From the NCBI GenBank assembly GCA_018396915.1, contig JAGTRD010000012.1, positions 1 to 42,902 of the forward strand: DNA of 42,902 nucleotides. The letters are read 5' to 3'. This document shows, piece after piece, positions 1 through 42,902 of this stretch. Origin of the DNA: Candidatus Bathyarchaeota archaeon. GTDB lineage: Archaea > Thermoproteota > Bathyarchaeia > 40CM-2-53-6 > RBG-13-38-9. The notes beneath the pieces are model-generated. The model saw only the letters and a list, made by a program, of their open reading frames with translations, was not told the DNA's origin and ran no database searches. A program made the position numbers and the translations under genes. Each line of letters begins with the position of its first letter. Position 1 is the first letter of the stretch.

Positions 1-11
1 CTCTACCTGTT

Positions 12-86
12 AAGGTGGAGAAGAAACACCATAATACCGGTAAGGTAACCTCCAAGGTCAAACCTTACCGAACAAACTTCCACCTT
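12..86 (+). other. Nested inverted repeats followed by T-tracts
   Basis: An outer 8-bp arm (12-19 with 79-86, AAGGTGGA/TCCACCTT) encloses an inner perfect 9-bp arm (38-46 with 62-70, CGGTAAGGT/ACCTTACCG). It is followed by runs of T at 86-89 and 95-100. This could be the folded 3' end and terminator of a transcript entering from the left, or part of an unrecognised structured RNA. It lies upstream of the S13 promoter, so it is probably not in the S13 leader. Confidence 0.4.
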
Positions 87-159
87 TTTCCCCCTTTTTT
101 AATCAATAACTCATTCATCGTTAGCTCACGATGAGATGCAGCGTGACCCTTCAACAAAA

Positions 160-169
160 ATATTTAATA
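160..169 (+). promoter_or_regulatory. TATA box of the S13-S4 operon
   Basis: The AT-rich element atatttaata fits an archaeal TATA box. Transcription would start about 25 bases downstream, near 190-195. That excludes the ATG at 136 and supports the ATG at 223 as the S13 start. Confidence 0.55.
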
Positions 170-222
170 AACAGGCAAACCTGAAGTTTCAGAACTTCAC
201 ATGTAGAGTTGAATATGTGAAA

Positions 223-708
223 ATGTCCAGAGAGTTCAGGCACATAGTCAGAGTCAAAGGAACAGACTTAGATGGTTCAAAGAGACTCCTCTTTGGCCTC
301 ACAAAGATCAGGGGTGTAGGGGTAAGCCTCGCAAACGCCATAGTCAAGACTGCGGGATTCAGGCCGGATATCAGACTCGGAGAATTGTCTGAGTCTGAAA
401 CATCCAAGGTTGAAGACATCATCAGCAACCCAACAAAATACAATATACCCCCCCATCTCCTTAACAGGCGTAAAGACCAGGACACCGGCCAGAACCTACA
501 TCTGGTCACATCAGACCTAACCTTGAGAACTAAACTGGATATAGACCATATGAAGAACCTCAAGACCTGGAAGGGAATAAGGCACAGTCTAGGATTGAAG
601 GTGAGAGGCCAAAGGACAAGAACAACCGGCCGCAAAGGCAAAGCTGTAGGCGTAAAAAAGAAAACAGTCATAACAGCTGCGAGGGAGAAGGAGAAGAGAG
701 GTGAATAG
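223..708 (+). CDS. rps13: 30S ribosomal protein S13
   Basis: Small-subunit head protein contacting 16S rRNA, the P-site tRNA and the large subunit. The 161-residue product begins MSREFRHIVRV, the usual archaeal S13 opening. It has the helix-two-turn-helix region (KIRGVGVSLANAIV) and the basic C-terminal tail with the GLKVRGQRTRTTGR stretch and a Lys-rich end. An in-frame ATG at 136 would add 29 unrelated residues and lies upstream of the predicted transcription start, so 223 is preferred. The S4 gene follows after 3 bases, as in archaeal S13-S4-S11 operons. Confidence 0.95.
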   Translation: MSREFRHIVRVKGTDLDGSKRLLFGLTKIRGVGVSLANAIVKTAGFRPDIRLGELSESETSKVEDIISNPTKYNIPPHLLNRRKDQDTGQNLHLVTSDLTLRTKLDIDHMKNLKTWKGIRHSLGLKVRGQRTRTTGRKGKAVGVKKKTVITAAREKEKRGE

Positions 709-711
709 GGG

Positions 712-1227
712 ATGGGCGACCCGAAGAAGCAGAGGAGAAAGTTCGAGTCACCACGACATCCCTGGAGGCAAGACCAGATAGAGGCTGAACTCAAACTCAT
801 AGGAGAATACGGACTCAGAAACAAGAGGGAGCTCTGGAGATGCCACACAATACTTTCGAGGATAAGGGGGATAGCGAGATCCCTTCTTGGAAAATCCGGT
901 GAAGAAAAGGTCAGACTTGAGAAAGAATTTCTCCAAAGCCTAACCAGAAGAGGGATCCTACCTGAAAACGCCACAATAGACCATGTCCTAGATCTGAGCA
1001 TCAAAGACATTTTAGAGAGGAGACTTCAAACATTAACATACAGGAAGGGTCTTGCCAGAACGATACATCAAGCGAGACAGTTGATAAGCCACGGCCACAT
1101 AAAAATAGGACCGAACAGAGTATACTCACCAAGCTACCTCGTTCCAAAGGCTCATGAGCAACATATCAGACTCGACACGAGACTGGAGGCCTCGACTAAA
1201 AATCTGAATGAAACCGGCAGACCATAA
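712..1227 (+). CDS. rps4: 30S ribosomal protein S4
   Basis: Primary 16S rRNA-binding assembly protein. The 171-residue length and sequence (GDPKKQRRKFESPRHPW at the N-terminus, the S4 RNA-binding domain with ARQLISHGHIKIG near residues 120-135) match archaeal S4/eukaryotic S9. The ATG at 712 follows the S13 stop and has a GAGGTGA ribosome binding site at 699-704. In many archaea S11 and an RNA polymerase D subunit come next. Here the operon ends: no gene follows for about 650 bases, and hairpins begin 16 bases past the stop. Confidence 0.96.
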   Translation: MGDPKKQRRKFESPRHPWRQDQIEAELKLIGEYGLRNKRELWRCHTILSRIRGIARSLLGKSGEEKVRLEKEFLQSLTRRGILPENATIDHVLDLSIKDILERRLQTLTYRKGLARTIHQARQLISHGHIKIGPNRVYSPSYLVPKAHEQHIRLDTRLEASTKNLNETGRP

Positions 1228-1242
1228 ACCTCCCAGCAGAGA

Positions 1243-1264
1243 AAGTCTGAACATGATCAGACTT
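1243..1264 (+). terminator. Hairpin after rps4
   Basis: Perfect 8-bp arms AAGTCTGA (1243-1250) and TCAGACTT (1257-1264) with a 6-base loop lie 16 bases past the S4 stop. No long T run follows, so it may act as a 3'-end stabiliser rather than a classic terminator. Confidence 0.4.
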
Positions 1265-1352
1265 ATCATGTCGATATTATTACATTTGTAATGGCTCTAC
1301 TTGCCACCTAGGAATCTTCTCAGCCATGTAATTCTCCTGAACCTGAACTATG

Positions 1353-1379
1353 TGAACTTGCTCACACGGAGCAAGTTCA
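1353..1379. repeat. Perfect 11-bp inverted repeat
   Basis: TGAACTTGCTC (1353-1363) and GAGCAAGTTCA (1369-1379) are exact complements around the 5-base loop ACACG. It would form a strong hairpin in DNA or RNA. Its role is unknown; there is no T-tract after it. Confidence 0.5.
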
Positions 1380-1881
1380 AAAACGTCAGAGACAAGTTCC
1401 ATAGCTTCACATGCTGGGTAACTCTTATAAAGAGGCGTGGAATCGTCCGTATCACGAGTTTTGAGCCGGCTTCGGACTGGTTGAAAGTGTCTATTAATTT
1501 TAGTTAGTCATGATGCCTGAGCATACATATGTCCCAGCTCTGAGATGAGCGCAAGACGAGTGTGTTCATATGCAATTCCTCAAATCAGAAGACGCTTACC
1601 CACCGCTGTGGGTGAGACACTATCCTCAAAGAAGTGGAGATGCAATAATTGTATCTAAACAAAGATATAATAGCTGAGAGTAGACAGATCATGCCTGAAT
1701 ACTATAGAGTGAAACTCGCAGGTTTAGAAACAGATATACTATCACCACAATCACCCTAGCCATTACAGGAACAGTGCTCTTTATCCTGGCCCCGATTAGA
1801 AACTGAACAAAAGAGGCTTGGGTAGAAAGTTTCAGTTACGAATGGACTATGTGATCTCTCTACCTGTCCACATAATGTCTT
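1380..1881. other. Intergenic region, no convincing gene
   Basis: About 500 bases between the hairpins and the first vapC. A frame at 1719-1806 (+) would encode one hydrophobic stretch (TITLAITGTVLFILAPI) that resembles a membrane helix, but it has no start codon. It is at most a gene remnant. A TATA-like cttataaag lies near 1423-1432. Confidence 0.35.
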
Positions 1882-2304
1882 TTAGAAGATTCTGCTCAAA
1901 TTTGTCTTATCGAAGTCTCTATCATTCGATATTATTTCCTTCACATTCTTTCTCAGCGCAGTCGCCAGGTGGAGTGAATCTTCATAATCTAACCTGTATT
2001 CTCTCATTAGGTTGACTCCACGTGTGAGGTCTTCAAGCCTCAGAGGTTCTATCACCAAACCCTTGAGGCTTGTTATAGGCTCGATGAGCCTCATTACAAA
2101 TATATTGTCCTTGAGGCTTCCGCCTGTCAACCCAGCGATTACAACGATTGTCTCATATAGTGTCAAGGCGGATGTTACATATTTTCCTGGAGAAGATTTT
2201 TCAATCTTCTCTATCCATCTGTAAGATGTTTCGCCGAATTCTGGGTGGTTGCCGAGCCAATATATGAAGACATTGATATCTACGTAGCTCTCTGCTTCCA
2301 CCAA
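1882..2304 (-). CDS. vapC: VapC-type toxin, PIN-domain ribonuclease
   Basis: A 140-residue PIN-domain protein, expected to cut RNA with Mg2+ and to be held inactive by its antitoxin. Candidate metal-binding acids are the Asp in YVDINVFIYWL near the start, the Glu of LTLYETIVV, the Asp pair in DYEDSLHLATAL, and the Asp in IISNDRDFD at the C-terminus, so the active site looks complete. The ATG overlaps the end of the upstream AbrB-type antitoxin gene by 25 bases, the usual translationally coupled vapBC layout. The RNA target is unknown. Confidence 0.85.
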   Translation of the reverse strand: MVEAESYVDINVFIYWLGNHPEFGETSYRWIEKIEKSSPGKYVTSALTLYETIVVIAGLTGGSLKDNIFVMRLIEPITSLKGLVIEPLRLEDLTRGVNLMREYRLDYEDSLHLATALRKNVKEIISNDRDFDKTNLSRIF

Positions 2305-2522
2305 TCTCTCATAACCTCGAATATGAACTCATCCAAGTCTTCAGGCCATTTGACTATCTTGAAGGCTCCACGATACTTCGATGCAACAGGCTCAAGAGGC
2401 TCGATGAGTATTCTCCTACCTTGGACGGTGACGTTGACGTAGCTCCCATCCTTGAGTTCAACCATTTCTCTTATGCTCTTTGGAATGAGTACTCGGCCTT
2501 TACTGTCTACTTTAACATTCAT
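2280..2522 (-). CDS. vapB: VapB antitoxin, AbrB/SpoVT DNA-binding family
   Basis: An 80-residue antitoxin. Residues 1-45 form the swapped-hairpin AbrB domain (MNVKVDSKGRVLIPKSIRE, then GSYVNVTVQGRRILIEP). The C-terminal 35 residues should wrap around the PIN toxin. It lies directly upstream of and overlaps vapC. Its promoter carries repeated GTGGGA elements around a TATA box (separate entry), consistent with autorepression. The start is secure: the first codon directly opens the AbrB domain and lies about 30 bases from the TATA box. Confidence 0.85.
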   Translation of the reverse strand: MNVKVDSKGRVLIPKSIREMVELKDGSYVNVTVQGRRILIEPLEPVASKYRGAFKIVKWPEDLDEFIFEVMRDWWKQRAT

Positions 2523-2526
2523 TTTT

Positions 2527-2570
2527 GACCCACCATAAAACTAATTCCCACTATATTTAAATATTCCCAC
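2527..2570 (-). promoter_or_regulatory. vapB promoter with repeated GTGGGA sites
   Basis: Read on the minus strand, GTGGGAAT occurs at 2570-2563 and again at 2551-2544, on either side of a TATA-like tatttaaatata (2563-2552). A third related GTGGGT lies next to the start codon. Direct repeats flanking the TATA box are a natural repressor site. The same hexamer occurs upstream of the vapB genes at 17909 and 28858. Confidence 0.55.
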
Positions 2571-2580
2571 TTAAACACTC

Positions 2581-2640
2581 GGCTTCAACCAACGTAACCT
2601 CGATCTCTAGAGAATCAAATCTCACATTCATCTCATATCC
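2581..2640 (-). pseudogene. Relic of the coiled-coil protein gene
   Basis: On the minus strand this stretch reads GYEMNVRFDSLEIEVTLVEA. It closely matches GEMNARFDSLETKVTLIED of the coiled-coil gene at 3098-3511. Only about 20 codons remain, with no start, and it abuts the vapB promoter. It looks like the leftover of a duplicated copy. Confidence 0.6.
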
Positions 2641-3097
2641 AGAGGTCCCACTCCACCCTAACAGCTATTCTTGTTTGCCATTGAAGGAGGAAAATAAATA
2701 TGAACCGAGGCCTCGGCATCACATTTGCACCCGCAGCCCCTCTACTAACCACAATAAGTAATTTGTGAAAGAATCAAAATCATATGGGCTAGAGGGTAAA
2801 TTACTTCCTCTCCCTAACCTCTCTAGAAATGACCGATGTTCCTATGGAGCCAACTCTAATTTTCACAAATCTCATATTATCAGATAAATCTTTAATTCAG
2901 ACTCTTCATGTGAAAAATTACAAAAATGGATGCCGCTAGGCGAGAGGCGTCTAACCTGAGGATAACAGTTAGTTGGGACGACCGATTATTTTATTCAGCT
3001 CTTAGGTTAGCCTCTGTAAGAAGTCACCTCAGTATTTCACTTGATCTTAGGTAGAAAGACGTATGATAGAAGAACCTTAAAAGAATAGATCGGCTGC
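2641..3097. other. Intergenic region, nothing firm
   Basis: About 450 bases. A 22-codon frame at 2700-2768 follows a good GAAGGAGG site, but nothing else supports it as a gene. No RNA gene or strong repeat was seen. Confidence 0.3.
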
Positions 3098-3511
3098 TTA
3101 TGGTGTGGCCACTGTGGCAAGCTTCTCTGCTAAAGCTTTCACTTCCATCTTCAGTCTGGTCACATCCTCAATCAGGGTAACCTTGGTCTCTAGAGAGTCG
3201 AATCTAGCATTCATCTCACCCTTAAGTGAAGATATCTCCTTCTCTAGACTTGCAGTTCTTGACTGTAACTCCTTCTCGAGACCTCCAATCCTTGACTGCA
3301 TCTCCTTTTCGAGACTTGCTGTTCTAGACTGCAACTCCTTCTCTAGACTTGCTGTCCTTGATTGTAGCTCCTTCTGGAGGCTATCTATCCTAGTGTTGAT
3401 GGCCTTCAACTCACCTGTAACCTCACCGCGGAAAGCCTTCAACTCACCCTCAATCGAGCTGAGCCTAGGCAGAAGAAGCCGTTCAATCCATCCAGGAACC
3501 TTCTCAGCCAT
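3098..3511 (-). CDS. Coiled-coil protein with 11-residue repeats
   Basis: A 137-residue protein of unknown function. The N-terminus (PGWIERLLLPRLSSIEGELKAF) resembles small archaeal coiled-coil proteins. Residues 44-98 are five copies of an 11-residue unit, SLEKELQSRTA, nearly identical at protein and DNA level. An 11-residue period gives a nearly straight or slightly right-handed coiled coil. The C-terminal part (MNARFDSLETKVTLIEDVTRLKMEVKALAEKL) returns to ordinary heptads. There is no signal peptide or membrane segment. It is flanked by intergenic DNA and has a relic copy 460 bases away, so it belongs to a family that duplicates and decays. Confidence 0.7.
   Translation of the reverse strand: MAEKVPGWIERLLLPRLSSIEGELKAFRGEVTGELKAINTRIDSLQKELQSRTASLEKELQSRTASLEKEMQSRIGGLEKELQSRTASLEKEISSLKGEMNARFDSLETKVTLIEDVTRLKMEVKALAEKLATVATP
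3218..3382 (-). repeat. 33-bp tandem repeat inside the coiled-coil gene
   Basis: Five consecutive 33-base units encode the 11-residue repeat. The four at 3251-3382 are nearly identical at the DNA level, so copy number probably changes by slippage or recombination. Confidence 0.7.
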
Positions 3512-3950
3512 CTAAAACCCTAGAAAGAAGATCGAGGCTAGCCACATATAAACATGCATCTGATTGATGCAGGTTGAGAATTCGAATCGATCATGTCATT
3601 GAACCTGACCTACGCGAGTAGTCGCCTCTGCCCTAGATGAGCCGAAAGATTCTCGTACGCAGCTATCGGAGCGAGGTTTACTATCGTCTATTCTCACGAA
3701 ACCTGATTACAAGAATTAAGAGATATTTAGTAAATTTTGACACATTAGTAGAATAGTTGCGGCTGTAAGATCAAGTAATAAAAGGAGGCAAACTCTAGAC
3801 CAGGTCTCTATCTCTTTACTTGTTAACTAATGTGTTAGCCCTGTATATTCTCCTAGAGATTAGGATGGACTCAGCCTCGTGTCGATAAGATTCTCCTTCA
3901 TGGTGTGGGGATGACATTTGTATCTAGATAAATTTTCTTCATAAGCGTTT
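3512..3950. other. Intergenic region, nothing firm
   Basis: About 440 bases between the coiled-coil gene and a decayed gene. No open frame with gene-like composition, no tRNA-like fold and no long repeat were seen. Confidence 0.3.
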
Positions 3951-4369
3951 TCATCCTTCACCCATTATGTCAGCAATTGTTCTCTTCAATGTTATCCGAA
4001 CCACTTCACTTTCGGACGCTTATTACATCATAAACTGGACAGTTTTGGTTCACTTTTGAGAGGTCTAATGCCGATGTTTCCTTCATTCTTTTCTCCAGCC
4101 CACTTCTATTCTTGATTACGTCAAGTTTGACCAGCATATCGAGCTTTTAACGGTATCATCATCTAGTTTAATTGGGACGATCGCCAGGCTCACCAACAAT
4201 TGCATATACTCCTTTGTACCGGAGATTATTATACCTATGTTTCCGCGCATCTGCTCGATTCGAGATAGAATTGTCAAAAGTTTCATAACCTTAAAATGTC
4301 CAGTAACTCTATATTCCCTCCTCCAAAGATTCCATTTGATCCCAAATCTTATCTAATTTTTTCCAACAT
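3951..4369 (-). pseudogene. Decayed gene of unknown function
   Basis: Protein-like sequence continues across three frames on the minus strand. It starts with ATG at 4369 (a short opening and then DKIWDQMESLEEG), moves to EYRVTGHFKVMKLLTILSRI with GNIGIIISGTKEYMQLLVSL and IVPIKLDDDTVKSS, then MLVKLDVIKNRSGLEKRMKE with LDLSKVNQNCPVYDVIS, and ends near VRITLKRTIADIMGEG at 3951. At least three frame changes are needed, so it cannot be made as one protein. It looks like a cytosolic alpha/beta protein of about 130-140 residues. I do not recognise the family. Confidence 0.45.
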
Positions 4370-4390
4370 CATATAGGTGGTGGTGTATAG

Positions 4391-5494
4391 ATGAGCCGCA
4401 GGATCTTAGGTAGCTGGATTCGCCTTTTGATCCCTCTTGCAGTAGTAGCCGTAATCAAGATTCTAGCCTCACTGTTCATCTATAGACGTCTCAGCATCTT
4501 GGGTGATTTCTACACACCTTGGATGCAAACATGGTCTGGTGTAGGCCCATCGCAACCTTGGCTATACCTCTACAGTGCCCAGGACACCGGCTTCTACGTA
4601 GCCATCGCCAGGGAATGGTACAAGTACCCCATGTACGTCTTCTTCCCAGCCTACCCCACCCTAATAATGTTTATTGGAAAGTTCATCGGCGATCTATGGC
4701 TCTCAGCCTTCATAATATCCTTCGCCTTAGGATTAGCGAGTATACCCCTCTTACAATATGTTGCTGAAAACTATATGGACAAAGTTGAGGCAGCGGCTAC
4801 AACAATATTGTTCGCAACATTCCCCTACATATTCCTCTTCACAACAATCTCCTATACCGAATCACTATACTTATTCTCAACCTTAGCTGCATGGCTTCTA
4901 CACTTGAAAGGCAGAGACACAACATCAGCTGCCGCTGCCGCACTATCAACATTGACCAAGACCTACGGTATCGCCATAATAATCCCAGTGGCCTTAAACC
5001 TCATTGCCAAAAGAATGTATAGAAGGCTCCTTAACCTTATCATTCCAGCTGCGGCCCTCCTGGGCTGGCTCATCTACTTGAAAACCGCTACAGGAGAATT
5101 CTTCGCCTTCTCAACCCAACAATCCTACTGGATGAATCTAGGCGTCGACTTCGGCTACTATGAGCACTACATCAAACCATTCCTAAGATTCAACCTATGG
5201 AGTCTACCGCAATTCCATTACCTCCTACCAGCCCTGATAATATTCTTCGCATACCTAGTATTCTGCACCTTCAAAATAGATTCTAAACTTGGAGTTTACA
5301 GTCTAGTATTGTTCCTGGGTCTCCTATACTTCAGCAACTTCATATCCATGCCCAGATTCTTCTCATTCATCTTCCCAGTCTGGCTCACCGCTAAAATCAA
5401 GAACATACCGGCCTTAACGGTTGCAGTGGCCTTCTTCATCCTCAATAGCCTACTCTTATGGTACCAGTTCCTAATGGCTGTCTGGGTCTCATGA
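4391..5494 (+). CDS. Multi-spanning membrane glycosyltransferase, PIG-V-like
   Basis: A 367-residue integral membrane protein with about nine hydrophobic segments. After the first membrane helix comes an extracytoplasmic loop with QDTGFYVAIAREWYKYPMY, followed by FFPAYPTLI. This matches the WD-x-x-FY and FFP-x-YP pattern of PIG-V-type (GT-C fold) mannosyltransferases, where the acidic loop residue is catalytic. FPYIFLFTTISYTESLYLF and LSTLTKTYGIAIIIPVAL also fit that family. It probably adds a sugar from a lipid-linked donor to a lipid or protein on the outer face of the membrane. The start follows GGTGGTGGTG. It stands alone, so the acceptor cannot be inferred. Confidence 0.7.
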   Translation: MSRRILGSWIRLLIPLAVVAVIKILASLFIYRRLSILGDFYTPWMQTWSGVGPSQPWLYLYSAQDTGFYVAIAREWYKYPMYVFFPAYPTLIMFIGKFIGDLWLSAFIISFALGLASIPLLQYVAENYMDKVEAAATTILFATFPYIFLFTTISYTESLYLFSTLAAWLLHLKGRDTTSAAAAALSTLTKTYGIAIIIPVALNLIAKRMYRRLLNLIIPAAALLGWLIYLKTATGEFFAFSTQQSYWMNLGVDFGYYEHYIKPFLRFNLWSLPQFHYLLPALIIFFAYLVFCTFKIDSKLGVYSLVLFLGLLYFSNFISMPRFFSFIFPVWLTAKIKNIPALTVAVAFFILNSLLLWYQFLMAVWVS

Positions 5495-5940
5495 TCTTCT
5501 CTGTTACATTGCCTACACATTTGAACTCCAGTAAACCCTAAATTATCTTTATACATTTTTTGAAAAATTCCCTGAGTACTTTTTAACATTCAATCAAAGT
5601 AGCGAAGGGTTTGTGAGTGCCGACTATTAATCCCCTCGACTACACGCTTGAGATATATCACCGTTCAAAAGATTATTCGTAAGTAAGGTATGAGTGTAAA
5701 ATCTTACATATATCATTGGCAGTAATCAGGTTGCCGCTGTTTCCGACGTAGACCCTTAAAGCCCGAGAGGTAGAATAGGATCCGGAAAGAATCTCTATTC
5801 TGATCCAAAATTCTAGCTGCGACACTATTCTTCAAATGTTTCATAGTCTACATAACTGAGGTCTGCTTAATTTAACTGCTGACCGTTGCAGGTTCCATCC
5901 ATCTTCAGAGCCTTAAGAGGGACGTGATCCCATCATGGAG
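5495..5940. other. Intergenic region with a short oxidoreductase-like relic
   Basis: About 445 bases. Around 5728-5760 (+) the frame reads QVAAVSDVDP and then stops. This matches RVAAVADVDP of the oxidoreductase at 8160 in both protein and DNA, suggesting a tiny remnant of a related gene. Nothing else is supported. Confidence 0.3.
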
Positions 5941-6393
5941 TTAAGGTATCTGGTTTGGGGCTATCAGGGTATCTTTAAGACCTCTTTTACGTATAAACTC
6001 CCCCAACTCGGCATCCAAGGTCAACAGTTTCAAGTTGAGCCGGATGGAGCTCGCATAGATTATATTGTCTATGATGTCTCTATGGCCGAGCATATGGAGC
6101 CTCATCGCCTCATCAAACATCTCCAAATCCTCATCGACTTTGATGTATCTTCCGCTTTCCATGATGCTTCTCAAACCCAGCCTGAAACGTTCAGTATCAA
6201 ATTTTCCGTCGCCTGAGACCTTGGCTGCAACCCATAATGCCTCTAGTATGCTGAATCGTGAGTAGTATATCTCGGCTCCAGTCTTGCCAAGTCTATTCAG
6301 ACCCTCCGAAACCCTCTCGCCAGTATCGATACCCAATGTCGGAAGTATGAAAGAGGTGTCAAGGAGGACTCTTGAGGCATCTTCGCTGCTCAT
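5941..6393 (-). CDS. vapC: VapC-type toxin, PIN-domain ribonuclease
   Basis: A PIN-domain protein of 150 residues from the ATG at 6393, chosen because MSSEDASRVLLDTSF places the first catalytic Asp near the N-terminus; an ATG at 6417 would add 8 residues. Acidic residues are visible in VLLDTSFILPTLGID, the Glu of SILEALWVA, Asp in GHRDIIDNIIYASS and Asp in LLTLDAELGEF. The gene overlaps its AbrB antitoxin by 35 bases. It is slightly longer than the other PIN toxins here because of an extended middle region (AKVSGDGKFDTERFRLGLRS). Confidence 0.8.
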   Translation of the reverse strand: MSSEDASRVLLDTSFILPTLGIDTGERVSEGLNRLGKTGAEIYYSRFSILEALWVAAKVSGDGKFDTERFRLGLRSIMESGRYIKVDEDLEMFDEAMRLHMLGHRDIIDNIIYASSIRLNLKLLTLDAELGEFIRKRGLKDTLIAPNQIP

Positions 6394-6613
6394 CGAGGCT
6401 GACCACCTCAACTTCATCTGGCGCTATTGAGGCATACTTCTCACCTGAAAGGGCTAATTGGATTGGATCTCTGATAGCCTCCAAGGTTAGGGTGTTTCCG
6501 GCAACCCTCAGAAGCACCCTATCACCCTCCTTGAGTCCTAGGGACCTAACTACGACCAAAGGTAGATATAGAGCGTACTTTTTCCCGACAGTAACCTGCA
6601 TAGTCAGATCCAT
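6359..6613 (-). CDS. vapB: VapB antitoxin, AbrB family
   Basis: An antitoxin of about 84 residues. It opens with MDLTMQVTVGKKYALYLP and continues GDRVLLRVAGNTLTLEAI, an AbrB-like beta-hairpin domain, with an acidic C-terminal tail for toxin binding. The start could be 6613 or 6601. The ATG at 6634 lies too close to a TATA-like aaatttttaaat (about 6644-6655) to be used. The promoter lacks the GTGGGA element of the other AbrB vapB genes, and the AbrB core is divergent. Confidence 0.75.
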   Translation of the reverse strand: MDLTMQVTVGKKYALYLPLVVVRSLGLKEGDRVLLRVAGNTLTLEAIRDPIQLALSGEKYASIAPDEVEVVSLDEQRRCLKSPP

Positions 6614-6634
6614 GGTTATAAACCAGAATAACAT

Positions 6635-7125
6635 TCTTAATTCCGATTTAAAAATTTTTTCTGATAATGTTCTAAATACAGGTATATAGTCACTAACCGG
6701 ATGGAGTTGATAGCAACCTCAAAATATGCGATCCTGAAGCTAGATGAAGAATTAGGAGAGATTATAGGGGTGTTTTGGAGTTTCACTGGTCGCATAGATT
6801 CTCTTCGTTCGCCACTACGGGGCTGCTTAAAGATATATTCGGCATTGGCTAGAAAATGAGGATGAAGGTATTTGTTCCGATCTATGGAAATCCCTTTTTG
6901 GGCCCGGTCTCGCCAAGTTAGATTGAGTAGATGAAATACTTCTAAGACTTCCAGCAAGAGGTTCCTTACGATATGTGATTAGCTCGAACCCAGGCTCTTG
7001 AATCGAATTTGAGATAACGGTCAGGATAGTCGGCATGGTTTGTATGACATGTTCAATGTGAAGATATTCTTATCCAACAGAGAAATGTTAATACACGTAC
7101 ATGTATTTAATGTCCTGACTGTATC
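6635..7125. other. Intergenic region between two vapBC modules
   Basis: About 490 bases. Two overlapping minus-strand frames (up to 106 codons) have low-complexity or unbalanced composition and no ribosome binding site. Close to vapB at 7126 is an imperfect palindrome, TACACGTACATGTA (7092-7105), touching a TATA-like tatttaa. It may be that operon's operator. Confidence 0.35.
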
Positions 7126-7356
7126 ATGGCACATAAGACTATTACAATCTCTGAGGAGGCCTACAGAGCCCTAGCGGGTTTGAAGGAGAAGAACGAATCA
7201 TTCACCGACGTCATCCTTAGAATAACCAGGAGAAGAGGCGAAGAAAACCTTCTGGACTATATCAGAAGTCAAAAGCCAGACGAAGAATTCGCTGAGATAC
7301 TCAAGAAAATTGTCAAGGAGAGGAGAGAGATATTACTACCAACACCAACATTCTAG
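7126..7356 (+). CDS. vapB: VapB antitoxin, DUF217-type
   Basis: A 76-residue antitoxin of the archaeal VapB family that opens with a ribbon-helix-helix-like strand. The start MAHKTITISEEAYRALAGLKEKNES and the FTDVILRITRR helix are characteristic. The C-terminal acidic and basic helices (FAEILKKIVKERREI) would bind the PIN toxin. It differs from the AbrB-type antitoxins elsewhere in this window. The stop at 7354-7356 is followed immediately by the vapC reading frame. Confidence 0.85.
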   Translation: MAHKTITISEEAYRALAGLKEKNESFTDVILRITRRRGEENLLDYIRSQKPDEEFAEILKKIVKERREILLPTPTF

Positions 7357-7365
7357 GTGCATCAT

Positions 7366-7757
7366 ATGGTATGTCTTGACACGAGCTTCATAGTCGAACT
7401 GATCAGGCGAAATCCTGAAGCTGAGAAGAGACTGGAAGAATACGTCTCAACAGGGGCAAAGATATCAACAACCCCCATCACAGCATGTGAACTTTTCAAG
7501 GGCGCCTACAGAACAGGCAAAAATGAGAATGTAATGAAAGTCGGGAAGATACTTTCTATAGTAGAAGTCTTGAACTTCTCAGTCGACGCATGTGAGAGGT
7601 ACGGCCAAATTGTTAACGATCTCCGTAGGAAGGATTCACCGATAGGCGACTTGACACCATGATAGCCAGCATCGCATTAACGAGCGATGAACCTATACTC
7701 ACATCAGACAGGGAACATTTTATGAAAGTGCCTGGATTGATCGTTCAGTCTTGGTAA
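7366..7757 (+). pseudogene. vapC: Frameshifted VapC PIN-domain toxin
   Basis: The first frame (MVCLDTSFIVELIRRNPEAE, then ITACELFKGAY) is a normal PIN domain up to SPIGDL and then stops at 7662. In the +2 frame from 7653 the sequence continues DTMIASIALTSDEPILTSDREHF and ends at 7757 with the remaining catalytic Asp residues. One missing base (expected GACTTGGACACC, found GACTTGACACC near 7648-7656) explains it. The intact protein would have about 130 residues. Either the toxin is inactive while its antitoxin stays intact, or this is an assembly error. A GTG at 7357 is an alternative start. Confidence 0.8.
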
Positions 7758-8159
7758 ACTTTTTGATGTATCCCGTATCTCTTTAGCTGACATCATATCA
7801 CCTCTTAATCAATACTGAGAAATTTGTTGAGGCACAGTTTGTTGTAGCTATCAAACCTGCTATGTATCCAGATCGACATCTCATCGAATACTTTCGAGAC
7901 AGATGCTGAAGCTTGTCGTGAGTGTTATACCGAATTATGAAATTTTGAAATCAAGAAATTTTCAAAGAATCAGTGGCATGGACCAATTTCTCAATGCGGT
8001 CCAACATTATAGAGTTGCTACGTCACATGTAATCCATGCATGAACCTTGGTCAATGTTGGCACGTTCCCATATGAGAGGCAACGGCAGTTATGAAAACTC
8101 AAATGACTAAACCTAATAGAGCGCTTGGTCTATTATCTCTTTATTTGGGTGAAACGTTT
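7758..8159. other. Intergenic region, possible small relic
   Basis: About 400 bases. A short stretch around 7815-7910 (+) reads NTEKFVEAQFVVAIKPAMYP in one frame and then stops. It looks protein-like but has no start and no recognisable family. Nothing else is supported. Confidence 0.25.
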
Positions 8160-9158
8160 ATGGACGACGTTGGGATTGGAATAGTCGGCTTGGGCTTCGT
8201 CGGTGAGAAGGCCCATCTTTCAGCTTTCGCATCCATTCAAGGAGCCAGAGTTGCCGCCGTCGCCGACGTAGACCCTGGTAGGGTCAGAAGAGCCTGCGAA
8301 AGATTCAACATCCCATCCGCCTACCTTAACCATAAAGACCTGGTTAAGGACCGAAAGGTGGATGCTGTAGTAGTAGCTGTTCCAACATACCTACATCTGC
8401 AAGTCGCACTGGACGCTATCAAAGCAGGTAAACATGTGTTATGTGAGATGCCCCTCGCCCCAACCATTGAGGAGGCGAGACTGATCGTTGAGGAGGCTAG
8501 GAAGGCAAGTGTCATTCTGATGCCCAGCCTAAACTTCAGATTCACACCAAACTACGTAAAAGCTCATCAACTCATAGAGGATGGTTCAATCGGTGAGCCG
8601 GTAGCTGCATATTACAGAGAGTTCATCGCGGCTGAGGTTCTGGCTCAACAGTGGCCAGCAGGCTCATGGGCCTGGGATCCTGTGAAAACTGGTGGTGGGC
8701 CATCATTCACCTTGTCAGTATGGTCGATAGACCTACTCCGCTGGCTACTCAAAGCTGAGGTCACCGAAACATACACGTGCTCAAACAACGTGGCCCTCAA
8801 CGAGTACGGAACAGAAGGCTACAATCTCATGGCGATCCTTAAATATTCGAATGATGCGGTGGCAAACCTTCAATTCAGCGGCTCAGTAAGGCCTGCTATG
8901 GGTGAGAGTAGACTCGAACTTTTAGGAAGCAACATGAGCAGCCTCGTAGCCGTCGAGAATAAGACCCTAACCTTATACAGTGATGAGCCGGATAGGAAGG
9001 AATGGATATTCAGATTGAAGGGCCCAAAGGTCTGGGGGCACTATCAGGAAGATGAACACTTCATAAACGTGATCTCGCGTAATATTGAACCCGCCGTCTC
9101 AGGCGAGGACGCTTTGAAAGCCCAAGAGACAGCTATCAGAATCCATAAGAGACTCTAA
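8160..9158 (+). CDS. Gfo/Idh/MocA-fold oxidoreductase-like protein, possibly non-catalytic
   Basis: A 332-residue protein of the NAD(P)-dependent sugar dehydrogenase family. The N-terminal Rossmann fold shows GIVGLGFVG and AVADVDPGRVRRACERFNI. The catalytic motif that normally reads EKP is CEMP here, so the usual Lys is Met. The later G-G-G...D-x-G-x-H-x-x-D motif reads GGGPSFTLSVWSIDLLRWL, so its Asp and His are Thr and Trp. The fold is clear but standard dehydrogenase chemistry is doubtful; it may bind a nucleotide or sugar or act differently. The ATG at 8160 is chosen because GGGTGA precedes it by 7 bases; a start at 8091 adds 23 unrelated residues. It stands alone. Confidence 0.8.
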   Translation: MDDVGIGIVGLGFVGEKAHLSAFASIQGARVAAVADVDPGRVRRACERFNIPSAYLNHKDLVKDRKVDAVVVAVPTYLHLQVALDAIKAGKHVLCEMPLAPTIEEARLIVEEARKASVILMPSLNFRFTPNYVKAHQLIEDGSIGEPVAAYYREFIAAEVLAQQWPAGSWAWDPVKTGGGPSFTLSVWSIDLLRWLLKAEVTETYTCSNNVALNEYGTEGYNLMAILKYSNDAVANLQFSGSVRPAMGESRLELLGSNMSSLVAVENKTLTLYSDEPDRKEWIFRLKGPKVWGHYQEDEHFINVISRNIEPAVSGEDALKAQETAIRIHKRL

Positions 9159-9306
9159 CAACCCATGAATCTCAACCGGATCTCCAATAATACACTATAG
9201 ATGGAAATAATGATGTAAAAAGCAAGACCCCTACTCAATAATCTGGATGATCTATTATAGAAAGGATATGAAAATAAGGATAGAAATGATGGAGAGAAAA
9301 TAGTTT

Positions 9307-9477
9307 TCAGAGCGCTACTGGATCGCAGAGATTCTCATCCTTAGCTGCTACACGGCCGCACACTTTACATATATATTTACACCCTCTTACTATGTCTCTG
9401 ACCTGGTCAACATCGTAGGTGTCGGCCCAGATCTTGCATAGATGCCTCTCATGTCCGACATGTGGCAACTTAACCAT
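9307..9477 (-). CDS. Small Cys-rich, zinc-ribbon-like protein
   Basis: A 56-residue protein starting MVKLPHVGHERHLCKIWAD and containing RGCKYICKVCGRVA and a late ENLCDP. Cysteines occur at about 14, 33, 37, 40 and 51, with His at 6, 9 and 12, enough to hold a zinc ion through the CxxC pair and one or two upstream or downstream ligands. GTGGTGG lies a few bases before the ATG as a good ribosome binding site. It lies on the same strand as and about 80 bases downstream of glnK, so it might be co-transcribed with amt-glnK. The function is unknown; the sequence is balanced and looks like a real archaeal small protein. Confidence 0.7.
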   Translation of the reverse strand: MVKLPHVGHERHLCKIWADTYDVDQVRDIVRGCKYICKVCGRVAAKDENLCDPVAL

Positions 9478-9559
9478 TAGACCACCACAACGATTGTTCA
9501 GGCTTGCAGATATTTAAGTATTCCATGCTCATTCGACGTTAAAATATTATATAAAATAT

Positions 9560-9898
9560 TTACGTTGCCTCAACTCCTCGTTCCCCTGTTCTTATCCGTA
9601 TGGCATCGATAACTGGGTACAGGAATATCTTTCCGTCACCAACCTCACCTGTCGAGGCATAGGTTCTGATTACTTCGATCACCTTATCTACATCAGAGTC
9701 ATCCACGATCATCTCAACCTTCACTTTCGGCAAGAGGTCTATGTTTACTGGTCTACCCCTGAAGTTGAGCGTGTAGCCTCTCTGTCTTCCTCTACCTCTA
9801 ACCTCGTAGACGGTTAAGCCTGCGAAGCCTGCTTCAGAGAGGCCGGTCTTGACATCCAAGAGCTTCTCTCTCCTTATTATGGCCTCAACTTTCATCAT
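9560..9898 (-). CDS. glnK: PII family nitrogen regulatory protein GlnK
   Basis: A 112-residue trimeric signal protein that senses ATP/ADP and 2-oxoglutarate and plugs the ammonium channel. The PII core is clear: MMKVEAIIRREKL, the T-loop GRQRGYTLNFRGRPVNIDLLPKVK, and the B-loop TGEVGDGKIFLYPV. In the T-loop the Arg that enters the Amt pore (FRG) is kept, but the modifiable Tyr51 of enteric GlnK is Val and Tyr46 is Phe, so it cannot be uridylylated there. Its ATG overlaps the amt stop by 4 bases (ATGA), indicating coupled translation and a dedicated partner. Confidence 0.93.
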   Translation of the reverse strand: MMKVEAIIRREKLLDVKTGLSEAGFAGLTVYEVRGRGRQRGYTLNFRGRPVNIDLLPKVKVEMIVDDSDVDKVIEVIRTYASTGEVGDGKIFLYPVIDAIRIRTGERGVEAT

Positions 9899-11088
9899 AG
9901 TGTGTAAGCCTCCTCAAGATGTAGGGCTATGTCCAGGCCAAGGTCCTCCTCCTGAACCCTAACCCTCAAACCCATCATCTTATCGATGATCGCCAGAATG
10001 ATCCATGTAACGGTAGTTGAGTATGTTACGGTTGCTAGGACACCTACCAGTTGAATCATTACCTGGTTTAGATTCCCGCTTATGAGACCTGTGTCGACAG
10101 CGAATATGCCTGTCGCTATGGCACCCCATACACCCCCTATCCCATGGATGCCCCAAACGTCCAGAGCATCGTCGAACCCCATCCTATTCTTGAACTGGAT
10201 TGCTGCGTAGCATATAGTACTCGCTAAAGCACCTATGATCAGGGCCGATTGAACATTTACGAAACCTGCGGCTGGAGTTATCGCTACCAGACCTGCCACC
10301 GCACCCGTACAAAATCCTATCATTGAAGGCGTCCCCTTAAGCTTCCAATCGATGAATAACCAAGTTAGACTCGCCGAAGCCGCAGCTGCATTTGTTGTTG
10401 TGAACGCTGAGACGGCAGACTCATTTGCTGCTAAAGCACTTCCAGAGTTGAATCCAAACCATCCAAACCATAGAATCGCCGTACCCAAGGCCACCATTGG
10501 AATGTTGTGCGGTGTCATAGGATACTTGCCGAACCCCTTCCTACTCCCTATCATAATGGCTGCTATGAGGGCTGCCACACCTGAATTTATGTGCACTACA
10601 GCGCCTCCGGCGAAGTCCAACACTCCCATCATGCTTAACCATCCGCCACCCCAAACCCAGTGGGCTACCGGAGCATAGACCAACGTTGACCAGGCCACCA
10701 GAAATGCCAAGTAGCTGCTGAACCTCATTCTCTCAGCGAATGCACCTGTTATGAGCGCAGGCGTTATCGCTGCGAACATGCCTTGATAAGCTACGAATGC
10801 CAAGTGCGGTATTCTCGACGAGAACGGTGATGGTTCAGAACCCACGCTCATAAGGCCCAGATGCTTGAGGCTTCCAATTACACCGTTGAGGTCAGGCCCA
10901 AAGGAGAGGCTGTAACCCCATAATATCCAAGTTACACTGATGACTGAGAGGCTGACGAAGCTATGCATTATCATCGAGATCACATTCTTCCTCCTTGAGA
11001 GTCCACCGTAGAATAGGCCCAAGCCTGGAATCATTAACATCACCAGCGCAGAGGATATCAATATCCAACATATGTCTCCGCTATCCAT
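9895..11088 (-). CDS. amt: Ammonium transporter Amt
   Basis: A 397-residue membrane channel with 11 helices for ammonium uptake. Diagnostic residues are present: the Asp and first pore His in LDFAGGAVVHINSG, FGWFGFNSGS with the gate Phe, and the second pore His in GIHGIGGVWGA. The N-terminus starts directly in helix 1 with no signal peptide, as in archaeal Amt proteins. glnK follows with a 4-base overlap, so the channel is probably shut by GlnK when nitrogen is plentiful. The leader is about 140 bases from the predicted promoter. Confidence 0.95.
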   Translation of the reverse strand: MDSGDICWILISSALVMLMIPGLGLFYGGLSRRKNVISMIMHSFVSLSVISVTWILWGYSLSFGPDLNGVIGSLKHLGLMSVGSEPSPFSSRIPHLAFVAYQGMFAAITPALITGAFAERMRFSSYLAFLVAWSTLVYAPVAHWVWGGGWLSMMGVLDFAGGAVVHINSGVAALIAAIMIGSRKGFGKYPMTPHNIPMVALGTAILWFGWFGFNSGSALAANESAVSAFTTTNAAAASASLTWLFIDWKLKGTPSMIGFCTGAVAGLVAITPAAGFVNVQSALIIGALASTICYAAIQFKNRMGFDDALDVWGIHGIGGVWGAIATGIFAVDTGLISGNLNQVMIQLVGVLATVTYSTTVTWIILAIIDKMMGLRVRVQEEDLGLDIALHLEEAYTL

Positions 11089-11253
11089 TCTATAGCACCC
11101 CTATCTCTCCTTGGAACATGCGACTAGGGTGAAGGTCGGATCGACATCCAGAATCGCATCGACTACGCCGAGCGTATTTCTATCAACATGAAATATGTTC
11201 TCTTTTTGAACCACTATTCTTCACCTTCGTACAGTATAACCATAAAATTATGA

Positions 11254-11280
11254 ATATATATCATGTGTACAACATACATG
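11254..11280 (-). promoter_or_regulatory. amt promoter with imperfect palindrome
   Basis: On the minus strand gatatatatt (about 11262-11253) is a good TATA box. Immediately upstream is an imperfect palindrome, CATGTATGTTGTACACATG (11280-11262). The palindrome covers the BRE position and is a candidate nitrogen-regulator site. It does not match the GGAA-N8-TTCC operator of methanogen NrpR. Confidence 0.4.
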
Positions 11281-11505
11281 TTATCTATTTGAGGGCAATG
11301 GCACCTTGATTCAGATCAAATAGCATTATGTGGCAAAATATGGTTATGCCAACCAGCAATTTTTACACGTCAACATAACTGAAAGAATGTGAAATGTCAA
11401 GGTTGAACTCCATAAGAATGTTAGAAGATACTGTAGGCCTTCAAGGAACATTTAGAAGATTGTTAAGTGCATTTAGATGGTAAATTAAGACTATCACAGT
11501 TAATC

Positions 11506-11515
11506 TTTTATATTT
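11506..11515 (+). promoter_or_regulatory. TATA box of the liv-type ABC operon
   Basis: The sequence ttttatattt fits an archaeal TATA box. It predicts a transcription start near 11536 and a leader of about 57 bases before the ATG at 11593. This also argues against the upstream in-frame start at 11467. Confidence 0.5.
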
Positions 11516-11592
11516 ACAGTAACGAAAAGTTGAAATGTGCGGTCTATGTCGCACAAACCGTTACTCCGCATTTTAGGGAGGTGAAGAATAGG

Positions 11593-12858
11593 ATGAAGAG
11601 TGTAACCAAACTCCAAGCTGCCGTTATAGCCATCATAATAATCGTCGCCGCCGCAGCAGGAGCCTACTACTACACATCCTACCAGCCTACAACGGGAGTT
11701 TTCAAGATAGGTGCATTCTTCCCATTCACCGGGCCATACGGAACCCAAGCCATAGAACAGAAAAACGCCCTCCTCTTAGCAATAGAAGACATAAACAAGG
11801 AAGGAGGTATACTAGGTAGAAGAGTCGAAGCAATCATATACGACGACCAGTTGAAGGTTGACCAAGCAATACTGATGGTTGACAAGCTGGTTGAACAGGA
11901 TAAGGTAGACATTATAGCGGGTGCGTTGAGTGCATCAAACGCCCTGGCCGTTCACAAAAGATGTATCGAGCTGAAGAAAGTATATGCTATAACATGTCTC
12001 CCTGCAATGGAGACTTTTGCAAAAAACCTAATGGATAAGAGTGGAAGTTTCGCCATCGTAGGGCATGGATGGAACTTAGGCTATATAGACGCCCACTTCG
12101 TAGTGAACAATCTGAAAGTAAAGAAGGTCTTTATGATAATCCCAGCATACACCTTCGGATACGACTGCCGGGACGGCTTCAAATATTACGTAGACAAGTA
12201 TGCTAAAGATAAGGTTGAGATAGTAGGTGTCGTCGAAGCACCTGTAGGAGCCGCCGACTTCACACCATACCTCTCAACAGCCATGAAGGCAAATCCAGAC
12301 CTTATATATACCGCCCAGGCTGGACACGATCTTGGAAACATTTTGAAACAGATGCACACGATGGGGATACAACGTTCAGGCGTCAAAATAATTAACCCAT
12401 GGTCTTGGATGACCGAGCTTTCACCCCTGGATCCAGCGGCTACTGAAGGAGTATACTTCACCATGTGGTATTACTGGAATATCCCGAAGGACTACCCCGA
12501 ATATGAGAGTGTAACCGCCTACGCCAAGAGGTACCAGGAGAAGTATGGTAAGCCACCAGACAACTTCGGAGGATTAACCTACGTGTCGATAAGGGAGATA
12601 GCTAGGGGAATAAACCTAGCCAAGAGTACTGATCCAGACGCGGTGAGGCAGGCTCTACTCTCAAACCCGAAGTTTGAGACCATGAAAGGTCCAGGAGAGT
12701 GGAGGATAGACCACCAACCAATAATGAAGACACATGTCTACATACTCGTAGGGAAGCCTGCGAATGAGAGGATAAACGAGTGGGATGTCTGTAAAGTAGT
12801 TGCGAAGTATGGAGGAGAAGAGTTTCTAGCCCCACTGGAGTTGGAAGGATACAAGTAA
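11593..12858 (+). CDS. livK: Branched-chain amino acid-type ABC substrate-binding protein
   Basis: A 421-residue periplasmic-binding-fold lipoprotein or anchored protein. The N-terminus (MKSVTKLQAAVIAIIIIVAAAAGAYYY) is a basic stretch plus one hydrophobic helix, which holds it on the outer face. The mature part begins GVFKIGAFFPFTGPYG and continues AIEDINKEGGILGRRVE, hallmark LivJ/LivK sequence. The start at 11593 follows AGGGAGGTGA. It opens a five-gene operon. The family binds branched-chain amino acids, but also amides, urea and aromatic acids, so the ligand is open. Confidence 0.88.
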   Translation: MKSVTKLQAAVIAIIIIVAAAAGAYYYTSYQPTTGVFKIGAFFPFTGPYGTQAIEQKNALLLAIEDINKEGGILGRRVEAIIYDDQLKVDQAILMVDKLVEQDKVDIIAGALSASNALAVHKRCIELKKVYAITCLPAMETFAKNLMDKSGSFAIVGHGWNLGYIDAHFVVNNLKVKKVFMIIPAYTFGYDCRDGFKYYVDKYAKDKVEIVGVVEAPVGAADFTPYLSTAMKANPDLIYTAQAGHDLGNILKQMHTMGIQRSGVKIINPWSWMTELSPLDPAATEGVYFTMWYYWNIPKDYPEYESVTAYAKRYQEKYGKPPDNFGGLTYVSIREIARGINLAKSTDPDAVRQALLSNPKFETMKGPGEWRIDHQPIMKTHVYILVGKPANERINEWDVCKVVAKYGGEEFLAPLELEGYK

Positions 12859-12885
12859 AAAATGTTTGATAGAATGTGACAGCCG

Positions 12886-13575
12886 ATGAGCTTACTTCTT
12901 GAATGCATAGGTTTATCGAAACATTTCGGAGGCATTCCCGCCGTTGACGATGTCACCTTCAGGCTGCAGGAGAAAGAATTGAAATGTATCATAGGGCCCA
13001 ACGGCGCAGGCAAGACAACCCTCCTAAATCTGATAGCTGGCCTCCTCAAACCTGAGGCTGGAAGAATAATCTTCAAAGGAAAGGACATAACTGGACTGAG
13101 CGCTCACAGGAGGGCCAAGCTAGGCATCGCAAGAACATTCCAGTTGACAACAGTATTCCAGAAAATGAATGTGTACGAGAACCTACTGATCGCCAACAGC
13201 GGAAGAGCAAGTATCCTAGACCTAGCAGAGACAATGGGTCTGGGGAATAAGCTCGACAGGAAGGTCAGCCACCTCTCCTATGTAGACAAGAAGAGGCTTG
13301 AGATAGCGATGGCTGTCGCATTAAACCCCACCCTTCTTTTATTGGATGAACCGTTCTCAGGACTATCTGAGGACGAGATTAGAGAATTGACTGTCCAGAT
13401 CAAGGATCTGTCTGATAAGATGACCGTTCTCATGATTGAACATAAGATATCTAAGGTCTGCGACCTTGCCCACAGAATAACTGTACTTAACGATGGCAAG
13501 ATAATATGTGATGGAAAGCCAGACGAGGCCTTGAACGACCCAACCGTCAGGAAGGTGTATTGGAAGTATGAGTGA
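12886..13575 (+). CDS. livG: Branched-chain amino acid-type ABC ATPase LivG
   Basis: A 229-residue ATPase that powers the LivHM channel. Walker A GPNGAGKTT (residues 37-45), Walker B TLLLLDEP and the H-loop MIEHKI are intact. The signature motif is altered: LSYVD at 130-134, where LivG normally has LSYG-x-Q, so the Gly that contacts ATP is Val. The helical region is also short compared with the usual 250-residue LivG. The next gene overlaps by 8 bases. The partner ATPase LivF has an intact signature, so one of the two ATP sites may be degenerate. Confidence 0.9.
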   Translation: MSLLLECIGLSKHFGGIPAVDDVTFRLQEKELKCIIGPNGAGKTTLLNLIAGLLKPEAGRIIFKGKDITGLSAHRRAKLGIARTFQLTTVFQKMNVYENLLIANSGRASILDLAETMGLGNKLDRKVSHLSYVDKKRLEIAMAVALNPTLLLLDEPFSGLSEDEIRELTVQIKDLSDKMTVLMIEHKISKVCDLAHRITVLNDGKIICDGKPDEALNDPTVRKVYWKYE

Positions 13576-14269
13576 GATACTTGAGGTTTCAAACCTCTCA
13601 TTCGCCTACGGTCAAGCCCAAGTCCTATTCGACATAAACATCAGGACCGGAGGCTTGGTCACAGGCATCGTTGGTAGAAATGGAGCGGGAAAGACGACGT
13701 TGCTGAGGACCATAGCAGGTCTGGAGAAACCTACCGGTGGCAGGATACTTCTTGGAAAAACGGATATCACAGGCCTACCAGCATGGAAGATCACTAAGCT
13801 AGGAATATCCTATGTACCCCAGGATAAGAGGGTTTTCACCAGCCTAACCACATACGAACATTTACTCATAGCAGCCAACGCTAAGCTCGGTAAGTCTGGG
13901 GATGTTGAGGCTGAGATTGAGAAGGCGATGGACTACTTTCCAAGGTTGAGGGTAGTAAAGGATAGTAGAGCGTCGAACCTGAGTGGTGGTGAACGTCAAA
14001 TGTTGAATATAGCTATGGCCCTCTTCGGCTCAACCAAGCTTCTAATGCTCGACGAGCCCACCGAAGGTTTGGCGCCAGCCCTCACCAGAACATTTGGTGA
14101 AGTGTTGAAGGAGAAGAGCAGGGAGGTTCCAATGATCCTGGTTGAACAGAACGTACCCCTCCTCAAGGATGTCTGCGACAGAATATATGTATTGGAGGAG
14201 GGTAGAATCATACATGAAGAGAAGTCTAGAGATGAGGTTCAGGAAGGAGGCTTCGCCAAGTACCTATGA
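13568..14269 (+). CDS. livF: Branched-chain amino acid-type ABC ATPase LivF
   Basis: A 233-residue ATPase, partner of LivG. Walker A GRNGAGKTT, signature LSGGERQML and Walker B LLMLDEP are intact. The switch region reads LVEQN, with Gln in place of the catalytic His, which is usual for LivF. It begins 8 bases inside livG and ends 4 bases inside livM, so the genes are translationally coupled. Confidence 0.92.
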   Translation: MSEILEVSNLSFAYGQAQVLFDINIRTGGLVTGIVGRNGAGKTTLLRTIAGLEKPTGGRILLGKTDITGLPAWKITKLGISYVPQDKRVFTSLTTYEHLLIAANAKLGKSGDVEAEIEKAMDYFPRLRVVKDSRASNLSGGERQMLNIAMALFGSTKLLMLDEPTEGLAPALTRTFGEVLKEKSREVPMILVEQNVPLLKDVCDRIYVLEEGRIIHEEKSRDEVQEGGFAKYL

Positions 14270-15249
14270 CAGTCTCGGAGAAGAAAGGAATCTCAAGAAT
14301 AGAGTGGCCCGAACTTCTAGGCCTAACAGCATTCTTCGCAGTCCTACCGTTATTCCTACCTAAAACCCTGAGCATGCAGATACTATTCTACGCACTAGTA
14401 GGCTTAGCCTTCGATCTGTTGTACGGTTACGGTAATCTACTATCTTTCGGCCACGCCCTGTTCTTCGGTGTGGGAGCCTATGGCGCAGCCATAACCTTCA
14501 ACACAATAACAGGTAACCCCCTAGTTGCAATCGGAGTAGGCTTGGCCCTAACTGTTGCCGTGGCGGCGGCGATAGGGCCAGCCGCCTTGAGAAGGCGTGA
14601 CCCATACTTCGCCCTAGTTATGATGGCTTTCAACATATTCTTCTATCAGCTCTTCGTTGCACCTCTGGCGCCGTGGACTGGATCAGATATGGGTTTAACA
14701 ATAAGGAGGATGGAGAGCTTCTGGATAATAGACTTCTCAAACAAGACAACACTATACTATATCATGTTGACGGTTGCCTTCCTACTAATGATCTTGATAA
14801 AGATCTTCATGAAATCTAAGTATGGAGCCCTACTTATAGCTACGAGTGAGAGCGAGTTTAAAGTCGAGTCTCTAGGCTACAGCTCCTTCAAGATAAAATA
14901 TTTATCCTTACTGTTTTCATCGTTCCTTGCAGGTGCTTCAGGAGCCTTATTCGCAACGTTTCTAGGATACTCCGCAATAGACTTCATAGCGCCGACATTC
15001 AACATCATCATAGTATTCATAGCTTTGATAGGTGGGAGCGGAACATTTCTCGGGCCGTTCATAGGAAGCTTCATCTACATAGCCTTAACATATCTTCTAA
15101 CAGTCACCATGGGATGGCACGCCTCCATATACCTTGACGGCGTGATAGGGTTGATAATCATAATAGTTATGATGAAATTCCGTGGAGGCCTATACCGATA
15201 TTTGTACCAGTTGGCGAAAGGTGTCTACGTCAGGGAGCCTATGAGGTGA
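14266..15249 (+). CDS. livM: Branched-chain amino acid-type ABC permease LivM
   Basis: A 327-residue permease with about ten hydrophobic helices. GLAFDLLYGYGNLLSFGHALFFGVGAY matches the LivM N-terminal core, and GGSGTFLGPFIGSF is the conserved cytoplasmic loop that contacts the ATPases. Its ATG overlaps the livF stop by 4 bases. It pairs with LivH to form the membrane channel. Confidence 0.92.
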   Translation: MTVSEKKGISRIEWPELLGLTAFFAVLPLFLPKTLSMQILFYALVGLAFDLLYGYGNLLSFGHALFFGVGAYGAAITFNTITGNPLVAIGVGLALTVAVAAAIGPAALRRRDPYFALVMMAFNIFFYQLFVAPLAPWTGSDMGLTIRRMESFWIIDFSNKTTLYYIMLTVAFLLMILIKIFMKSKYGALLIATSESEFKVESLGYSSFKIKYLSLLFSSFLAGASGALFATFLGYSAIDFIAPTFNIIIVFIALIGGSGTFLGPFIGSFIYIALTYLLTVTMGWHASIYLDGVIGLIIIIVMMKFRGGLYRYLYQLAKGVYVREPMR

Positions 15250-15256
15250 AGAGAAT

Positions 15257-16120
15257 ATGGATGTAACCTATATATTACAGCAGACAATTTTGGGATTGGC
15301 CATAGGCCTAACCTTCTCAATGGTGGCGATAGGCTTCAGCTTGACATTCGGCTTGAGCAAGGTCATAAACCTCGCACACGGCGCATTCTACGCCCTAGGA
15401 ACATACCTAACATTCGCAGCGATGCATCTGACAAATAACTTCGGTCTCAGCCTCATCGTATCCACCGTCTCAATCGGCTTAGCCTCCCTACTCGTAGAGA
15501 AGATTCTCGTCAACAAACTCTATGGTAAAGACATAGATCTGAGTCTGATAGTCACATTCAGCACCCTACTTGTGGTCAGCACCATGATAAAGATGGTTTG
15601 GGGCCTGGACCCCAAATCAGTATCCCCACCACAGTTTTTAACAACCCAAATATATGTGGCTGGAACAACCCTCCCAGTATATTACCTATTCCTAGCCACA
15701 TGCTCTCTTGTCCTCTTCATATTTGTATGGGCAGTCATAAACAAGACCATGCTGGGCAGGGTGATAAAGGCAGGCTCAGAGGATAAGGATAGGGTGGAAA
15801 CCCTAGGAATAAACATGGGCAGAGTATTCACGATTAACTATGTCTTCGGAGGAATGCTCGCAGCTCTGGGTGGGGGATTGATGGCGCCCCTGATAAGCAT
15901 AGAACCTTCGATAGGTTCGAGAATAATCCTGCTATGCTTCGCCGTAGTAGTTGTGGGAGGAATGGGCAGCATATTCGGAACAATGCTTGCAGGGATCATC
16001 ATAGGACTATCCATAAGCTACGTGACAATGTTCAACGCCCCAATGTCTGAGGCTGCAGCATACCTGGTTATGGCCCTATTTCTACTTATCAGGCCTAAGG
16101 GGCTACTTGGAACAGGCTGA
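15257..16120 (+). CDS. livH: Branched-chain amino acid-type ABC permease LivH
   Basis: A 287-residue permease. Recognisable LivH features are GLTFSMVAIGFSLTFGLSKVINLAHGAFYALG at the N-terminus, GINMGRVFTINYVFGG, and GGMGSIFGTMLAGIIIG, the coupling loop. It starts 7 bases after livM and ends the operon. No regulator or enzyme gene is attached that would reveal the substrate. Confidence 0.92.
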   Translation: MDVTYILQQTILGLAIGLTFSMVAIGFSLTFGLSKVINLAHGAFYALGTYLTFAAMHLTNNFGLSLIVSTVSIGLASLLVEKILVNKLYGKDIDLSLIVTFSTLLVVSTMIKMVWGLDPKSVSPPQFLTTQIYVAGTTLPVYYLFLATCSLVLFIFVWAVINKTMLGRVIKAGSEDKDRVETLGINMGRVFTINYVFGGMLAALGGGLMAPLISIEPSIGSRIILLCFAVVVVGGMGSIFGTMLAGIIIGLSISYVTMFNAPMSEAAAYLVMALFLLIRPKGLLGTG

Positions 16121-16512
16121 CCAGCAACAGGAACCAACATGTAATCGAAATAATTCTAACAAGGATTGGTCGCAAAATGTAGGCGTAACAGACGCAACGC
16201 TACGAAAATTGTATTCACAACAGATCCAGCAGTGAACCGGCGAATCCTTGATGAACTCATCACAGTAGAGATCATGATATAATGTCATTTTCTTAAAATA
16301 TTGAGGTTCAGCCCCTCTTTCTTCATCGTAAATTCAGATAGGTCTTTGATCATCGGAACGACCTTACAGTTACATATGTTGCATGCTGATATTCTGAGGT
16401 TTAAAGTGAAAGGTAGTTGATACTTAAAATTAGGGCGGGAACATGAAGAGGCCGCACGTTAAATACTCCTATCCTCTGTTGTTTACTCCTCATCCTTCCG
16501 TCGACAGCTACG
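16121..16512. other. Intergenic region after the liv operon
   Basis: About 390 bases. The only plus-strand signal is a TATA-like ttaaatact near 16458-16466, before the membrane-protein gene at 16513. No RNA gene was seen. Confidence 0.3.
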
Positions 16513-16914
16513 GTGATTCACATATGCTTACACTTTCAGACTGGAATTTCAGGTTTGAAGCCTGTTAGGGTCGCTGAGTCTAGGTCTGAAGATGTTATCC
16601 TGGCCTTCTCAGCAGTCAACCCCTCATACGAAGCTGGCGATACGGGTCAGAGGTTCATCTTCTCAGGAATATGCACCCTCATATCTGCAGCCTTAACCTT
16701 GACAGTTGGATTCGAGGTTTTGGCTGAAACGTTAGTAATCATAACCTATTTCTGCCTGGTTCTCGGCGTAGTCAACCTGATATGTGAGTATCGTAAAGAG
16801 GTTAAACCTAAGTTCAGGCTGCCATATCCTCTGAGACTACCCTTAAGCCTTACAATATTAACCCTCCTGATATACTTCTCATCATCACTCTCACCAATAT
16901 TTCTGATGACCTAA
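16513..16914 (+). CDS. Small membrane protein, possibly a transporter C-terminal fragment
   Basis: A 133-codon frame from a GTG. After about 45 hydrophilic residues come three hydrophobic segments (ICTLISAALTLTVGF, IITYFCLVLGVVNLI, LSLTILTLLIYFSS) with a basic loop EYRKEVKPKFRLPYPLRLP. That loop followed by a last helix resembles the C-terminal end of APC-superfamily amino acid permeases. It may therefore be a truncated permease rather than a complete small protein. The start is uncertain, with no clear ribosome binding site. Decayed genes lie just downstream. Confidence 0.45.
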   Translation: MIHICLHFQTGISGLKPVRVAESRSEDVILAFSAVNPSYEAGDTGQRFIFSGICTLISAALTLTVGFEVLAETLVIITYFCLVLGVVNLICEYRKEVKPKFRLPYPLRLPLSLTILTLLIYFSSSLSPIFLMT

Positions 16915-16982
16915 TCAATTGTTACAATTACGATTGCAGTCAATCTTTATTTTAAAAAGAGAAGATGTAAGCCTAGACTCTT

Positions 16983-17233
16983 TTAACTCTTTATTTCAAA
17001 ATCTTCACTGAATGATTCAACCAAAGCATTAGATCTCTCAAATGTTATGTCATCATAGATTCTTCTCTTCATAGTTGGGTAGTGTTTTATCCTCAACTTG
17101 AAATAATCTGACTTTCAAGTTTATCCGTTAGCAGCAGAGTATATTGGTCTATCTTCACTGCATATTTAGATGGATCTCTATAATAGTTAAGCTTTGGTTT
17201 ATAGCTTGATCGGGTTAGCGATTTCGACTCCAT
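16983..17233 (-). pseudogene. Frameshifted small gene of unknown function
   Basis: From the ATG at 17233 the minus strand reads MESKSLTRSSYKPKLNYYRD, then KYAVKIDQYTLLLTDKLE and stops. One frame over it continues SDYFKLRIKHYPTMKRRIYD, then ITFERSNALVESFSEDFEI and ends at 16983. A single frameshift restores about 83 residues of balanced, protein-like sequence. It lies 4 bases downstream of the decayed vapC on the same strand, so it may once have belonged to the same transcript. I do not recognise the family. Confidence 0.5.
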
Positions 17234-17237
17234 ATTC

Positions 17238-17658
17238 TTAAAGTCTCTCAAAGTGTTTTTCATCTGTAGTATAGATTAGATTGGCTTGCTCAACCATGTT
17301 CGCAACTATCATCGCATCGTTTATGGGAATATTCTTCTCCTTCGCCCACTGAATGGAATTCTGTGAAGCCTGTTTAGAGATCGATAAGAATGCAATGCGT
17401 CTTGAACGTAGGAGCTAAACCTTCCTAAATTCAGCTTCGATACGATTTAAAAGCTTCTTCAGAGCTGAAAAAACCAACGATTATTATTGGATTCAAACTC
17501 AAAAAGTAATCTAACTCTCCCTTCAATCCTTTCTCCAGTAGGTCGAGGCACTTTCTGTGATACAATTCATTTGGGTAATCGGTTATCATGGAGTAAACTA
17601 TCACATTGGAGTCCAGTATGGTGAGAGGTTTTATTTCCGCTCTGCTTACTCCAGCCAA
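17238..17658 (-). pseudogene. vapC: Decayed VapC PIN-domain toxin
   Basis: The first frame (LTILDSNVIVYSMITDYPNE to LSLNPIIIVGFFS) is the N-terminal half of a PIN domain, then stops. One frame over it continues ALKKLLNRIEAEFRKV, hits an in-frame stop, and after a garbled stretch resumes SKQASQNSIQWAKEKNIPIN, DAMIVANMVEQANLIYTTD and EKHFERL, the C-terminal PIN motifs. The conserved Glu (expected IIVEVFS) is Gly. A frameshift, a stop and a lost catalytic residue together make this a true pseudogene rather than a sequencing slip. Its AbrB antitoxin is intact. Confidence 0.75.
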
Positions 17659-17909
17659 ACCTCCTCCTCCATTATCTCCTCGAGTCTCTCCGGCGGAATA
17701 TGTCCTTTAACCTTAACTGGTGTATGGGTAGCCCTCCAAGCCGGGTCGTCTTCAACATTTTTTGGAGTGAGATTTATCACTGTGGCTTTGAAACTATGGT
17801 CGTCTAGTGGTTCGAGTAAGACAGTATCTCCCGCCTTAATGTTCATCCTTATCCTGATCTGCTTGTCAATAACGATCCTGTGTCTCTGGTCTACCTTTGA
17901 CAGTGGCAT
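17646..17909 (-). CDS. vapB: VapB antitoxin, AbrB family (orphaned)
   Basis: An 87-residue antitoxin: MPLSKVDQRHRIVIDKQIRI, then AGDTVLLEPLDDHSFKATVI form the AbrB domain, followed by a tail rich in Pro and acidic residues (PPERLEEIMEEEVWLE). It overlaps the first codons of the decayed vapC by 13 bases. Because the toxin is broken, this gene survives as an orphan and may serve as a DNA-binding regulator or cross-antitoxin. The start at 17909 is preferred over a TTG at 17948, which would put coding sequence across the GTGGGA sites. Confidence 0.75.
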   Translation of the reverse strand: MPLSKVDQRHRIVIDKQIRIRMNIKAGDTVLLEPLDDHSFKATVINLTPKNVEDDPAWRATHTPVKVKGHIPPERLEEIMEEEVWLE

Positions 17910-17914
17910 TGTTC

Positions 17915-17934
17915 TTCCCACGTAAATATCCCAC
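17915..17934 (-). promoter_or_regulatory. GTGGGA direct repeat before vapB
   Basis: On the minus strand GTGGGAT (17934-17928) and GTGGGAA (17921-17915) are separated by an AT-rich atttac. The same hexamer occurs before the AbrB-type vapB genes at 2522 and 28858. Confidence 0.5.
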
Positions 17935-18233
17935 AAGACGTCTAACAAGATCTACGCGTTTATCGGACGCCTAAACCCAGATTTGGAGTTCTCTCTACGT
18001 TCCTTCGGATATCCCCTAAGAGTTGATGATAGCTTCCAAAGTTTCATCTTCGCACATGCTGAAACCACTCCACGCCACATTATGGAGGTGAAGATACAGA
18101 TTCTCCTGTTCTTCCAGAGTATCTCCTAACTCTTTGAGACGTCTGCCGTAAACCGACCCTGCACTTAAACTGGATACCCTCAATTGTCACATTCGACTCT
18201 TTATTCAGCATGTAGCCTACCTCCATAGGCACT

Positions 18234-18647
18234 CTATACCTTCAAGACTTCAGAGAGATATTCTTCGACGGACATGAACTTTAGATTTGGGATATTCTTG
18301 AACGCCTTGTCTGAGCTTATCAAGGTCATATCTGATGTGAGGGCAGTTGCGGCGTAGAAGCTGTCAAAGAATGTGAGTAGCCCTGCTGAGTGAATCTCAA
18401 CTGCTCTATTCGCTACGTCTGGAGTTATGGGTAGAAATATTAGGTTTTTCAAGTTTCCAAAAGCTTTGAGCTTCGGCGCAACTGAGGCGAACTTGTTGAC
18501 AGCCTTCAGGACCGAGAGTATCTCTATGATCGTGGCTGAGGAGCAATGGAGCCTCTTGGATCTCTTGAGGATTTGCTTTGCCTTGTCTTTCAACGGATCC
18601 TCCCTCTTCATAATCGCGTAAATAAGGTCTGTTTCTATGAGAAACAT
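18234..18647 (-). CDS. vapC: PIN-domain protein, VapC-type toxin
   Basis: A 137-residue PIN protein with all expected acids: FLIETDLIYAIM (Asp 7), ATIIEILSVL (Glu), LTFFDSFYAATAL (Asp) and TLISSDKAFKNI (Asp). Unlike the other toxins here it is not downstream of its antitoxin. The AbrB gene at 18710 points the opposite way, with 62 bases between the two starts. The divergent pair probably shares a control region. Confidence 0.8.
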   Translation of the reverse strand: MFLIETDLIYAIMKREDPLKDKAKQILKRSKRLHCSSATIIEILSVLKAVNKFASVAPKLKAFGNLKNLIFLPITPDVANRAVEIHSAGLLTFFDSFYAATALTSDMTLISSDKAFKNIPNLKFMSVEEYLSEVLKV

Positions 18648-18682
18648 CTGAACATCGTCTCGATTCGAAACATTTAATTATT

Positions 18683-18704
18683 TCCGAATTTTATTTCTTT
18701 CGGA
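18683..18704. promoter_or_regulatory. Inverted repeat between divergent PIN and AbrB genes
   Basis: TCCGAA (18683-18688) and TTCGGA (18699-18704) are exact complements around a 10-base AT-rich spacer. A related TTCGAAA lies near 18664-18670. Placement between divergent starts suggests binding by the AbrB protein with control of both genes. Confidence 0.5.
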
Positions 18705-18709
18705 TAAGG

Positions 18710-18985
18710 TTGGATTTGGAGAAGATTGTGGAGAGGAAGAACGTCGGGTCTAAAGGAGAGATTATCCCCCCCAAGAGGCTGAGGGAGAAGATAGGTTTGA
18801 GGCCAGGATCCCTGATAGAGATAAGATTGGAAGGCCGATCCTTGATTGTTAAACCCATCCTAGACCCCCTTGAGGAGTTGGACGGAATACTCGAGACAGA
18901 GTTATCCAACAGGGAGTTGAAGAGAATAGCTGAACTTCAAGTATTGAAGGAAGCAGCCGCCGAAGCCGTTAGGAAACACGAATAA
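18710..18985 (+). CDS. vapB: AbrB family DNA-binding antitoxin, divergent from its toxin
   Basis: A 91-residue protein from a TTG start. KNVGSKGEIIPPKRLREKIGL and PGSLIEIRLEGRSLIVKP make the AbrB domain. The C-terminal 40 residues (ELSNRELKRIAELQVLKEAA) are a long helix that could bind the PIN protein encoded divergently at 18234-18647. It overlaps the proposed operator on its upstream side, so autoregulation is likely. The TTG is used because no ATG lies near the start of the domain. Confidence 0.75.
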   Translation: MDLEKIVERKNVGSKGEIIPPKRLREKIGLRPGSLIEIRLEGRSLIVKPILDPLEELDGILETELSNRELKRIAELQVLKEAAAEAVRKHE

Positions 18986-19657
18986 GCATAAGATAATTAC
19001 AACATTCATGCCCCAAGATGGCTAGCTGACCTACAACCGTATCGAATACGTTCCATCCATGCCCGTTCTTCCTTCTATAAGAATCGGCATTTATTTTGAG
19101 TGCAGATGTTGATGATGAATATTTTCCACCGACAAATTGAATTTTTTGTGGAGCAAATGAGAATGAGTTAATTAAATTGGTATAGAATACCACTTATCCA
19201 TAAGTTCTGGAACCACACTAATTTCATTAATTAACGCGATTGTAATCGCATTCAATCCATAAATCAAAAGTTGATCAATAAAACAATTGATTGGTACTAA
19301 TTAGGTAACGTGTTTTAACAATGTTAAAGAGTCTTACGTAGCATGCAGCCCAATTGTTCTATAAGCGGCTTAGGACAACTATCAACATTTGAATTCATTT
19401 GATAGGAGTCTTTGTGATAAGTTGCAGATCCTAGGAAGATCATTTAGTACGGCATTGTAGCTTCACAGGTCTTTTACCGGCTGATATCTCCAACGGGGCA
19501 TGAAAAACTTTAAGAACTCTTCTTTACGCATCGACTATGTTTCAATAATCATAATTAAAATACATGACTTATAATCCAGCTGTATTAGGTTAAATGTGTA
19601 GACAATGGATAAGTCTGTTAAGAGAATTGGACGAATATTGGATCGAGTAGGGCTTCT
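18986..19657. other. AT-rich intergenic region
   Basis: About 670 bases with no convincing gene. A minus-strand frame at 18969-19193 has a stretch APQKIQFVGGKYSSSTSALK that looks protein-like, but it lacks family features. A short hairpin (GCGATT/AATCGC) lies near 19237-19250. The AT-rich part at 19190-19340 may hold promoter DNA for the glycosyltransferase. Confidence 0.3.
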
Positions 19658-20542
19658 ATGAGCAAGAGAATCTGCATGTTCAATGACTGTGCGAGTGTAG
19701 GTTTCGAACTTGCCAAAGGATTGAGGAGTCTGGGATTTGACGTTTTCCACTATAGAAGGTCCAGAGGGTTGCTTGATAAGACTATTAAGCTTGCGTGGAA
19801 TGTTGCACGTTCTAGGGGCGACCTCTACTATGTCCATTATGCCTTGCAGGATGCCTATTTAGTCTCGAAACTGAAACGTTTAGATGTGTTGCATGTACAT
19901 GGTTCGGATGTACGCTGGGAGCTCAAGGAATCCTTATGGAGATGGATGATCAGAAATAACTTGAAAGTTGCAAGGCATGTTATCTGTGCTACGCCAGACA
20001 TTCCAGAGATGCTTCCAGACTATGTCAAAAGTTACAGTTATCTGCCAAACCCTATCGACACTGAGATCTTCAAGCCCTACAGTCGCCATGAAAACTTTGA
20101 TGGGAGAGACACGGTTGTCTTCCTCTACCCATTTCGATACGATCCTAAACGGAAAGGAACGCATCTGTTCATGAGAGAGTTTGAGCGAGTGAAAAAACCT
20201 AACTGGAAGATCACTTTTGTAAGCGGTATCCCATACAGTAAGATGCCTGAAGTTTACAATTCGGTCGATGTGGTTGTTGGAGACTTTGCTACAGGAGTGT
20301 TAGGCAAAGTTGCTTTGGAAGGTATGTCATGCGGTCGGCCAGTAGTCACCCGCATAGATGAAAGATATTACAAAGAGAATCCTCCACCCACAGTTCCTCT
20401 TACCAGATTGGCCGACATGGATTCTCCGGAGATCAGGAGTTGGTATGGTAAAGCAGGGAGGGAGTATGTGATTCGTCATCACAGGCATGTAGATGTTGCT
20501 TCAAGACTTGTCAATGAACTTAAGACTCTTGAGCTGCTATAA
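19658..20542 (+). CDS. Glycosyltransferase, GT-B fold (GT4-like)
   Basis: A 294-residue cytosolic sugar transferase. The N-terminal half has CMFNDCASVGFELAKGLRSLG and VLHVHGSDVRWE, typical of the GT4 acceptor domain. SYLPNPIDTEIFKPY is the linker motif. The C-terminal half has VSGIPYSKMPEVYNSVDVVV and LGKVALEGMSCGRPVV, where the Glu of ALEGMSCG contacts the nucleotide-sugar. It is short for GT4 (usually 350 or more). It stands alone, so the acceptor is unknown; cell-surface glycan or glycolipid synthesis is likely. Confidence 0.82.
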   Translation: MSKRICMFNDCASVGFELAKGLRSLGFDVFHYRRSRGLLDKTIKLAWNVARSRGDLYYVHYALQDAYLVSKLKRLDVLHVHGSDVRWELKESLWRWMIRNNLKVARHVICATPDIPEMLPDYVKSYSYLPNPIDTEIFKPYSRHENFDGRDTVVFLYPFRYDPKRKGTHLFMREFERVKKPNWKITFVSGIPYSKMPEVYNSVDVVVGDFATGVLGKVALEGMSCGRPVVTRIDERYYKENPPPTVPLTRLADMDSPEIRSWYGKAGREYVIRHHRHVDVASRLVNELKTLELL

Positions 20543-20641
20543 GATTCAGATGGACAATTTCATATACAAAATTGTGAGGTCTTCTGTAGCACGTGAAACC
20601 CTACAATACTGAGCATTAGCATTAATCCCACAGTCAACAGT

Positions 20642-20837
20642 GTGATGCTGTCGATTATAATTGCTATAATAGTACAGTATATCGGGATCCGAACCTTCAA
20701 AAGGGGGAATGAATGAGTGGGGAAACTCAAGAGAGACAACGTAGCTGTAGGATTGATGATGGCTGGAACACTCTTGGGTCATCGGCCTCATCGTAGCGCA
20801 GATAGTTGAAGGGTTCAATCGTGTCCTAGTACTTTGA
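20642..20837 (+). pseudogene. Relic of a DUF350-like membrane protein gene
   Basis: The frame from GTG at 20642 reads MLSIIIAIIVQYIGIRTFKR, GNE, a stop, then GKLKRDNVAVGLMMAGTLLG. A one-base shift continues VIGLIVAQIVEGFNRVL to a stop at 20837. The KxDNVAVGLMMAGTLLG part resembles the helix motif of DUF350 membrane proteins (KKGNVAVAIVLAG-like). An in-frame stop plus a frameshift make it non-functional. The family call is tentative. Confidence 0.4.
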
Positions 20838-20930
20838 CCACTTTCGAAAGTTTGACTGAGGTAGGCTATTCCCCATTTTTATATTGTTTTTTGTATTTGT
20901 ATGGGGCCTTTATAGATATCTTATCTCGAT

Positions 20931-21926
20931 CTAGGTCTGCCTGGCCCCGCATCTCTGACAGTACTTTGAATCCTCAGGTATGGCTGAGCCGCAGTTTATG
21001 CAGTATTTCGCTGCCGGTCTAGGTTTGGGACCTATTTGTAGTGGTGGCGGATGGTGGGTTTTGGCTCCACCGAACATCCCAGGCTGTGGAACACCCATCA
21101 CTACAGGTCTATCGACATATCTTTTGCAGGTGGGGCAGTACCATCTTAAGGATTGATGTCGGTATGTCAGGGGGTTTGAGCATGTTGGACATGCGCCTCC
21201 AAGCTTCTGTGTGACGATGGGGATGATTAGCGGGATCGCCCTCTGCTTGAAGGGTGATAGGCTCAGGGCCTTCCTCATCATAGCTGCGACAATTATCCAT
21301 TGGAGACCGTATATTGGTAGGGCCATTAGGAAGAGGTCTAGAGCCAGAAATGTATCCCATAAACCATGGAAGACCGTTGCAAGAAGTAATCCTGAGAATG
21401 TGATTCCAGACCCTCCTCTTTCTCTGAACTTTGCCAGTCCAAGGAAGAAGCCGAACATGCCGCTGTCTAGAGCGTGGCCTGGAACGGATAGGACAGCCCT
21501 TAACACGCCGACCTCTATGCCTCTCTGTGTGACGTAGAGTATATTCTCGACGGTGGCGAATCCAAGGGCGGCGGCGCATGAGTATACTATGCCGTCCATA
21601 ACCTCATTGAACTCTCTGGAACGGTAGGCTTTAACCCTGACCGCGAGGAGCTTCATAGATTCTTCGACGAAGGCTATTACGACGAAGTAGTATGCTACTA
21701 CATGGATAATGTTGGCGCCCTCCTCAGGTCCAGGAACGATTATGCTACCTAAATTTTCGAGGATGAGGGTCGGCAATATGTATAAGGCTCCCAGAAAAAA
21801 AGTTGCGAGGAGGAGCCTGGCGGGTTCACGTTCATACTTGTCTCGAACCCAAAATAACCATAGGAAGAAGATCCCTGGCGCAACGGCTAGGGCGAGCAAA
21901 TGCAATATCTGAGTCGTGAATTCCAA
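20931..21926 (-). CDS. PrsW-like intramembrane protease with two C-terminal zinc ribbons
   Basis: A 331-residue protein. Residues 1-220 carry about seven membrane helices with the PrsW motifs: the EExxK set FVEESMKLLAV, FNEVMDGIVYSCAAALGFATVEN, VPGHALDSGMFGFFLG and FHGLWDTFL, which supply the Glu and His residues of this Zn protease family. The C-terminal 90 residues are soluble, with one ribbon CPTC...CPTC, a Pro-rich linker (HHPPPLQIGPKPRP), and a second CINCG...CQRCG ribbon. The protease would cut a membrane protein to send a signal; the ribbons may select the substrate. The substrate is unknown. Confidence 0.82.
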   Translation of the reverse strand: MEFTTQILHLLALAVAPGIFFLWLFWVRDKYEREPARLLLATFFLGALYILPTLILENLGSIIVPGPEEGANIIHVVAYYFVVIAFVEESMKLLAVRVKAYRSREFNEVMDGIVYSCAAALGFATVENILYVTQRGIEVGVLRAVLSVPGHALDSGMFGFFLGLAKFRERGGSGITFSGLLLATVFHGLWDTFLALDLFLMALPIYGLQWIIVAAMMRKALSLSPFKQRAIPLIIPIVTQKLGGACPTCSNPLTYRHQSLRWYCPTCKRYVDRPVVMGVPQPGMFGGAKTHHPPPLQIGPKPRPAAKYCINCGSAIPEDSKYCQRCGARQT

Positions 21927-22384
21927 CTCCCAAATTGATGGTACTGATTATGTCGCACCTAGAAATTTTTAAGATTAATCACGGCGTCTGAATATATGTT
22001 GATCTTTGACACTTTACAGAAACATTTCTCCATAGTTGCATTCTTGCTGTCGCTACTTCTGAGCATAAATAATATTTTTACTCAATCTCAGTCTGCGTGG
22101 TATCCTCGTCGCCAGCATAACTGATTCAGATGGCATACGTACAAATTATATTATATTTGTAAATATTATTTACTATAGTAAGCAATATTATACATAATCT
22201 GCTTAAAGGGGGGTAGGGGGGGTGGGGGGTCTCAGCCCCACTCACATGCATATTCCTCCCCACTCCACCGTGTACGAGAACAAACAACCCAAAGACACAA
22301 TAACCATCCACCATGCTACCAGCCCATAATACGAAAATCTAATAAACAATCCAAGCAGAAATCCCTCTCAGGAGCGTTGAATTC
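21927..22384. other. Intergenic region with G-run tract
   Basis: About 460 bases before the first corrinoid gene. An AT-rich block (22137-22200) is followed by the G-run tract described separately. No gene is supported; the minus-strand frame at 22126-22314 is just the C-rich complement. Confidence 0.35.
22208..22229 (+). repeat. G-run tract, potential G-quadruplex
   Basis: Runs of 6, 7 and 6 G are separated by TA and T. The 7-base run can supply two G3 tracts, giving the four needed for a quadruplex. GGGG (22226-22229) can also pair with CCCC about 6 bases later. It lies about 155 bases before the module A corrinoid gene. Confidence 0.5.
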
Positions 22385-23035
22385 TTGAATAGTAACCCGC
22401 AGACGATTCTTGAGGAGTTGAGGAGCCTCATCTCAACAATATCAGACGTTGAGACTGTCAAACAGACTACGAGGAAAGCCCTAGAATCAGGCGCCAAACC
22501 CCTAGAGATAGTCGACATCCTAAGCTCAGCTTTGAACGATGTTGGAAAAAAGTATGACTGCGGTGAATACTTCCTCTCAGAGCTGATGATGGCCGGAATC
22601 CTCGCCAGCGAAGTGACAAACATCGTAAAGCCACACTTAACCTCATCTGAAAGAAAGGCCCCAGGCAAAATCGTCATAGGAACAGTCAAGGGAGACCTCC
22701 ACGACATAGGAAAGAACATAGTCATCATGATGCTCTCAGCAGCAGGATTCGAAATAGTCGATTTGGGAGTCGATGTACCAGCCGAGAAATTCGTGGAGGC
22801 CACAAAGAAGGAGAAGGCAAACATCCTAGGAATGTCAGCCCTCCTAAGTTCAACAATGGATGAGATGAAGAACGTCATACAACTACTCGCCAGAGAGAGT
22901 ATGAGGAGCCTCGTCAAGGTCATCGTCGGAGGAAGACCTGTCACAAGTGATTTTGCAACCCAGATAGGAGCCGACGGATATGCGAAAGACGCCGTCGAAG
23001 CCGTGAACGTGACGAAGGCCCTCATCAAACCTTGA
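22385..23035 (+). CDS. Corrinoid protein of methyltransferase module A
   Basis: A 216-residue methyl carrier. Residues 1-85 are the helical cap; 92-216 form the B12-binding Rossmann domain. The cobalt-ligating motif D104-x-H106-x-x-G109 (GDLHDIGKN) is present, with GMSALLSST and IVGGRPV completing the cofactor pocket. This is the MtbC/MtaC/MtvC class. It accepts a methyl group from the substrate methyltransferase encoded next and passes it to an acceptor enzyme not in this window. It starts with TTG; CAGGAG lies upstream. Confidence 0.92.
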   Translation: MNSNPQTILEELRSLISTISDVETVKQTTRKALESGAKPLEIVDILSSALNDVGKKYDCGEYFLSELMMAGILASEVTNIVKPHLTSSERKAPGKIVIGTVKGDLHDIGKNIVIMMLSAAGFEIVDLGVDVPAEKFVEATKKEKANILGMSALLSSTMDEMKNVIQLLARESMRSLVKVIVGGRPVTSDFATQIGADGYAKDAVEAVNVTKALIKP

Positions 23036-23048
23036 GGAGGTGGCCAAT

Positions 23049-24152
23049 ATGAACCCACGTGAAAGAGTCCTGAAGACCCTAGAGATAAAAGAACCTGACA
23101 GAGTCCCAATAATGGAGACCGAGGTTGAATCAACATTGATGGAGGAGATCCTTGGAAAGAAGTATCCCGTAGTCACGTCGACCCAGACCCAGGTCCTCGC
23201 AGACAGAGAGAAAGAGAAGCTCAGGAACGACTTCAAGATAGAATGTTTCAGAAAGATTGGATTCGACATATGTACCGCAGACCTCTCAGCCCCCGAATAT
23301 TGGAAGCCGAAAATCAATCCGGATGGAACGATGGTCGACCTCTGGGGTAGAATATTAATACTCGACGATGAGACAAAGCAGTGGCTCCCATACAGCACCA
23401 TATTCAACACGCCAGAAGACTTCGAGAAATTTCAGCTCCCAGACCCAGACGCTGAAGGCTGGCTCTTCGCAACAGAATATATAAAAAGGAAAGTCGGAGA
23501 CACAATGGCCACCGTGACAGTCATCCGAGACCCATTCGCCCACGTATGGGAGATGCTCACACCAATAAAATTCGTAAGATGGATGTATGAGTATCCCCAA
23601 ACAGTCAAGAACGCAATAGACAAAGTCACAGAATTCAACATAAAGATCATAAAGAGGATAGGTGAAGTCCAGCCGGACTTCATAATATCAGCAGGAGACT
23701 ACTGTGAATCTAAAGGGCCGATGGTTCCAACAAAATTTTTCAAAGAAATAATATTTCCAAACTTGAGGAGGCAGGTCGACGAAGCCCACAGGGCAGGCCT
23801 CAAACTGGTAAAACATACAGACGGAAACATAAACCCAATACTCGAGGATATGGCGAAAATAGTCGACGGCCTGCACTCCCTAGACCCCTCCGCAGGAGTA
23901 GACATAGGAGAGGTCAAGACCAAATATGGAGACAGACTCGTCCTGATCGGAAACGTCTCAGTCGACAACCTCGCAAAAAAGAGTAAGACAGAGATCATAG
24001 AGGAAGTTAAGAACATCATAAGGAAAGCATCCCCTGGGGGCGGACATATACTATCCTCCAGCAACACATGGGCTGCAGGGGCGAGACTTGAAAACTGCCT
24101 AGCCATGGTTGAGGCAGGTAGAAAGTACGGGGTCTACCCAATAAGAATCTGA
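23049..24152 (+). CDS. UroD-fold methyltransferase of module A
   Basis: A 367-residue protein of the uroporphyrinogen decarboxylase/MtaA/CmuA superfamily. It begins MNPRERVLKTLEIKEPDRVP, typical of corrinoid-linked members. H256 sits in VKHTDGNINPIL; the His-x-Cys zinc motif of MtaA is not seen, so this branch differs from MtaA. GDRLVLIGNVSVDNL and ILSSSNTW are shared with the module B enzyme. The inferred role is moving a methyl group from a methylated substrate to the module A corrinoid protein. The ATG at 23049 follows GAGGAGGTG at ideal spacing; the GTG at 23040 is less likely. Methoxylated aromatics are one candidate substrate class because MtvB/MtoB enzymes share this fold. Confidence 0.85.
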   Translation: MNPRERVLKTLEIKEPDRVPIMETEVESTLMEEILGKKYPVVTSTQTQVLADREKEKLRNDFKIECFRKIGFDICTADLSAPEYWKPKINPDGTMVDLWGRILILDDETKQWLPYSTIFNTPEDFEKFQLPDPDAEGWLFATEYIKRKVGDTMATVTVIRDPFAHVWEMLTPIKFVRWMYEYPQTVKNAIDKVTEFNIKIIKRIGEVQPDFIISAGDYCESKGPMVPTKFFKEIIFPNLRRQVDEAHRAGLKLVKHTDGNINPILEDMAKIVDGLHSLDPSAGVDIGEVKTKYGDRLVLIGNVSVDNLAKKSKTEIIEEVKNIIRKASPGGGHILSSSNTWAAGARLENCLAMVEAGRKYGVYPIRI

Positions 24153-24256
24153 AAAATACTTGAATTCAATCCTTATCTCTAAAAACTACATAAACATTCT
24201 TATATGCAAAGTCTTAAATATATTTTTATGAAATAAATTATTTGCAGGCGACGCGA

Positions 24257-25831
24257 ATGGTTAGAATTCTAACCATCGCAGACTGGCTTCTATTGGCCGT
24301 ATACCTCGGCGGCCTCGCGGTATACGGTTGGCTCTTCAAGAGATTCATAAAGACAAAGGAAGACTACTTCATAGCAGGTAGGGCTGCACCATTCTGGCTC
24401 AGCGGCATCGCGCTCGCAGCGATAGCGTTAGATGCAAGTGACATGATGGCCCCATTCGCCCTCAGCTACGGTGCAGGTCTATGGGGTCTATGGTGGTTCA
24501 TAGGATGCGTCCTAGGATCATTCCTTCTGGCTGGATACATTGTTCCAGCATTCTTCAGGAAGAAAGTCATCACGAACACAACATACCTTGAATACCGCTT
24601 CGAACCAGGAATCAGGTTATACGCAGCTTGGACCCAAGTCATCCAGAGATCTGTCGTCATGGCTGGAGCTATAACAAGCATATCCTTCCTCTTGGAGATA
24701 GTTTTGGGAGCACCCTTCTGGCATGCTGTCTTGATAGCTGTAGCCATCTCAGCATTCATGACTGTTGCCGGAGGCAGATTTGCAGTGATGGCCTCAGAGG
24801 TCTTCGCGATCCTCTTCGGCGTCGTCATGGCTTGGTACCTGCTCAGCCTAGGGATAGGAGGTATAGGTTGGAGCAAGTTCGTAAGCGACGTCGTCCCATG
24901 GCTCCACTGGGTCAACTTCCCGAAGGCATACAACCCTGCATATCCAAACTGGGTCTGGTTCATCGGCATAACTATACTCACCCTCCCCTACTCGATCATA
25001 AATCAAGAATACCTCGCTAAAACATTGAGTGCGTCAAGCGAATACGATGCACGTAGAGGACTCATGTTCCCGAACATACTCCTATGGATATTATGGTGCC
25101 TACCACTCTCAATCCTCGGCAACATCTCATACTTCCTCTACCCTCCAGGCAGCTTCACCGGACCAGTCGATAGGTCACTATTCTTTATAATAAGGGATCT
25201 AGCCCCCGCAGGAATGATCGGGTTACTCGTCGCCACATTCTTCGCAGCCAGCCAAGACATCGGTGGAACGGCTCAGTCGGTAGCATCCCTGATAACAATA
25301 GACACATACCAGAGATTCATAAAGAAAGACGCTTCCGAGGAGGATCTTGTGAAAATTGGGAGGATACTGACCGCAGTAATAATGATAGTTCCACTGGTAT
25401 GGATACCCTTGATGCTGGCCATGCCTGTAGTGGCGACGGTTTATGGAATGGTGACGGGTATGGCGATCGTTCCAACAGTAGTGCCGTATATTGTCGGACC
25501 ATTGACAAGATTCTGGAGCAGAAGATCAGCGATAGTAGGATGCTTGGTCGCAGCTATATTCGGCTTCATCTTCAGAATGTGGGGTAAAGACCTGGGCCTA
25601 CCATTATTAATATACCATCCATGGACATGCGGCATCCCAACAATTATAATCGGTTTCGTTGTGATGGTGGTGTGGAGCCTCATTGAAAACTCTATGAAGG
25701 GACCTATACCTGAGACTGAACTGGAGGGACTGTTGATCACATCCCCAGGGGTGAAAGCAGCTATGCTCCAGAACGCCTTGGCCACAAGACTCACCGAGAT
25801 AGGCTTCAATAAATCTGGACTTGTGAGGTGA
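24257..25831 (+). CDS. Sodium:solute symporter (SSS family)
   Basis: A 524-residue membrane protein with about 13 helices, starting MVRILTIADWLLLAVYLGGL. The family pattern is clear: a short periplasmic start, FIAGRAAPFWLSGIALAAIALDASD in helices 1-2, and FFAASQDIGGTAQSVASLITIDTYQRF in helix 8, where SSS proteins place the Na2-site residues. It probably imports a methylated or organic substrate for module A, 105 bases upstream. A TATA-like aatatatttttat near 24217 gives it its own promoter, and the TTG at 24242 would lie upstream of or at transcription start, so 24257 is preferred. Confidence 0.85.
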   Translation: MVRILTIADWLLLAVYLGGLAVYGWLFKRFIKTKEDYFIAGRAAPFWLSGIALAAIALDASDMMAPFALSYGAGLWGLWWFIGCVLGSFLLAGYIVPAFFRKKVITNTTYLEYRFEPGIRLYAAWTQVIQRSVVMAGAITSISFLLEIVLGAPFWHAVLIAVAISAFMTVAGGRFAVMASEVFAILFGVVMAWYLLSLGIGGIGWSKFVSDVVPWLHWVNFPKAYNPAYPNWVWFIGITILTLPYSIINQEYLAKTLSASSEYDARRGLMFPNILLWILWCLPLSILGNISYFLYPPGSFTGPVDRSLFFIIRDLAPAGMIGLLVATFFAASQDIGGTAQSVASLITIDTYQRFIKKDASEEDLVKIGRILTAVIMIVPLVWIPLMLAMPVVATVYGMVTGMAIVPTVVPYIVGPLTRFWSRRSAIVGCLVAAIFGFIFRMWGKDLGLPLLIYHPWTCGIPTIIIGFVVMVVWSLIENSMKGPIPETELEGLLITSPGVKAAMLQNALATRLTEIGFNKSGLVR

Positions 25832-26064
25832 CAAATTTGCTTGAATGGATTGCCCTAATACTCCTGATCGTATCGATGAGTATAGTCTACTGGCTCATGT
25901 ATAGGGTCATCGAGAGGCAGTTGAAAAAGATCGAGGAGGATGAGAAGGCTGGGAGACGCTACTTCATAGGGGTTCCACCCAACACACCATGGTATAACCA
26001 GCCTAACGTGTGGCTAGTTACTTGGCTCATCATTATCATAGTCATGCTCATAGTAGCTTGGTAA
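25828..26064 (+). CDS. Small two-helix membrane protein coupled to the symporter
   Basis: A 78-residue protein that starts with GTG inside the symporter stop (GTGA overlap), so it is translationally coupled. Two hydrophobic helices (LLEWIALILLIVSMSIVYWLM and WLVTWLIIIIVMLIVAW) flank a charged loop (ERQLKKIEEDEKAGRRYF) and a Pro/Asn stretch. It is probably a small subunit of the SSS transporter, as small partner proteins occur for some SSS members. Beyond that the function is inferred from position only. Confidence 0.7.
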   Translation: MTNLLEWIALILLIVSMSIVYWLMYRVIERQLKKIEEDEKAGRRYFIGVPPNTPWYNQPNVWLVTWLIIIIVMLIVAW

Positions 26065-26140
26065 GATCTATAGGCCGCATAAATCTCCCTTTCTTTTTAA
26101 ACTTCCATTCCTTATCAGTTGCGTCTGTGGAGACACAAAA

Positions 26141-26788
26141 ATGAAGATTAGAACATCCACATTGAATATCACTCAAAATCAGGCTTTTCAAGCCTTCAAA
26201 CGAATGGAGAAGAGGTCGAAGCCACTCCTCAACATGGAGTTACTCTATGCACCTTTCTGGCTTATGACATATAAATACCATACAGTAGGGGAGTCTCAGC
26301 AGGGGCAGGCGAAAAAGTCCCAGCGAATTTTAAAATATTTAACCCAAAAGAAGAGACCAGCCCAGACGATAGAGAGTAGGGTCGTATTGGTTGCTGACGC
26401 CGTCCTTGGGCAGATAGCCTTCCTCAAGGGAGAGGATGCTAGTGGAATGGTTGATGTGGAGGTTGACGTCAAAGAGGAGGACATCATCGGCGTAGCCATC
26501 CCCATAAATAGGGTGGTTGGAAAGGCTGAGAGTGAGTTGAAGAAGAGGCTCCTATCCATCTACATGTGGAGGACGAAGAACTTCAGCCTGCAACTTGAAA
26601 GTTCACAAATATTCTATGTCCCATTCTGGGTTGGATACTACAAGGTTGGACAGGAGGAGAGAATTCAGATAGAGGTTATGAACGCATTGAGTGGTGAGGT
26701 TGGAGACAGTTGGCATAGAGGAATCATAGAGACTGGGATCCTGAGAATGTATCAGAAACCAGGTGGAACATGCCAGAGTAATCTTTAA
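26141..26788 (+). CDS. Conserved hypothetical protein
   Basis: A 215-residue soluble protein I do not recognise. Two similar phrases, LLYAPFWLMTYKY near the start and IFYVPFWVGYYKV near residue 160, suggest two related halves, each with an aromatic P-F-W strand. The middle part (VVLVADAVLGQIAFLKGEDA, VDVEVDVKEEDIIGVAIPIN) looks like a beta-rich domain, followed by a helix (ESELKKRLLSIYMWRTKNF). It lies 76 bases after the small membrane protein and 11 bases before a glycoside-hydrolase-like gene, so it is probably in the same transcript. No signal peptide. Confidence 0.65.
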   Translation: MKIRTSTLNITQNQAFQAFKRMEKRSKPLLNMELLYAPFWLMTYKYHTVGESQQGQAKKSQRILKYLTQKKRPAQTIESRVVLVADAVLGQIAFLKGEDASGMVDVEVDVKEEDIIGVAIPINRVVGKAESELKKRLLSIYMWRTKNFSLQLESSQIFYVPFWVGYYKVGQEERIQIEVMNALSGEVGDSWHRGIIETGILRMYQKPGGTCQSNL

Positions 26789-26799
26789 AATGAGAATCG

Positions 26800-27921
26800 G
26801 TGCAGAGCCACCGGTGGCCCTCAACCTTGACTGTAGGCATTTATGGACCCATCAACAGTGTCGAGACCCTCAACCTCTACAGGGATCTTGGAGTTGAAGC
26901 AGTATATCCGGATATCGAAGGCGTCACGAGCTCCGATGTTGCCGAAGCGAAAGCCAAGGGACTCAAAGTATATGCTGCAGTCTGGACGTTCAAGACTCCA
27001 AACCAGGAATTCGGTGTCTCAAGCCTCGATGGTGGGAGGAGACTCTGGGCTGGCGCCGGATGCCCAAACAATCCAAACATCATAAGAGAATTCTCCAAAT
27101 ATGTAAATGTGGCTGCAAGGCTTGGTGTCGACGGCATAGTTTTGGACGGCGTCAGATTCCCATCTCCAGCCAGTGGAAGAAACCTCTTCCTCACCTGCTT
27201 CTGTGAATACTGTCTTAATAAAGCAAAGACCTTAGGCTACGAACCATCCAAGATCAAAGAGGCTGTAAGGGGAGAACTCGATCCAACAATACTCCTCAAC
27301 CAAAATTTAGAGAGATCGATCCTTAAGGATTGGATCGCATTCAGAACCGAATCGATAACAGACCAAGTATCACATATCGTTGAGATAATCAAGTCCTCAA
27401 ATCCAAGATTGGATATTGGAGCCGCCCTCTTCACCCCAAGCCTAGCCCACCTCGTAGGTCAGAGCTACCGCGAATTATCTGCGATCCTAGATTTCATCCA
27501 ACCGATGATCTACCATAAAGGTTCAGGTTTGGCGTGTATAAACTTCGAGTTGGCCAACCTCATCCGCAACTTCACTCAGACAGATCCTGAGGCTGAGACC
27601 CTTAAGAAAATTTATAAATCACTAGTCTACACGAGACTCGAGCCACCTATAGATCTCGATGAACTCTTAAGGGCAGGTCTACCAGTACAGGTGATCAATG
27701 TCGAGGCTGCGAAAGGACTAAACATGACCCGTGGTGGAAAAGCAAAGTACGCCCCCATAATATTTATCTTGGAAAGCGGTGCGGATGAGTTGAAAGAGGC
27801 TGTGGAGGAGGTACTGAAGGCGAGACCAGACGGAGTAGTATACTTCTCATACTATGAAGGCTTAGACAACGTAGTTCCCATTCTATGTTCCTCTCACATA
27901 AAACAAATCAGCAGAGAATGA
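26800..27921 (+). CDS. Glycoside-hydrolase-like TIM barrel protein
   Basis: A 373-residue (beta/alpha)8 protein from a GTG start. TVGIYGPINSVETLNLYRDLGVEAVYP and GLKVYAAVWTFK are early barrel strands, GVDGIVLDGVRFPSP supplies candidate catalytic acids (Asp in LDGVRF), and LTCFCEYCLNKAKTLGY is a Cys-rich insertion seen in uncharacterised archaeal and bacterial putative glycosidases. IDIGAALFTPSLA and FIQPMIYHKGSG are later strands. It has no signal peptide, so it acts in the cytosol. It may process a sugar-linked substrate delivered by the module A transporter; that link is inference. The ATG at 26790 is out of frame. Confidence 0.65.
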   Translation: MQSHRWPSTLTVGIYGPINSVETLNLYRDLGVEAVYPDIEGVTSSDVAEAKAKGLKVYAAVWTFKTPNQEFGVSSLDGGRRLWAGAGCPNNPNIIREFSKYVNVAARLGVDGIVLDGVRFPSPASGRNLFLTCFCEYCLNKAKTLGYEPSKIKEAVRGELDPTILLNQNLERSILKDWIAFRTESITDQVSHIVEIIKSSNPRLDIGAALFTPSLAHLVGQSYRELSAILDFIQPMIYHKGSGLACINFELANLIRNFTQTDPEAETLKKIYKSLVYTRLEPPIDLDELLRAGLPVQVINVEAAKGLNMTRGGKAKYAPIIFILESGADELKEAVEEVLKARPDGVVYFSYYEGLDNVVPILCSSHIKQISRE

Positions 27922-28017
27922 TGTCTGCCAGAAAATCATGAATATTTAGTATGCATGTCTCGAAGGTCCATCGGTTCCAGCCGGATCTTTTACCTTACGT
28001 CAAAAACTTGTCGAGCC

Positions 28018-28272
28018 TCAAGTGATGAAGAGTTTTATAAGGACGATTACGACGGCGATGAATATATGTATATTGAAGCCTAGTAGAAGCTTCTCAACCA
28101 GCCCTACCCGCTTGTCTACATAATATCTTAGGTCATCAAATCGTCTATTAACATCTTCAAACCGCTTATTAATATCTCCAAAGTATTTGTTAATATCTTC
28201 GAAACGTTTCTCCATAAAATCCAGAATCAATCGTATATCTTCCTTGGTTGCGGATCTATCCCAAGGCCTCAC
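28018..28272 (-). CDS. Coiled-coil protein with C-terminal membrane anchor
   Basis: A small protein of about 84 residues. A heptad stretch repeats FEDINKY, FGDINKR, FEDVNRR, FDDLRYY, and a final hydrophobic helix (FNIHIFIAVVIVLIKLFIT) anchors it in the membrane. It resembles small tail-anchored coiled-coil proteins common in thermophilic archaea. The start is uncertain: GTG at 28272 and ATG at 28215 are possible, and the longer frame to 28371 has a less protein-like N-terminus. The function is unknown. Confidence 0.6.
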   Translation of the reverse strand: MRPWDRSATKEDIRLILDFMEKRFEDINKYFGDINKRFEDVNRRFDDLRYYVDKRVGLVEKLLLGFNIHIFIAVVIVLIKLFIT

Positions 28273-28806
28273 CTCTATCCATATAAGCTTCAGCGACAGA
28301 CTGGAGGAGGGGTATGGAAGCCAAGTCGAGAATGAACGAGACCGCGAATGCAGCATGCCACTATTTTCCAATAGATCCTCCTAACATTCTGATCAGGAAC
28401 GGATCCTGAAAAGAAGGTTCTCTTGAATGAAAGACTCTCAGCCAAACTCACATACCCATCCAAGACTTTTTGAAGACACTATCTTGAGTAGACATTCTAT
28501 ATATTTGGAGGGCGACACAAAGTTTGGCTGAGACTGCGAGAAGGATGTATGGCGAAGCGAAACCTACTATTGCAGAGAGGTCTCTTTGTTTTAAGGAATA
28601 TGCGACGCCACCAACACCTTAACATGTCAGGTCAACATCTCATAATCGATTTAGATGCGGATAATCTTTACTAAGGCCAGTCAAATTCTCAGGTGAAATG
28701 TTTAGTTTGAGGTCTAATCGTAAAAGACCGTAACCTTGCCGTATGGGACACTGTTTTAATAGTTTTCCAAAGATTCATGTGTTGATGATTTGTCTTTGAT
28801 GTAGTA
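28273..28806. other. Intergenic region, possible relic
   Basis: About 530 bases. Around 28495-28620 (+) one frame reads ATQSLAETARRMYGEAKPTI and then AERSLCFKEYA before a stop. It is protein-like but has no start codon and no recognised family, so it may be a fragment. Confidence 0.25.
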
Positions 28807-28807
28807 A

Positions 28808-28856
28808 TGGGAATTTTTATATCCCACATAGAACAATATTCTGTAACAGGTGGGAT
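28808..28856 (+). promoter_or_regulatory. vapB promoter with GTGGGA sites
   Basis: TGGGA (28808-28812) and TCCCA (28822-28826) form an inverted pair around the TATA-like tttttata. A further GTGGGAT lies at 28850-28856, next to the ATG. The hexamer is shared with two other vapB promoters in this window. Confidence 0.55.
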
Positions 28857-28857
28857 A

Positions 28858-29082
28858 ATGTATGTGACACTCAGAGAGAAGGGGAGGATAACGATTCCAG
28901 CGTCTATTCGAAAGACTTTAGGCTTATTTGAAGGTGACAGATTGCAGATAATAGCTGAGAGGGGTGCAATCGTCTTGAGGCCTAAAAGGATTGTCACCGC
29001 TGATGAGATTAAAGGGATCATAGGACCTATCGAGGTTGAAGTCGAAGATGTTGAGAGAGCGTTGGGTGCAGAGTTATCTTGA
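28858..29082 (+). CDS. vapB: VapB antitoxin, AbrB family
   Basis: A 74-residue antitoxin. MYVTLREKGRITIPASIRKTLG, then EGDRLQIIAERGAIVLRPK is a textbook AbrB domain, and IKGIIGPIEVEVEDVERALG is the toxin-binding tail. The ATG at 28858 starts the domain directly; the ATG at 28807 would add 17 residues across the proposed operator. The stop overlaps the vapC TTG start. Confidence 0.87.
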   Translation: MYVTLREKGRITIPASIRKTLGLFEGDRLQIIAERGAIVLRPKRIVTADEIKGIIGPIEVEVEDVERALGAELS

Positions 29083-29483
29083 GGTTCATAGACTCTAACA
29101 TATTCGTATACCATATGGCTGAGGATCCTAGGTATGGTGAGGTTGCAGCTACCATAATCAAAAGGATTGAAGATGGGGAACAGGTTGCTACATCGACCCT
29201 AGTGATATCGCAAGTATGTGGTTACCTCAAGTGGAAGGGAAGATTCAGTGTCATACCTACATTCTTGACGTTTCTACGTTCAATCCCCAACCTCATAAAG
29301 GTCGACACGACATTCCTTGACTTTATTCAAGCTCAAACATTTTGTGTAGAACATGGGATAGATTGGAGTATGTGGGATGACCTCATAATCTCTATGCAGA
29401 TGAAGAATCTGAGAATTGACGAAATATACTCTAATGACATAGACTTCGACAAGATTCCAGAAGTCAAGAGAATATTTGAATAA
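29079..29483 (+). CDS. vapC: VapC-type PIN-domain protein with Glu-to-Gln change
   Basis: A 134-residue PIN protein from a TTG start overlapping the vapB stop by 4 bases. Acidic residues are present in MRFIDSNIFVYHMAEDP, DWSMWDDLIISMQM and IYSNDIDFDKI. The second conserved position, normally Glu in STLVISEVCGYL-type sequences, is Gln here (TLVISQVCGYLKW, codon CAA). Loss of this metal-binding Glu may weaken or abolish RNase activity while leaving antitoxin binding. The gene ends 2 bases before the convergent methyltransferase. Confidence 0.83.
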   Translation: MRFIDSNIFVYHMAEDPRYGEVAATIIKRIEDGEQVATSTLVISQVCGYLKWKGRFSVIPTFLTFLRSIPNLIKVDTTFLDFIQAQTFCVEHGIDWSMWDDLIISMQMKNLRIDEIYSNDIDFDKIPEVKRIFE

Positions 29484-29485
29484 GT

Positions 29486-30619
29486 TCAAGACTTCTTTAT
29501 CGGATACTTTCCGTATCTTCGAGCCTCATCGACCATCACATATATGTTCTCAACCTTGACGTTTGAGTGCAGTGAGTTGCTTGAGGCTAGGATGAATCCC
29601 CCACCATTCCCCGCCGCGTCTATGCACCTTCTGACATCTCTTCTAACATCATCCTCGCTGCCATATGGTAGGATATAGCGGCAGTCAACGTTTCCAAGAA
29701 GACATATTCTGTCTCCATATCTTTCTTTAACGTCTTTTAGATCCATGGCTCCAGGCTCTATCGGATGTAAGCCTGAGATGCCCGTCCCTACTATGTCGTC
29801 GAGGATTGGGTATAGGTTTCCATCAGAATGTTTCAGTACAGGCACACTGTGCTTTCTACCCACATCAACTATTCTCTTAAGACATGGGAGCTCATACTCT
29901 CTGAATATTTTTGGGCTGATTAATGGTCCATGATTGTCTGCATAATCGTCTGTAACGAATAGTATATCTACACCGGCCTCAATCATTGCCTCAGCGATTC
30001 TTGTGCATGCTCTTGACATCTTGTCAAAGAATCTTCTTGCAAAGTTCGGGTTCTTATAGAAGTCTACTGATAACTTGTCTATTCCACCTCTGGCCTGGAA
30101 GACCATGTGCCACCCGCTGTGGCATTGACCCATCGTAACAATATCCTGACCTTTCAGGGGCTTCATAATCTTCTCCATCATATCCATTATCTCGGGGTCA
30201 TATCCGTCTGGCGGCTCATAATTCTCCAGGTCTTCAGGCGTGTTCACCGTTCCTCCAACAAAGTATGTTGTCTTACCTTCGATGCTCGTCTGCATGATCC
30301 TCCCCCACTGGTCTATGAACCTTTTCTCGTCGATGAATCTTGGTTTGAAACTCTTCTTTGCCAGGGAATAATCTGAGAATACTGGTGCAGCGTCAAAGTC
30401 CAGCCTCATACATGCCTCGACCATTGCGAGTCTGAAGTTTATCGAGGCCTCCCACTCACCGCCACCCATCAAGCCAAGCATCGGCTCTCCAATCTTTTGG
30501 CCAGGCGTCTTCTTCAAGATAGATTCGACGATTGGTTGGTCCAGACCCAGGTCTGTGACCGGCACTAGGTCAGGCTCCTTCAACTCTAGGGCTTTATAGA
30601 ACCTCTCCCTATGATTCAC
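29486..30619 (-). CDS. UroD-fold methyltransferase of module B
   Basis: A 377-residue methyltransferase homologous to the module A enzyme. It starts MNHRERFYKALELKEPDLVP from a GTG just after GAGGAGG. H264 is in VLKHSDGNLYPIL, with DRICLLGNVDCRYIL and FILASSNSLH near the C-terminus. VTDDYADNHGPLISPKIFRE is a conserved substrate-side loop, also present in module A as SAGDYCESKGPMV. The A and B enzymes diverge in their middle regions, so the substrates probably differ. It begins 1 base after the corrinoid gene stop and is clearly co-transcribed. Confidence 0.86.
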   Translation of the reverse strand: MNHRERFYKALELKEPDLVPVTDLGLDQPIVESILKKTPGQKIGEPMLGLMGGGEWEASINFRLAMVEACMRLDFDAAPVFSDYSLAKKSFKPRFIDEKRFIDQWGRIMQTSIEGKTTYFVGGTVNTPEDLENYEPPDGYDPEIMDMMEKIMKPLKGQDIVTMGQCHSGWHMVFQARGGIDKLSVDFYKNPNFARRFFDKMSRACTRIAEAMIEAGVDILFVTDDYADNHGPLISPKIFREYELPCLKRIVDVGRKHSVPVLKHSDGNLYPILDDIVGTGISGLHPIEPGAMDLKDVKERYGDRICLLGNVDCRYILPYGSEDDVRRDVRRCIDAAGNGGGFILASSNSLHSNVKVENIYVMVDEARRYGKYPIKKS

Positions 30620-30620
30620 C

Positions 30621-31256
30621 CTAATCTCCTCCTCGACCAGCCCACTGCCTACATATCTTCAATCCTTCAACAGCGGTCTTCCCCCATGCGTCGACATTTG
30701 ACTTTCTGGCAACCTCCTCGTTTACAGCCGCTCCGCCGACTATGACCTTTACCTTACCCCTCAAACCTGCCTTGACCAACTCCTCAACGACTGTGCTGAA
30801 CTCATTCACAGTAGTCGAAAGAAGAGCTGATAACCCCAGTATGTCAGCTTTATTCTCCTTGATAGCCTCTAAGATCCTAGTAGCCTCCACATCTACTCCT
30901 AGATCTACTACTCTGAATCCTGAAGACCGCAGCAGCATGCCTACAATATTCTTGCCAATATCATGGAGGTCACCCCTCACCGTTGCCAGAACAACAGTCG
31001 CAACCCCTCCCTCTCCTGCAGCTGTCGCAGTCTGCTCCAGCTTACTCAAAACCTCCTTAACAACCTCTCCTGCCATGATGAGTTCAGAGAGGAAGTACTC
31101 GTTGCTCTCATATTTATCTCCAACAATATCCATAGCCTTGCCTATGGCGCCGAATATGTCGTCTACAGACACTCCAGACTTTAACAGTTCTTCACATAGG
31201 TTTAGGGCCCTGTCGGAGTCGAGGTTGACTATTGAATCTTCAAACTGTTCGATCAT
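30621..31256 (-). CDS. Corrinoid protein of methyltransferase module B
   Basis: A 211-residue cobalamin-binding methyl carrier. The N-terminal helical cap (residues 1-75) ends in NEYFLSELIMAGEVVKEVL. The B12 domain has D96-x-H98-x-x-G101 (GDLHDIGKN), GLSALLSTT and IVGGAAV. It carries methyl groups between the UroD-fold enzyme encoded 1 base downstream and an acceptor system elsewhere. A short Ala/Gly-rich linker (TATAAGEGG) joins cap and B12 domain, longer than in module A. Confidence 0.92.
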   Translation of the reverse strand: MIEQFEDSIVNLDSDRALNLCEELLKSGVSVDDIFGAIGKAMDIVGDKYESNEYFLSELIMAGEVVKEVLSKLEQTATAAGEGGVATVVLATVRGDLHDIGKNIVGMLLRSSGFRVVDLGVDVEATRILEAIKENKADILGLSALLSTTVNEFSTVVEELVKAGLRGKVKVIVGGAAVNEEVARKSNVDAWGKTAVEGLKICRQWAGRGGD

Positions 31257-31371
31257 ATCAGGTCAAATATAAGGGGTCGGTCTCAGGCTAAAAATCTTTT
31301 CACAGATTACTATTCAGATGGAGGTTTTTACTGTTGAAAGCTGATATAGAAAAAAGGGGTTTGATGTTTGG

Positions 31372-32769
31372 CTACAGTTTTATGACGGCTGTGTAGCCTA
31401 GAACCCACGCCACAACCCCTATGACGCTGCCTATTATGCTCAGCACCAATATAGCGTTGACTAGACGTGAGGGTCTGAACTCCTTCGGTATGAGCCTATT
31501 ATTCGCGTATAGTATCAGGGCTGAGCTTATTCCCCTCATGTAGATCCATCCTAGGGCGTTTAACATCCATAGGAAGAATGGGGCTGCTATAGTCACCAAG
31601 TAGAAGCTTATTAGGATTGCAACTGTGACAATTATGAAGTAGTAGAATCTGTAGGGTCTTTTTCCTCTGAGTCTTTGAGTTGTAGCGATGGCGTCTGTGC
31701 ATACTCTGGCTATGTAAGTGTCGTATACTGGTATAGCGTTGTCGCACAGTGTGAATATGATGAATATCAGAAACATGGTATACATGAATGGGCCCCACAC
31801 TTTTCCTACGATGATGGCTAGCTGTAGTGGAACTTGGAATCCTGTGGCTACTATTCCTTCCTTGAAGAGTACTGCTCGTCCAAGGAGGAAGTATAAGTAT
31901 CCTGAGATCATGCACATGGCGAACCACCATATCCAGACACTGTATTTCCCTAGCCTGATCCAGCCCCACATCTTCCTTACTTCTTCAGGATTTTTCAGGT
32001 CCATCTCTAGAGGTTCGACGTTAACCTCTTCAGGTGGCCTGAGAGGGCTTGAGACTTTACCGCTGTATTTTGCTAGACCCCAACCAGCCTCTAAAACCCA
32101 GAAGCTGATGAACATCATGGCTCCGCCGGGCTGGCTGTACAGTGAGGCCATTGTCGTCAAGGGGACTCCTTTAGGCCACCCGTCTAAGCCGAAGTTTAGG
32201 AACCCTCTAAGTATGGCCAAATGGTCTTCTGGCCTTGCAACAAGCGCAGCCACTATGACGAGTATGGAAAAGTTGACTATCATGACGACTATAAAGATCT
32301 TCTCCAGCGCGTTATAGACATACCTGGCGAGGTAGTATACGACCAATATGAAGACGAGGATTGCACATGACCATAAGAAGTAGTTTCCAACCTTTGTTAT
32401 CTCATAGAATGCGGATGCTGCTCCAGTTACTCCGAAAGGCCACCAGCTTCCAAAAGCTGCCAGCGGGATCCATAGCCAAGGCCACCAACCTTTCGGAGGT
32501 ATGTCTCTAGTCATGGTGAAGAAGGATCTGCCTGTGAGGACCGTGTATTTTATGACCTCAACGACTAGGACAGCTTCGAAGATGCCTCCGAGCCACATCA
32601 ACCAAGCTATGCTATGGCCTCCAACCGCAGATAGCCAAGGCATCAACTGAGCTTCTCCGCCGCCTACCGATATGCCAAACGATATTGCCATAGGACCTAG
32701 GGCCGCAAGCATACCTGCAACGGTTATCGGATAGGGATCGGGCACTTTGAAAATTTTCTTTTCACTCAT
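31372..32769 (-). CDS. Nramp/APC-like multi-spanning transporter of module B
   Basis: A 465-residue membrane protein with about eleven helices. ALGPMAISFGISVGGGEAQLMPWLS in helix 1 and GGIFEAVLVVEVIKYTVLTG resemble the Nramp branch of the LeuT fold, but the metal-binding DPGN of true Nramp proteins is absent (GPMAISFG instead). It is therefore likely an organic-substrate transporter. It lies 115 bases downstream of the module B corrinoid gene on the same strand with its own palindrome-rich promoter. The ATG at 32769 is chosen; starts further upstream would put coding sequence into the inverted repeat. Confidence 0.75.
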   Translation of the reverse strand: MSEKKIFKVPDPYPITVAGMLAALGPMAISFGISVGGGEAQLMPWLSAVGGHSIAWLMWLGGIFEAVLVVEVIKYTVLTGRSFFTMTRDIPPKGWWPWLWIPLAAFGSWWPFGVTGAASAFYEITKVGNYFLWSCAILVFILVVYYLARYVYNALEKIFIVVMIVNFSILVIVAALVARPEDHLAILRGFLNFGLDGWPKGVPLTTMASLYSQPGGAMMFISFWVLEAGWGLAKYSGKVSSPLRPPEEVNVEPLEMDLKNPEEVRKMWGWIRLGKYSVWIWWFAMCMISGYLYFLLGRAVLFKEGIVATGFQVPLQLAIIVGKVWGPFMYTMFLIFIIFTLCDNAIPVYDTYIARVCTDAIATTQRLRGKRPYRFYYFIIVTVAILISFYLVTIAAPFFLWMLNALGWIYMRGISSALILYANNRLIPKEFRPSRLVNAILVLSIIGSVIGVVAWVLGYTAVIKL

Positions 32770-32787
32770 TTTTCGTTTCCCCATATT

Positions 32788-32810
32788 TTTTGAGGGTCTG
32801 TCCCTCAAAA
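32788..32810 (-). promoter_or_regulatory. Perfect 9-bp inverted repeat at the transporter promoter
   Basis: TTTTGAGGG and CCCTCAAAA (32788-32796 and 32802-32810) are exact complements around 5 bases. A TATA-like tttataaata (minus strand, about 32835-32826) predicts transcription start near 32805, inside the repeat. It could be a repressor operator or, once transcribed, a leader hairpin 20 bases before the ATG. Confidence 0.6.
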
Positions 32811-32835
32811 TTAACGTGGCAAAACTATTTATAAA

Positions 32836-32847
32836 ACTTTGCAAAGT
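32836..32847. promoter_or_regulatory. Perfect 12-bp palindrome upstream of the transporter
   Basis: ACTTTGCAAAGT lies directly upstream of the TATA box, at the BRE/activator position. With the 9-bp repeat on the other side, the TATA box is bracketed by two different palindromes. Confidence 0.5.
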
Positions 32848-32882
32848 ATATATAGGATCATTTGATTGGAAGGAATACGATT

Positions 32883-33542
32883 CTATAACCCAAGGGTCTG
32901 CTTAGCCTGTTCAACGCCTGATCTTGGGCTCGTCAGAATCTTTGTACGTATATTTTCATCTACCTTCGATTCTAGGTGGGCCATAGACGCTTGGGCGAGA
33001 ACGATCACATCAACTCTGCCTGAGAGACTGGTTAAACTGTCAAGAAGAATCTTGTCATGTAATTCTTTGTCTCCCACATTTAAGGCTTCGAGGGCATCTT
33101 CCTTAAGCTCCACTTCAATGATGATCTTCTTACCCATCTGTCCAGCCTTCTTCAATAAGAGTTCACTCGTAGGCTTGACAGTCGTTGGGGCTGTAGCTAA
33201 TACTCCTATTCTATCACCCATCTGGACAGCCATATCTGTCATGGGATCGTCTATCTTCAATACTGGGACGGAGGCCAAGGGTTTGACAAAATCTACACAT
33301 GGTGATATGGATGAGCAGGTAACCAGTATTGCGTCAGCACCCTCATCTTCAGCGGCCATAATGTGGCTTGCAACTATCCTAGATATCTCGGGGGTGATTT
33401 CGCCCCTGGCCTTAATGAGTTTAACAACATAATCGTCTACGATATTTATCCTATCAACCCCAGGCATGAGTTCAGAGGCAAGCTTGTTTATGGGTTCGAC
33501 AATAGAGAAGACGGTATGTATCAGACCTAGAATCTTAGACAT
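32883..33542 (-). CDS. Asp/Glu/hydantoin racemase-family protein
   Basis: A 219-residue protein starting MSKILGLIHTVFSIVEPINKL. The first active-site Cys is in ILVTCSSISPCVDFVKPL, but the second motif reads VIVLAQASMAHLE with Ala where two-Cys racemases have Cys. Members with this LAQASMA form are common and uncharacterised; they may be isomerases or lyases using a single Cys. It lies upstream of the module B transporter on the same strand, 113 bases away with a promoter between, so association with module B is possible but not firm. Confidence 0.75.
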   Translation of the reverse strand: MSKILGLIHTVFSIVEPINKLASELMPGVDRINIVDDYVVKLIKARGEITPEISRIVASHIMAAEDEGADAILVTCSSISPCVDFVKPLASVPVLKIDDPMTDMAVQMGDRIGVLATAPTTVKPTSELLLKKAGQMGKKIIIEVELKEDALEALNVGDKELHDKILLDSLTSLSGRVDVIVLAQASMAHLESKVDENIRTKILTSPRSGVEQAKQTLGL

Positions 33543-33772
33543 AAGATAATCGCCACGACACCAATTAAAATCCCCTCTCTATATTACGGTTTCGGCCGTC
33601 CGTATTATTTTCACATATATCTTTCAATAGTGAAATGAGAGTGACTCAATAATACTATTATTCCATCTGAATAGAATATCGATGTATAATCAAGCTATGA
33701 GCTTGGAGTAATGGGCGAACAATCTCTACTATGTTTATATAATTTACAGGCGTGAGTTATCTATTGATACAT

Positions 33773-34158
33773 ATGGTAGAGAGAAGTCGAGATTAGCTTG
33801 ATCAATCTGAAGGTGATCTGGAGCATGCCAGAAACGATTTGAGGTCAGGCTTCTATGAATGGGCTTGTTTTTCGGCGCAACATTCTGCGGAGAATGCTGT
33901 ATTCAAAAGATCGGCGCCGAAGCTTGGGGTCACTCCGTCTTCGACCTACTCTCAAATCTGGAGAGTAGAATAGACATTGATAGGGATCTTCTAGATTACG
34001 CCTTAGAGTTAGATAAAGCCTATATCTCCACAAAGAATCCGAACGCTCCCCCCTCATCCTCACCGAGAAGAAGATATACGAAGAAGGAGACTGAACTTCT
34101 AATTGAATATGCCGAAAAAATACTCAGGTTCTGTGAAAGTGTTCTTTCCAAAATTTAA
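33773..34158 (+). pseudogene. Decayed HEPN-domain protein (MNT/HEPN toxin)
   Basis: From the ATG at 33773 the frame reads MVERSRD, a TAG stop at 33794, then LDQSEGDLEHARNDLRSGFY and EWACFSAQHSAENAVF, the classic HEPN core. A frameshift near 33905 then leads to KIGAEAWGHSVFDLLSNLES and the helices down to EYAEKILRFCESVLSKI, ending at 34158. A stop (probably from the usual Trp in RDW) plus a frameshift make it non-functional. The neighbouring nucleotidyltransferase is decayed too. Confidence 0.75.
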
Positions 34159-34417
34159 TAGAGAGAAAGTTGTTGAGGAGGTGTACAGATGTGTTAGAGT
34201 GCTCTGTGAACGACTGGCACTGGAGAAGGTTATCCTTTTCGGATCTTATGCTAAAGGAAGATATACTGTGGCAAGCGACATAGGTCTTCTAATAGTATTT
34301 GATGATGAGAAGATTGGGGGATGAGTTTTGCACATTATACCCAAAAGCAACCTTAAATTCTATAAAGATTCGAAATGGATGAAGACTATTGAAGAAGAGG
34401 GAGTAAAAATTCTCTAG
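34109..34417 (+). pseudogene. Decayed MNT nucleotidyltransferase (HEPN partner)
   Basis: The frame from ATG 34109 reads CERLALEKVILFGSYAKGRY, TVASDIGLLIVFDDEK and then stops at 34324. The catalytic pattern GSYAKG...SD-x-D has lost its second Asp (SDIG for SDID). One frame over, the typical C-terminal segment PKSNLKFYKDSKWMKTIEEE and GVKIL ends at 34417. The middle segment between the two is largely deleted. In active systems this enzyme adds AMP to the HEPN toxin; both partners are broken here. Confidence 0.7.
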
Positions 34418-34608
34418 ATAATCTTTGGAAGAATCTGTTGTAAGGAATGTGTAGAGTCACTGAGCAGATATGTCTAAAGGTAAACCTTTACAGATGCTGT
34501 TAGATATCGAACTGTTCAGATGGACCCCGGCTTCGAAGCCTGTTTAATGGTGGTCCAATGGCAAGATGAATCTTCCAGACGATATCCGTAGATTAGCTGC
34601 CTCACATG

Positions 34609-35019
34609 TCAACTCTGTCTTGAAAGAGCATTTTCAACCATCCTATACCTACTATACATGTAACTATTGAATATAGAATCCTTATAGAGAATACTCCTAA
34701 CCTTCGCGTAGTCATTTAGATGGATCAGCTGGTCTACATACGTACCTTCCTGCAGCATGATGCCCCTAGTCCTATCTTCAATAGTAATTACCCCATCTGA
34801 TTTAAGGGAGTTGAGAGCCTCATCAATAACATTGGCTTTCACAGTGTAAGGTCGGCCTAGAAAGTCGAGCAGCTTACCTATATCCATAAAGAGTTCACTC
34901 CTCCATAAAACTCCTCTGTAAACAGTCAGAACCCTGACAATATCCGCTTTCATCTTACTCAGCTCAGACTCATCGCCGACATTCAGTATCGACTCAACCT
35001 TTCCAGTTACATCAGACAT
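34609..35019 (-). CDS. Hypothetical protein, possible winged-helix fold
   Basis: A 136-residue soluble protein. ELSKMKADIVRVLTVYRGVLW, DIGKLLDFLGRPYTVKANVI and DEALNSLKSDGVITIEDRTR suggest a winged helix with a beta wing (GVITIEDRTRGIML), so it may be a DNA-binding regulator. The C-terminal helix is rich in Tyr and basic residues (YSRYRMVENAL). I do not recognise a named family. It stands alone between decayed genes. Confidence 0.6.
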   Translation of the reverse strand: MSDVTGKVESILNVGDESELSKMKADIVRVLTVYRGVLWRSELFMDIGKLLDFLGRPYTVKANVIDEALNSLKSDGVITIEDRTRGIMLQEGTYVDQLIHLNDYAKVRSILYKDSIFNSYMYSRYRMVENALSRQS

Positions 35020-35279
35020 TGCCGAAACAAGAATAGATACAGCATAGACAAATATTTAAAATGTGAATAGGAAACCCAATAGGCTTTCAATTTGCCTGAT
35101 GTTTCTCGGATTCTAAAAAGTCTGGAGATCATGGAAGGCTTTCTAGGCTATGAAGGTTAAAGATTGACCGATAAATTAAGGGGTGTATCTGGAGGAGTTT
35201 AACCTGGTGTTTCATATGTAAACTTAATGAGGTTTTACAGTTACACATCTGCAGCAGCTGGTAAAGTAAACTGGTTGAC

Positions 35280-35567
35280 ATGATTGCGGTTATCGTAACT
35301 CTTATTGTAGAATTTTTGGGTGCTTTGATCGGTTTGGGTGGAGCCAGTATTTTCATCAGAATCCTTATCTGGTCTGATGTACTTATAAAATACGGTATTG
35401 CCGCAGGTATGGTTGCGATCATCGCTACTTCAAGTAGCTCAGCAACATCCTATGTAAGGGAACATATCACAAATTTGAAAGCCGCCTTCTACCTCCAAAT
35501 ATTCACTGTCATAGGGGCGATCATTGGAGCTACCATCAATACGCTTATTGCACCGGAAGAAGTTTAG
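35280..35567 (+). pseudogene. N-terminal fragment of a TauE/SafE-type exporter
   Basis: The 95 codons give three or four hydrophobic helices. LIVEFLGALIGLGGASIFIRILI matches the first repeat of TauE/SafE anion exporters (GLLG-x-GGG pattern), followed by AAGMVAIIATSSSSATSYVR and LQIFTVIGAIIGATINTLIA. The family normally has about 250 residues and a second repeat; here the frame stops after the first. A remnant of DUF1634, the usual neighbour of this exporter, follows. It is a truncated gene, not a small protein. Confidence 0.65.
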
Positions 35568-35636
35568 ATATTATTCTTGAGCTTAGGTTCGCCTTAAAAG
35601 GAGCCAACCTATTCATCTTAGCCTATTCCACATTAA

Positions 35637-35822
35637 GTTCTTCTCCCAGGGTCATCCAAATCTTTCAACATACTCAGCCTAGGATTAGCCCTCATAATAA
35701 TTACACCATACATCAGGGTAGTGGCCTCAGTGGTTTACTTCAGAACACTCAGAGGAGTAAAATGTCTCTTCATAATCCTATCAGTCCTATTGATCCTCGC
35801 CGCAAGCCTAGTAACTCATTGA
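35637..35822 (+). pseudogene. Remnant of a DUF1634 membrane protein gene
   Basis: An open frame without a start codon reads SLGLALIIITPYIRVVASVV, then YFRTLRGVKCLFIILSVLLI and LAASLVTH. TPYIRV followed by a charged turn and a last helix is characteristic of DUF1634, a small protein commonly encoded next to TauE/SafE exporters. Its first helix is missing. Together with the preceding TauE fragment it is the relic of a two-gene operon. Confidence 0.6.
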
Positions 35823-36179
35823 AGCATTTGAGCCTACGTAACAAAGAACAAGTCACCCTGGCCAGCACGATAGTTAACAACATACAAAATCCTAGACTAT
35901 CTTGAAGTTCCATGTGAGTGATTCTCGTCTCAGCAGGCGAGAAGGGCATGGTCAAGCAGAATTGAAAGGTGATGGCCAGAGTCTGCAAAATTGGATTCGA
36001 ATTGCAGAATTACCATATTATAAATCATATTTCTAAACTCTTAGATAATTTCCTCAACACCCCTTATCAAACATTTCTGTATATAGATGGAACAGAAGAT
36101 TCTCATCTTCATGAATAGGGACCGTAAATTTTTTAAAGGTTCAAGTTCATAAAATTCAAGATATAGAAGGGTGTTAATA
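35823..36179. other. Intergenic region before the sugar-type ABC operon
   Basis: About 360 bases. An AT-rich promoter-like stretch (aaattttttaaagg, about 36125-36139) precedes the substrate-binding protein gene. Nothing else is supported. Confidence 0.35.
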
Positions 36180-37655
36180 TTGTCTGAGGAGAAGAAGGTT
36201 TCTAGAAGAAGTTGGATGAAGTATGCTGGGGCTGGAGTCGTCGTCGTAGCAGCAGCTGCTGGAGCAGGATACTATGCAACACAACCTAAACCAACACCTA
36301 CACCAACAACCCCCACACCAACACCGACAACACCCACACCAGCGCCAGCTAAAGTTCTGAAGGTATGGCAGCTCTCATATGCATCTGAAACTGATCGAGT
36401 TAAATGGGAAAACATATACGCTAAATTTACGAAAGAAACCGGAATTAAAGTTGAGACATCAAATTTTGGAGGAGATGATATTGTTTCTAAGTGTACCAAT
36501 ATATTTGAATCAAAGGCTGTTGAGAATTTTCCAGATCTGATAAGCCCTGCTTGGTCGATGAACCCAGTTTGGTCTGTAAGAGGATATCTTGAGCCTTTAG
36601 ACGATATAATGGACTGGCTTAAAAGCAATTATGGTAACGATATAATCAAGGGACTACCGGAAGTTTGTTACTGGATGGGAGGTAAAGGGGAGAGGCATTA
36701 CTATGCGGTTCCTACGGGGGTTGTTGTTGGAGCACACTTCTGGAGAGGAGATATTCTGCAGAAGGTTGGTATAGACATAAAAGACCTTTCGGAATTCGAG
36801 GGATTTGACAAAGCTTTGTATAAGATTAAAGACAAGATAAAGGAGCTAGGTATATTAGCGCCACTGAGTGCCCAAACATCAGCAACAGGATCTACAGACT
36901 GTACATATCCAATCTACATACTCTTCCAAGCGTTTTCCGGGGTAAATCCAGTAGATCCGAATACCCTTAAACTGCAGTTAGATGATACGCCTGAGCATTT
37001 TCAGGCACTCGTAAAAGTAGTAGAAACATATGCCAGATGGTACAAAGACGGGATAAATATCAAGTCAGCACTAGTGGATGCCGGTGTAGACAATAACCTC
37101 CAATTCATAAACGGACAAGTGGCGTGCACATTCAATGGCATAGCAAGTATATATGCGGTTCTCAAGGATAGAAAGGCGCCATTCCTAGACAGCACCATAA
37201 CACTCCCAGTTCCTGGAAACGCTTCAAAGAACGTTAAACCACAAGGTGCTATCGATCCGAGATTTATGATGATTCCAGCGGGTCTGCCGAAAGAGAGAAT
37301 AGAATTAGCTAAGACATTTATAAAATTCTTCTTGAAGAAAGAAAACTACATGGAATGGTTTGGGACAACTGGAGGATTCGGCTGGTATGACTGCCCAATA
37401 TACCTAAGTATGGCAAATGCAGAGCCATATGTTTCAAACCCCGTATGGAGGGGGGTGAAAGACACAGTATTAGTCGGGGGATTTCCGCCTATAGATCTTT
37501 GGCGGCCATCTCTTGGCGTACTTCGTCCTGCTCCGCCAACTATAGAAATAGGAGGCTATATACTGGGAAAATATTCCAGTGCAGAAGATGCTGCGAAAGC
37601 TATAGTGACAAGGATCAAGAATCTGGCTAAACAATATGATATTGGATTGCCATAA
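36180..37655 (+). CDS. ABC transporter substrate-binding protein, CUT1 type, Tat signal
   Basis: A 491-residue extracellular solute-binding protein. The N-terminus MSEEKKVSRRSWMKYAGAGV has a twin-arginine pattern (SRRSWMK, compare SRRxFLK) before a hydrophobic helix, so it is probably exported folded. A Thr/Pro linker (residues about 37-57) joins the anchor to the binding domain, which begins KVLKVWQLSYASETDRVKWE, typical of family 1 binding proteins for sugars or glycerol derivatives. The TTG at 36180 has GGGTG at good spacing; a GTG at 36171 adds 3 residues. The ATPases and permeases follow after a T-tract and a 116-base gap. Confidence 0.85.
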   Translation: MSEEKKVSRRSWMKYAGAGVVVVAAAAGAGYYATQPKPTPTPTTPTPTPTTPTPAPAKVLKVWQLSYASETDRVKWENIYAKFTKETGIKVETSNFGGDDIVSKCTNIFESKAVENFPDLISPAWSMNPVWSVRGYLEPLDDIMDWLKSNYGNDIIKGLPEVCYWMGGKGERHYYAVPTGVVVGAHFWRGDILQKVGIDIKDLSEFEGFDKALYKIKDKIKELGILAPLSAQTSATGSTDCTYPIYILFQAFSGVNPVDPNTLKLQLDDTPEHFQALVKVVETYARWYKDGINIKSALVDAGVDNNLQFINGQVACTFNGIASIYAVLKDRKAPFLDSTITLPVPGNASKNVKPQGAIDPRFMMIPAGLPKERIELAKTFIKFFLKKENYMEWFGTTGGFGWYDCPIYLSMANAEPYVSNPVWRGVKDTVLVGGFPPIDLWRPSLGVLRPAPPTIEIGGYILGKYSSAEDAAKAIVTRIKNLAKQYDIGLP

Positions 37656-37664
37656 ACATCCACC

Positions 37665-37678
37665 TTTTTTTGTTTTTA
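37665..37678 (+). terminator. T-rich stretch after the binding-protein gene
   Basis: TTTTTTTGTTTTT lies 10 bases after the stop. Archaeal polymerase often terminates at T-tracts, so partial termination here would give more binding protein than ATPase and permease. Confidence 0.45.
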
Positions 37679-37771
37679 ATTTCGAATGTAATGTATATTC
37701 AAATAGATAGAATAATTTAATGGTGAAGAAATAAAATTCGCGGAAGCAATAATGTAATGGTTGACTAAAAT

Positions 37772-38878
37772 TTGAGTACAGTCAGACTTGAGAACATAAC
37801 TAAAACTTTTAACGGGAAAAAAGTATTAAAGAATATCAGTATGGAGATTAAGGATAAAGCTCTCACCGTTCTTCTAGGACCCCCTGGCGCTGGCAAAACG
37901 ACCTTGTTTAGGATAATAGCCGGTGTTGAGCGTCCAGAAACAGGTAAAATTTTTTTCGGAGAGAAGGACGTAACAATGCTCCCACCAAGGGAAAGACATG
38001 TTGGTTTAGTTTTTCAAAGTTATGCACTGTACCCTCATAGGACTGCGTACGAAAATATTGCTTCACCCTTGAAAGCCACAACAATGAAAAAAGCGGAGAT
38101 AGATGAAAGGGTCCACTCAATCGCAGAAAAGCTCGGTATCACCCAAGTTCTGAATAAGCTTCCTAAAGAAATGAGTGGGGGGCAGAGACAGAGGGTAGCA
38201 ATAGCCAGAGCCCTTGTTCGAGATGCAAATATATATATGCTCGACGAGCCTTTAACCAATGTTGACTATAAAATACGTGAAACAATGCGCATTGAACTAA
38301 AAAAGATACTTAAGGAACGAGGCGGTACAATAGCGTATGCTACCCCAGATCCACAAGAAGCAATGTCATTAAGTGATTATACCGCACTCATCCTAGACGG
38401 ATCCTTAGAGCAATACGGCTCAATGGAAGAGGTGTATAATAAGCCAAAGAACAAAAAAGTTGGCTTCTACTTCAGCTTTCCTCCTATGAACCAGTACACA
38501 GGCAAACTTGTTGAAGTTGGGAAATACACATATATCGATACGGGTGTAATGAAGATAGATGTAACTCATGCAGCTGATAAACTAAAGACAACTAATGAGA
38601 ATGAATTTATTATCGGTATTAGGCCAAATCAAATAAAGACTGAGACAGAAAATATTGGAAACCCAATTGAACTGGAGCTGGATGTTATTATAACGGAAAT
38701 TATAGGCTCGGAATCTCTTGTTCACCTTAAATTTGGAGACCAGAAAATGGTTATATATGTTCCATCAATTAGAAGATATGAACCTAAAGACAAGATTAGG
38801 GTAGCATTTAACCAAAAAGAAATTTATATCTTTAGTAAAGATACCGGAGACCTGATTTATTCTCCTTCGGTGGTCTAA
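37772..38878 (+). CDS. CUT1-type ABC ATPase 1, H-loop His missing
   Basis: A 368-residue MalK-like ATPase from a TTG start. Walker A GPPGAGKTT (residues 36-44), Q82, signature MSGGQ (134-138) and the Walker B Glu (MLDEP, E159) are intact. The H-loop reads YATPDPQEA, with Pro192 where the catalytic His belongs (codon CCA). From about residue 240 there is an OB-type regulatory domain. Its own ATP site should be weak, but its signature motif can complete the site of ATPase 2. The next gene starts 1 base after the stop. Confidence 0.88.
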   Translation: MSTVRLENITKTFNGKKVLKNISMEIKDKALTVLLGPPGAGKTTLFRIIAGVERPETGKIFFGEKDVTMLPPRERHVGLVFQSYALYPHRTAYENIASPLKATTMKKAEIDERVHSIAEKLGITQVLNKLPKEMSGGQRQRVAIARALVRDANIYMLDEPLTNVDYKIRETMRIELKKILKERGGTIAYATPDPQEAMSLSDYTALILDGSLEQYGSMEEVYNKPKNKKVGFYFSFPPMNQYTGKLVEVGKYTYIDTGVMKIDVTHAADKLKTTNENEFIIGIRPNQIKTETENIGNPIELELDVIITEIIGSESLVHLKFGDQKMVIYVPSIRRYEPKDKIRVAFNQKEIYIFSKDTGDLIYSPSVV

Positions 38879-38879
38879 A

Positions 38880-39956
38880 ATGGTAGAGATTAGACTTGAA
38901 AATATTACTCATATTTATGTTACTGGTAGAAAAATGCAAACAATTGCCGTAAAGGATATAAATTTAATTTTTCCGCATGCGTCCTTTTGCGCTCTTCTCG
39001 GCCCTTCGGGTTGCGGTAAAACTACCTTGATGAGAATTATCGCTGGATTAAATATTCAAACTAAAGGGCATGTTTATTTTGATGATCATGAAGTTAGCAT
39101 ATTAACTCCAAGAGAGAGAAATGTGGCAATGATCTTCCAGTTTCCAGTATTGTATGAAATGAATGTTTACGAAAATATCGCCTTTCCCTTAAGGAATGTG
39201 AAAGTGCCTGAGAATGAAGTTAAAAGGAAAGTTAAAGAAGTTGCTGAACTTGTAGGCATATCGAATATTCTCAATGTTCATCCTATGACTCTTGATATGG
39301 GGGGCAGACAAAAAGTCGTTCTTGCAAGGGCACTGGTTAGAGAGCCGAATGTATTCTTATTCGACGAACCACTTACAAACTTAGACCCGCTTGGGAGACT
39401 TGAGATGAGAAGCAAAATCAAAGAATTACAGAAGAACATTAAAACAACTATGATTTATGTGACACATGACCAAGCGGAAGCATTAACCCTCGCTGACAAA
39501 ATAGCAGTAATGGACTTTGGAGTTGTTATACAATATGCCGAGCCTACAGAACTATATGAGTGCCCTAGGAATGAGTTCGTAGGCTTCTTTATCGGCAACC
39601 CTGGTATGAACTTTATTTCTGGGACTCTCGAAGGCAATGTTTTAAGCTTTGGAGAATTCAAGTACGATGTCTCTGATGTTGCTGAGAAGCTTAAAGAGTA
39701 TGGCACAGAATTCAAATTAGGGATTAGAGCAGAATATGTAGAGGTCAGCAAGAAACCTAATGAGAATTTCTTTAAAGGCAAATGTTTAGTATCAGAATAT
39801 CTCGGAGCATCGACTTTACTTGATATAAAGATAGGCGACAAGGAAATTAAGGCAAAACTACGATCTACTGATGTAAAAGAAGGAGATGAGGTATATGTGA
39901 ACTTTCCAAAACAGAAGGTTCATATATTTAATAAAAATGGAAACTTATTATTATAG
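38880..39956 (+). CDS. CUT1-type ABC ATPase 2, signature motif degenerate
   Basis: A 358-residue MalK-like ATPase. Walker A GPSGCGKTT (41-49), Q87, Walker B FDEP (E163) and the H-loop VTHDQAEA (H196) are intact. The signature motif, normally LSGGQ, is LDMGG (138-142). Paired with ATPase 1 this gives one complete ATP site (its own Walker A/H-loop with the partner's MSGGQ) and one degenerate site. A C-terminal OB-type domain follows from about residue 235. Two different ATPases in one CUT1 operon also occur in the glycerol importers (GlpS/GlpT) of some bacteria. Confidence 0.88.
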   Translation: MVEIRLENITHIYVTGRKMQTIAVKDINLIFPHASFCALLGPSGCGKTTLMRIIAGLNIQTKGHVYFDDHEVSILTPRERNVAMIFQFPVLYEMNVYENIAFPLRNVKVPENEVKRKVKEVAELVGISNILNVHPMTLDMGGRQKVVLARALVREPNVFLFDEPLTNLDPLGRLEMRSKIKELQKNIKTTMIYVTHDQAEALTLADKIAVMDFGVVIQYAEPTELYECPRNEFVGFFIGNPGMNFISGTLEGNVLSFGEFKYDVSDVAEKLKEYGTEFKLGIRAEYVEVSKKPNENFFKGKCLVSEYLGASTLLDIKIGDKEIKAKLRSTDVKEGDEVYVNFPKQKVHIFNKNGNLLL

Positions 39957-39966
39957 AGGTGGAAAT

Positions 39967-40845
39967 TTGAGTATTAAAAAATTTTATTTATTTGAAAAAT
40001 CTCTATACAGTAATCAATTTTATAATATATTTGCAACGTTACCTTCAGTTTTAGTTTTTTCCATTCTACTGATTATGCCTCTGGTCACTGAAATCATATA
40101 TGCCTTTTCGACACTAACAGAACCCTTATCACTGGGTTCGATAATGTATGTGCTTAACGAATCGCTCTATATAGAATCGTTTATTAGGACTGTAGTTTAT
40201 ATTATAATAGATATATTCATAAAATTCTTTGTGGGTTTAATAACAGCTATAGCTTTAAGACAGGTTAGAGGCTACAAATTTCTATGGGGCATCTTCCTCC
40301 TACCCTACACAATGCCCTTGGTCCCAGCCTTATATGTCTGGTATTGTATGTATCATCCAGCATGGGGCTTTCTAAATTATATTGCCAGAACAACTGGACT
40401 CACGCAGACAATAATTAATTTTCTAGGAGATCCATCAATCGCATTATACTCTCTTATATGGGCCCATGCATGGCGATTCACACCACTATGGACAACCATT
40501 CTTTTAGCTGGATTATTTGGAATCCCTGAGGAATATTATGAAAGTGCCAAAATCGATGGAGCAACACCATCGAGAACATTTTTCAGGATAACATTGCCCC
40601 TCATAAAAAGATACTTATTCTTAAACGCAACGCTATCATTAATATGGACTTCAGGTGAATTTGTTAGTATATGGGTATTAACCAAAGGCGGACCAGCAAA
40701 TTCAACTCATGTTTTAGGCTCATACGCTTACTGGTACATGATGGCGGGTGGAAACTACCACATCGCGGCAGCTGCGCTTGTATGCGCCTTCCCATTACTG
40801 ATGGTTTTAATTGCAATATTCTTTAGAATTTTGAGGTGGAGATAA
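39967..40845 (+). CDS. CUT1-type ABC permease (MalF-like)
   Basis: A 292-residue permease with six helices. The coupling EAA loop reads YESAKIDGATPSRTFFRITL, as in MalF/UgpA proteins. PLVPALYVWYCMYHPAWGFLNYI is a typical extracellular segment. TTG at 39967 is preferred because GAGGTGG (39955-39961) lies just before it; an ATG at 39937 would overlap the previous gene by 20 bases. Codons end mostly in A or T, unlike the liv and corrinoid operons. Confidence 0.87.
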   Translation: MSIKKFYLFEKSLYSNQFYNIFATLPSVLVFSILLIMPLVTEIIYAFSTLTEPLSLGSIMYVLNESLYIESFIRTVVYIIIDIFIKFFVGLITAIALRQVRGYKFLWGIFLLPYTMPLVPALYVWYCMYHPAWGFLNYIARTTGLTQTIINFLGDPSIALYSLIWAHAWRFTPLWTTILLAGLFGIPEEYYESAKIDGATPSRTFFRITLPLIKRYLFLNATLSLIWTSGEFVSIWVLTKGGPANSTHVLGSYAYWYMMAGGNYHIAAAALVCAFPLLMVLIAIFFRILRWR

Positions 40846-41685
40846 ATGAAAATTAAACCAGAAGACGCTGCTAGACTGTTAGCTTACATTTGTGTAATAT
40901 CTATTGGAACCACATGGCTATTTCCAATATTCTGGGCCTTTAGCAGTGCATTCAAGTACGATATAGATATATTCAATCCAGCGATGGTAATACCGCCAAG
41001 ATGGACACTGGACAATTTTAAAGAACCCTATTTTAAACCCATATTTCTGACTTGGATAGGGAACAGCTTCATTGTCTCTGGCATTACAACAGTCATTGTA
41101 ATACTTATAAGCGTCCCTGCAGGCCACATATTGGCAAGAGCAAGATCAAAATTTTACCATATATTATCAAGGATACTTATATTTGCATATCTGTTTCCAT
41201 CAACATTCCTTGTCGTAGGTTTTATAAGACTTCTAGGAGCGTTTGGAATGTTAAACTCATATTTAGGTGTCGTTTTAGCATATGTTGCTTTTAATGCGCC
41301 ATACGTAATATATCTAGTGTACTCATATATGTTTGCTATTCCAGAGGAACTTGAAGAAGCATTATTAGTCGATGGTTATACAAAGTTCCATGTATTAACG
41401 AAACTAATATTTCCTCTATCATTTCCAGTCATAGTTACAGGCGTATTATGGACTTTTATGCAGTCTTGGAACGAAGTATTATATGCACTAGTTATACTAA
41501 GCTCCCCGAATCTTATGACTGCTCCGATAGGTATGGCTACACTTCAGCCTGGTGAAAGCATAACTCCATGGGGCACACTCTGGGCTTTCTCCCTTATATA
41601 CTCAATTCCCCCATTAATTGTGTTTTATGCTCTTCAGCAATATTACATAACAGGTATTATGAGAGGAGCTGTAAAAGCAGCTTGA
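40846..41685 (+). CDS. CUT1-type ABC permease (MalG-like)
   Basis: A 279-residue permease with six helices and the EAA loop EELEEALLVDGYTKFHVLTK. WTLDNFKEPYF and WIGNSFIVSGITTVIVIL are standard MalG-type phrases. It starts directly after the stop of the previous permease. The last gene of the operon; a promoter for module C lies 320 bases on. The substrate may be a sugar, glycerol-like compound or a methylated polyol, and proximity to module C makes a methylated substrate worth testing. Confidence 0.88.
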   Translation: MKIKPEDAARLLAYICVISIGTTWLFPIFWAFSSAFKYDIDIFNPAMVIPPRWTLDNFKEPYFKPIFLTWIGNSFIVSGITTVIVILISVPAGHILARARSKFYHILSRILIFAYLFPSTFLVVGFIRLLGAFGMLNSYLGVVLAYVAFNAPYVIYLVYSYMFAIPEELEEALLVDGYTKFHVLTKLIFPLSFPVIVTGVLWTFMQSWNEVLYALVILSSPNLMTAPIGMATLQPGESITPWGTLWAFSLIYSIPPLIVFYALQQYYITGIMRGAVKAA

Positions 41686-42067
41686 AACCACTTCAAGCTA
41701 TTACTTTTTACAAGTTTAACATTAAAAATTATTTTAACTAAATACGGAAACTGATATTGAGTAAGGACATTACAATGTAATTTTTAGATCAACCATTTAT
41801 TTAGTGCATGAGTTTTGTTTGAGATCTATATTTAGATTAAATTAATAAAACTATTGCTGTTGTTTTGATGATGGCTATCTACTTTTATCTTTAGTATCAA
41901 GGTTATATTTGACGGGACGCTTTCTCTTACTCTCTCGCTTTGTGTGCTTCAATTTTTGATTTAATTGGTACTTCTTTAATCTATGCGCACGACTTGAGAG
42001 TAGGATAAATCTTATATATTATAAATTAATATTTTGGATTCAACGCACAGCTTCAAGGTGTTTACTC
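41686..42067. other. Intergenic region with module C promoter
   Basis: About 380 bases, AT-rich. A good TATA-like cttatatatt (42011-42020) predicts a start near 42042, 26 bases before the corrinoid ATG at 42068. No other feature was seen. Confidence 0.4.
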
Positions 42068-42727
42068 ATGACCTCTAAGGTTGAAGTTTTGGAGAAGATA
42101 AGGCGAAACATTGGCGATCTCGATTTTGAAGGTGCGAGTGAATCAGTTAAAGAAGCTTTGAACATGGGCATTAACCCTGCTGAGATAATAACTGATGGAA
42201 TATCTAAAGGTGAAGAGATTGTTGGACAGAAATTTGAGAAGAATGAGTATTTTCTATCTGAGCTTATAATGGCTGGGGAGATGACTAAGCAGTTGCTGGA
42301 TATACTTAAACCGCATATAGAGAAGGGTGGGGTTAAACCGAAGGGGAGAATTGTCATCGGAACGGTTGAAGGTGATATTCACGATATTGGAAAGAATATA
42401 GTTATAATGTTTCTGCAGTCGAGAGGTTTCGATGTTGTAGATTTAGGGGTTGATGTGCCTGTGGATAAATTTATTGACGCTGTCAGAGAGTATGAGCCTC
42501 AGATCTTGGCTATGTCGGCGCTGATGACTCTGACAGCGCCGGTTATGGGTGAGGTGATAAAAAGATTAAGGGAGGTAAGCCTCAGAAGTAAGGTCAAGGT
42601 TATAATTGGTGGTGCTCCGACCACACCTGAGTTTGGGGAGAGTATTGGAGCAGACTACCAGACCACGGACCCTGTGAAAGGTGTTGAGAAATGTCTTGAA
42701 TGGGTTAAAAGTGGAGTTGATGGTTGA
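42068..42727 (+). CDS. Corrinoid protein of methyltransferase module C
   Basis: A 219-residue B12-binding methyl carrier. The helical cap includes EKNEYFLSELIMAGEMTKQL. The cofactor motif is D103-x-H105-x-x-G108 (GDIHDIGKN), with AMSALMTLT and IIGGAPT. It shares the same layout as the A and B carriers but differs in its cap. The downstream methyltransferase starts at its stop codon (TGATG), so the two are coupled. Confidence 0.92.
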   Translation: MTSKVEVLEKIRRNIGDLDFEGASESVKEALNMGINPAEIITDGISKGEEIVGQKFEKNEYFLSELIMAGEMTKQLLDILKPHIEKGGVKPKGRIVIGTVEGDIHDIGKNIVIMFLQSRGFDVVDLGVDVPVDKFIDAVREYEPQILAMSALMTLTAPVMGEVIKRLREVSLRSKVKVIIGGAPTTPEFGESIGADYQTTDPVKGVEKCLEWVKSGVDG

Positions 42728-42902
42728 TGATGACTGTTAGAGAGAGGTTGATGACTACTCTAAGAGGTGGCGTCGCAGACAGAATACCTATCGCAGGCTT
42801 TGACCGTCATCTCCTTCAAGGTGAGAAGGAGAGGGAGGCCAGGAACAGAGGTTTAGGCCTCATATGTCACAGGCCATGCTACATCGAGTCAATATTGGAC
42901 AC
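42727..42902 (+). CDS. UroD-fold methyltransferase of module C (partial)
   Basis: The first 58 codons, cut by the window end. MTVRERLMTTLRGGVADRIP follows the opening pattern RERL...G...DR-x-P of corrinoid-linked UroD-family methyltransferases, as in modules A and B. The start could be the ATG at 42727 (overlapping the corrinoid stop) or 42730. The sequence contains GLGLICHRPCYIES and differs clearly from the A and B enzymes, so a third substrate is likely. Confidence 0.75.
   Translation, partial: MMTVRERLMTTLRGGVADRIPIAGFDRHLLQGEKEREARNRGLGLICHRPCYIESILD

Follow-up and report, generated by a model that had tools for sequence, protein, structure and literature searches.

The window analyzed in this study is a stretch of 42,902 nucleotides from the genome assembly of a Candidatus Bathyarchaeota archaeon. 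It contains a compact importer cluster of five genes on the + strand (36171-41685) that encodes a solute-binding protein, two ABC transporter ATPases (here called ATPase A and ATPase B), and two permeases. This operon make-up, with a binding protein of PF13416 and two BPD_transp_1 permeases (PF00528 twice), is typical of a CUT1 importer, except that the usual homodimer with two complete ATP sites is replaced by two unlike ATPases:

36171..37655, + strand: solute-binding protein SBP_bac_8, extracellular, gene 1 of the cluster (PF13416, E=6.1e-28)
37772..38878, + strand: CUT1 ATPase A, GlpS-like, signature intact, without the H-loop His (PF00005, E=7.7e-35; motifs; tree)
38880..39956, + strand: CUT1 ATPase B, GlpT-like, signature degenerate, His intact (PF00005, E=1.2e-26; OB_MalK and TOBE_2; tree)
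39937..40845, + strand: MalF/UgpA-like permease (PF00528, E=3.3e-10; top NCBIfam match UgpA, E=1.3e-18, under cut-off)
40846..41685, + strand: MalG/GlcU-like permease (PF00528, E=1.9e-17; top NCBIfam match GlcU, E=1.3e-29, under cut-off)

The solute-binding protein shares 94% amino acid identity with its copy in a same-genus genome (dN/dS ~0.04). The start of its gene (window 36171-36330) encodes the sequence SRRSWMKYAG, which resembles a twin-arginine motif, and a linker of Thr-Pro repeats, and the Thr-Pro stretch carries spurious open reading frames on the opposite strand.

Both ATPase reading frames are complete, with 368 amino acids for ATPase A (from a TTG start) and 358 for ATPase B, and the two proteins are 36% identical. 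Each is an ABC ATPase of about 360 amino acids with a C-terminal OB/TOBE domain, as expected of the CUT1 type, and each matches MalK-type structures over its full length in phmmer searches. ATPase B scores over the cut-off for OB_MalK and TOBE_2, while ATPase A has a strong ABC_tran match and an OB_MalK match (E=1.7e-4) that stays under the curated cut-off. NCBIfam provided no name for the pair, the top matches being UgpC, GlcV, and MalK, all under their cut-offs. The nucleotide-binding motifs read GPPGAGKTT, FQ, MSGGQRQR, YMLDEPLTNVD, and YATPDPQEA in ATPase A and GPSGCGKTT, FQ, LDMGGRQK, LFDEPLTNLD, and YVTHDQAEA in ATPase B. Walker A, the Q-loop Gln, and the Walker B Asp-Glu are thus intact in both proteins, and ATPase A retains an A-loop aromatic residue (Phe13). 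The two proteins differ at four positions that matter for everything that follows:

38171..38185, + strand: signature MSGGQ of ATPase A, residues 134-138, predicted to contribute to the intact site
38345..38347, + strand: codon cca for Pro192 of ATPase A, which replaces the H-loop switch His
39291..39305, + strand: LDMGG of ATPase B, residues 138-142, which replaces LSGGQ and is predicted to lie on the impaired site
39465..39467, + strand: codon cat for His196 of ATPase B, H-loop intact, predicted to contribute to the intact site

The first-pass annotation had described exactly these complementary defects, a kept MSGGQ with Pro192 instead of the H-loop His in ATPase A and a kept His with LDMGG instead of LSGGQ in ATPase B, and both descriptions are borne out by the sequence and by alignment to the MalK-type structure 2d62, in which Pro192 faces the H-loop His and LDMGG faces LSGGQ with no gaps nearby. 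The N-terminal 162 amino acids of ATPase A are 90% identical to a same-genus copy, with dN of 0.047, dS of 0.84, and dN/dS of ~0.055 over these 162 codons, so ATPase A is, as judged from its first 162 codons, under purifying selection. This copy ends at a contig edge at codon 162, before the H-loop, and Pro192 was therefore compared in relatives of at most 49% identity; ATPase B is absent from the same-genus assembly that carries the partial A.

The distribution of these defects was surveyed in CUT1 ATPases gathered from the genome that contains the window, from genomes related to it, from plasmids, and from GTDB genomes, with motifs called from one alignment and tandem pairs defined by domain coordinates. 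Among the resulting 38 distinct tandem pairs, similarity yielded 23 archaeal and 5 plasmid pairs, and 8 bacterial loci were found by patterns that included the Walker A and VTHDQ motifs of B. The counts given here do not represent independent events, as the pairs share common descent. In 36 of the 38 tandem pairs, the Ser-Gly-Gly of the signature is lost in one partner (termed B) and kept in the other (termed A). All 36 A-type proteins keep Ser-Gly-Gly and the Walker B Glu, but 33 of them lack the H-loop His, the residue at this position being Pro in 14, Thr in 13, Ser in 6, and His in 3. The three A-type proteins that keep the His are altered elsewhere in the same half-site, either by a change of the first Walker A Gly to Ala (L022 and L035) or of the Q-loop Gln to Glu (L061). 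In B-type proteins, Walker A GK, the Q-loop Gln, the Walker B Asp-Glu, and the H-loop His are kept in 36/36, a count to which selection contributes in part because the patterns used to find the 8 bacterial loci included Walker A and VTHDQ of B. Their signature is variable (LDMGG, LTADQ, LRLDE, LTMEQ, LGPAD, LDVNS, and others), in contrast to the remainder of the protein, which is conserved.

ATPases without a tandem partner served as controls, and 87 of these 91 single proteins keep both motifs. Across all 167 CUT1 ATPases, not one has lost both the signature and the H-loop His. Since the split recurs in related pairs and no protein lacks both motifs, the defects seen in the window are far beyond what chance would produce. 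The A-loop aromatic residue, which stacks on the ATP base, is present in all 36 B-type proteins and in each of the 87 canonical singles, yet just 16 of the 36 A-type proteins have it, which argues that the A half-site is relaxed. Gene order is A-B in 27 of the 36 split pairs and B-A in the other 9.

The complementary defects are therefore a conserved, family-wide design in two-motor importers of archaea and in bacterial glycerol-uptake operons. The asymmetry is not peculiar to the window locus; this lessens the surprise of the individual case and adds to the interest of the trait for the family. Tandem duplication by itself is insufficient to explain the asymmetry, as two tandem pairs keep both motifs intact in both members. 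These exceptions, L042:3876-6074 from Sinorhizobium meliloti and L128:4880-7050 from Herpetosiphon, group together on the tree and are a different class of two-ATPase importers without sequence asymmetry.

The relationship to bacterial GlpS and GlpT, which had been suggested for this pair before, was assessed with a quick maximum-likelihood tree from which the signature and H-loop columns were left out. ATPase A falls into a 23-row clade with bacterial GlpS (SH-aLRT 95) and ATPase B into a 24-row clade with bacterial GlpT (SH-aLRT 100), so that both proteins group with GlpS and GlpT rather than with single MalK-type proteins. An annotated bacterial glp operon comprises glpD, two ATPases, two permeases, DUF2160, a binding protein, and glpK; its GlpS has LSGGQ and YATTEP and its GlpT has LTADA and YVTHDQ, and bacterial glp operons in the order glpD-S-T-P-Q-U-V-glpK carry the same split of signature and His. 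The suggested kinship thus holds for the placement of the pair as well as for its two defects: The complementary defect is a trait of the GlpS/GlpT group, to which the pair in the window adds a new member from archaea.

Compared with the GlpSTPQ(U)V glycerol importer of the Rhizobium leguminosarum type, the window shares the arrangement in which a tandem pair of CUT1 ATPases precedes two permeases. ATPase A is 35% identical to GlpS, which has Thr rather than Pro at the H-loop position, and ATPase B is 42% identical over 296 amino acids to GlpT, in which LTADA or LTADQ takes the place of LSGGQ and VTHDQ is kept. The window operon differs in its archaeal lineage and in its solute-binding protein, which is of the SBP_bac_8 type and encoded upstream. 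Furthermore, no glpD, glpK, or DUF2160 (GlpU) gene was found among the open reading frames neighboring the operon, and we therefore do not file it as a glycerol importer. Judged by its family, the substrate would be carbohydrate- or polyol-like, and the FGGY-like kinases or dehydrogenases that adjoin relatives of the pair (neighbors read by eye) suggest sugars or polyols.

Some of the A and B proteins are scattered over the quick tree. Constraining all A or all B proteins to one clade was nonetheless not rejected (p-AU of 0.458 and 0.762, respectively), and the tree with B held together had the higher likelihood. Several independent origins of the asymmetry are thus not established, as one clade is rejected for neither A nor B, and a single origin is equally not established.

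The wider surroundings of the operon hold three corrinoid proteins and two URO-D-type methyltransferase-like proteins (window 22385-24152, 29486-31256, and 42068-42727) that resemble MtgC/MtbC and MtaA with NCBIfam scores under cut-offs. One corrinoid gene directly follows the importer cluster, an SSF-type symporter (window 24242-25831) adjoins a corrinoid/URO-D pair, and so does an Nramp_1-type transporter (window 31372-32844; NF037982, over cut-off). The importer is set in a methyl-group-using neighborhood.

The same genome encodes further CUT1 ATPases. One asymmetric pair in B-then-A order (G000:C13:2716-4952, L158) has no adjoining permease or binding protein, and such an orphan pair is also found as L162, L163, L164, L165, and L166, at a conserved position in six genomes of the family between SDR-like and helix-hairpin-domain-like genes (neighbors read by eye). 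By analogy with MsmX, this orphan pair may serve several importers in trans. Two other loci, G000:C4:25670-30240 (L155) and G003:C86 (L161), each combine genes for a binding protein and two permeases with a single A-type ATPase gene (ASGGE, H-loop Pro) that has no adjoining B gene, and this ATPase may borrow B from the orphan pair. Five more MalG-like permease genes on contigs C1, C2, C25, and C38 of the window's genome are not located near any of the CUT1 ATPase matches found there, pointing to shared ATPases.

Composite ATP sites take motifs from both nucleotide-binding domains (PMC7756269), and the known head-to-tail geometry of these domains supports the earlier proposal that both defects would fall on the same composite site of a heterodimer. 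We consider it likely that the five genes at 36171-41685 encode a GlpST-like CUT1 importer driven by an obligate A-B heterodimer with one complete, hydrolyzing site and one impaired site. The complete site would be formed by Walker A, Walker B, the Q-loop, and His196 of ATPase B together with MSGGQ of ATPase A, and hydrolysis there would drive transport. The other site would combine Walker A, Walker B, the Q-loop, and Pro192 of ATPase A with LDMGG of ATPase B, so that the nonconsensus residues of both domains would meet in one place. This impaired site probably binds ATP, given that the Walker A Lys, the Walker B Asp-Glu, and the A-loop Phe13 of ATPase A are kept, and would hydrolyze it slowly or not at all, slow hydrolysis being possible because the Walker B Glu is intact in ATPase A. 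It could act as a clamp or regulatory site that helps to close the dimer, with ATPase B as the putative catalytic half and ATPase A providing the signature and a coupling surface. That a design of this kind does transport is indicated by Rhizobium leguminosarum, in which the glpSTPQUV importer is required for glycerol use (Ding et al. 2012, as cited in PMC7912956). A sequence search with A and B found no PDB entry for a GlpST-like pair.

The main argument for a heterodimer is that A-A and B-B assemblies would each have no complete site: The former would combine intact signatures with a missing switch His, and the latter would have the His without the signature. This makes it very improbable that ATPases A and B instead each assemble into a homodimer of their own or team up with further cellular ATPases such as the C13 orphan pair or the canonical MalK-like protein encoded at C14. 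An exchange of subunits is conceivable in a genome with other CUT1 ATPases, a permease-less B-A pair, and a lone A-type gene, but A and B are adjacent, are ordered together with two permeases, and co-occur in related operons. A sequencing error or gene decay could have been suspected given that the assembly consists of 42 contigs and that the same-genus copy of ATPase A stops before Pro192. Recurrence of the split in 36 pairs across archaea and bacteria rules this out for practical purposes; in addition, the reading frames are open and the first 162 codons of ATPase A bear the mark of selection noted above. Close homologs with both His and LSGGQ, which the first-pass annotation had named as a sign of sequence errors, fail to materialize for every full-length pair found.

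A more serious rival accepts the A-B heterodimer but has both sites hydrolyze ATP. In this view, the preserved Walker B Glu, among other residues, would compensate for the missing His and signature, so that the asymmetry would exist in sequence only. The intact Walker A Lys, Q-loop, and Walker B Glu of ATPase A would fit this idea, as would the tolerance of H-loop substitutions at one site of some transporters such as NBS1 of MRP1 (PMC7756269). However, the His and the partner signature are missing from the same site, and the relaxation of the A half-site extends to the A-loop in over half of all A-type proteins. In MalK, the exchange of the H-loop His192 for Arg (H192R) alone was reported to leave <2% of ATPase activity (PMC6222333, citing Davidson and Sharma 1997). 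Taken together, we regard hydrolysis at both sites as rather unlikely and favor a heterodimer with one complete and one impaired site.

Exporters are the familiar setting for asymmetric ATP sites, and among those with a degenerate site, loss of the Walker B Glu is frequent but not universal. While such exporters often lack this residue, the A-type proteins described here keep it in 36/36 and mostly lose the His instead, and ATPase A of the window accordingly reads LDEP (YMLDEPL). What the importers share with degenerate-site exporters like TAP1/2, MRP1, BmrCD, TM287/288, or Pdr5 is one complete site next to another with an altered signature and an altered catalytic-side motif (PMC7756269), but not the loss of the Walker B Glu that has been called a hallmark of degenerate exporter sites (PMC7544095). 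With MalFGK2 and other MalK-type systems (MalK, UgpC, GlcV, and SugC), they have in common the ATPase fold, the C-terminal OB/TOBE regulatory domain, and the types of permease and binding protein. These systems, however, use one ATPase gene to build a homodimer with two complete sites, whereas the window encodes two unequal ATPases that would form one. In MalFGK2, mutation of one of the two MalK subunits severely impairs transport, as stated in PMC6222333 and in the title of the 1997 paper by Davidson and Sharma cited there.

In the open-licence literature that we searched, no paper on asymmetry in GlpST-type or MalK-like importers or on asymmetric CUT1 importers was found. The GlpST importer is already known genetically, but its one-complete-site trait seems to be a variant of the MalK-type importer that had not been spelled out before. 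In a working importer family, nature has removed the His of one subunit together with the matching signature of its partner. Such importers provide a natural test of the need for two hydrolysis events in each cycle of a type I importer, with the GlpST system of rhizobia as a tractable bacterial model. Many genes that carry the annotation UgpC or "ABC transporter ATP-binding protein" should be read as the catalytic or non-catalytic half of such a pair. We tentatively entertain the further possibility that a single hydrolysis site has powered the whole importer branch, archaeal members and the bacterial glycerol importer alike, ever since one ancient gene duplication, and that the second site, its Walker B Glu still in place, has been kept only as a clamp with bound ATP. 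If true, these importers would spend about 1 ATP per substrate, next to a model type I importer, MalFGK2, that has two complete sites.
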